NCBI GenBank assembly: GCA_031263445.1
Contig: JAISFV010000012.1
Span: 1-35,707 of the forward strand
Length of the DNA stretch: 35,707 nt
Direction: 5' to 3'
From: Synergistaceae bacterium
Lineage (GTDB): Bacteria; Synergistota; Synergistia; Synergistales; Synergistaceae
A model generated the notes under the pieces. It was not told where the DNA came from and made no database searches. It worked only from the letters and a program-made list of their open reading frames with translations. Position 1 is the stretch's first letter, and each line of letters begins with the position of its first letter. The position numbers and the translations under genes were made by a program. Below are positions 1-35,707 of this stretch, one piece after another.

Positions 1-63
1 TTCTATCCGAAGCATCGCCCGCTCATATTCTTTATATAGTTGCCGGTTATAATCTGTCCCCAT
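1..63 (-). CDS. N-terminus of an unknown protein, cut by the left edge
   Basis: An ATG at 61-63 on the minus strand opens a frame that stays open to the window edge. It gives 21 residues beginning MGTDYNRQLYKEYE, charged and probably helical. The upstream minus-strand DNA is AT-rich, but I see no clear ribosome binding site. The residue style is reminiscent of transposase-type N-termini, but 21 residues cannot establish a family. Existence of the gene is plausible; function is unknown. Confidence 0.35.
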   Translation of the reverse strand, partial: MGTDYNRQLYKEYERAMLRIE

Positions 64-457
64 ATTATATATATCTTACGACTTAGACCTTATCTTTAGG
101 CCCTCCACTGTACTGTAACATTTCCTGCTGTCTTTTACTTTAAAAGGCTTGACTTTTTATGGCTGGTCTTTCCTGAAATTATGACTATGTAGGAATGGAC
201 TCCTGGGCGCTTCTTGATACTTACAAGTATCTGTTTCAAGACATTTATGCCTGGGCTATGCAAACAGGGACTGTCGAAATCAGCAAGAGCGGCAGGCAGT
301 TTTTCTCGTTGAATCGTTTCGGCACGGCGTTTCCTTTTATCGATAATCTGATCACGGCGTATCGCCAGATAAATAGCGCGGATATACCGTCTACCGCCGT
401 CATCCTTCCTCCGTCGTGGAAACTGAATTGGCATGAATCGTCGCTCTGGTAAGTCAA
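64..457. other. Stretch with no convincing gene
   Basis: Open frames exist on both strands here: about 85 codons on the plus strand from 195, and 70-99 codons on the minus strand. They overlap one another, have no ribosome binding site I can defend, and give no recognisable protein. Positions 64-180 are AT-rich and could hold a promoter for the left-edge gene. I see nothing else assignable. Confidence 0.4.
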
Positions 458-490
458 CAGGAGGCTCCTCCTTGATCTAGGGGCCTCCTG
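458..490 (-). terminator. Hairpin downstream of the OmpH-like gene
   Basis: CAGGAGGC at 458-465 pairs with GCCTCCTG at 483-490. Four further pairs inward, one of them G-T, give a 12 bp stem with a 9 nt loop. It lies about 20 bp past the stop codon of the minus-strand OmpH-like gene. The U-tract on the minus strand is poor (TTGACTT), so it may be a weak terminator or a 3'-end stabilising hairpin. Confidence 0.5.
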
Positions 491-510
491 CCTGCTTCAT
501 GCACGTCGGG

Positions 511-945
511 TTATTTCAGCTTTTTAAGCTCGCTTACCACTGCCTCGGTGAGATCCTGGCCGCCGTAAAAGATCAAAACCTTGTTGAGGACGATGGTAAT
601 GCCCTTGGATTTCGCCACGGCCTCGATGACATTGTTTATCTCCTCGGTGATCGGGTTCATCAGGCGGAGTTGCTCTTCGCCGCTCTCGCGCCGCGCCTTC
701 TCTGTTATCTCGTTCCTCTTGTCCGGATCCTTTTCCTTCTCAGCCGCCGCGCGCGCCTCGTCAGATTTTTTCGTGATGAACCCGTCAAGCTGCTTTTGCA
801 GCTCGTCGTACTTAGGGTGCGCCAGCAAAACCCTGGGCGAATCGATATAGCCAATCTTGTCCTCCGCCGCAGACGGAATTATCGTGAAAATACTTACAAT
901 CATCACGGCCAGAATAAACCTGATCGCGAAGTTCCTTATGAACAA
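511..945 (-). CDS. OmpH/Skp-family periplasmic chaperone
   Basis: The product is 144 residues with an N-terminal signal peptide (hydrophobic residues about 8-26, SAAE cleavage region). A mature part follows with the OmpH pattern: a short beta strand (KIGYIDSPRVL), a long charged coiled-coil arm rich in K/E/R (about 50-105), and a C-terminal strand region (ITIVLNKVLIFYGGQDLTEAVVSELKK). Family members are periplasmic holdases that escort unfolded outer-membrane proteins. The start codon is TTG at 943-945, supported by GGGAGGAG five bases upstream. The gene stands alone with its own promoter and lacks the usual bamA/lpxD neighbours. At 144 residues it is slightly shorter than E. coli Skp. Family assignment is good; the specific client role is inferred. 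Confidence 0.8.
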   Translation of the reverse strand: MFIRNFAIRFILAVMIVSIFTIIPSAAEDKIGYIDSPRVLLAHPKYDELQKQLDGFITKKSDEARAAAEKEKDPDKRNEITEKARRESGEEQLRLMNPITEEINNVIEAVAKSKGITIVLNKVLIFYGGQDLTEAVVSELKKLK

Positions 946-974
946 AATATCTCCTCCCAGCTCTATTTTTGAAA

Positions 975-1004
975 ATCATATTTAAAAACTACCGCCCGTA
1001 TCAA
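975..1004 (-). promoter_or_regulatory. Sigma70-type promoter for the OmpH-like gene
   Basis: Read on the minus strand, TTGATA (999-1004) and TATGAT (975-980) are separated by 18 bp. Each hexamer matches consensus at five of six positions. It sits 30 bp upstream of the TTG start, leaving a short leader that carries the ribosome binding site. Confidence 0.5.
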
Positions 1005-1278
1005 ATTACGCCAAACTCCCCTCAATGTAGTTAATTTTACCTTTAATGGATCGCATTGTCCATAGCCGCTGCATCATTCGATTCCGAGATAAGTCGATCG
1101 GTTTTTATTTTTTTCAGGGACATCGTTCGCGTCAGAAATCCAGATATTTTGCGCGGATTTTATTTTTGTAAAAAACTAAATCACTTATCGCGCCTGTATG
1201 GCCTTCCAAGATATTCCATTTTTTGGCTTTATCATATATATTTATCATGAGCCATAGGGCGAGCAATGCGGCTCGGAT
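1005..1278. other. AT-rich intergenic region without a supported gene
   Basis: Base composition is clearly more AT-rich than the flanking genes, especially 1140-1250. A 64-codon open frame on the plus strand (1056-1250) has no family signature or ribosome binding site. The region probably holds the promoter for the small gene and sixA downstream, but I cannot pick one pair of hexamers with confidence. Confidence 0.4.
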
Positions 1279-1626
1279 ATGTCAAGGCTGCCAGTTTGGC
1301 AGGATGGGGGCGTCGTAACCGTGATAATAACGATCGACATACTAAAGAAGATAAACGGTTCGATTGCCGCCGGGGAGTTCCTCTTGATGAGAGAAATAGC
1401 CAAGGAGTGCTGTCTGGACGAAAAGGTGCTGGAGGCCGTGTCGGGTGACCTCGGGAAGGAAATCTCGTCCATGGGCGTTTTCCTGAAGACCATTGATTTA
1501 TACATCATAGAGACGCGAAACAGGGTCAAGATGCTCAATGAATGCTATAAAGCCATTCAGAAACTCCAGATCGACAACGGCGTAATCAAAAAAACAGCGG
1601 ACGGCGACCCGCCGATCCTTTGGTAA
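1279..1626 (+). CDS. Small uncharacterised protein, probably co-transcribed with sixA
   Basis: I do not recognise this protein. From the ATG at 1279 it is 115 residues. A GTG at 1321, with a purine-rich GGATGGGGG about ten bases before it, would give a 101-residue product starting at the IITIDIL segment, and may be the true start. The body is mostly helical: residues about 38-60 look like a short helix-turn-helix-sized unit, and 70-100 form an amphipathic helix. There is no signal peptide, membrane segment or metal motif. Its stop lies 19 bp before the sixA start, suggesting one transcript. Codon choice is like the neighbours, which argues for a real gene. Confidence 0.55.
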   Translation: MSRLPVWQDGGVVTVIITIDILKKINGSIAAGEFLLMREIAKECCLDEKVLEAVSGDLGKEISSMGVFLKTIDLYIIETRNRVKMLNECYKAIQKLQIDNGVIKKTADGDPPILW

Positions 1627-1645
1627 GCCCTGGCAGGGATATTTC

Positions 1646-2155
1646 ATGAAGATTATACTGATGCGGCACGGAGACGCGGAAATCGGCGGTGTTGACTCCA
1701 AAAGGCGGCTGTCAGAAGAAGGCCGCAGGGAGGCCTGTCTTGCGGGAGAGTTTCTGCTGCGCCTGGGGGAAACGCCTGGCGCGATCCTCCACAGCGAACT
1801 GAGGCGGAGCGCCCAGACTGCCGAGATCGTAGCGCGGAGGCTCGGCAGCGGCGTAAGGACCTCGCTCTGTCACGGGCTGCTGCCTGGCGACCCCGTCTCG
1901 TCCTTCGCGGATCGGCTGCTCGAGGAGCAGGACGACGTGATGGCCGTGGGACACCAGCCGTTCGTCTCGAGCCTGGCGGCGTTTTTGCTGACAGGAACGC
2001 AGGACGGGCTGCGGATAAAGTTTCCTACAGGCGCGCTTGCCTCTCTTGAGCGTCTGCCGGAACCGTCTGGCAGTTCCGGCGTGCCTTGCTATTCGCTTCG
2101 TTTCCACGCTACGGCAAAATCGATCTCCCGCCTCGTGGGCGGCTGGGATCGGTAA
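1646..2155 (+). CDS. sixA: SixA-type phosphohistidine phosphatase
   Basis: This 169-residue single-domain protein belongs to the histidine phosphatase superfamily. The catalytic RHG motif is at residues 7-9 (H8 is the phosphate acceptor) followed by DAE. LRRSAQTAE near residue 52 supplies the second arginine, and VGHQPF carries the second histidine (H103). The small size, the GHQPF motif and the absence of an inserted helical cap match SixA, which dephosphorylates phosphohistidine on HPt domains or the phosphotransferase protein NPr. The target in this organism is unknown. The start ATG has a weak AGGGA-type ribosome binding site and follows the small unknown gene closely. Confidence 0.8.
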   Translation: MKIILMRHGDAEIGGVDSKRRLSEEGRREACLAGEFLLRLGETPGAILHSELRRSAQTAEIVARRLGSGVRTSLCHGLLPGDPVSSFADRLLEEQDDVMAVGHQPFVSSLAAFLLTGTQDGLRIKFPTGALASLERLPEPSGSSGVPCYSLRFHATAKSISRLVGGWDR

Positions 2156-2192
2156 ATCTGTGATTTTGCTCTTTCGCCGGCGATGAAAAAAG

Positions 2193-2263
2193 TATAAACT
2201 CCGAAATTAAAGTTCTGTCGTTTTTTCGATCCCCGGCGCGAAACGCGTTCGGGAGACTTTTTG
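2193..2263 (+). promoter_or_regulatory. nifJ leader with hairpin and T-tract just before the ribosome binding site
   Basis: A TATAAA box at 2193-2198 could be a -10 element, but no good -35 sits at normal spacing. Downstream, CCCGGCGCG-AAA-CGCG(T)TCGGG (about 2232-2253) forms a nine-pair stem with one bulge, followed by TTTTT at 2258-2262. The nifJ ribosome binding site begins only about five bases later. It could be the terminator of the sixA transcript or an attenuator-like leader element for nifJ. Confidence 0.35.
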
Positions 2264-2277
2264 CGGGAGGTAGCTTA

Positions 2278-5200
2278 ATGTCGACAAGACCCAAGGTAAC
2301 GCTTGACGGTAACGAGGCCGCTGCTTATGTAGCACACGCGACGAACGAGGTGATATCCATCTATCCGATAACCCCGTCGTCGAACATGGGCGAATGGGCG
2401 GATCAGTGGAGTTCAGAGGGGCGGCCCAACATCTGGGGGACGGTTCCGAGCGTAGTCGAGATGCAAAGCGAGGCGGGCGCGGCCGGCGCGTATCACGGGG
2501 CGCTCCAGAGCGGCGCGCTCGGGACGACGTTCACGGCGTCCCAGGGGTTGCTCCTGATGATCCCGAACATGTTCAAGATAGCCGGCGAGCTCACCAGCAC
2601 GGTGATGCACGTGTCGGCCAGGACGGTCGCGACGCACGCGCTCTCCATATTCGGCGACCACTCCGACGTGATGGCGACGCGTTCCACGGGCTGGGCCATG
2701 CTCTGCTCATCCTCCGTCCAGGAGGTCATGGACATGGCGCTGATCGCCCAGATGTCCGCGCTGGAGGGGCGCGTACCTGTCCTCCACTTCTTCGACGGTT
2801 TCCGCACGAGCCATGAGGTCATGAAGGTCGAGCAGATCGGCTACGATGACATGAGGGCGCTCATAGACAGAGATCTCGTCCACGAACACCGCCTCAGGGG
2901 GCTCACCCCTGACTGCCCCGAACTTCGCGGGTCGGCGCAGAACCCTGACACGTTTTTCCAGTCCCGTGAGGCCTGCTCGCCGTATTTCGCCGAGATGCCC
3001 GGCGTCGTGCAGAGCGCGATGGATCGCTTCGCCCTGCGCGTAGGCCGTAAGTACCGTCTTTTCGACTACTACGGCGCGCCTGACGCGACGCGTGTGATAG
3101 TCATCATGGGGAGCGGGGCGTATGTGGCGCGCGAGGCCGTCGAGCGCGCGGCTGCCGACGGCGCGAAGGTAGGCGTCATCGTCGTGCGGCTTTACAGGCC
3201 GTTCGACGCGTCGGCACTCCTGAACGCCCTGCCTGCGACAGTCCGATCAATAGCCGTCCTCGACCGCTGCAAGGAGCCTGGCGCGCCTGGTGAGCCGCTT
3301 TACATGGACGTGGCAGAGGCGCTCTCCGGTCGTCCGGAAATTTCCGTGACTGGCGGGCGTTACGGCCTGTCATCGAAGGACTTCACCCCTGCGATGGTAA
3401 AGGCGGTATTCGACGAGCTGAACAGCCTGGCGCCGAAAAACGGCTTCACGGTCGGTATCGACGACGATATATCGTTTAGCAGCCTGAAATATGACCCTCA
3501 CTACACGACGGAGGACCCGAAGTGCGTCCGCTGCCTCTTTTACGGGCTTGGCGCGGACGGCACGGTAGGCGCGAACAAGAACTCGATCAAGATAATCGGC
3601 GAGGACACGGACAACTACGCGCAGGGGTATTTCGAGTACGACTCGAAAAAGTCCGGCGGCATCACGACCAGCCACCTCCGCTTCGGCCCGAACCCTATCT
3701 ACGCGTCGTACTTCATCAGCAAGGCCAATTTCATAGCCTGTCACCAGTTTTCGTTCCTTGAGCGCTACGACATGCTCAAAAACGCCCTGGACGGCGCGAC
3801 ATTCCTCCTGAACAGCCCCTACGGCAGGGACGAGGTGTGGGGCAAGCTGCCCGTCACGGTGCAGAGGCAGATAATCGGGAAGCGGATAAAGCTGTACACG
3901 ATCGACGCCGTGACCATCGCGAAGGAGACCGGCATGGGCGGCCGCATCAACACGATCATGCAGACGTGCTTCTTCGCCATAAGCGGCGTCCTGCCCAAGG
4001 ACGTAGCCATTGACGCTATCAAGAAGTCCATAAAGAAGACCTACGGGCGGAAGGGCGACGAGGTGGTGCGCAAGAACATCGAGGCCGTGGACTCGACGCT
4101 GGCGAATCTCTTCGAGGTCGCGATCCCTTCGGAGGCTACCAGCGCGTTCGACATCAGGGACGCCGTGGCCGGCGACTCGCCCGCCTTTGTGAAAGAAGTC
4201 CTGGGGCCGATGATGGTCAACGAGGGGGACAAGCTCAAAGTCTCGCAGATGCCCGAGGACGGGAGTTACCCGACAGCCACGACCCAGTACGAGAAGCGCA
4301 ACGTGGCGATCGATATCCCGGCGTGGGATCCGTCCGTCTGCATCCAGTGCGGCAAGTGCGCGCTCGTCTGCCCTCACGCCACTATACGGGCCAAGGTTTA
4401 TGACGCGGACTTGCTCAAGGACGCGCCTGAGACGTTCAAGTCGGCCGACGCCAACTGGAAGAACTTCGCCGGGAAGAAATATACCGTCCAGGCAGCCCCG
4501 GAGGATTGCATCGGCTGCGGCCTCTGTGTGCAGAACTGCCCTGCGAAGAACAAGAACGAGCCAGGCAAGAAGGCGATCAACATGATGAGCCAGATCGAGC
4601 TGCGCGAGGCGGAGAAGGAGAACTGGGAGTTCTTCTTGGAGATACCGGACGTCGACCGCGGATTGCTGAACCACGGCGCTGTTAAGGACGTCCAGCTCCT
4701 GCATCCGCTCTTCGAGTTCTCCGGCGCTTGCGGCGGATGCGGCGAGACCCCGTACCTCAAGCTGCTCTCGTCGCTCTTCGGCGACAGGGCGCTCATCGCC
4801 AACGCGACGGGCTGCAGCTCCATCTACGGCGGCAACCTGCCGACGACGCCGTGGGCCACGAACGACGAGGGGAGAGGCCCGGCGTGGTCGAACTCGCTCT
4901 TTGAGGACTGCGCTGAGTTTGGCCTGGGCTTCCGCCTCACGCTGGACAAGCACCGCGAATACGCCGCAGAGCTCTTGGACAAGCTCTCTGGCTCGGTGGG
5001 CGAGGAACTCGCCAAGGAGATAACCGAGGCGGGGCAGGCAACGGAAAAGGAGATCGTGGAGCAGCGCGGCAGGGTCGAGGTTTTGAAAGAAAAGCTCGCC
5101 TGGCTCGACTGCCCCGAGGCCGAGGAACTCGCGTCCGTGGCCGACGCGCTCGTCAAGAAGAGCGTATGGTCCATAGGCGGGGACGGCTGGGCTTACGACA

Positions 5201-5811
5201 TAGGCTACGGCGGGCTGGATCATGTCCTTGCATCGGGCCGGAACATCAACATCCTTGTCCTGGACACCGAGGTCTACTCCAATACGGGAGGCCAGATGTC
5301 GAAATCGACGCCGCGCGGCGCCATCGCCAAGTTCGCGGCGGGCGGGAAGCGCCAGGGCAAAAAGGACCTGGCCCTCATGGCCATGGCGTATGGCTCCGTA
5401 TATGTCGGGCGCGTCGCGCTGGGCGCGAACGACGCCCACACGGTCAAGACGTTCCTGGAGGCGGAGGCTTACGACGGCCCGTCCATCATACTGGCCTACA
5501 GCCACTGCATCGCCCACGGCATCGAAATGCACTGCGGGCTGGAGCAGCAAAAGAAAGCCGTCGATTCGGGCCACTGGATCCTGATGCGCTACAACCCGGC
5601 GCTCATAGCCCAAGGGAAGAACCCGCTCACGATCGACAGCAAGGCGCCGACGCTGCCCCTGGCCGACTATATCTACAACGAAGTCCGTTACAAGGCGCTT
5701 CAGAAGGCGTCTCCGGATATCGCTGCCGCTCTCTTGGCCGAGGAAGAAAAGGAACTCAAGCTGAAGTGGCGCTACTACCAGCACCTGGCCGCAATGGACT
5801 ACGCGGGCTGA
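2278..5811 (+). CDS. nifJ: Pyruvate:ferredoxin (flavodoxin) oxidoreductase, single-chain
   Basis: A full-length 1177-residue homodimer-type PFOR. It oxidises pyruvate with CoA to acetyl-CoA and CO2 and passes electrons to ferredoxin, the central step of anaerobic pyruvate metabolism. Visible domains in order: N-terminal pyruvate-binding domain (AYVAHATNEVISIYPITPSS, residues 11-30), domain II (300-400), the gamma-type domain (about 430-630), a two-[4Fe-4S] ferredoxin domain (CIQCGKC from about 688 and CIGCGLC from about 744, each closed by a CP) and the TPP domain. The latter has proximal-cluster cysteines C818, C821, C846 and C1077, plus the TPP/Mg motif GGDGWAYDIG from 967. ATG start with GGGAGG eight bases upstream. 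It is monocistronic and ends at a strong hairpin. Confidence 0.97.
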   Translation: MSTRPKVTLDGNEAAAYVAHATNEVISIYPITPSSNMGEWADQWSSEGRPNIWGTVPSVVEMQSEAGAAGAYHGALQSGALGTTFTASQGLLLMIPNMFKIAGELTSTVMHVSARTVATHALSIFGDHSDVMATRSTGWAMLCSSSVQEVMDMALIAQMSALEGRVPVLHFFDGFRTSHEVMKVEQIGYDDMRALIDRDLVHEHRLRGLTPDCPELRGSAQNPDTFFQSREACSPYFAEMPGVVQSAMDRFALRVGRKYRLFDYYGAPDATRVIVIMGSGAYVAREAVERAAADGAKVGVIVVRLYRPFDASALLNALPATVRSIAVLDRCKEPGAPGEPLYMDVAEALSGRPEISVTGGRYGLSSKDFTPAMVKAVFDELNSLAPKNGFTVGIDDDISFSSLKYDPHYTTEDPKCVRCLFYGLGADGTVGANKNSIKIIGEDTDNYAQGYFEYDSKKSGGITTSHLRFGPNPIYASYFISKANFIACHQFSFLERYDMLKNALDGATFLLNSPYGRDEVWGKLPVTVQRQIIGKRIKLYTIDAVTIAKETGMGGRINTIMQTCFFAISGVLPKDVAIDAIKKSIKKTYGRKGDEVVRKNIEAVDSTLANLFEVAIPSEATSAFDIRDAVAGDSPAFVKEVLGPMMVNEGDKLKVSQMPEDGSYPTATTQYEKRNVAIDIPAWDPSVCIQCGKCALVCPHATIRAKVYDADLLKDAPETFKSADANWKNFAGKKYTVQAAPEDCIGCGLCVQNCPAKNKNEPGKKAINMMSQIELREAEKENWEFFLEIPDVDRGLLNHGAVKDVQLLHPLFEFSGACGGCGETPYLKLLSSLFGDRALIANATGCSSIYGGNLPTTPWATNDEGRGPAWSNSLFEDCAEFGLGFRLTLDKHREYAAELLDKLSGSVGEELAKEITEAGQATEKEIVEQRGRVEVLKEKLAWLDCPEAEELASVADALVKKSVWSIGGDGWAYDIGYGGLDHVLASGRNINILVLDTEVYSNTGGQMSKSTPRGAIAKFAAGGKRQGKKDLALMAMAYGSVYVGRVALGANDAHTVKTFLEAEAYDGPSIILAYSHCIAHGIEMHCGLEQQKKAVDSGHWILMRYNPALIAQGKNPLTIDSKAPTLPLADYIYNEVRYKALQKASPDIAAALLAEEEKELKLKWRYYQHLAAMDYAG

Positions 5812-5822
5812 ACTGACTGGAT

Positions 5823-5864
5823 CGTGCAGGGTCCCCCTGGATCGAACGGGGGGTTCCCTGCACG
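5823..5864. terminator. Strong hairpin between convergent nifJ and phosphatase genes
   Basis: CGTGCAGGG (5823-5831) pairs perfectly with CCCTGCACG (5856-5864). After one mismatch, a C5/G5 inner stem closes over a short loop. There is no T-tract on either side, but the position between two converging genes suggests a bidirectional transcription end or 3' stabiliser. Confidence 0.6.
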
Positions 5865-5872
5865 GCAAAAAT

Positions 5873-6517
5873 CTACAGGCTCTTCTGTTCCGGCAGGTCG
5901 AAGCCCATTCCGAGGTAATGCGCGTCGCCAAGCAGGTTGAGCCTTGGCGGGTGTCCTGCGCGCAGCTCCAGGACAGAGAGGCTGCAATTGGCTATGAGGA
6001 CGTTCCAGAAACAGGAAAGCGGCATATTCAGATAATGAAAAATGATCATCTTGATCGGGACATCGTGGGACACGACGCAGACATCCCCCCGGTATTTCGA
6101 CGCTAGGAGTTCGGCGGCTGCTACGGCGCGCTTTTCGACGTCGCGGAGCGATTCGCCACCTGCCCCTGGCATGACCACCGTGTGCGGCTCGGCGTGCCAG
6201 AGGTCGAAGAGCCTGGGCCATTGCTCTATGACCTCGCTCGTCAGGCGGGTCTCCCAGTCGCCGTGGCATATCTCGGTCAGCCCTTCCAGCTCCTCTACGA
6301 CAGGGCAGCCGCTCAGCTCCGCGATCTTCCGCGCCGTGACGGACGACCGCCTCAGCGGGCTGGTGGCTACCGCGTCGAAGCGCATGTCCTTCAGGAACTC
6401 GGCTGCCTTCATGCCCTGCTCGTAGCCGCGCTGTGACAGATCCGATTCCTTTTGCCCCTGGAACCGCCCCTCGGCGTTCCACTCGCTCTCCCCGTGTCTT
6501 ACCAGGAACAGCCTCAT
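5873..6517 (-). CDS. Histidine-phosphatase-family enzyme, probable phosphoserine phosphatase
   Basis: The 214-residue protein has the dPGM-like fold: LVRHGESEWN at residues 5-14 (H8 acceptor), SPLRRS near 53-58, the acidic residue in TEICHGDWE (E82) and the second histidine in VVSHD (H151). Such proteins act as phosphoglycerate mutases or general phosphatases. Its start codon overlaps the serA stop by four bases, and it is the last gene of an aminotransferase-serA-phosphatase operon. That argues for hydrolysis of O-phosphoserine, as in the metal-independent phosphoserine phosphatases described in Hydrogenobacter. The segment EPHTV...GGESL and the VSHDVP region resemble that group as I remember it. 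The classical HAD-type SerB is not in the window. Family is certain, substrate inferred. Confidence 0.75.
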   Translation of the reverse strand: MRLFLVRHGESEWNAEGRFQGQKESDLSQRGYEQGMKAAEFLKDMRFDAVATSPLRRSSVTARKIAELSGCPVVEELEGLTEICHGDWETRLTSEVIEQWPRLFDLWHAEPHTVVMPGAGGESLRDVEKRAVAAAELLASKYRGDVCVVSHDVPIKMIIFHYLNMPLSCFWNVLIANCSLSVLELRAGHPPRLNLLGDAHYLGMGFDLPEQKSL

Positions 6518-8157
6518 TTGTCCGGCTCTCCGTTCAATTTCACTGTCGCGGCCCAGATCATGTCCCCGTCCTTTTGCATCTGCGCCAGGAGGTCGTCCGA
6601 TACAGGAGCGTCTATCTGCATGACGGCCAGGGCCAGCCCGCTCGACTCCCTCCGCCCGAGGTTGAAGTTCGCGATGTTGACCGACGAGTCGCCCAGGAGC
6701 TTGCCGATCTTTCCGATCACGCCGGGCCTGTCATGGTTCTGGAATATCAGCAGATTCCCGTGCGGCACGAAGTCCACCCAGTAGTCGTTCATCTTCACGA
6801 TATGCTGCCTGCCCTCTTCCGTGATCGTCCCTGTGAGGGTAGCCACGGCATTTTGCGCCGTCACCTCCACCTCGATCAGGTTTCTGTATGCCTTCGACTC
6901 CCCGGTACCCTCCTCGATGGAGATCCCGCGCTCCTGAGCGAGTATCGGCGCGACCATATAGTTGACCTCGGGGCCGAGCGCTACCTCGAGCAGCCCCTTT
7001 ATGACGGCTATGGTGAAGGGGCGCATCGCGCCTCTGGGGAGGTCGTCCCCGACGAGTGCGTCCCCCCTCAGCATCACGCTGCATTTGCCAGGCGGGCCGT
7101 CGTTCTCGGTGAGCCTCCCGGCGAGTATGCCCATCTTCCGTGCCAGCCGGAGGTAATTTTTCTGCGTGTCGGAGAGCTGCTGCTCCATGAACGGCAGGTT
7201 GACGGCGTGTTCGTAGGGTTCGCCCCGCAGGGCAGCCAGCATGTTCGTGACCGCTATCCGCGCCACCTCCGTCTGCGCCTCGACCGTCGTGGCTCCCAGG
7301 TGAGGCGTCAGGACCACCTTGTCCGCTATCTCGCTGTCGAAGAGCGGGTTGTCGGCGGACGGCGGCTCCTGCGTGAACACGTCGAAAGCCGCGCCTGCGA
7401 TCCTCCCTTCCTTGAGGGCCTGGGCGCATGCAGCCTCGTCCACGATGCCGCCGCGCGCGCAGTTGACGATATACGAGCCGCGCTTCATCGCGCGGATCAT
7501 CTTCTCGTTTATGACGCAGTGCGTCTCCTTCGTGATAGGGACGTGAACGGTGACGACGTCCGCAAGGGAAAGCGCGCCCGCCAGGTCGTCTGCTTTCTGG
7601 ATTCCGGCGTCGGCCATCTTTTTGTCCGGCACGTACGGGTCTAACCCCGTGACCTCCATTCCAAACGCCCTGCATCGGAGCGCCACCTGCATCCCTATCC
7701 TGCCCATCCCTATGACGAGCGCCTTTTTCCCGTTGAGCTGCCTGCCCGTGAAGCGCTTTCTGTCCCACTCGCCGGCCCTGAGCGAGAAGAAGCCGTGCGG
7801 CGTCTTCCTGACGAGCGCCAGCATGAGGGCCATGGTCTGCTCTGCTGCCGCGAGGGTATTGCCCGTGGGGGCGTTTATAACGACGATGCCGCGCCGGCTC
7901 GCCTCCTGTAGGTCCACGTTGTCAACGCCGACCCCGGCGCGCGCTATGACCTTGAGCCTCAGCCCGCTCTCGATAGCCTCCTTGTCCATCGTCGTGCCGC
8001 TGCGCGTTATGATCGCGTCGTATTCGCCCAGGATTTTGTGCAGCTCCGGCTTCGAGAGCCCGGTTTTAACGTCGAGTTCCACGTCGGGCGACTCACGCAG
8101 GATTTTCAACCCCTCGTCGCCCAGCGCCTCTGGCACGAGAACCTTGAATCTGTCCAT
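6514..8157 (-). CDS. serA: D-3-phosphoglycerate dehydrogenase
   Basis: 547 residues, the long form of SerA: N- and C-terminal substrate lobes around a Rossmann NAD domain (GMGRIGMQV from residue 150), then an intervening ASB-type domain (about 320-470) and a C-terminal ACT domain (about 475-540, NHDRPGVIGKIGKLL). Catalytic residues visible are R235 (CARGG), E264 (TQEPP) and H286 (TPHLGA). It oxidises 3-phosphoglycerate to 3-phosphohydroxypyruvate, the first step of serine synthesis. The ACT domain suggests feedback control by serine, known in the family. The upstream aminotransferase stop lies one base before the serA ATG, so translation is probably coupled. Confidence 0.95.
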   Translation of the reverse strand: MDRFKVLVPEALGDEGLKILRESPDVELDVKTGLSKPELHKILGEYDAIITRSGTTMDKEAIESGLRLKVIARAGVGVDNVDLQEASRRGIVVINAPTGNTLAAAEQTMALMLALVRKTPHGFFSLRAGEWDRKRFTGRQLNGKKALVIGMGRIGMQVALRCRAFGMEVTGLDPYVPDKKMADAGIQKADDLAGALSLADVVTVHVPITKETHCVINEKMIRAMKRGSYIVNCARGGIVDEAACAQALKEGRIAGAAFDVFTQEPPSADNPLFDSEIADKVVLTPHLGATTVEAQTEVARIAVTNMLAALRGEPYEHAVNLPFMEQQLSDTQKNYLRLARKMGILAGRLTENDGPPGKCSVMLRGDALVGDDLPRGAMRPFTIAVIKGLLEVALGPEVNYMVAPILAQERGISIEEGTGESKAYRNLIEVEVTAQNAVATLTGTITEEGRQHIVKMNDYWVDFVPHGNLLIFQNHDRPGVIGKIGKLLGDSSVNIANFNLGRRESSGLALAVMQIDAPVSDDLLAQMQKDGDMIWAATVKLNGEPDK

Positions 8158-8158
8158 C

Positions 8159-9289
8159 TTACTTTTCCTCCCAGACTGCGAGCGCGTCCTTCATGAAGTC
8201 GCGGACACCCGCGCTGCCCGCTCCCAGGGCGGCGTAAAGGCAGCCAAGCGCGAGCGAGATCTCAGGCCACCTCACGTCGTGGTAGTGCGACATCCTGATT
8301 ATCTTCCCCTTCAGTTCGCCCTGCCCGCCGGCCGGCTCTACCCCTGCGGCCTTGAGTGCCTTCGAGACTGCCGCGATATCCCCGGACGGTGATGAGAAGG
8401 CCGTGACCCCGGGCGAGCGGAAATTCTCGTCCTTGACGAGCAGGCTGAAGCCTAGCGACTCTATCCCTGCGGCAAGGGAACGGGCCGCGCGGCTGCGGAG
8501 GCTGAACCAGCCGTCGATCAGTATCTCGTCCAGCGCCGCGTCCAGGGCGTAGTACAGTGACACGGGCGGCGTGTACGGGTTCTCTGGGGCGTCCTTGTCC
8601 AGCAGTTTCTTCTGGCGGGCGAGGTCGAAGTAGTAGCTCGCGCACTTCCTCTTGGAAACGGCCTCCCAGCCCCTCTCGGACAGCCAGACGAGCCCCAGTC
8701 CGGGTGGCGTGAGCAGCCCCTTCTGCGAAGCGGTGGCGAGGCCGTCTATGCCCCACTCTTCCGGGAAACAGGGCATCGCCCCGACAGAGCTCACGCCGTC
8801 CACCAAGATCAGCGGACGCTTGTCCTTGGGGATGGCGGCGATTATTTTGTCGATGGGGTTGAAGACCCCGGTGGACGTCTCGTTCTGCGTGAGCAGCAGG
8901 ACGCCGCAACCCGGGTTGCGCTCCACGGCGGCTGCGGCCACATCAGGTGTAACGCCCTCGCCTAACGGGACGTCCACGCTCACGATTTTCGCGCCGTAGA
9001 GCGCCGTTATCTCGCGGAATCGGTCACCGAAGACCCCGCAGGAGACGGAGAGGGCCGTCACGTCCGGCCCGGTGAAGTTAGCGGCCAGGGCTTCGAGCGC
9101 GCCTGTCCCGGAGGACGGGAACAACACGGTCCTCCCGCCGCTTCGTAACAGCCGCGCCAGCTTATCCTCTATGGAGAGGAAGAGGCCGGAGAAATCGCCC
9201 CCCCTATGACCTATGAGCGGCCTTGCCTGGCTGATGGAGACGTTCGGGGACACCGGGACCGGCCCTGGGGTCATCAAGTACCTGTTCAT
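8159..9289 (-). CDS. Class V aminotransferase, probable phosphoserine aminotransferase
   Basis: 376 residues of the alanine-glyoxylate/serine-pyruvate aminotransferase family. The N-terminus has the family TPGPVPV signature (7-13), SSGTGALEA (59-67) contacts the PLP phosphate, D164 (LVDGVSS) binds the pyridine nitrogen and K190 (SQKGLL) is the Schiff-base lysine. The family can interconvert serine with hydroxypyruvate or glycine with glyoxylate. Being first in an operon with serA, and lacking a separate serC here, it most likely converts 3-phosphohydroxypyruvate to phosphoserine, a role reported for related class V enzymes in methanogens. ATG start at 9287-9289 with GAGGAGG nine bases upstream. 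Expression is probably governed by the leader at 9373-9716. Family is certain; substrate is inferred from context. Confidence 0.82.
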   Translation of the reverse strand: MNRYLMTPGPVPVSPNVSISQARPLIGHRGGDFSGLFLSIEDKLARLLRSGGRTVLFPSSGTGALEALAANFTGPDVTALSVSCGVFGDRFREITALYGAKIVSVDVPLGEGVTPDVAAAAVERNPGCGVLLLTQNETSTGVFNPIDKIIAAIPKDKRPLILVDGVSSVGAMPCFPEEWGIDGLATASQKGLLTPPGLGLVWLSERGWEAVSKRKCASYYFDLARQKKLLDKDAPENPYTPPVSLYYALDAALDEILIDGWFSLRSRAARSLAAGIESLGFSLLVKDENFRSPGVTAFSSPSGDIAAVSKALKAAGVEPAGGQGELKGKIIRMSHYHDVRWPEISLALGCLYAALGAGSAGVRDFMKDALAVWEEK

Positions 9290-9375
9290 GCGAAAAAACC
9301 TCCTCAGTAGTGTGATAGCTTCAGGCCCGGGGGCAGTTTTTTGATTCTCTATCCCTTTGCCCCCATGCCTTTTAC

Positions 9376-9408
9376 AAAAAAAGCGAGGATCCTTTCGGTT
9401 CCTCGCTT
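9376..9408 (-). terminator. Intrinsic terminator (attenuator) ahead of the serine operon
   Basis: On the minus strand, AAGCGAGGA (9408-9400) pairs over nine base pairs with TCCTCGCTT (9389-9381) around a ten-base loop, whose CC/GG can extend the stem. Seven T's (plus-strand A's at 9376-9382) begin within and follow the 3' arm. It lies about 85 bp upstream of the aminotransferase start, downstream of the leader ORF, with no full-length gene in front of it. That position fits an attenuator rather than a gene-end terminator. Confidence 0.85.
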
Positions 9409-9495
9409 CGTAAACTCGATGAAATCTTTTTTGTTAAATCGAGCGGACAGTCAGATCAGGGTTTTCGCATTGAACCAAACTCTCCGAGGCGAGGA
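9400..9495 (-). promoter_or_regulatory. Proposed antiterminator pairing of the serine attenuator
   Basis: Minus-strand TCCTCGC at 9495-9489, inside the leader ORF, is an exact copy of the terminator's 3' arm. It can therefore pair with the terminator's 5' arm GCGAGGA at 9406-9400. One mismatch then three more pairs (9487-9485 with 9410-9408) extend it to ten pairs. A ribosome stalled on the serine run would leave 9495-9485 free to form this antiterminator. A ribosome running on to the stop at 9456 would cover it. Pairing is visible in sequence; the switching mechanism is inferred. Confidence 0.6.
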
Positions 9496-9599
9496 GCATA
9501 AAGAAGCCGTGTGGCTCCGCTAGAGGCGCCGGAGCAACTGGAGGAGGACCGTCCTATCCCGAAACACGAAACGCCGAACGACCTGATGATCAAGCCCAC
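9456..9599 (-). CDS. Serine-rich leader peptide of the serine operon
   Basis: A 47-codon ORF on the minus strand from GTG (9599-9597) to TGA (9458-9456). GGAGGAGGA (9616-9608) lies eight bases before the start, an excellent ribosome binding site; a TTG two codons later is an alternative start. Residues 18-27 read SSSSCSGASS: seven serines in ten residues using TCC, AGT, TCT and AGC, so both serine codon boxes are sampled. Ten of 47 residues are serine overall. It lies between a strong promoter and an intrinsic terminator ahead of the aminotransferase-serA-phosphatase operon. The layout is that of leader peptides such as those of trp and his operons: stalling at serine codons when charged tRNA-Ser is scarce would favour antitermination. 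The codon run, binding site and terminator are direct observations; the mechanism is inference. Confidence 0.78.
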   Translation of the reverse strand: MGLIIRSFGVSCFGIGRSSSSCSGASSGATRLLYAPRLGEFGSMRKP

Positions 9600-9722
9600 T
9601 GACTTCTTCCTCCTCCGCGCAGAAAAAATTTAAATCCTGTCAGGATCCGTGTCCTAAAAACCTTAAACGTTGTTTCTGTATTTTAATCATCGACTCCTAG
9701 GCGCGATGCTTTGAATGGTGAA

Positions 9723-9751
9723 CTTATACCATCAATATGGCGGTATGTCAA
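9723..9751 (-). promoter_or_regulatory. Strong sigma70 promoter for the serine leader and operon
   Basis: On the minus strand a perfect TTGACA (9751-9746) is followed after exactly 17 bp by TATAAG (9728-9723). Transcription would start near 9716, giving about 115 nt before the leader ORF. The adjoining rpsF promoter fires in the other direction and starts about 65 bp away, so the two do not overlap. Confidence 0.8.
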
Positions 9752-9783
9752 TCTCCTCCTCTGTGAGGACATTATCGCTCCCC

Positions 9784-9812
9784 GGCCGGAGTCGAACTCG
9801 CCTTGTTTTTTT
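9784..9812 (+). terminator. Short hairpin followed by seven T's upstream of rpsF
   Basis: GAGT (9789-9792) pairs with ACTC (9796-9799), with further G-C pairs outward interrupted by bulges. TTG and seven T's follow (9806-9812). It ends just before the rpsF -35 element and could stop antisense read-through reaching the rpsF promoter. The stem is imperfect, so this is tentative. Confidence 0.35.
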
Positions 9813-9816
9813 GAGC

Positions 9817-9845
9817 TTGCGCGATGGCGCGCCGCAGGATATAAT
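9817..9845 (+). promoter_or_regulatory. Promoter of the rpsF operon
   Basis: TTGCGC (9817-9822) and a perfect TATAAT (9840-9845) are separated by 17 bp. Transcription would begin near 9852, leaving about 85 nt of leader before rpsF. Confidence 0.72.
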
Positions 9846-9859
9846 AACTCGCTGTTATA

Positions 9860-9928
9860 TCCCTGCCTCCTTCGGGAGATGGAGGCCGAGAGGCCGTTTA
9901 TGCGGCCTGTAAGACCATAGGGAGGAGG
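9860..9928 (+). promoter_or_regulatory. Structured rpsF leader, candidate S6:S18 autoregulatory element
   Basis: Within the short leader, GCCTCC pairs with GGAGGC around a ten-base loop. It is followed directly by AGGCCG-TTTATG-CGGCCT, a perfect six-pair stem, and then the ribosome binding site GGAGGAGG at 9921-9928. Many bacteria have an S6:S18-binding RNA in this position. I see the hairpins but have not matched the known motif base by base. Confidence 0.35.
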
Positions 9929-9936
9929 TGACTCTT

Positions 9937-10221
9937 GTGCGGCTTTACGAATTAACGGTAATACTAGTTTCGGAACTGGAGGATCACAAAGCGGCTACCG
10001 AGGAGATAGCGGAGGTTGTGCGCGGGCTTGGCGCGGAGGTTGAGAAGATCGATTTCTGGGGCAATAAGCGTTTCGCGTATCCTGTCAAGAAACAGATGGA
10101 AGGCTTCTACTCAATGATAACGATGAAAGCCCCATCCGAGCAGATCCAGGAGCTTGACCGGCTTCTCAGCCTGCGCTCGCAGATATTGCGGCATCTTATC
10201 GTATCAATGGACGAGGAGTAA
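9937..10221 (+). CDS. rpsF: Small ribosomal subunit protein bS6
   Basis: 94 residues starting MRLYELTVIL, the usual S6 N-terminus, and ending in the ILRHLIVSMDEE segment typical of the C-terminal strand. S6 binds S18 on the 30S platform. I chose the GTG at 9937 over the in-frame GTG at 9928: GGAGGAGG at 9921-9928 is correctly spaced (eight bases) for 9937 and itself overlaps the earlier codon. First gene of rpsF-ssb-rpsR, the common bacterial order. Confidence 0.95.
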   Translation: MRLYELTVILVSELEDHKAATEEIAEVVRGLGAEVEKIDFWGNKRFAYPVKKQMEGFYSMITMKAPSEQIQELDRLLSLRSQILRHLIVSMDEE

Positions 10222-10229
10222 GATCTGCC

Positions 10230-10793
10230 ATGGCCAGAGGCTTCAACAAAGTGATAATAATGGGCAACCTCGCGCGCGACCCCGACGTGAGGCACACGCC
10301 CAGCAAACAGAAGGTCGCGCGGATTACCGTGGCTGTCGGCCGTCAGTGGAAGAACAAGGCAACCGGCGAGCTCCAGAGCCAGACTGACTTCATACCGGTG
10401 GTCGCCTGGGCGTCGCTCGCTGACCTGTGCGACCGCTACCTGCGCAAGGGCAGGCCCGTCTTGGTGGAGGGGCGGATGCAGGTCCGCGATTACGATGACC
10501 AGAAGACCGGCACCAGGAAGTGGGTGACCGAGGTCATAGCCGAAAACCTGACGCTGCTCCCAGGCGGCCGCAGGGAGGATGACGCATATGGCGATATCCC
10601 GGCGCCGCGTCCGCAGCAGACGTATCAGAGCCAGGCGCCGGCCGGAGGCGCGAGACGCGCGCCCCAGCCCGCCGCGTCAGACGGGGACGTCGGCAGCCTG
10701 AGGGACGAGATAGACTTCGAAGAAGACTTCCCCCTCGATTTTTCCGAGCTCGGTGACTCGCAGGGGAGCGGCGACGTTGATGTCCCGTTTTAG
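10230..10793 (+). CDS. ssb: Single-stranded DNA-binding protein
   Basis: 187 residues. The N-terminal OB fold (about 1-112) shows the family signatures: FNKVIIMGNLARDPDVRHT, DFIPVVAWASLADLCDRYLRKGRPVLVEGRMQ split over the core strands, and VTEVIAENLTLL. A low-complexity Gln/Pro/Ala linker (about 120-165) follows. The acidic tail ends DVDVPF, corresponding to the conserved C-terminal tip (DDDIPF-type) that recruits replication and repair partners. It lies eight bases past rpsF and before rpsR, where SSB normally sits. Confidence 0.96.
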   Translation: MARGFNKVIIMGNLARDPDVRHTPSKQKVARITVAVGRQWKNKATGELQSQTDFIPVVAWASLADLCDRYLRKGRPVLVEGRMQVRDYDDQKTGTRKWVTEVIAENLTLLPGGRREDDAYGDIPAPRPQQTYQSQAPAGGARRAPQPAASDGDVGSLRDEIDFEEDFPLDFSELGDSQGSGDVDVPF

Positions 10794-10814
10794 CGAAGGA
10801 GATGGATTTTAAAG

Positions 10815-11051
10815 ATGGATAATCAGTTCAGGAAAAGGCGCAAGCGCCGCCCTAAGGTATGTCACTACTGCGTGGACAAGATCGACCGCGTGGATTACAA
10901 GGAATCAGAGAAGCTCCGCAGGTACATAACGGACAGGGGCAAGATAATCCCCAGGCGCGTCACAGGCACCTGCGCCAAGCACCAGCGCCAGTTGACGAGA
11001 GCGATAAAGCGGGCGCGTTTCCTGGCCCTCCTGCCCTTTACCTCAGACTAA
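10815..11051 (+). CDS. rpsR: Small ribosomal subunit protein bS18
   Basis: 78 residues. It contains [15 protein letters not shown], then [35 protein letters not shown], the S18 core signature that binds 16S rRNA and S6. The CxxC and the later cysteine (GTCAKH) suggest the zinc-ribbon-retaining form of S18. The GAAGGAG upstream is about 13 bases from the ATG, slightly long. It is followed directly by a terminator-like hairpin. Confidence 0.96.
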
Positions 11052-11070
11052 ACGAGCGTCGGACGTATGC

Positions 11071-11100
11071 GGGGGGGCTTTGCCCCTCCTTTTCTCTTTA
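11071..11100 (+). terminator. Intrinsic terminator between rpsR and yybS
   Basis: GGGGGGGC (11071-11078) pairs with GCCCCTCC (11082-11089), with one G-T pair, over a three-base loop. A T-rich tract (TTTTCTCTTTA) follows. It lies 20 bp past the rpsR stop and would reduce read-through into yybS-rplI-dnaB. Confidence 0.7.
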
Positions 11101-11124
11101 TTTTATGGTTTGCATGGTGATCGG

Positions 11125-12078
11125 ATGCCTTCCAACACAGTGACGCGCGAGTGGGTTTTGTGCTCGGCGGCGGGGCTGGCCCTCTTCATCGCCTGCCTGG
11201 CGTTTCCGGCGCTCTCCCCGGTAATCCTGATGATATGTCCCTTCCCTCAGGCCCTGCTCACCTACGGGCGCGGCGTCCGGGCAGGGACGCTCTCCGTGCT
11301 GTGCGTCTCAAGCGCGCTCTTTGCCGCATTCCTTGCTGTGCCGTCGGTCATATACGTTTTGTCGATAGGCTCAGTCGGCATCCTGCTCGGGGCAGCGGCG
11401 AGGAAGTTCAATGGCGCGGACGCTCTGCTGGCAGGCATAATTTGCTCCCTCTGCTGCAAGCTGGCGGCGACGTATTTCCTGTACAGGGCAACTGGCTTCA
11501 ACTTGCTCTCGCCGGATCCGGCGGGGGTAGAGCAGACGCTCCTGGCCTTGTTCGAAAGCCGCATGGCGACCTTGCCCGGCATCGACGCGTCCGCTCTCAG
11601 GGAGGACATTTCCAGCAGGGTGCGTTACATCCTTCTGCTCATCCCGTTCAACATGATCCTCTTTTCGTCCCTTGAGGTATTCCTTTCGTATACCCTGTCG
11701 TCGAGGGTACACGCGGCGCGCGGAGGGGAGGCTTTCTTTAAGCTGCCCCCGTTCGGGAAGTGGTCGTTTCCAAAGAACATCCTGGCAACGCTCATGGTTG
11801 CGCTCGTTTGCGGGTACGTGTCGCAGCGTAACCCCGACGCCTATTTGCTGGCGCAGGTCAGCGCCAACCTTGGCACGCTTGCATGGACGCTCTTCGCCGT
11901 CCAGGGGCTTGCCGTCGCGTACTATTTTATGGAGGCCAGAGGGTTTCCCAAAGCCGTGCGAGTTGCTATTATACTGTTAACCCCGATAACCCAATATCTG
12001 GGGAGCTTATTTTCCATCGTCGGGATAATCGACATGGGGTTCGACCTGCGAAAAAGGGCAAGGAGGAAACAGCCGTGA
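11125..12078 (+). CDS. YybS-family (DUF2232) multi-pass membrane protein
   Basis: About 317 residues from the ATG at 11125. In-frame TTG at 11080 is possible, but it lies inside the terminator hairpin, so I prefer the ATG. About eight hydrophobic segments cover most of the chain. The C-terminal part, with the TPITQYLGSLFSIVGIIDMGFDLRKR stretch, is typical of YybS proteins. Function is unknown; the family is recognised partly by its place between rpsR and rplI, as in Bacillus. Its stop overlaps the rplI GTG start by four bases. Domain assignment comes from topology and context, not a catalytic motif. Confidence 0.75.
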   Translation: MPSNTVTREWVLCSAAGLALFIACLAFPALSPVILMICPFPQALLTYGRGVRAGTLSVLCVSSALFAAFLAVPSVIYVLSIGSVGILLGAAARKFNGADALLAGIICSLCCKLAATYFLYRATGFNLLSPDPAGVEQTLLALFESRMATLPGIDASALREDISSRVRYILLLIPFNMILFSSLEVFLSYTLSSRVHAARGGEAFFKLPPFGKWSFPKNILATLMVALVCGYVSQRNPDAYLLAQVSANLGTLAWTLFAVQGLAVAYYFMEARGFPKAVRVAIILLTPITQYLGSLFSIVGIIDMGFDLRKRARRKQP

Positions 12079-12521
12079 AGGTCATTTTGGTTCAGGACGT
12101 GAACAAACTGGGGTCTAAAGGCGATCTGGTCGAGGTCGCCGAGGGATATGGCAGAAACTTCCTGCTCAAGAAAAAGCTCGCTGTGGAGGGGACCCAGGGC
12201 AAGGTCAAGGAGTGGGAGGAACAGCAGAAGGCGAAGGAAAACCGCGAGGCCAGGCAACACGCCCAGGCTGTCGAAATAAAGAAGAAGATCGGCGGCAAGA
12301 TGGTCGCCGTCAGGATGAGCTCCGGCGACGAGGGGCGCCTCTTCGGGAGCGTGACGAGCCAGCAGGTGGCCATGGCCGTCTGCGAACAGCTCTCCGTGGA
12401 GGTCGATAAAAAGGAAATCAAGCTGGACGAGCAGATAAAGCGGCTAGGCAGGTATCCCTTCAAGATCAGGCTCTCAGCCGGGGTTGAGGCGGAAATGACT
12501 CTGTCGGTAGAGGCTGGCTAG
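12075..12521 (+). CDS. rplI: Large ribosomal subunit protein bL9
   Basis: 148 residues, the normal L9 length. The N-terminal domain begins MKVILVQDVNKLGSKGDLVEVAEGYGRNFL, a central charged helix follows (about 40-75, VKEWEEQQKAKENREARQ), and the C-terminal RNA-binding domain includes DEGRLFGSVTSQQVA. GTG start at 12075 with AGGAGG eight bases upstream, overlapping the yybS stop. Confidence 0.97.
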   Translation: MKVILVQDVNKLGSKGDLVEVAEGYGRNFLLKKKLAVEGTQGKVKEWEEQQKAKENREARQHAQAVEIKKKIGGKMVAVRMSSGDEGRLFGSVTSQQVAMAVCEQLSVEVDKKEIKLDEQIKRLGRYPFKIRLSAGVEAEMTLSVEAG

Positions 12522-12522
12522 A

Positions 12523-13872
12523 TTGCGGGAGTCAGGGGCGGAAAGGATACCGCCGAACAACCTGGACGCCGAAAGGGCCGTGCTGGGCTCTTGCCTCTTG
12601 GATCGCGACGCGCTCTTGCGCGTGGTGGAGGCGCTGCGCCCGGAGGATTTCTATGAGCCGCGCCACGGCATGGCCTTCAAGGCGATGACGGATATGGCGG
12701 AGAGGGATAAGTCGGTGGACTCGCTGACGTTCCAGGAGGAGCTGTCGAGGCGCGGTCTGCTGGAGCGCATAGGCGGCGCGCCGTTCATAGCGATGCTTGT
12801 GGACGCGGTCACGACGACCGCGAACGTGGAGTATCACTGCGACATAGTGAGGGACAAGTCTGTCCACAGGGAACTCATCAAGGTAGGCGCAGAAATCGCG
12901 CGCACCGGGTTCAGCGAGGACGTGGAGTCCTCGGAGGCCCTCTCCTCCGCCGAGAAGCAAGTTTTTGAGATCGCACGCGGCACGACGTCGCGCATCCGCA
13001 AAATATCGAGCGTGGTCGTGACCACTTTCGACGAGATAGAGCGGAGCCTCTCCGAAGGGGCCACGGCCAACGGGGTCCCCTCAGGCTTCACCGATTTTGA
13101 CAGACTGACGGGGGGATTCCAGCCCGGTAGCCTCAATATAGTGGCCGCGCGCCCGTCGATGGGGAAGACTGCGTTCGCGCTGAACATAGCGGAACACGCG
13201 GCTTTGATAAACAACGTCCCGGTGCTGATATTCAGCCTCGAAATGTCGGCCGAGCAGCTCGCGGGGAGGCTCCTCAGCTCCGTCGCCAGGGTGAACCTGC
13301 GGGAACTCCAGCAGTCGAACAACGTGAGGACGGATCAATGGAACGCGCTCACGGATGCAGTGGCCAGGCTCAGCAGGTCTCCGATTTTCATAGACGACAG
13401 CTCGACGCTGTCAACGATGGAGCTTCGGTCCCGCTGCAGGAGGTTCTTCGCGGAGCATAGGGACACCAAGAGCCTCGTGATAGTCGACTACCTCCAGCTC
13501 ATGGTGAACTCCAGGAGGGCGGAAAACCGCCAGCAGGAGGTCTCAGACATCTCGCGCGCCATGAAGGGTCTCGCCCGCGAATTCGCGGTGCCTGTGATAG
13601 CCCTGTCGCAGCTCTCGCGAGAGGTCGAAAAGCGCGGATCGGACAAGCGCCCTATGCTCTCTGACCTCAGGGACAGCGGGGCCATCGAGCAAGACGCGGA
13701 TCTCGTGGCGTTCCTCTACAGGCCGGCATACTATCAGCAAGCAAAGGACTCGGCGGATCCGACCGCCGAGGTGGCGATCGCGAAACACAGAAACGGGCCG
13801 ACGGGGAAGGCCGACCTCCTGTTTTACAGGGAGTTCTCAAGATTCGATAACCTTGCCCGCCGCCAGCGCTGA
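12523..13872 (+). CDS. dnaB: Replicative DNA helicase
   Basis: 449 residues. The N-terminal helicase-loader domain begins IPPNNLDAERAVLGSCLLD. A RecA-like C-terminal domain follows with Walker A (RPSMGKTA, K215), the Walker B region VIVDYLQLM and the DnaB4 segment SQLSREVEKR followed by LSDLRDSGAIEQDADLV. It unwinds DNA ahead of the replisome as a hexamer. The likely start is TTG at 12523, one base past the rplI stop, with an AGAGG-type site inside rplI. No intein is visible. The coding sequence is ordinary for the family. Confidence 0.96.
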   Translation: MRESGAERIPPNNLDAERAVLGSCLLDRDALLRVVEALRPEDFYEPRHGMAFKAMTDMAERDKSVDSLTFQEELSRRGLLERIGGAPFIAMLVDAVTTTANVEYHCDIVRDKSVHRELIKVGAEIARTGFSEDVESSEALSSAEKQVFEIARGTTSRIRKISSVVVTTFDEIERSLSEGATANGVPSGFTDFDRLTGGFQPGSLNIVAARPSMGKTAFALNIAEHAALINNVPVLIFSLEMSAEQLAGRLLSSVARVNLRELQQSNNVRTDQWNALTDAVARLSRSPIFIDDSSTLSTMELRSRCRRFFAEHRDTKSLVIVDYLQLMVNSRRAENRQQEVSDISRAMKGLAREFAVPVIALSQLSREVEKRGSDKRPMLSDLRDSGAIEQDADLVAFLYRPAYYQQAKDSADPTAEVAIAKHRNGPTGKADLLFYREFSRFDNLARRQR

Positions 13873-13880
13873 TATATGGG

Positions 13881-13899
13881 TCAGGGGATCCCTGATTGA
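13881..13899 (+). terminator. Small hairpin after dnaB
   Basis: TCAGGG-GAT-CCCTGA (about 13881-13895) is a short perfect stem ten bases past the dnaB stop. No T-tract follows (ATTGACGAA), so termination is doubtful. Confidence 0.3.
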
Positions 13900-13903
13900 C
13901 GAA

Positions 13904-13946
13904 TCTGCCCCATTTCGCTCTGGAGTACATTTAACCAGCGATTCAT
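13904..13946 (+). repeat. Intergenic repeat copy A
   Basis: A 43 bp element matching 28699-28740 at 37 of 43 aligned columns. The shared core is TTTCGCTCNGGAGNACATTT with a CAGCG(A/G)TTCAT end. Copy A starts about 31 bp after the dnaB stop. Internally it contains two related sub-units beginning CATTT. The layout recalls the multiple short terminal repeats of IS21-type elements, but no transposase is nearby. Confidence 0.55.
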
Positions 13947-14049
13947 CAGGTGACGCGGGCGCGATGTTTTGGTATCCTTGTACAAATATACACTGCGGAA
14001 AGGGTCCGAATGAAATAGACTACGACTGACACTCCCGGGGGGCGTTGCT

Positions 14050-15312
14050 GTGGCTGATAAAATGTGGGACATTCTTCGATTTCTCAAAACTCCGGACGGG
14101 GATCTCAACCGGGATGACACCGCGAGAACGAATGCGGAGGCCGAGAAAAAAGCGATCGGCTCGCAACTGGCTGAGTCGCTCGCCGACCCCGGGCCTGATG
14201 AAGGTCAGGATGCCGCAGGGCATGACGGGGCCGCCTCTCTCGCTCTAGAGGTCGAGAGCGCCAGGGTACGCTCACAGGTCTCACCAATGGCCGTCCAGGG
14301 CGAGGCGAAGGCCGCGTCTCCCAAAAAAGCGCCGCCTGACGCGCAGCAGAGCAGCCCGAAACAGGCATCTCAAAGGCCCGTCGTTCCAGAGGAGCCACAG
14401 GCAGACACCCTTGAACCGACCGCCGCTGCCGCTCCTAAGGCGGATAGCGGGTCCGCCGGGACGGAAAAACGGCCCGTTTCGGGGAAAAACGCCAGGCAGC
14501 CCGGCGAAAGACTCCTCAGGTTGCCGCTCTCTGACATAAAGCCCAACCCATTCCAGCCGAGGAAGGCCATGGGCGAAAATGAGATGACGGAGCTGTCGGA
14601 ATCTATAAAAGAGCTTGGCGTGCTGCAGCCGATCCTGGTCAAGCAGGTGGAATCGGGCTACGAGCTGGTAGCGGGCGAGAGGCGTCTCCGCGCGGCGCAG
14701 AGGGCAGGGCTGGGTGAAATCCCGGCTGTCCTGATCGAGACGGAACCGCTGACGCAGCAGATTATCGCGCTCGTCGAAAACATACAGAGGAAAAACCTCT
14801 CCGCGATAGAGGAAGCGGTGTGTCTGCAGGACATCCAGCAAAAGACGGGGTGGACCCAGACGGAGCTTTCCAGGAGGATGGGGCGCTCTCAGGCCTCGAT
14901 CGCCAACAAGCTCAGGCTGCTCCGGCTCGACCCGTCCGTGCAGGAACTCGTGATTGCAGGAAAGCTGGGCGAAAGACAGGCGAGATCGCTCCTGAGCCTC
15001 TCTGTGGACGAGCAGAAGCTGCTCGCGCAGAAGGCGGTGGACGAGGACCTGAGCGCAAGGGCGCTTGAGACGCTGGCTGAGAACTGGAACGACCGCCAAT
15101 CGCCGGCTAAAAGGGCGGAAAAGAAAAAGCAGCCCTCGTCGGACGGCCCGGCCGGGGAGCTGCTCGGCGACCTGGCCTCGCTCGTGAACAGGCACAGGAA
15201 CAACGGCGTATCGGCGCAGTGGCGCGTGACGCAGATGAACCAGAGCTCCTTGGTCGTGGAGATCTCGGTCGACCTGCTGGAAAGCGCCGTAACGGAGAAG
15301 GCAGAGGATTGA
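14050..15312 (+). CDS. ParB/Spo0J/Noc-like DNA-binding protein with long disordered N-terminus
   Basis: 420 residues. Residues 1-155 are low-complexity Ala/Pro/Glu/Lys sequence with no fold I can name, apart from a short N-terminal helix (DKMWDILRFLK). The ParB core follows: NPFQPRK (from 166), the CTP-binding box AGERRLRAAQRAG (from 208), ENIQRKNLSAIEEA and a helix-turn-helix (TQTELSRRMGRSQASIANKLRLL, about 270-292). A C-terminal dimerisation-type region ends the protein. No parA adjoins it and I found no canonical parS palindrome in the window, so it may act as a Noc-like or specialised segregation factor. GTG start at 14050 is the first in frame; its ribosome binding site is weak (GGGGGGCG). 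Confidence 0.82.
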   Translation: MADKMWDILRFLKTPDGDLNRDDTARTNAEAEKKAIGSQLAESLADPGPDEGQDAAGHDGAASLALEVESARVRSQVSPMAVQGEAKAASPKKAPPDAQQSSPKQASQRPVVPEEPQADTLEPTAAAAPKADSGSAGTEKRPVSGKNARQPGERLLRLPLSDIKPNPFQPRKAMGENEMTELSESIKELGVLQPILVKQVESGYELVAGERRLRAAQRAGLGEIPAVLIETEPLTQQIIALVENIQRKNLSAIEEAVCLQDIQQKTGWTQTELSRRMGRSQASIANKLRLLRLDPSVQELVIAGKLGERQARSLLSLSVDEQKLLAQKAVDEDLSARALETLAENWNDRQSPAKRAEKKKQPSSDGPAGELLGDLASLVNRHRNNGVSAQWRVTQMNQSSLVVEISVDLLESAVTEKAED

Positions 15313-17192
15313 TGGACGGCATCGTCGAAAAATCGCCTCAGAATGTGAAATTCAAGGGCATAGGCGGCAAGCCGGCGGCAAAGGTCCCGTTAGTCCCGCA
15401 GTGGATGCTGTGGGTCTGCTTTTTGATCTCGTTTTCCGCGCCGAACCTTGTGTTCTCGGGCCGTTACTGGTTCGACACGTTGCATATCATGAAATGGGCC
15501 GTGACGATGGTTCCGATCGGCGTGCTGGCGCTGGCCGCAGGGGTGATCCTGGCGTCCCGCAGGCTGGAGCAGGTGGATTTCGTCCTCGACCCGTTCGGCG
15601 CGCTCTGGCTCGTCCTAGTCCTCTTTGTCACGGCCCAGCCGCTCTTCACCCCGATGACGAGCTATTCAACGTTCGGCAAGGAGTGGTTTTACTTCTCCTG
15701 CCTCTTCGCTACCTACATGCTGGCGTACAATGCCTGTCGGGGCGAGAGGCTGCACCGCGCGCTCCTGTGGGGCGGCAGCTTGAACGCGTCCGTTAACGTG
15801 CTCTTCGCCGAGATGCTGATGCGGGGGACGAACAAGGGTTTTGACTTCATACTGGACGTCCCCGGGAACTACATAGGAAACACGGCGCAGCAGGAGATGT
15901 TCGGCCTCTGGATGGCCATGGCCGTGCTGAACTGCGTTTACCTCCACCTACAGTATGTCGGCCTGCGGAAAGAGGGTGAGAAGTGGTCTGATCGCCCTGG
16001 TCTGATCGCCCTGTTGCTGCTTAATTTATTTTTCCTCTCCGTGAACTCCTGGGGCCTGTGGAACTCCACCGCGCGCGGCGGCATCCTCTCCTTCGTCGTG
16101 GCGTTCGTCATCCTGATAGCCGGTCTTTGGCGCGGCGGCTACGTCCTGGCGCTCAGACGGTCTTACAAGGTCTTTGGTGTCGTGATCGCCCTCCTGACCG
16201 CTGTCCTGGCCGGCGGTTCATACCTAGGGATCGGCCGGGGCAGTACGCTGATTATAAAGATGATGGACATGGTCAAAAACCCTACCTCCATAGGGAACAG
16301 GATAAGCATCTGGAGGACGAGCTTCGAGGTCTTCAAGATACGGCCCCTGACGGGGGTAGGCATAGGCCATTACAAGTGGCACTTCCTAGAGGGACAGAGG
16401 AACCTCTATCGCGCCAGCCCGGAACTTATGGACGACCCGGAGTACGACTGGCAGTTCACGTACTGGGCGCATAGCGAATACATTCAGTGGCTGTGCGAGA
16501 CGGGCGTCGCAGGGGCGCTCTTGCTGGCCGCGATGGCCGCGTGGTGGCTCTACTCATTCCTAATGGCCCTGGTGAAGAGAAAGGAGCTTCCGCCGGAAGC
16601 CATATGGGGCTGTGCGATGCTCTTCTTGCTCTGGTTCGACGCGCTTTTCAGCAGGCCGTTCCACAGGATCGAAAACTCTGTCTGGATGGCGCTGGCCTTC
16701 GCGCTTTCCAACAGGTCTATCCTCCCGCAGCGCGCAAAGTGGACGGCAGTGGACAGCGCGTGGGTGTACAGGGCGTTCGGCGTCTTCGTGGCAGTCGTGT
16801 CCATCTCTGGTTTCATATTCCTCGCCGGGGGGATACAGGGGGACAAGCTGATATTCGAGTCGCTGGCTAAGCCAGGCACGCTCCGGGAGAAGGATGACCT
16901 GCTGAAAAAGGCCGAAGGGTACCTGATGTCCCGGGACGACGCGCGCGAGCAGTACGGCTACCTTCTCGTGGAGGTCGGGGTTATGCAGAAAGACCGGGAA
17001 GTGTTCCTCGACGGCGTCGGGGGGCTGTACGCTGCCTTCGTCAGGCGGCCCACGTCGAAGCTCCTGTTCGAGATCACAGACTACGCGCGGCAGATCGGGA
17101 GCAGTGAGCTCCTGGGGATAATGTCGACGTACTTCAAGCCAGACATGATCCCAGGGTTTTCGGGCGACGCGTCCGAAGAGGCTCTGGAATAG
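15312..17192 (+). CDS. O-antigen ligase/polymerase-like membrane protein
   Basis: 626 residues from the ATG at 15312, which overlaps the ParB stop (TGATG). About ten to twelve membrane segments span residues 25-520. A large loop carries SIWRTSFEVFKIRPLTGVGIGHYKW, followed by HSEYIQWLCETGVAGALLL, the hallmark of the Wzy_C/O-antigen ligase family. These are inner-membrane enzymes that polymerise or transfer glycan from undecaprenyl carriers, or glycosylate pilins. A soluble tail of about 100 residues follows the last membrane segment. With no sugar genes nearby and pseudopilin genes 14 bp downstream, a role on secreted or pilin-like proteins is possible but unproven. Confidence 0.8.
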   Translation: MDGIVEKSPQNVKFKGIGGKPAAKVPLVPQWMLWVCFLISFSAPNLVFSGRYWFDTLHIMKWAVTMVPIGVLALAAGVILASRRLEQVDFVLDPFGALWLVLVLFVTAQPLFTPMTSYSTFGKEWFYFSCLFATYMLAYNACRGERLHRALLWGGSLNASVNVLFAEMLMRGTNKGFDFILDVPGNYIGNTAQQEMFGLWMAMAVLNCVYLHLQYVGLRKEGEKWSDRPGLIALLLLNLFFLSVNSWGLWNSTARGGILSFVVAFVILIAGLWRGGYVLALRRSYKVFGVVIALLTAVLAGGSYLGIGRGSTLIIKMMDMVKNPTSIGNRISIWRTSFEVFKIRPLTGVGIGHYKWHFLEGQRNLYRASPELMDDPEYDWQFTYWAHSEYIQWLCETGVAGALLLAAMAAWWLYSFLMALVKRKELPPEAIWGCAMLFLLWFDALFSRPFHRIENSVWMALAFALSNRSILPQRAKWTAVDSAWVYRAFGVFVAVVSISGFIFLAGGIQGDKLIFESLAKPGTLREKDDLLKKAEGYLMSRDDAREQYGYLLVEVGVMQKDREVFLDGVGGLYAAFVRRPTSKLLFEITDYARQIGSSELLGIMSTYFKPDMIPGFSGDASEEALE

Positions 17193-17205
17193 CCGGGGCT
17201 GAGGC

Positions 17206-17811
17206 ATGAAAAAAGCCTTCACTCTCGTAGAGGTAATGATCGTGGTCGGGATCGCAGGCTTGATCATGGTCGTCGGATTGGCGCCGCTGGTTTACTCCGT
17301 CAGGCTGATGTCCGAGGCCAGGGCGGCATTCACGGAGGAAAGCAGGGAGCGCAACGCGGTAAACGCCATAGCCCAGGGCGCCAGGGAACTCGTCTCGAAC
17401 GGCGTATCGGGTTCCTTGCGGCTCTTGCGCAACGGCCCTTTGGAAGGGCGGAAGGACTACCTCCTGCTCTGGACGCTCTCCCCGTCATACGCTCGGCTGC
17501 CGATGGGGACGATCGTATTCGGGATGCCGCCTGACAGCGTTCTCGGGGACGATTACCAAAAGGGCCTTTACAGGTGGCTCCTATCGGACGACAAGCGCCC
17601 GGGGGTGATAAACGTCGATGAGCTCAAGCCGGAAAACGGCCGGCTGATCCTGGCCGGGGTAGAAAACGTCGGCTTCGATGCCTTAAGCGGCGGGGAGTGG
17701 CTCGATGAGTACATGGGGGACATGCCGCAGGCGCTCAGGGTTTTCCTCAAGTACGGCGAGGAAAGGGGCGAAGAGGAAAAGAACTATGACATCTGGCTGC
17801 CGAAAAGCTAG
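17206..17811 (+). CDS. Type II secretion minor pseudopilin, GspJ-like
   Basis: 201 residues beginning MKKAFTLVEVMIVVGIAGLIMV: a short basic leader, prepilin peptidase site before F5 (preceded by Ala rather than the usual Gly), the glutamate at +5 of the mature protein and a hydrophobic helix. The length and the large soluble domain rich in W, L and P fit GspJ better than the major pseudopilin GspG (about 140 residues). It would form the tip of the pseudopilus with the adjacent K and I proteins. The ATG has a GGGGCTGAGG-type site seven bases upstream. Subclass assignment is by size and order. Confidence 0.7.
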   Translation: MKKAFTLVEVMIVVGIAGLIMVVGLAPLVYSVRLMSEARAAFTEESRERNAVNAIAQGARELVSNGVSGSLRLLRNGPLEGRKDYLLLWTLSPSYARLPMGTIVFGMPPDSVLGDDYQKGLYRWLLSDDKRPGVINVDELKPENGRLILAGVENVGFDALSGGEWLDEYMGDMPQALRVFLKYGEERGEEEKNYDIWLPKS

Positions 17812-18706
17812 GGGCGGGTTCGTCCTGGTCGCAGTCCTCATGCTGTCGGTCATTCTCCTGAGCGCTTCGACGAGTTTCGCGCTGTTCGCGAGGGCGCAGA
17901 TGCGCCGCGCCTCTGACGAGGAGTTTGCGTTCGTGTCCAGGACGCTGGCCGCTATCGCCAGCGAGGCAGTCTCGGAGTGGATAGCCGGCGACAGCAACGA
18001 TTACGATTCGGCCAGGGAGTTCCTGTACGCGCCTGATTTCCCGATATCGCTGCCCTTCGACGAATGGGACGTGAGCGTCAGGATAACGCCGCTGGACGCG
18101 CTCATACCGATAAACGGCGTTTTCCTGCCGGACGGCGTTACGACGAGGGCTGAATACGAATATCCCTGGATGGAGATATGGGATCTTTTTGGAGGAGGCA
18201 ACACAGGGATCGCGGCGCTCGACTTCCTTGACAGCGACATGGAAGCGAGGGCGGGGGGAAGGGAGGAGGACTACTTCGCTAACGGGAAGATAAGCGACCT
18301 GAGCGAACTCCTCCACCTCCCGGAGATAACGGCCGCCATGGTTTACGGCGGATCAGCCGACAGCGCCGCGCTGGCCGATTATTTTACCGTTTACGGCGAC
18401 GAGAAGATCAACGTGAACTTCGCGCCGCGGCACGTGCTGGCGCTGCTGGATCAGGACGTAGGCATGGACGCGGCGGACGCCGTCATAATCTATCGGGAGG
18501 ACAACGACCTGAAAAGCGCGTCCGACCTCGCGAAAGTGCCGGGCTTCCCGCCTGCGGCCGCGACACGGCTGGGCGGGGTAATATCGGGCAAGAGCGGCTA
18601 TTTTTCTGTCAGCCTGGGCGTAGGCAACGGCGCCATGGAGCGCAATTTCACAGTGATGATGAAGCGGGGGAGCGGTAAATGCCAAATACTCAACTGGAGA
18701 GAGTAG
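17786..18706 (+). CDS. gspK: Type II secretion minor pseudopilin GspK
   Basis: 306 residues from the ATG at 17786, which overlaps gspJ by 26 bases. The leader ends in GG before FVLVAVLMLSVILL. Position +5 of the mature protein is Ala, not Glu: the lack of Glu5 is characteristic of GspK, which caps the pseudopilus. A large alpha-helical insert follows. The INVNFAPRHVLALL and DLAKVPGFPPAAATRLGGVI segments match the helix-hairpin-helix-like domains of GspK. A further in-frame upstream extension exists but would have no prepilin leader. Confidence 0.85.
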   Translation: MTSGCRKARGGFVLVAVLMLSVILLSASTSFALFARAQMRRASDEEFAFVSRTLAAIASEAVSEWIAGDSNDYDSAREFLYAPDFPISLPFDEWDVSVRITPLDALIPINGVFLPDGVTTRAEYEYPWMEIWDLFGGGNTGIAALDFLDSDMEARAGGREEDYFANGKISDLSELLHLPEITAAMVYGGSADSAALADYFTVYGDEKINVNFAPRHVLALLDQDVGMDAADAVIIYREDNDLKSASDLAKVPGFPPAAATRLGGVISGKSGYFSVSLGVGNGAMERNFTVMMKRGSGKCQILNWRE

Positions 18707-18715
18707 ATATCCCGG

Positions 18716-19861
18716 ATGAAAAATAATCAGTCGTACAAATTTGTCCTTTTCGACGATGGCCGCGCGCCGCGGGCGCAATCGGAGAACGCCGTCCTGCTGT
18801 ACCCGTTCAGGAATATGTCCGCGCACGCGTTCTCCTTCCCGTTTTCTGGCATATCCAGGGTCAAAGATGCCCTCATGATACAGTTCAGGCCGCTTTTGGG
18901 CGAAGGGTCTGGCGGCGTGTCGCTCATACCTTTCTTCGTGAAGAGCGAGAGGAAGCTGTCAAACGGATGCGTTTTCACCCTCTTCGGCGGCGAAACTGAG
19001 AAAATAGAGGAGAGCGGGCGCTATGGGGGCTATACCGTATGGCCTGCCCCCTTAGCGGCGGCGGCCGAGGTCGGCGGCAACGGCGCGGTCATCTGGTCAG
19101 ACGGCGGCTTTATCACCACGGTCTGGCTGGACGACTGGGCACCCGCCTACTACAAGACCGCGAGCGCCCTGGACAGCGACGTCCGGACAGAAGAGGGACA
19201 GGTGCTGGCGTATATCGCTTCGAGAGGGCGTGACGCCCGGAACGTATTCGTGGCCGACGCGAAAAACCTCTCGGACATTGACATACAGAGGATGGGGCAG
19301 GCCACTATAGCCGGCTGCCCTGCGTATGGGCAGCTCGACCTGTCCAACAGGGGGGCGAACCTCCTGGAGCGCAGGGAGAAGCTCGTAGCCTCACTCACGA
19401 TGGCTGGAAGGGCCGCGACCGCGAGCGCGGCGGTGATTTTGCTCTTGACGCTGGGAGTCTGGCTGCACCACGCGAGTGTGCTGGAGGCCAGCAGAGCGTC
19501 ATCCGGCGCCGCATACGCGGCGGCGTTCGGGGAGACGAGCCAGGGGTCGCCGCTCAGTTCGGCCATGGCGAAGCTGAGGGACACGGGCGGTGCGGAGGCA
19601 GACGTCTCATTTAACGGCGTGATGAGGGGCATATCCTCCGTATGGGAGAAACTCAACGCCTCTGACGACATCTCCATAGAGATATTGAGATACGGGGCAG
19701 ACAACACTGACCTGACAGGCAAGGCCAAAAGCAACGAGTCCATTCAGCGTCTGCGCTCGCTGCTGGAGGACGAGGGTTTCGTCCCGGCCCGTGACAACAT
19801 CCAGCAGATACCGGGCGGCTATCTGCGGTTCAATCTGACGATATCGAGAGGTGACAGGTGA
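18716..19861 (+). CDS. gspL: Type II secretion assembly-platform protein GspL-like
   Basis: 381 residues. The N-terminal cytoplasmic domain (1-225) has an actin-like, Gly- and strand-rich fold with IWSDGGFITTVWLDDW. A single membrane helix runs from about 229 to 251 (VASLTMAGRAATASAAVILLLTLG in part). A periplasmic ferredoxin-like domain ends the protein (residues about 300-381, DISIEILRYGADN and ending LRFNLTISRG). This is the GspL layout: the cytoplasmic part would contact the GspE ATPase and the rest GspM. Sequence identity to classical GspL is low by eye, so the call relies on topology and gene order. ATG start is nine bases past gspK with a weak ribosome binding site. Confidence 0.75.
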   Translation: MKNNQSYKFVLFDDGRAPRAQSENAVLLYPFRNMSAHAFSFPFSGISRVKDALMIQFRPLLGEGSGGVSLIPFFVKSERKLSNGCVFTLFGGETEKIEESGRYGGYTVWPAPLAAAAEVGGNGAVIWSDGGFITTVWLDDWAPAYYKTASALDSDVRTEEGQVLAYIASRGRDARNVFVADAKNLSDIDIQRMGQATIAGCPAYGQLDLSNRGANLLERREKLVASLTMAGRAATASAAVILLLTLGVWLHHASVLEASRASSGAAYAAAFGETSQGSPLSSAMAKLRDTGGAEADVSFNGVMRGISSVWEKLNASDDISIEILRYGADNTDLTGKAKSNESIQRLRSLLEDEGFVPARDNIQQIPGGYLRFNLTISRGDR

Positions 19862-20328
19862 TGGTCTCTATCGATGAGATAAGGGAGATACCGGAGGCAA
19901 AGAGGATACTCCGCCTCTTCCTGGCCGCGCTAGTCCTCTGGGCCGCCCTCATTGCGCTCTTTTCGCGCATCGGGGCTATGGAGGACGAAATAGCGCTGGG
20001 CCTGAGCAGCGCCGATCAAGTAATAAACGCCGCGATGGTTTACAGGTCATACCCGGACAGGCAGCAGGCCCCGGTGCCGCAATCCGGGACGGATTCGCTC
20101 GCGGCGGTCTCCGAGGTGGTGGAGACGCTCGGATTAGAAGACAGGATGTCACAGCTCCAGGCGAACGCGTCTGGCGTGCAGTTTCAGTTGAACCGTCTTT
20201 ACGGCAAGGAGATGGGCGAATTCCTGAACGCCGTCGAAGCCAAGGGGCTCCGTGTGCGGACGGCCGAGGTCAAGACCCTTTCCACCAAGGACGGGCTGGT
20301 CCTCAACGCGACCTTCCTGCTGGAATGA
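19861..20328 (+). CDS. gspM: Type II secretion assembly-platform protein GspM-like
   Basis: 155 residues with a short cytoplasmic N-terminus, one membrane helix (about 19-38, FLAALVLWAALIALF) and a periplasmic domain with a coiled region, ending in the strand pattern LRVRTAEVKTLSTKDGLVLNATFLL. The arrangement fits GspM, the partner of GspL. The ATG at 19861 overlaps the gspL stop; GAGAGGTG seven bases before it supports this over the GTG one codon upstream. Confidence 0.7.
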   Translation: MVSIDEIREIPEAKRILRLFLAALVLWAALIALFSRIGAMEDEIALGLSSADQVINAAMVYRSYPDRQQAPVPQSGTDSLAAVSEVVETLGLEDRMSQLQANASGVQFQLNRLYGKEMGEFLNAVEAKGLRVRTAEVKTLSTKDGLVLNATFLLE

Positions 20329-20966
20329 GCATGATGAAGATTTTAAAGATCATATTCTCCGCCCTGCTCACCCTGGCCGCCTTCATGGCCGGCGTGTGGC
20401 TCTTCGCGCCGTGGGAGGACGGCGGGCTTTACGCCTTCGACAAGGTGAGGCTGGCCTCTGCCGAAAAAGGGTGGTACCTCTCGTACAACGGGTTTGAGTC
20501 GAGCGGGAGGATATTTCCCGAATACAGGATAAGGAGCCTCGACATCGAGGGCAAGCTCTTGAAGACGTCCCTCGCGGACGTCAGGGTGAGGCTACTCCCG
20601 CTCTCCAGCGCGCTCTCAGGCGCGCCCGTCTGTTACTTGGAGTTTGCCGGCGGCAGGACGTCTCTTTACGTGATGGAAAGCGTGTTGAAGGATATTTTCA
20701 GCCACGACGGCGGTCGGCTGTGGCTGACCCTTTCCAGGAAAAAGGTCAAGGCCGAGGGGGCGTTTGTAGGCGGTGACCTGCAGGTGACCGGCGATCTCAG
20801 CTATGACAGGGGAAAACGGGCGTTCACGGAGAACACTATACTGATAAAGGTGCCGGAAAACATCGACCTCATGATGAAGGGCGTCGGGTCGCAATACGCC
20901 GGCAGATATCTGGAGGCCGCCGGCCCCGGTGAATGGAGAATCAGAGAGAATGCTATATCGAATTGA
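20325..20966 (+). CDS. Type II secretion protein GspN-like
   Basis: 213 residues with an N-terminal membrane anchor (about 6-27, ILKIIFSALLTLAAFMAGVW) and a beta-rich periplasmic domain with repeating hydrophobic/polar strands (RSLDIEG, DVRVRLLPL, GDLQVTGDLSYD). Size, anchor and position between gspM and gspC match GspN, an accessory component of uncertain function. Start overlaps gspM by four bases (ATGA). I place moderate trust in the subclass call. Confidence 0.6.
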   Translation: MSMMKILKIIFSALLTLAAFMAGVWLFAPWEDGGLYAFDKVRLASAEKGWYLSYNGFESSGRIFPEYRIRSLDIEGKLLKTSLADVRVRLLPLSSALSGAPVCYLEFAGGRTSLYVMESVLKDIFSHDGGRLWLTLSRKKVKAEGAFVGGDLQVTGDLSYDRGKRAFTENTILIKVPENIDLMMKGVGSQYAGRYLEAAGPGEWRIRENAISN

Positions 20967-21927
20967 CGCCGCGGCGAAATTGAAGGATGTATTCCAGAGG
21001 CTCCGTGACGCAGGGATCGCGAAAGGCGGCCGCAAGTGGCCTGTCGCGGGTTCCGTGGCGCGCTTTGCCTTCGGGGCGTACCCATGCCTCATCGCAATGG
21101 GGCTTGTGATGGCGTACCTGTTCTGCTCCGCCGTTTCCGGGGTAATAGCCTCCAGGCTGACAGGCGAGCAGATAGCCCTGGCTGCGGCGCTGTCCCGCAG
21201 ACAGCCCAGCCCCTTCGCCTCCGAGGAGGCTGCGCGGCCGCAGGACGCCGAGATCAAGTTCGCGGCGTTTGGCGTAGCCGACCTGAACCCGGCCTCGGCC
21301 GACAAAGAAGAGGCAGTCGAGGCCAAACCCATAGACTCATTCTCACTCGTCGGCACCCTCCCCAGGATCGGCGCGTGGATCAGCGTCGAGGGCGCTACGT
21401 CGTTAGTGCTGAGAGCGCAGGAGTTCAACGGCTACGTGCTGGAGAGCGTCAGCAGGGGTGACGTCGTGTTTACGAGGGACGGGGAGAGCTTCCCGCTATT
21501 TTTGAACCTCTCAGGCACTAGGATCGCGTCCGCCCAGGCACCGCAGACGCCTCAGCCCCCGCAGCCGCCACGGGCGGGCGGCCCCGCGCCTGGCTCGTCG
21601 ATTGCCTCGGCTGAGTTCAACGGCAACGAGGGGACGCTGACGCGCGAGCTGCTGGACGACATCATAGCGAATCCCATGCAGATCCTGCAAACCATCAGGC
21701 TCGTCCCCGAGCCCCAAGGGATGAGGGTCGCGCGCGTGCGCTCGGACAACCTGCTGGCACAGCTCGGCATAAAGCAGGGAGACCTCCTCACTGGCATAAA
21801 CGGGATCCCGATCAACAACGGCACGGACATGCTGAACGTCATGAAGTCGCTCCTCCAGGGGAACAGGTTTGACCTGCAGACGATGCGGGGGCAGGAAAAC
21901 GGGATGCTCCGCTATTCCGTGAGGTAG
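20950..21927 (+). CDS. gspC: Type II secretion inner-membrane protein GspC, with PDZ domain
   Basis: 325 residues from the ATG at 20950 (GAGAGA just upstream), overlapping gspN by 17 bases. Domains in order: short cytoplasmic part, membrane helix (about 45-66), homology region (about 130-190, SFSLVGTLPRIGAWISVEG, VSRGDVVF), a Pro-rich linker (198-214) and a PDZ domain (about 245-325, IKQGDLLTGINGIPINNGTDM). GspC links the inner-membrane platform to the secretin and probably helps select substrates. The combination of HR and PDZ domains is diagnostic. Confidence 0.88.
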   Translation: MLYRIDAAAKLKDVFQRLRDAGIAKGGRKWPVAGSVARFAFGAYPCLIAMGLVMAYLFCSAVSGVIASRLTGEQIALAAALSRRQPSPFASEEAARPQDAEIKFAAFGVADLNPASADKEEAVEAKPIDSFSLVGTLPRIGAWISVEGATSLVLRAQEFNGYVLESVSRGDVVFTRDGESFPLFLNLSGTRIASAQAPQTPQPPQPPRAGGPAPGSSIASAEFNGNEGTLTRELLDDIIANPMQILQTIRLVPEPQGMRVARVRSDNLLAQLGIKQGDLLTGINGIPINNGTDMLNVMKSLLQGNRFDLQTMRGQENGMLRYSVR

Positions 21928-21928
21928 T

Positions 21929-22372
21929 ATGAGGGGGTTTACGCTGGTCGAGGCATTGATAGCGGTCCTGGTGCTGGGGCTGGTGGTCACAGCTTCGCTG
22001 AAGCTCGTCATGCTCTCTGAGCGTGGCCTCGCGCAGGTGCGGGTGAAGGAGGATCTGCTGAGCGAGGCGAACAGGTATATGATAGCGCTGGCTATCGACC
22101 CGACGGATACGTTTGGGACGAGCGGCGACGTATCATGGGAAGTCGAGGAGAAGAACGTGAACGAGTTTCTGGACAGCGCCCTTGTCTTGGAGGGGCTGAA
22201 ACTGTTCAGCGAGCAATCGGTGTCGGTGGACATCGAGAAGCTGAGGGCGCGGGAGTACAGGTGGAGGGAGCTCGCGCTCACGAAGGGGAACGAGTCCATA
22301 AGGCTGTTCCTGCCCTTTTCCGAACTCGCCGCCTCGTCCAGCGACCTCGCTGCTTCCGGTGACAGGCGTTGA
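21929..22372 (+). CDS. Type II secretion minor pseudopilin, GspI/GspH-like
   Basis: 147 residues starting MRGFTLVEALIAVLVLGLVV: a very short leader, cleavage between G3 and F4, and Glu5 of the mature protein present. The compact soluble domain fits GspI, though GspH cannot be excluded. Its ATG follows the gspC stop by one base. A 165 bp gap with its own oddities separates it from gspD. Confidence 0.7.
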   Translation: MRGFTLVEALIAVLVLGLVVTASLKLVMLSERGLAQVRVKEDLLSEANRYMIALAIDPTDTFGTSGDVSWEVEEKNVNEFLDSALVLEGLKLFSEQSVSVDIEKLRAREYRWRELALTKGNESIRLFLPFSELAASSSDLAASGDRR

Positions 22373-22385
22373 TGCCCATTTGAGA

Positions 22386-22436
22386 TCAGGGGCCTAAAGT
22401 TGAAAGATCGCCGGTTTATTGTCAGGTGCCTAAAGT
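22386..22436 (+). repeat. Pair of direct repeats TCAGG(G/T)GCCTAAAGT in the gap before gspD
   Basis: TCAGGGGCCTAAAGT at 22386-22400 and TCAGGTGCCTAAAGT at 22422-22436 differ at one base in fifteen and are 36 bp apart. They lie in the only sizeable gap of the secretion cluster (22373-22538). They may be regulator sites upstream of gspD or a relic of an insertion-sequence end; the sequence alone does not decide. Confidence 0.5.
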
Positions 22437-22538
22437 GCGGTGTTCATGCGCCATGAGACGTACCATTGACGCCCGGCTGAAATCAAATTGGCATGAAATC
22501 ATGGCAAGACCGATGATTTTTCATAAGGAGTGGGGTAA

Positions 22539-24611
22539 ATGACAAAAAAAAGGGTCTTATCGTCTTTTCTATTCGCGCTGGCGCTCGCCGCTGCCGTTTA
22601 CGCGCTGCCGGCCCTCGCGGCTGAGACGAACGGAGGGGAGGGGGACAGCGAACAGAACCTCATAGCGGCGGCGCAGGCGATGCGGGCCTCCGGGAGGGTG
22701 CAGTTCAACTTCAAGGATCTCGATGTCATCCAGTTCATACGCTTCATGTCGGAGCTGCTGGGCGAGAACATCGTCGTAAATCCGGGCGTGAAGGGCGCGG
22801 TTTCCGTGGTCTCCCCGAAGACGGTCTCCATCAGCGAAGCGCGGCAGGTGATGCTCTCCATACTGGAGATGAACGGGCTGTCCCTGCAGGGCATGGGCGG
22901 CTACTCGAAGGTTATGCCGATAAGTTCCGGGCCTTCCACCGGCAACGAGGTCGTAAAGGGGCCACAGAGCGTCACGCCGAGCGAGCAGATCGTCATACAG
23001 ATAGTACCCCTCGACTACGTGAAGGCGGGCTACGTCATAGAACCCGTCAGGCTCGGCACGCCAGGGGTCAACCTCGCCCCGCTCGCTACCGGCTCGGGCG
23101 TCCTGCTCACGGGCAAGGCCGTGTTGCTGAACAGGGCGGCGAGCATCATAAGGGCCCTCGACGTCCCCGACGGCGTGAGGGCGATAAAGACGATCCCGCT
23201 CCAGTACACGTCCGCGAAGCTCGTCGAGGGGCATCTGAACGCCATCGGCAAGGACGTGGCTTCAAAGCTCTCCGGGCTGTTCGCGATAGGGGACGAGCGC
23301 AGCAGCCAGGTCATCCTGGTAGGTTCCAGGCAGTCCATCCGCGAAGCCGAGAGGATACTGGCGGAGCTGGACATCCCGGCCACCGTCGGCAACTTCCACG
23401 TCTACAAGCTGCAGAACGCGGACGCCAAGACCGTCTCGGAGCAACTGAGCCAGGTCCTCTCCGTAGCGGCGCGCCTACAGCCGGATCAGCAGGGGACGTT
23501 CCCTTCCACCGTGGTGCCTGACCTGCCCACGAACAGCATAATCCTGACGGCGACGCAGGAGCAGTACTCTGCCATACGGGGGATAATAGAGGAGCTGGAC
23601 ACGCAGCCCAAGCAGGTTCTCTTGCGCGGGCTGATCGCGGAGGTCAACCTCTCCAAGCTCAACAACGCCGGGATCGACTGGTCGGCCTGGGGCGGGAGCG
23701 CCGCTGACAACCTGCTTATGGGCGGCAACGCCCAGCTCGGCTCGCAGGGCGTCCCGGCGGAGTTCCTCCAGTGGTTCAGGGAGATGACCAAAACGGAGGA
23801 CACGTACTACGACCAGCACGGCAACCTCGTCACGACGAACAATACCCAGGGCATGGGGCTCGTCTACGCGTACATAAAGATGCTCAACACATTCAACGCC
23901 ATAAATATCCTCTCTATGCCGAGGCTCATGTGTACGGACAACCTTCCGAGCGTCCTTCAGGTCGGCCAGGTCATCCCGCAGCTCAGAGGTTCGACTTCAG
24001 ACATCAGCAACCCGGCCGCCGTGCAGAACAGTTATGAGTACAAGGACACGGGGCTCATCCTGAAGGTGACCCCGCACATCCGGAGCGGCAACCTCGTAGC
24101 GCTCGACATAGAGCAGACCATAGAGGAGCTCGTCTCGACGACGGGCCAGCAGACGCCTACCACGTCGAAACGGCTCATCCAGACGAATGTGCAGGTAGGG
24201 AACGACGACACGATAATTCTGGGCGGGCTCATCAGGGAGGTCGAACGCACCCTCAAAAACAGGGTGCCGGGCCTCTCCTATATCCCTCTGATCGGAAACC
24301 TGTTCACGTCTTCCACGAGGGAGCGCGAGAAGGTCGATCTCATGGTCTTCCTCACGCCGAGCATCATTGAGACGCCGCGCCAGGCAGCGGAAGCCACGTT
24401 CAGCGTGACGACCGGGGAACCCGCGCTGAGCGAGGGCGAGCTGAAGACGATCATGAAAAATTACGAAGAATTCCAGAAGTCGAACAAGCAGGAAGGCGTG
24501 AGCCAAGGATCCATGCGGCCGTCGAGCGTGGACATTTTCCCGCCGCAGGCTTCTGAGAGGGAGATAGTCGACGTTGAACAGCCAGACGGCCAGAAATCAC
24601 AGGATCAATGA
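22539..24611 (+). CDS. gspD: Type II secretion system outer-membrane secretin GspD
   Basis: 690 residues with a signal peptide (1-27, hydrophobic core LFALALAAAVYA, cleavage after ALA). The N0 domain covers about 50-120 (VQFNFKDLDVIQFIRFMSELLG) and N1-N3 repeats about 150-370 (IKTIPLQYTSAKLVEGHLNAI; FHVYKLQNADAKTVSEQLSQVL with a Pro/Asn loop; VLLRGLIAEVNLSKL). The secretin core covers about 370-620, with the typical VPGLSYIPLIGNLFTS end followed by DLMVFLTPSII. It forms the outer-membrane gate. A lipobox is absent, so it may need help to reach the outer membrane. A GGAGTGGGG site precedes the ATG. A charged 60-residue tail could be the S-domain region. Confidence 0.95.
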   Translation: MTKKRVLSSFLFALALAAAVYALPALAAETNGGEGDSEQNLIAAAQAMRASGRVQFNFKDLDVIQFIRFMSELLGENIVVNPGVKGAVSVVSPKTVSISEARQVMLSILEMNGLSLQGMGGYSKVMPISSGPSTGNEVVKGPQSVTPSEQIVIQIVPLDYVKAGYVIEPVRLGTPGVNLAPLATGSGVLLTGKAVLLNRAASIIRALDVPDGVRAIKTIPLQYTSAKLVEGHLNAIGKDVASKLSGLFAIGDERSSQVILVGSRQSIREAERILAELDIPATVGNFHVYKLQNADAKTVSEQLSQVLSVAARLQPDQQGTFPSTVVPDLPTNSIILTATQEQYSAIRGIIEELDTQPKQVLLRGLIAEVNLSKLNNAGIDWSAWGGSAADNLLMGGNAQLGSQGVPAEFLQWFREMTKTEDTYYDQHGNLVTTNNTQGMGLVYAYIKMLNTFNAINILSMPRLMCTDNLPSVLQVGQVIPQLRGSTSDISNPAAVQNSYEYKDTGLILKVTPHIRSGNLVALDIEQTIEELVSTTGQQTPTTSKRLIQTNVQVGNDDTIILGGLIREVERTLKNRVPGLSYIPLIGNLFTSSTREREKVDLMVFLTPSIIETPRQAAEATFSVTTGEPALSEGELKTIMKNYEEFQKSNKQEGVSQGSMRPSSVDIFPPQASEREIVDVEQPDGQKSQDQ

Positions 24612-26107
24612 GCGTCACGACGCCTGCGCCTAAAAAGCTGCCGCCATCAGAGCACGTGCTGGAGCTAATACCCAATGGCGTGAGCATCGACGCGCTCAGG
24701 GAGAAGGGCATAATCCCCATCGAACTGCGGGATTCCTGCATGGTCGTAGCCGCGTCAGGCGTGTCAGCCACGCTTGACGCCCAGATACTCGCCATGGGCG
24801 CGGGGAGGACCGCCTCAGTGGCCATTTACCCTGAGACGGAGATATCCGCCGTCATCAGGAACCTCTACGACCTGAAGAGCAGGGTGGGAGCTGAGACGCT
24901 GGACGCGATAGAGTCCGTGGACGACCTCTCCCAGCTCGCTCGCCAGGAGGTCTTGAGCGACACTGTGGACGCGCCCGTCATAAAGCTGGTGAACGGCATA
25001 TTGCTCGAAGCCATACGCGAGAGGTCGACCGACATCCACCTGGAGCCGTTCGAGGACAAACTCCTCGTGCGGTACAGGATAGACGGCGTCCTCCACGACA
25101 AGTACGAGCTCACGAAGGGACACCAGTCGCCCGTGACGAGCCGCGTCAAGGTCATGGCTAAGATGGACATAGCCGAGCGCTTTGTCCCCCAGGACGGCAG
25201 GATCGGCATCACTCTGGGCGACCGGGCCGTCGACATACGCGTAAGCTCGCTCCCGACCCAGCACGGGGAGCGGATCGTGATGCGCATCCTCGACAAGGCT
25301 AGGGGTCTCTTGACGCTGGAAGATCTCGGCATGGCGCCGAAGGAGAAGGAGAGGCTGGACTCCCTCATACGCAACCCGCACGGCATGATCCTCCTGACAG
25401 GCCCCACCGGCTCCGGTAAGAGCACGTCGCTTTACGCCATCATCCAGGCGCTCGCGCGCCCGGAGGTCAATATAATCACGGTCGAGGATCCCATAGAGTA
25501 CGACGTCCCCGGAGTAGGGCAGGTGCAGGTCAACGAGAAGGCCGGCGTCACGTTCGCAAGCGCCTTGCGTTCGATCCTGCGGCAGGATCCGGACATAATA
25601 ATGATAGGCGAGATGCGCGACTTCGACACGGCCCACATAGGTGTCCAGTCCTCCCTGACCGGACACCTCGTCCTCTCCACGCTTCACACGAACGACTCGG
25701 TCAGCGCCGTGTCGCGGCTCGTCGACATGGGCATAGAGCCGTACCTCATCGCGGGCTCGCTCTTGGGTGTCGTGGCCCAGCGCCTCGTTCGCAGGGTTTG
25801 CCCGAAATGCAGGAAGGAGTCACCGGCGCCGGCGGCCATGAAGAAATATGGCCTCGCGCGCGTATTCAAGGGCGAGGGCTGCGACTTCTGCGGCGATACC
25901 GGCTACAGGGGCCGGTTCGGCCTCTACGAGCAGTTTGACGTGACCTTTGAGATAGCCGAGGCGATATCGTCCGGCGAGAGCACGGCCACGCTGAAAAACA
26001 TGGCGAAGAAGAACGGCATGCGCAGCCTGCTCGAACTGGGCGTGGAGAGCGTCGCGTCGGGGGAGACTACGCCCGAAGAGATGATACGCGTCGTGGGAGA
26101 GGCGTAG
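24608..26107 (+). CDS. gspE: Type II secretion ATPase GspE
   Basis: 499 residues. Walker A is GPTGSGKST (K271), the Asp box VEDPIEYDVPG follows near residue 291, Walker B/His box is DPDIIMIGEMRD and TGHLVLSTLHTNDS, and the tetracysteine zinc motif is C398xxC401 ... C425xxC428. The N-terminal domain is shorter than in many GspE/PilB proteins. It powers pseudopilus assembly from the cytoplasm. Start overlaps gspD by four bases (ATGA). PilB-like function cannot be fully excluded, but the neighbours are type II secretion genes. Confidence 0.94.
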   Translation: MSVTTPAPKKLPPSEHVLELIPNGVSIDALREKGIIPIELRDSCMVVAASGVSATLDAQILAMGAGRTASVAIYPETEISAVIRNLYDLKSRVGAETLDAIESVDDLSQLARQEVLSDTVDAPVIKLVNGILLEAIRERSTDIHLEPFEDKLLVRYRIDGVLHDKYELTKGHQSPVTSRVKVMAKMDIAERFVPQDGRIGITLGDRAVDIRVSSLPTQHGERIVMRILDKARGLLTLEDLGMAPKEKERLDSLIRNPHGMILLTGPTGSGKSTSLYAIIQALARPEVNIITVEDPIEYDVPGVGQVQVNEKAGVTFASALRSILRQDPDIIMIGEMRDFDTAHIGVQSSLTGHLVLSTLHTNDSVSAVSRLVDMGIEPYLIAGSLLGVVAQRLVRRVCPKCRKESPAPAAMKKYGLARVFKGEGCDFCGDTGYRGRFGLYEQFDVTFEIAEAISSGESTATLKNMAKKNGMRSLLELGVESVASGETTPEEMIRVVGEA

Positions 26108-27259
26108 ATGCCGCTTTTCAAGATAAAGGGCTACGATGCCAAGGGCGTGATGAAGGCGCTCCGGAGGGATGCCGCGACGGAGGAGGAGCTCTTGAGGGCC
26201 ATGCAGCTCGAAGGCTTCGTCCCTGTTTCGGTGGAAGCCGACAAAAAAAAGGCGGGCGCGAAGAGGGCCAAACAACTGAACCTCGACAGCCAGAACCTGT
26301 TCTGTACGATGCTTTCGGCTTTTCTGAGGAGCGGGCTTGCCATAACGGAGGTTCTCGGGCTGCTGCACCGCCAGACCCGCGACAAGTCGCTGAAGGGAAT
26401 ATTTTCGGAACTGGCCCTCTCTGTCGAATCGGGCAGGTCGCTCGCGCAATCCATGAAGGCCATCGACGCATTTCGCCCGTCGATCGTCGGGATGGTGGAG
26501 GCGGGCGAACGCTCGTCGTCGCTGCCGGACGTCCTGGAGAAGGCTTCGTCCCTCCTCCAGGGGGAGATAACGCTCCGCCGCAGGCTCCAGTCCGCGCTCA
26601 TCTACCCCGTGCTGATGATGATAGTCGGCGCGTTCGTCGTCATTTTCCTGCTCACGTATGTCGTGCCGCAGCTTACGAGCATCGTCATCGACGCCGGCGG
26701 GACGCTGCCGCTCGTGACGCGGATGCTCCTTGGGATTTCTTCCGCCGTCAAGGCAGGCTTTTTGCCCGTCCTGCTGCTATCATACCTCGCTTACAGGCAT
26801 TTCAAAAAAAAAGGCAAGGATCTCTCCATACCGCTGTTCAAGGACATACGCAACAACCTCTCCGTCTCGCTGATCTTCTCGCAGCTTGCCACGCTCATAA
26901 AGACCGGTGTGCCTCTCGTGCAGGCGCTCGAGATGTCCGCGCCGATGGATCAGGCCGGGCGTATGCCGTTTTTGGCCGACGAGGTGCGTAAGGGCTACCG
27001 CTTTTCTCAGAGCCTGGAGAGGCAGGGTTCGTTCTCAGAGGACGTAATCGCGATCGTCCGCATAGGCGAGGTCGGCGGGAATCTCCCCGACTGCCTCGAC
27101 AGGATAGCCAAAAACTCGTGGGACTTCGCGCAGAACGCCATGCAAAAGTGGTCGACGCTGGCTGAGCCGATCATAATCATAGTGATGGGCGTGCTCGTCG
27201 GCTTCGTCGTGATGGCGGTCCTCCTCCCGATATTCAACCTGTCGGACCTGGCTAGGTAA
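26108..27259 (+). CDS. gspF: Type II secretion inner-membrane platform protein GspF
   Basis: 383 residues. Two T2SSF domains (about 65-190 and 260-380) have conserved FCTMLSAFLRSGLAITEVLGLL and the matching FSQLATLIKTGVPLVQALEMS. Three membrane helices lie near 175-200, 215-235 and 355-375. It forms the core of the assembly platform with L, M and E. ATG directly follows the gspE stop, and a VMGVLVGFVVMAVLLPIFNL ending is the family norm. Confidence 0.95.
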   Translation: MPLFKIKGYDAKGVMKALRRDAATEEELLRAMQLEGFVPVSVEADKKKAGAKRAKQLNLDSQNLFCTMLSAFLRSGLAITEVLGLLHRQTRDKSLKGIFSELALSVESGRSLAQSMKAIDAFRPSIVGMVEAGERSSSLPDVLEKASSLLQGEITLRRRLQSALIYPVLMMIVGAFVVIFLLTYVVPQLTSIVIDAGGTLPLVTRMLLGISSAVKAGFLPVLLLSYLAYRHFKKKGKDLSIPLFKDIRNNLSVSLIFSQLATLIKTGVPLVQALEMSAPMDQAGRMPFLADEVRKGYRFSQSLERQGSFSEDVIAIVRIGEVGGNLPDCLDRIAKNSWDFAQNAMQKWSTLAEPIIIIVMGVLVGFVVMAVLLPIFNLSDLAR

Positions 27260-27344
27260 AAGGTATTCAGGCCACCGTAAAATCGACATAATTGCTCTGT
27301 TGCTTTTTTAAGTCTTGTGTGAGAATAGCCTTCCCAACAGAATA

Positions 27345-27504
27345 ATGTCGGTTGATGATATCGGGAGAGATCGCGCTTGCGCGGCGCCGAAGGTGATCAG
27401 CGAAAACTCTCAGGCGAAAGGACCGGTATCGGACGAAACCCTGGAAAGCCACGCGCTTTGTGGCGCCGAAGAGGCAATCCGCCCGGGCGGAGAATCTTTC
27501 AGGC
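27345..27504 (+). ncRNA. Tandem glycine riboswitch
   Basis: Two aptamers in series show the signatures of this class. Aptamer one has ATCGGGAGAG near 27360, GCGCCGAAGGTG near 27388 and CTCTCAGGCGAAAGGACC near 27408. Aptamer two has ACCCTGGAAAG near 27438, GGCGCCGAAGAGGCAA near 27462 and TCTTTCAGGCAAA near 27496. It lies directly ahead of gcvT, as in many bacteria, and is known to act as an on-switch when glycine is abundant. The terminator immediately after it is the expression platform. Confidence 0.93.
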
Positions 27505-27550
27505 AAAAAAACAGGGGCGCGCCAGCTAATGGATGCGTCCCTGTTTTTTA
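27505..27550 (+). terminator. Terminator hairpin of the glycine riboswitch
   Basis: AAAAAACAGGG (27506-27516) pairs exactly with CCCTGTTTTTT (27539-27549), and inner GCGCG/TGCGT pairs extend the stem to about 16. The six T's serve as 3' arm and U-tract. Part of its 5' arm adjoins the second aptamer, so glycine binding can compete with terminator formation. Confidence 0.88.
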
Positions 27551-27577
27551 TTGGGCGAAAGATGAGGAGGAGTGAGC

Positions 27578-28690
27578 ATGTCAGGCCACGCGAACACAGG
27601 CGAGAACGAGAAACGCACACCGCTTTACGGCAGTCACGTCAAACTGGGCGGCAGGATGGTGCCCTTTGCCGGCTATCTGCTCCCGGTTCAGTATTCAGGG
27701 GTGATAGCCGAGCACATGGCTGTCAGGACCAAGGCAGGGCTGTTCGACGTATCCCACATGGGCGAGGTCATGTTTACGGGGAAAGACGCGCTCCTGAACC
27801 TGCAGAGGCTCCTGTCGAACGACTTCCGGGGGATGCCGGACGGCAGGGTGCGCTATTCGCTCCTGTGCAACGAGTCAGGCGGCGTCGTGGATGACTTGAT
27901 CGTCTACCGCTACGGCGACGAGAAGTATCTGCTCGTGGTGAACGCCGCTAACAGGGAGAAGGACGTGTCGTGGATGAGGGAGCGCCTCTCGGGCAGCGTG
28001 ACCATGGAAGACATATCAGACGACATAGCCCAGATCGCCCTCCAGGGTCCGGCGTCAGACGCAATCCTGCGGAGGCTCGCCAGCGAATCCGGGATGCCGG
28101 AGAAGTATTACACGTTCGTAGACGACGTCGCAGTGGGCGGCGTGAAGTGCCTCGTGTCGCAGACGGGCTACACCGGCGAGAAGGGTTACGAGCTTTACAT
28201 GCCGAATGCCGACGCGCCCGGGCTTTGGGAAAAACTCCTGGACGCCGGCGCGGATTTCGGACTAGTCCCTGCGGGGCTAGGCGCGCGCGACACGCTCCGC
28301 CTGGAGGCGGGGATGCCGCTCTACGGACACGAGATGGACGACGGCGTAACGCCTTTCGAGGCTGGCTTGGCGTTCGGGGTGAAGATGGGCAAGGATGATT
28401 TCATAGGGAAATCCGCGCTAGCCGGGCGTCTGAATCCTAGGAGGAAGCGGGTCGGCCTCAAGATCACCGGCAGAGGCATCGCGCGCGGGAACGAGTCCGT
28501 CTACGCGGACGGCGCCGCTGTCGGCAGGACCACGTCCGGCACGCACTGCCCGTTTCTAGGGTATCCGGTCGCGATGGCGCTGCTCGACGAACCGCACACA
28601 CTGGCCGGCTCGACGGCGGAAGTCGACGTCAGGGGACGCCGGATAGCGGCGGAGGTAGTCCCGATCCCATTCTATAAAAGAGCTAAGTAA
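27578..28690 (+). CDS. gcvT: Glycine cleavage system T-protein (aminomethyltransferase)
   Basis: 370 residues. It begins KRTPLYGSHVKLGGRMVPFAGYLLPVQYSG and contains RTKAGLFDVSHMGEV, folate-binding YTGEKGYELYM and GLGARDTLRLEAGMPLYGHE, all T-protein signatures. It transfers the aminomethyl carbon from H-protein to tetrahydrofolate and releases ammonia. The ATG at 27578 has AGGAGG seven bases upstream; the GTG two codons earlier is too close to that site. First gene of the gcv operon under the riboswitch. Confidence 0.96.
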   Translation: MSGHANTGENEKRTPLYGSHVKLGGRMVPFAGYLLPVQYSGVIAEHMAVRTKAGLFDVSHMGEVMFTGKDALLNLQRLLSNDFRGMPDGRVRYSLLCNESGGVVDDLIVYRYGDEKYLLVVNAANREKDVSWMRERLSGSVTMEDISDDIAQIALQGPASDAILRRLASESGMPEKYYTFVDDVAVGGVKCLVSQTGYTGEKGYELYMPNADAPGLWEKLLDAGADFGLVPAGLGARDTLRLEAGMPLYGHEMDDGVTPFEAGLAFGVKMGKDDFIGKSALAGRLNPRRKRVGLKITGRGIARGNESVYADGAAVGRTTSGTHCPFLGYPVAMALLDEPHTLAGSTAEVDVRGRRIAAEVVPIPFYKRAK

Positions 28691-28698
28691 GGAACCAG

Positions 28699-28740
28699 TC
28701 TGCCCGTTTCGCTCAGGAGGACATTTAATCAGCGGTTCAT
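28699..28740 (+). repeat. Intergenic repeat copy B
   Basis: The 42 bp partner of the copy at 13904-13946, with 37 matches in 43 aligned columns including one gap. It begins eight bases after the gcvT stop and ends about 37 bp before gcvH. Both copies lie in the same orientation and just after the stop of a plus-strand gene. Confidence 0.55.
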
Positions 28741-28777
28741 AAACACCAAACCAAAAACCAATAAGGAGGAGTTTATT

Positions 28778-29158
28778 ATGGAATTTCCGTCAGACCTTTC
28801 ATATTCAAAGACGCATGAGTGGGTACAGGATACCGGCAGCCGGACGGCTAGGATAGGCATCACGGACTACGCGCAGAACGAGCTGGGGGATATCGTCTTC
28901 GTCAATCTCCCGGAGGCAGGGGACGAAGCGTCGAAAGGGGAGAGGATCGCCGACGTGGAGTCCGTCAAGGCCGTGTCGGACATCATAAGCCCGCTCTCCG
29001 GCGTTGTAAAGGCCGTCAACAAGGACGTGGCCGACAACCCGGAGCTTATGAACTCGGATCCTTACAAGGCGTGGCTCATCGAGATAGGGGATATCTCAGA
29101 TCACGAGGAACTGCTGGACGCGGATGGCTACAAGGCGCTCTGCGAAGAGGAGGGGTAG
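28778..29158 (+). CDS. gcvH: Glycine cleavage system H-protein
   Basis: 126 residues, normal for the lipoyl carrier. LSYSKTHEWV opens the fold, and ADVESVKAVSDIISPLSG carries the lipoylated lysine K64, flanked by the hairpin turn. It shuttles the methylamine group between the P, T and L proteins. Strong AAGGAGGAG site eight bases before the ATG. No lpd (L-protein) gene is in the window, so dihydrolipoamide dehydrogenase must be elsewhere. Confidence 0.97.
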   Translation: MEFPSDLSYSKTHEWVQDTGSRTARIGITDYAQNELGDIVFVNLPEAGDEASKGERIADVESVKAVSDIISPLSGVVKAVNKDVADNPELMNSDPYKAWLIEIGDISDHEELLDADGYKALCEEEG

Positions 29159-29160
29159 CG

Positions 29161-30474
29161 GTGGCATACTACGTCCCGTCCACAGAAGCCGAACAGAAAG
29201 AGATGCTGGCCGCAGTCGGCGTCGCGACCTTCGACGATCTCTTCGCGGCGGTGCCTGGCTCTCTCAAAATCAAGGGGCTGGACATGCCGGATGGCCTCTC
29301 CGAGTTCGAGGTTCGCGGCAAAATCGAGGGGATTTCCCATAAAAACGTGGCCTTCAAGTCCATTTTCAGGGGCGCTGGCGCGTATAACCACTATATCCCG
29401 GCGCTTGTAAAGCAGATAGCCTCGAAGGAGGAATTCGTCACGGCGTATACGCCGTACCAGGCAGAGATAAGCCAGGGCGTCCTGCAGTCGATCTTTGAGT
29501 TTCAGACCATGATGTGCGAGCTGACGGGGCTGGACGCCTCCAACGCGTCCGTCTACGACGGCGCTTCCGCCGCTGCGGAGGCGGTTGGCATGTGCCGTGA
29601 CAGGAAGCGTTCCGCCGTCTTGGTCTCGGAGTCCGTGAACCCGGCCGTGCTGGAGACGATAAAGACCTACTGCTACGCGGCAGGCGCGGGAGTGCGGCCC
29701 GTGCCGCTCAAGAATGGCGTCACCGACGCGGGCGCGCTGGCGTCGATGCTGGATGAGTCTGCCGCCTGCATTTACGTCCAGCAGCCGAACTTTTACGGGC
29801 TGATCGAGGACGCGGAGAAGCTGGGGGAGATCGCGCACTCGCGCGGGGCCAGGTTCGTGACGGGCGTCAACCCGGTCGCTTCCGCGATACTTAAGACCCC
29901 TGCGGAGTGCGGCGCGGACATTGCCTGCGGGGACGCGCAGCCGTTTGGTATGCCGCTCGCCTTCGGAGGCCCGTACCTCGGGTTTATGACGGCCTCCGGC
30001 GAGATGGCGCGGAAGCTCCCGGGCAGGATAGCAGGGCAGACCAGGGACATCGACGGCAAGCGGGCGTTCGTCCTCACCCTTCAGGCAAGGGAGCAGCACA
30101 TAAGAAGGGAGAAGGCGTCTTCCAATATCTGCTCCAATCAGGCGCTCTGTGCCCTTACTGCTTCCGCCTACCTCACGGTGCTTGGCCCTGACGGGCTGCG
30201 GGGCGTAGCCGAACTGTGCCTGTCCAAGGCTCGCTACGCCGCCCGTAGGATAAGCGCTATAAAGGGGTTTGAGTTGCTCTATCCCGGCGAGTTCTTCCAC
30301 GAGTTCGTGACGGCATGCCCGTGCGACGCCACGGCTGTCGAAAAACGCCTCGCCGGGCGCGGCATCCTGGGAGGGCTGCCCGTCAGCGGCGGCATCCTGT
30401 GGTGCGTCACAGAGATGAACACGAAAGAGCAGATAGACGAGCTCGCAGCGGTCTTGGAGGAGGTAGCCAGATGA
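29161..30474 (+). CDS. gcvPA: Glycine dehydrogenase (decarboxylating) subunit 1
   Basis: 437 residues, the alpha half of the split P-protein. Signatures are FRGAGAYNHYIPALVKQI, TAYTPYQAEISQGVLQSIFEFQTM split over strands, DGASAAAEA and a late GQTRDIDGKRAFVLTLQAREQHIRREKA stretch. The PLP-binding subunit is encoded next. GTG start at 29161, two bases past gcvH, with GAGGAGGGG upstream. Together with subunit 2 it decarboxylates glycine and loads H-protein. Confidence 0.95.
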   Translation: MAYYVPSTEAEQKEMLAAVGVATFDDLFAAVPGSLKIKGLDMPDGLSEFEVRGKIEGISHKNVAFKSIFRGAGAYNHYIPALVKQIASKEEFVTAYTPYQAEISQGVLQSIFEFQTMMCELTGLDASNASVYDGASAAAEAVGMCRDRKRSAVLVSESVNPAVLETIKTYCYAAGAGVRPVPLKNGVTDAGALASMLDESAACIYVQQPNFYGLIEDAEKLGEIAHSRGARFVTGVNPVASAILKTPAECGADIACGDAQPFGMPLAFGGPYLGFMTASGEMARKLPGRIAGQTRDIDGKRAFVLTLQAREQHIRREKASSNICSNQALCALTASAYLTVLGPDGLRGVAELCLSKARYAARRISAIKGFELLYPGEFFHEFVTACPCDATAVEKRLAGRGILGGLPVSGGILWCVTEMNTKEQIDELAAVLEEVAR

Positions 30475-31916
30475 AGCTGAATTTTGAGAAGAGCAGGGAA
30501 GGGCGCGCCTTCCCCGTATTGCCGCAGCTCGACGTCCCTAAGGATGATTTGCCCGACGGTTTCCTCAGAAAGAGTCCGCCGCGTCTGCCGCAGATGGCCC
30601 AGCCCGATATCTCGCGGCATTACACCGAGCTGGCGAAGCGGACCCACGGCGTGAACGACGGGTTCTATCCGCTTGGCTCCTGCACGATGAAGTACAATCC
30701 GAAGCTGAACGACGAGATGGCTGCCCTGCCCGGTTTCACGGGCATCCACCCGCTCCAGCCGCCTGAAACCGCTCAGGGGTGCCTTGAGGTCCTGTTTGCC
30801 GCAGAAAAGCTGCTATGCGAGATCACCGGCATGGACGCCATGACGTTCCAGCCAGCGGCAGGGGCGCACGGCGAGTTCACCGGCGTCCTTCTGATAAAGG
30901 CGTGGCACGACTCCAGGGGCGACAAGAAACGCTCGAAAATCATCGTCCCCGACTCCGCGCACGGTACGAACCCGGCGACGGCCAGCATGACCGGCTATCA
31001 GGTGGTGAACGTCCCGTCGGACGCGGACGGCGGGGTGGACATGGCGGAGCTCAGGAAGGCTGCGGGGGATGACACGGCGGGCCTCATGCTCACGAACCCG
31101 AATACGCTTGGCATCTTCGACAAGAACATACTGGAAATCACCAGGGTCGTCCACGAGGCGGGCGGGTTAAATTACTACGACGGCGCTAACCTGAACGCCG
31201 TGATGGGCATAGCGCGCCCCGGCGACATGGGCTTTGACGTGGTTCACCTGAACCTGCACAAGACCTTCTCGACGCCGCACGGCGGGGGAGGGCCGGGTTC
31301 CGGCGCCGTCGGCTGCAAGGCGCGGCTCGAGCCTTTCCTGCCCAAGCCCCGGGTCGTCCGCGACAGAGAAGGCTTCGCCTTTGCGGATCCCGAACGCAGC
31401 GTGGGCAGCGTCAAGGCTTTCTACGGGAACTTCCTCGTAACGCTGCGCGCCCTGGTTTACATGCTCACGCTCGGCGCGGGCGGTTTGCGTGACGCTGCGA
31501 GGAATGCCGTCCTGAACGCGAACTACATGATGAAGGGCCTGTCCGGTGACTACGACGTTGCATACCCAGGGATATGCATGCACGAATTTGTCCTGACGCT
31601 CGAAAAACTCAAGAAGGAGCGCGGCGTCTCGGCGATGGACGTAGCCAAGTCGATGCTGGACTACGGCATGCATCCGCCGACGATGTATTTCCCCCTGATC
31701 GTGAAGGAAGCCCTGATGATCGAGCCGACCGAGACCGAGTCGCGCGAGACGCTCGACCGAGCTATCGCCGTCCTCCGCGAGATCCGCGCGCGCGCCGACG
31801 ACGACCCGGGGTCCCTGCACGACGCCCCGCTTCACACGCCTGTCCGCAGGCTCGACGAGGTGGGTGCCGCGAGGCACCCGGTGCTGAAATATAATTTCGA
31901 CGAGGCGCTTGATTAG
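30471..31916 (+). CDS. gcvPB: Glycine dehydrogenase (decarboxylating) subunit 2
   Basis: 481 residues, the PLP-binding beta half of the split P-protein. LGSCTMKYNPKLND, AGAHGEFTGVLLIKAWH, PDSAHGTNPATASMTGY and HLNLHKTFSTPHGGGGPG with Schiff-base K264 are all recognisable. Start ATG at 30471 overlaps the gcvPA stop (ATGA). It ends the gcv operon. The split form is typical of many anaerobes and archaea, unlike the fused protein of E. coli. Confidence 0.96.
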   Translation: MKLNFEKSREGRAFPVLPQLDVPKDDLPDGFLRKSPPRLPQMAQPDISRHYTELAKRTHGVNDGFYPLGSCTMKYNPKLNDEMAALPGFTGIHPLQPPETAQGCLEVLFAAEKLLCEITGMDAMTFQPAAGAHGEFTGVLLIKAWHDSRGDKKRSKIIVPDSAHGTNPATASMTGYQVVNVPSDADGGVDMAELRKAAGDDTAGLMLTNPNTLGIFDKNILEITRVVHEAGGLNYYDGANLNAVMGIARPGDMGFDVVHLNLHKTFSTPHGGGGPGSGAVGCKARLEPFLPKPRVVRDREGFAFADPERSVGSVKAFYGNFLVTLRALVYMLTLGAGGLRDAARNAVLNANYMMKGLSGDYDVAYPGICMHEFVLTLEKLKKERGVSAMDVAKSMLDYGMHPPTMYFPLIVKEALMIEPTETESRETLDRAIAVLREIRARADDDPGSLHDAPLHTPVRRLDEVGAARHPVLKYNFDEALD

Positions 31917-31923
31917 CGCCGCA

Positions 31924-31981
31924 GGGTTTTAACGAAAACCAGCGGCCAAGGCGGCGGCGCGGGCAAGTTGACGCCGCCGCC
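31924..31981. terminator. Two hairpins at the gcv operon end
   Basis: GGTTTT-AACG-AAAACC (about 31925-31940) is a perfect short stem. GGCGGCGGCG (31950-31959) pairs perfectly with CGCCGCCGCC (31972-31981). Neither has a following T-tract on the plus strand. They separate gcvPB from the converging remnant gene and may mark transcript ends. Confidence 0.45.
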
Positions 31982-32174
31982 CCTCATTGGACTTCGAAAT
32001 TTTCCGAATGGACGACGTGTTCGTGGTGAACCAGAAGGTTTTAATGCCCTCTCTTTTCCTCGGTGCCAGCATCGCCTTCGCGTTGGGGAAACCGTCGCCG
32101 CCGACCGAGGCGATAAATGAAACGCCATGCTTGTCGATCAGCTTGCCTATCGTCAGCGCCGCGTCTTTCAGCAC
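31929..32174 (-). pseudogene. Truncated pyridoxamine 5'-phosphate oxidase-like protein
   Basis: An 81-codon frame whose first 60 residues are a good match to the N-terminal part of small PNPOx-fold proteins: KHGVSFIASVGGDGFPNAKAM, then LAPRKREGIKTFWFTTNTSSIRK. The expected remainder (the NPKACVYF-type strands and about 70 more residues) is missing. It ends instead in the Arg/Ala-rich tail GRRRQLARAAALAAGF, encoded by the GC-rich hairpin DNA. I read this as a 3'-truncated, decaying gene. The start may be GTG at 32174 with GGAGAGGAG about 12 bases upstream. Confidence 0.6.
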
Positions 32175-32233
32175 GGGACATATCAGCTCCTCTCCGTTCT
32201 AAAGCAGCGTGTAATTTTTCACGCGTAATTTTC

Positions 32234-32262
32234 TTGACATCTCAGTTTTCCGCTGATAATAT
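32234..32262 (+). promoter_or_regulatory. Strong promoter of the str operon
   Basis: A perfect TTGACA (32234-32239) and TAATAT (32257-32262) separated by 17 bp, in AT-rich DNA. Transcription would start near 32269, leaving about 100 nt of leader before rpsL. A GCGTG/CACGC hairpin lies just upstream. Confidence 0.75.
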
Positions 32263-32368
32263 GGCGCGGTGCTTCTGCTCGCGTGCCTGTGGTTTTGCCT
32301 CGTAGCGGGAGCGCTCGGATGAATATAGCGGATATATGAACACTTTGCAAGGGAAGGAGGAGTTAGTT

Positions 32369-32743
32369 TTGCCAAGTATACAGCAGTTGATACGGCTCGG
32401 CCGCAAGGACAAGAGGACGAGATCCACGGCGCCGGCGTTGCAGGAGAACCCACAGCGGCGCGGCGTGTGTACGCGCGTGTACACCGTCACTCCGAAAAAG
32501 CCCAACTCGGCCCTGCGCAAGGTAGCGCGCGTCCGCCTTACGAACGGCATCGAGATCACGGCTTATATTCCCGGGATAGGCCACAATCTCCAGGAGCACT
32601 CTGTGGTGTTGGTGCGCGGGGGACGAGTCAAGGACCTTCCAGGCGTCCGTTATCACATAGTAAGAGGCACCCTTGACTGCGGCGGCGTCGAAAACCGCAA
32701 GCAGAGCCGTTCAAAATACGGCGCCAGAGCCCCGAAGAAGTAA
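32369..32743 (+). CDS. rpsL: Small ribosomal subunit protein uS12
   Basis: 124 residues from the TTG at 32369, giving [16 protein letters not shown], the normal S12 N-terminus. GGAAGGAGG lies eight bases upstream; upstream in-frame starts would give an atypical extension. [19 protein letters not shown] and [12 protein letters not shown] are present. The lysines at the usual streptomycin-resistance positions are the ordinary sensitive-type residues. First gene of the str operon. Its stop codon lies in the loop of an intrinsic terminator. Confidence 0.96.
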
Positions 32744-32765
32744 CCGGGGCCTCGTTTTTTGTTTT
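32727..32765 (+). terminator. Intrinsic terminator between rpsL and rpsG
   Basis: GCCCCG (32729-32734) pairs with CGGGGC (32745-32750), with two more pairs past a bulge, around a ten-base loop that contains the rpsL stop codon. TTTTTTGTTTT follows (32755-32765). It has a complete terminator form but sits inside an operon, so it may act as a partial terminator. Ribosomes finishing rpsL would disrupt it. Confidence 0.7.
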
Positions 32766-32837
32766 CAGGAGATTGCATTATAAGCGCTCTTTGCTTGAGC
32801 GCAGCCGTTTGAACGATATGAGAGAGGAGCATGGTTA

Positions 32838-33308
32838 ATGCCGCGAAAAGGTCATGTCAGGCCGAGGGTTACGCAACCGGATTCGCTTTATTCAAACCCT
32901 TCGATTGCGAAGTTCGTCAACTGCCTGATGTTGGATGGTAAGAAGAGCGTGGCGGAGCGCATAATGTACGGCGCGCTGGACGTGGCGTCGCAGCGCCTCG
33001 GCGTCGATCCTGTCGAGCTGTACGAAAAAGCCATGAACAATGTCAGGCCCCAGATCGAAGTCCGCCCGCGCCGCGTCGGGGGGGCGACTTATCAGGTACC
33101 GGTCGAGGTCCGCCCGGACAGGGCGCAGGCGCTGGCGATCAGGTGGATCATCCAGTATTCTCGCGCGCGCAAGGGCATCCCGATGATGGAGCGCCTGGCG
33201 AGGGAGCTTGCCGACGCCTGCAAGGGCGAGGGCGGCTCGGTCAAAAAGCGCGAGGACACTCACCGCATGGCTGAAGCGAACAGGGCTTTCGCTCACTATA
33301 GATGGTAG
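32838..33308 (+). CDS. rpsG: Small ribosomal subunit protein uS7
   Basis: 156 residues, normal length. [10 protein letters not shown] opens the protein; [42 protein letters not shown] and ending [12 protein letters not shown] are S7 hallmarks. It organises the 16S rRNA 3' major domain. AGAGAGGAG lies about ten bases upstream of the ATG. Second gene of the str operon. Confidence 0.97.
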
Positions 33309-33362
33309 AGAAAGGCTTCCGGCCGGCGGCAGCATCGCCGTTCTTTGCGGCAGACGATGACA

Positions 33363-35432
<2,070 letters not shown>

Positions 35433-35471
35433 TAAAGAGCATAAATTTAAAACTTTTAGGAGGCTAGGGAG

Positions 35472-35707
35472 ATGGCAAAGGAGAAGTTCGAGAGGAACAA
35501 GCCGCACCTGAACATAGGGACGATCGGCCACATCGACCACGGCAAGACGACGCTGACGGCCGCGATAACGAAGACGCTTGCGCGCCGCGGGGGCGCGGAC
35601 TTCACGCCGTTCGACATGATCGACAAGGCGCCGGAGGAGCGGGAGCGGGGCATCACGATCAACATAGCGCACGTGGAGTACCAGACGGAGAAGAGGCACT
35701 ACGCGCA
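35472..35707 (+). CDS. tuf: Elongation factor Tu, N-terminal part (cut by the window edge)
   Basis: The first 78 codons and two bases of EF-Tu: [28 protein letters not shown] (P-loop GHIDHGKT, with the isoleucine form of the usual GHVDHGKT), then [26 protein letters not shown], the switch I region. AGGAGG lies about nine bases before the ATG. It is the last visible gene of the str operon; the rest lies beyond the right edge. Confidence 0.96.

Follow-up and report, generated by a model that had tools for sequence, protein, structure and literature searches.

Introduction

Leader-peptide attenuators have been described for a short list of amino acids. A 2013 survey gives His, Leu, Thr and Trp as the amino-acid attenuators in Rfam, with Ile/Val and Phe in addition (PMC3766115), and a survey from 2010 records leader peptides as known only from Proteobacteria and Actinobacteria, to which it adds a His case in Firmicutes (PMC2965389). 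Leader peptides for cysteine have been predicted (PMC1262725, PMC8632094), and serine operons are known either under T-box control (PMC8002221) or with the serC RNA (PMC1273637). Ser-tRNA charging is rapidly lost in E. coli (PMC6377232), and serine starvation in B. subtilis leads to higher ribosome density at UCN codons (PMC3862929).

Here we analyse a serine operon of a Synergistaceae bacterium and the region ahead of it, within a stretch of 35,707 nucleotides (contig JAISFV010000012.1) that we refer to as the window. A preliminary description of this DNA held that there is no established serine leader peptide of this type, a statement that stands for the literature searched: we found no description of a serine leader peptide, nor of the presence of one across Synergistales, with subscription literature and supplements beyond our reach, and the main text of a study of intergenic regions that include those of Thermovirga lienii, a member of Synergistota, names no serine uORF (PMC6429828). 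The locus would hence represent a known mechanism with a new specificity, in a new phylum.

Results

The operon and its surroundings

The operon and all elements of its leader lie on the minus strand. The first gene (8159..9289) encodes a class-V aminotransferase (Pfam PF00266; closest solved chain 2dr1, a 'hypothetical serine aminotransferase'), which likely carries out the phosphoserine aminotransferase step. It is followed by serA (6514..8157), encoding a D-3-phosphoglycerate dehydrogenase with intervening and ACT domains (TIGR01327, 577 bits against a cut-off of 454), and by a gene for a histidine-family phosphatase (5873..6517; PF00300; closest solved chain 4ij5, phosphoserine phosphatase 1). 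The best relative of the latter is the phosphoserine phosphatase PspA, and NF045917 is its top match but falls under the cut-off of that model; the protein is likely a phosphoserine phosphatase of the PspA type. Pfam, TIGR01327 and the closest solved chains thus bear out the aminotransferase-serA-phosphatase operon that had been read from the open reading frames.

The same assembly holds a second aminotransferase-serA pair (L034, G000:C26:304-1431), 74-76% identical to the pair in the window and preceded by a Ser leader of its own; it resembles genus g11 and may represent contamination or a second strain. Elsewhere in the window, two matches to RF00504 mark a tandem glycine riboswitch at 27352-27516 on the plus strand, and the ORFs just downstream of it (27572-28690, 29071-30474 and 30315-31916) are read as the glycine cleavage genes gcvT, gcvPA and gcvPB. 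With a glycine riboswitch before gcv-type genes, both the making of serine and the breakdown of glycine would be under RNA control in the window. Neither the T-box leader (RF00230) nor the serC RNA element (RF00517) gave a covariance-model match in the window.

Architecture of the leader

Direct reading of the region upstream of the aminotransferase agrees in coordinates and description with the promoter, ribosome-binding site and 47-codon ORF first reported for it. A sigma-70-type promoter consists of a -35 element TTGACA (9751-9746), a 17-nt spacer and a -10 element TATAAG (9728-9723), and promoters of this TTGACA/TATAAG type are also found upstream of the leader in many relatives. Transcription is predicted to start near 9716, which leaves a 5' leader of about 117 nt before the ORF. 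The Shine-Dalgarno sequence GGAGGAGGA (9608..9616) is placed 8 nt upstream of the GTG start of the ORF (9456..9599), which ends in a TGA stop (9458-9456) and translates as MGLIIRSFGVSCFGIGRSSSSCSGASSGATRLLYAPRLGEFGSMRKP (47 aa). The run SSSSCSGASS (9548-9519) contains seven Ser in ten codons and, as claimed, draws on both serine codon families, with TCC, TCT, AGT and AGC. The intrinsic terminator ahead of the operon was likewise confirmed: the hairpin AAGCGAGGAACCGAAAGGATCCTCGCTT occupies 9408-9381 (-17.3 kcal/mol, z -6.1) and runs into a tract of seven T's (9382-9376). A consensus scan listed neither the promoter of the window nor the terminator of the leader, because its rules demand a T at position 6 of the -10 element and an unbroken stem, and not because the elements are poor.

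When this 450-nt region of the window was shuffled with its dinucleotides preserved, only 2 of 2000 shuffles gave an ORF with at least seven Ser in ten codons, and the conservation of the leader throughout the order, described below, removes the last doubt about a chance origin.

Conservation across Synergistota

The preliminary description had named the alignment of orthologous upstream regions in related Synergistota genomes as a check, and the lack of a Ser-rich ORF or terminator there as grounds for refutation; its reading came through this comparison supported. We searched for the aminotransferase in 53 genomes of the same family and 188 genomes of the phylum, and read 72 upstream regions. 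A Ser-rich leader ORF followed by a terminator is present in 61 of these 72 loci, from families f1, f4, f5, f6, f8, f9 and f10, the genomes being species representatives among which related ones are not independent; the peptides diverge and the Ser codons stay, as had been anticipated. The terminators behind the 61 ORFs were detected automatically in 57 cases and set by hand in four. Two further loci (G080, G180) reach the end of their contig with the tail of the leader and the terminator still visible. In six Synergistota genomes that lack an upstream aminotransferase, from families f1, f3 and f6, a leader and terminator stand directly before serA (G047; G063, G065, G067, G068; G090), so that leaders span eight families when serA-first operons are counted in; no leader was seen before serA in G016, G017 and G041. 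A MAG of Acetomicrobium hydrogeniformans is among the genomes with the leader (L166).

The leader is absent from nine of the 72 loci. Four of these (G053-G056) belong to another order, G018 and G019 to genus g9 and G145 and G157 to family f6, with G044 as the remaining case. The aminotransferases of G145 (L047) and G157 (L048) are 73-75% identical to that of the window despite belonging to a different family, and were possibly transferred without the leader; immediately upstream of the gene in L047 lie many short direct repeats (CTTATTTA...TTTAGGC). In genus g9 the operons of L035 and L025 (G018, G019) have no Ser leader, and in L035 a strong terminator still stands immediately ahead of the gene, which looks like the loss of the leader peptide or its exchange for another sensor.

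Genus g11 presents a variant of this arrangement. In its loci (L005-L007, L009-L011, L013-L014, L016) the leader ORF starts about where transcription is predicted to start, some -220 to -330 from the aminotransferase, and the distance between the two starts is -1 to +2 nt in nine of the ten genomes with a promoter call. No Shine-Dalgarno sequence was seen for these leaders, and they differ in this layout from the genus of the window, where the 5' leader measures 33-117 nt. From the sequence, the leader peptide of g11 is probably translated from a leaderless mRNA.

Outside this setting Ser leaders were not found: they are missing from the regions upstream of serS, no Ser-rich ORF with a following terminator occurs in the 2.5 kb upstream of any of 51 serA genes of other phyla (0/51), and relatives of the aminotransferase from beyond Synergistota show no Ser leader with a terminator. 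Among the Bacillota relatives of the aminotransferase (L134-L164), a T-box was found in 12 of the 19 loci scanned. Leaders for other amino acids do appear within the phylum. Short ORFs with NWWWQT or NWWWRT and then a terminator precede trpE in three genomes (L252, L255, L256; G182, G073, G176), and Synergistota evidently use leader-peptide attenuation at these trp leaders as well. Upstream of leuA there are a few candidates (L238, L239, L240 and L246, in G078, G185, G095 and G179) with Leu clusters, a conserved PPGTP-type tail and then a terminator, and these short ORFs are possible Leu leaders.

Selection on the serine codons

The best count of Ser per ten codons averages 5.97 in the 61 leaders, compared with 2.73 for shuffled sequences and 2.23 for the antisense strand; since the ORF of each locus was chosen for its Ser content, it is the shuffle and antisense controls that compensate for this choice. 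None of 1220 shuffles reaches seven Ser in ten codons, and the next amino acid after Ser is Gly with a mean best count of 3.1, a value that no other residue exceeds. The +1 and +2 frames of the leaders are not Ser-rich. Between genera the peptides are unrecognisable, and the Ser run persists, as seen in MNKLRALICFGSLCFSSSSSASSTGASSGMGWFPASED, MRRPAYLVFNGISSSSLSSGVSSSCGGSGCHCRSRNVYPMNRENN and LIQMSLFVGRASGSSSSSSSSGWSGRGGLPLPAGGGPL. In alignments within clades, synonymous changes, TCN-to-AGY exchanges included, account for 53% of the codon changes at Ser positions, as against 22% elsewhere. All six Ser codons are used among the 565 in the leaders (TCA 83, TCG 81, AGC 41 and AGT 34 among them), and the share of TCN is 87%, compared with 79% in the aminotransferase genes.

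An antiterminator that competes with the terminator

The preliminary description did not mention an antiterminator, but the leader has one, which co-varies and cannot form together with the terminator. Its 5' side in the window is segment 2 (9473..9496, core TCCTCGC at 9495-9489), which begins 25 nt past the run's last Ser codon, within the ORF and close upstream of the stop. Segment 3 (9399..9421, core GCGAGGA at 9406-9400) can pair either with segment 2, forming the antiterminator, or with segment 4, forming the terminator. Across the loci, segment 2 mostly begins 20-40 nt past the last Ser codon of the run, at or just upstream of the leader stop, and the median distance to the terminator is 97 nt from the end of the Ser run and 42 nt from the leader stop.

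In 30 of 61 loci, segment 2 pairs with the 5' arm of the terminator better than shuffled segments 2 do (p<0.05), with a combined p of about 1e-23 that is inflated by related genomes; in the g28, g36, g55 and g58 loci the duplex is short and no better than chance. When segments were swapped between genera, pairing weakened from -19.2 kcal/mol for the own partner to -15.6 kcal/mol, and none of 3000 swaps matched the mean of the own pairs. Among the best-aligned 15 genomes we observe a triple covariation, in which TCCC becomes TCTC in segment 2, GGGA becomes GAGA in segment 3 and TCCC becomes TCTC in segment 4. A bulged base in one clade shifts the MAFFT alignment of segments 2 and 3 by a single position between clades, and the count of covarying pairs was made on blocks that had been set by hand and checked against the sequences.

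Folding predictions give segment 3 a probability of 0.67 of being paired upstream when the ribosome stalls on the Ser codons, against 0.35 when it sits at the stop. An RNA free of ribosomes still has segment 3 mostly in upstream pairs (0.60), and a protector hairpin of segments 1 and 2 is only weakly indicated by equilibrium folding, where the difference is small (0.56 versus 0.48 in shuffles, p=5e-4); this persistent upstream pairing and the lack of a strong predicted 1:2 protector make termination without translation uncertain. When the complete RNA is folded, three of the four stalled cases examined, that of the window included, favour the terminator as the more stable structure, and antitermination must therefore be kinetic. 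In known attenuators, too, antitermination wins by timing.

Discussion

Our comparison establishes an ORF with an excess of Ser codons that are under selection, a terminator, an antiterminator whose exclusive pairings co-vary, a stop codon near segment 2 with the control codons upstream of it, and a link to the serine operon. By these sequence features, among which the weakly indicated 1:2 hairpin is not counted, the element is a leader-peptide attenuator, and they argue strongly that it works as one; we consider it very probable that it is a serine-specific, ribosome-mediated transcription attenuator that responds to the charging of Ser-tRNA.

The geometry of the window suggests a model for its activity, in which translation of the leader ORF, stalling of the ribosome and a response to serine are deduced from the arrangement of its parts. 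RNA polymerase would start near 9716 and a ribosome would start on the leader ORF at 9599. With ample Ser-tRNA, the ribosome would pass the Ser codons and reach the stop at 9456, covering segment 2; segment 3 would then pair with segment 4, the terminator would form and transcription would end at about 9376. Under a shortage of charged Ser-tRNA, stalling of the ribosome on the Ser run would leave segment 2 free to capture segment 3 ahead of the synthesis of segment 4, and the polymerase would continue into the aminotransferase, serA and phosphatase genes.

Serine may not be the only amino acid that such a leader reads. Just as the thr leader responds to Ile as well as Thr codons, the leader could report the charging of tRNAs for serine and also for glycine and cysteine, which are made from it. 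Besides Met, clear enrichment over dinucleotide shuffles of the leaders is confined to Cys (1.81x), Ser (1.73x) and Gly (1.51x), Cys and Gly occur within or beside the Ser runs (SSCSGASS, SSSCGGSGC), and E. coli ribosomes pause on Ser and Gly codons as charging drops (PMC6377232). Runs of Gly or Cys are rare, however, the Gly codons (GGN) are explicable by hairpins, and Cys is one base away from several Ser codons. We regard a joint readout as unlikely, and its fullest form, an order-wide attenuator that senses Ser, Gly and Cys tRNA charging together and in some genera uses a leaderless leader mRNA, as equally doubtful; if true, one leader would integrate the whole serine family.

Other readings dispense with the serine-sensing ribosome. 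T-boxes stand in 12 of the 19 scanned Bacillota loci of the same aminotransferase's relatives, and Paenibacillus has a proven one at serA (PMC8002221), so that a T-box or metabolite riboswitch might sense tRNA-Ser or serine with the ORF incidental; given that the window leader contains no Rfam family even at E<5, chance matches aside, and that the feature conserved across Synergistota is in-frame Ser codons, this seems barely conceivable. The Ser codons could also be the by-product of a pyrimidine tract that acts at the RNA level, for instance by pairing with the GGAGGAGGA ribosome-binding site in a switch that needs no translation. The tract TCCTCCTCC of the window can indeed pair with that site, and when the leader is folded in full, its minimum-energy structure joins the purine stretch of that site to downstream pyrimidines, but Ser runs elsewhere employ TCA, TCG and AGY, changes in Ser columns are mostly synonymous and the other two frames are free of Ser enrichment, all of which makes such a switch highly improbable. 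Promoter, ORF and terminator do form a complete unit, as an independent small gene or sRNA that lies before the operon by chance would; we give this very little credence, because the peptide diverges freely apart from Ser, the leader tracks the operon even where this begins with serA, and within the leader lies a segment that competes and co-varies with the terminator.

A serine-specific attenuator would add serine to the amino acids with a leader-peptide attenuator and place classic ribosome-mediated attenuation in Synergistota, for which the literature found describes none. The T-box of Bacillota relatives and the leader peptide seen here, on the same kind of operon, would show cleanly how one sensor can replace another. 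Since serine is encoded by six codons from two boxes, the theory of selective tRNA charging (PMC1183508) becomes directly testable on natural variants, of which about 67 leaders with differing TCN/AGY mixes are at hand.

Among described systems, the serA T-box of Bacillota (PMC8002221; RF00230) shares the operon, the proposed input of Ser-tRNA charging and the output of antitermination; it differs in binding uncharged tRNA directly, with no translated leader, and is absent from the window. The serC RNA element of alpha-proteobacteria (RF00517, PMC1273637) is likewise a conserved RNA, before serC-serA, but its pair of short stems conceals the ribosome-binding site, with no leader peptide or terminator described, and it has no match here. 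Serine-codon sensing in sinR of B. subtilis (PMC3862929) also employs TCN codons as sensors of serine depletion, although it works within a coding sequence on protein yield and is no attenuator. The Cys leader peptides before cys operons of Actinobacteria (PMC1262725) and before cysS of Rhodobacterales (uORFC-8-2, PMC8632094) resemble our leader as predicted ORFs with codons of the sensed amino acid, which is cysteine rather than serine, and the actinobacterial ones have no visible terminator. From the trp, his, leu, thr, ilv and phe attenuators of Proteobacteria the system of the window is set apart by its host phylum, by serine with six codons read by two codon boxes, by leader sequences unrelated to the known ones and by a 1:2 protector hairpin that is only weakly predicted. 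With these attenuators it nonetheless shares a short ORF rich in codons for the product and located before the biosynthetic operon, a mutually exclusive antiterminator and terminator, and a leader stop placed to mask segment 2.
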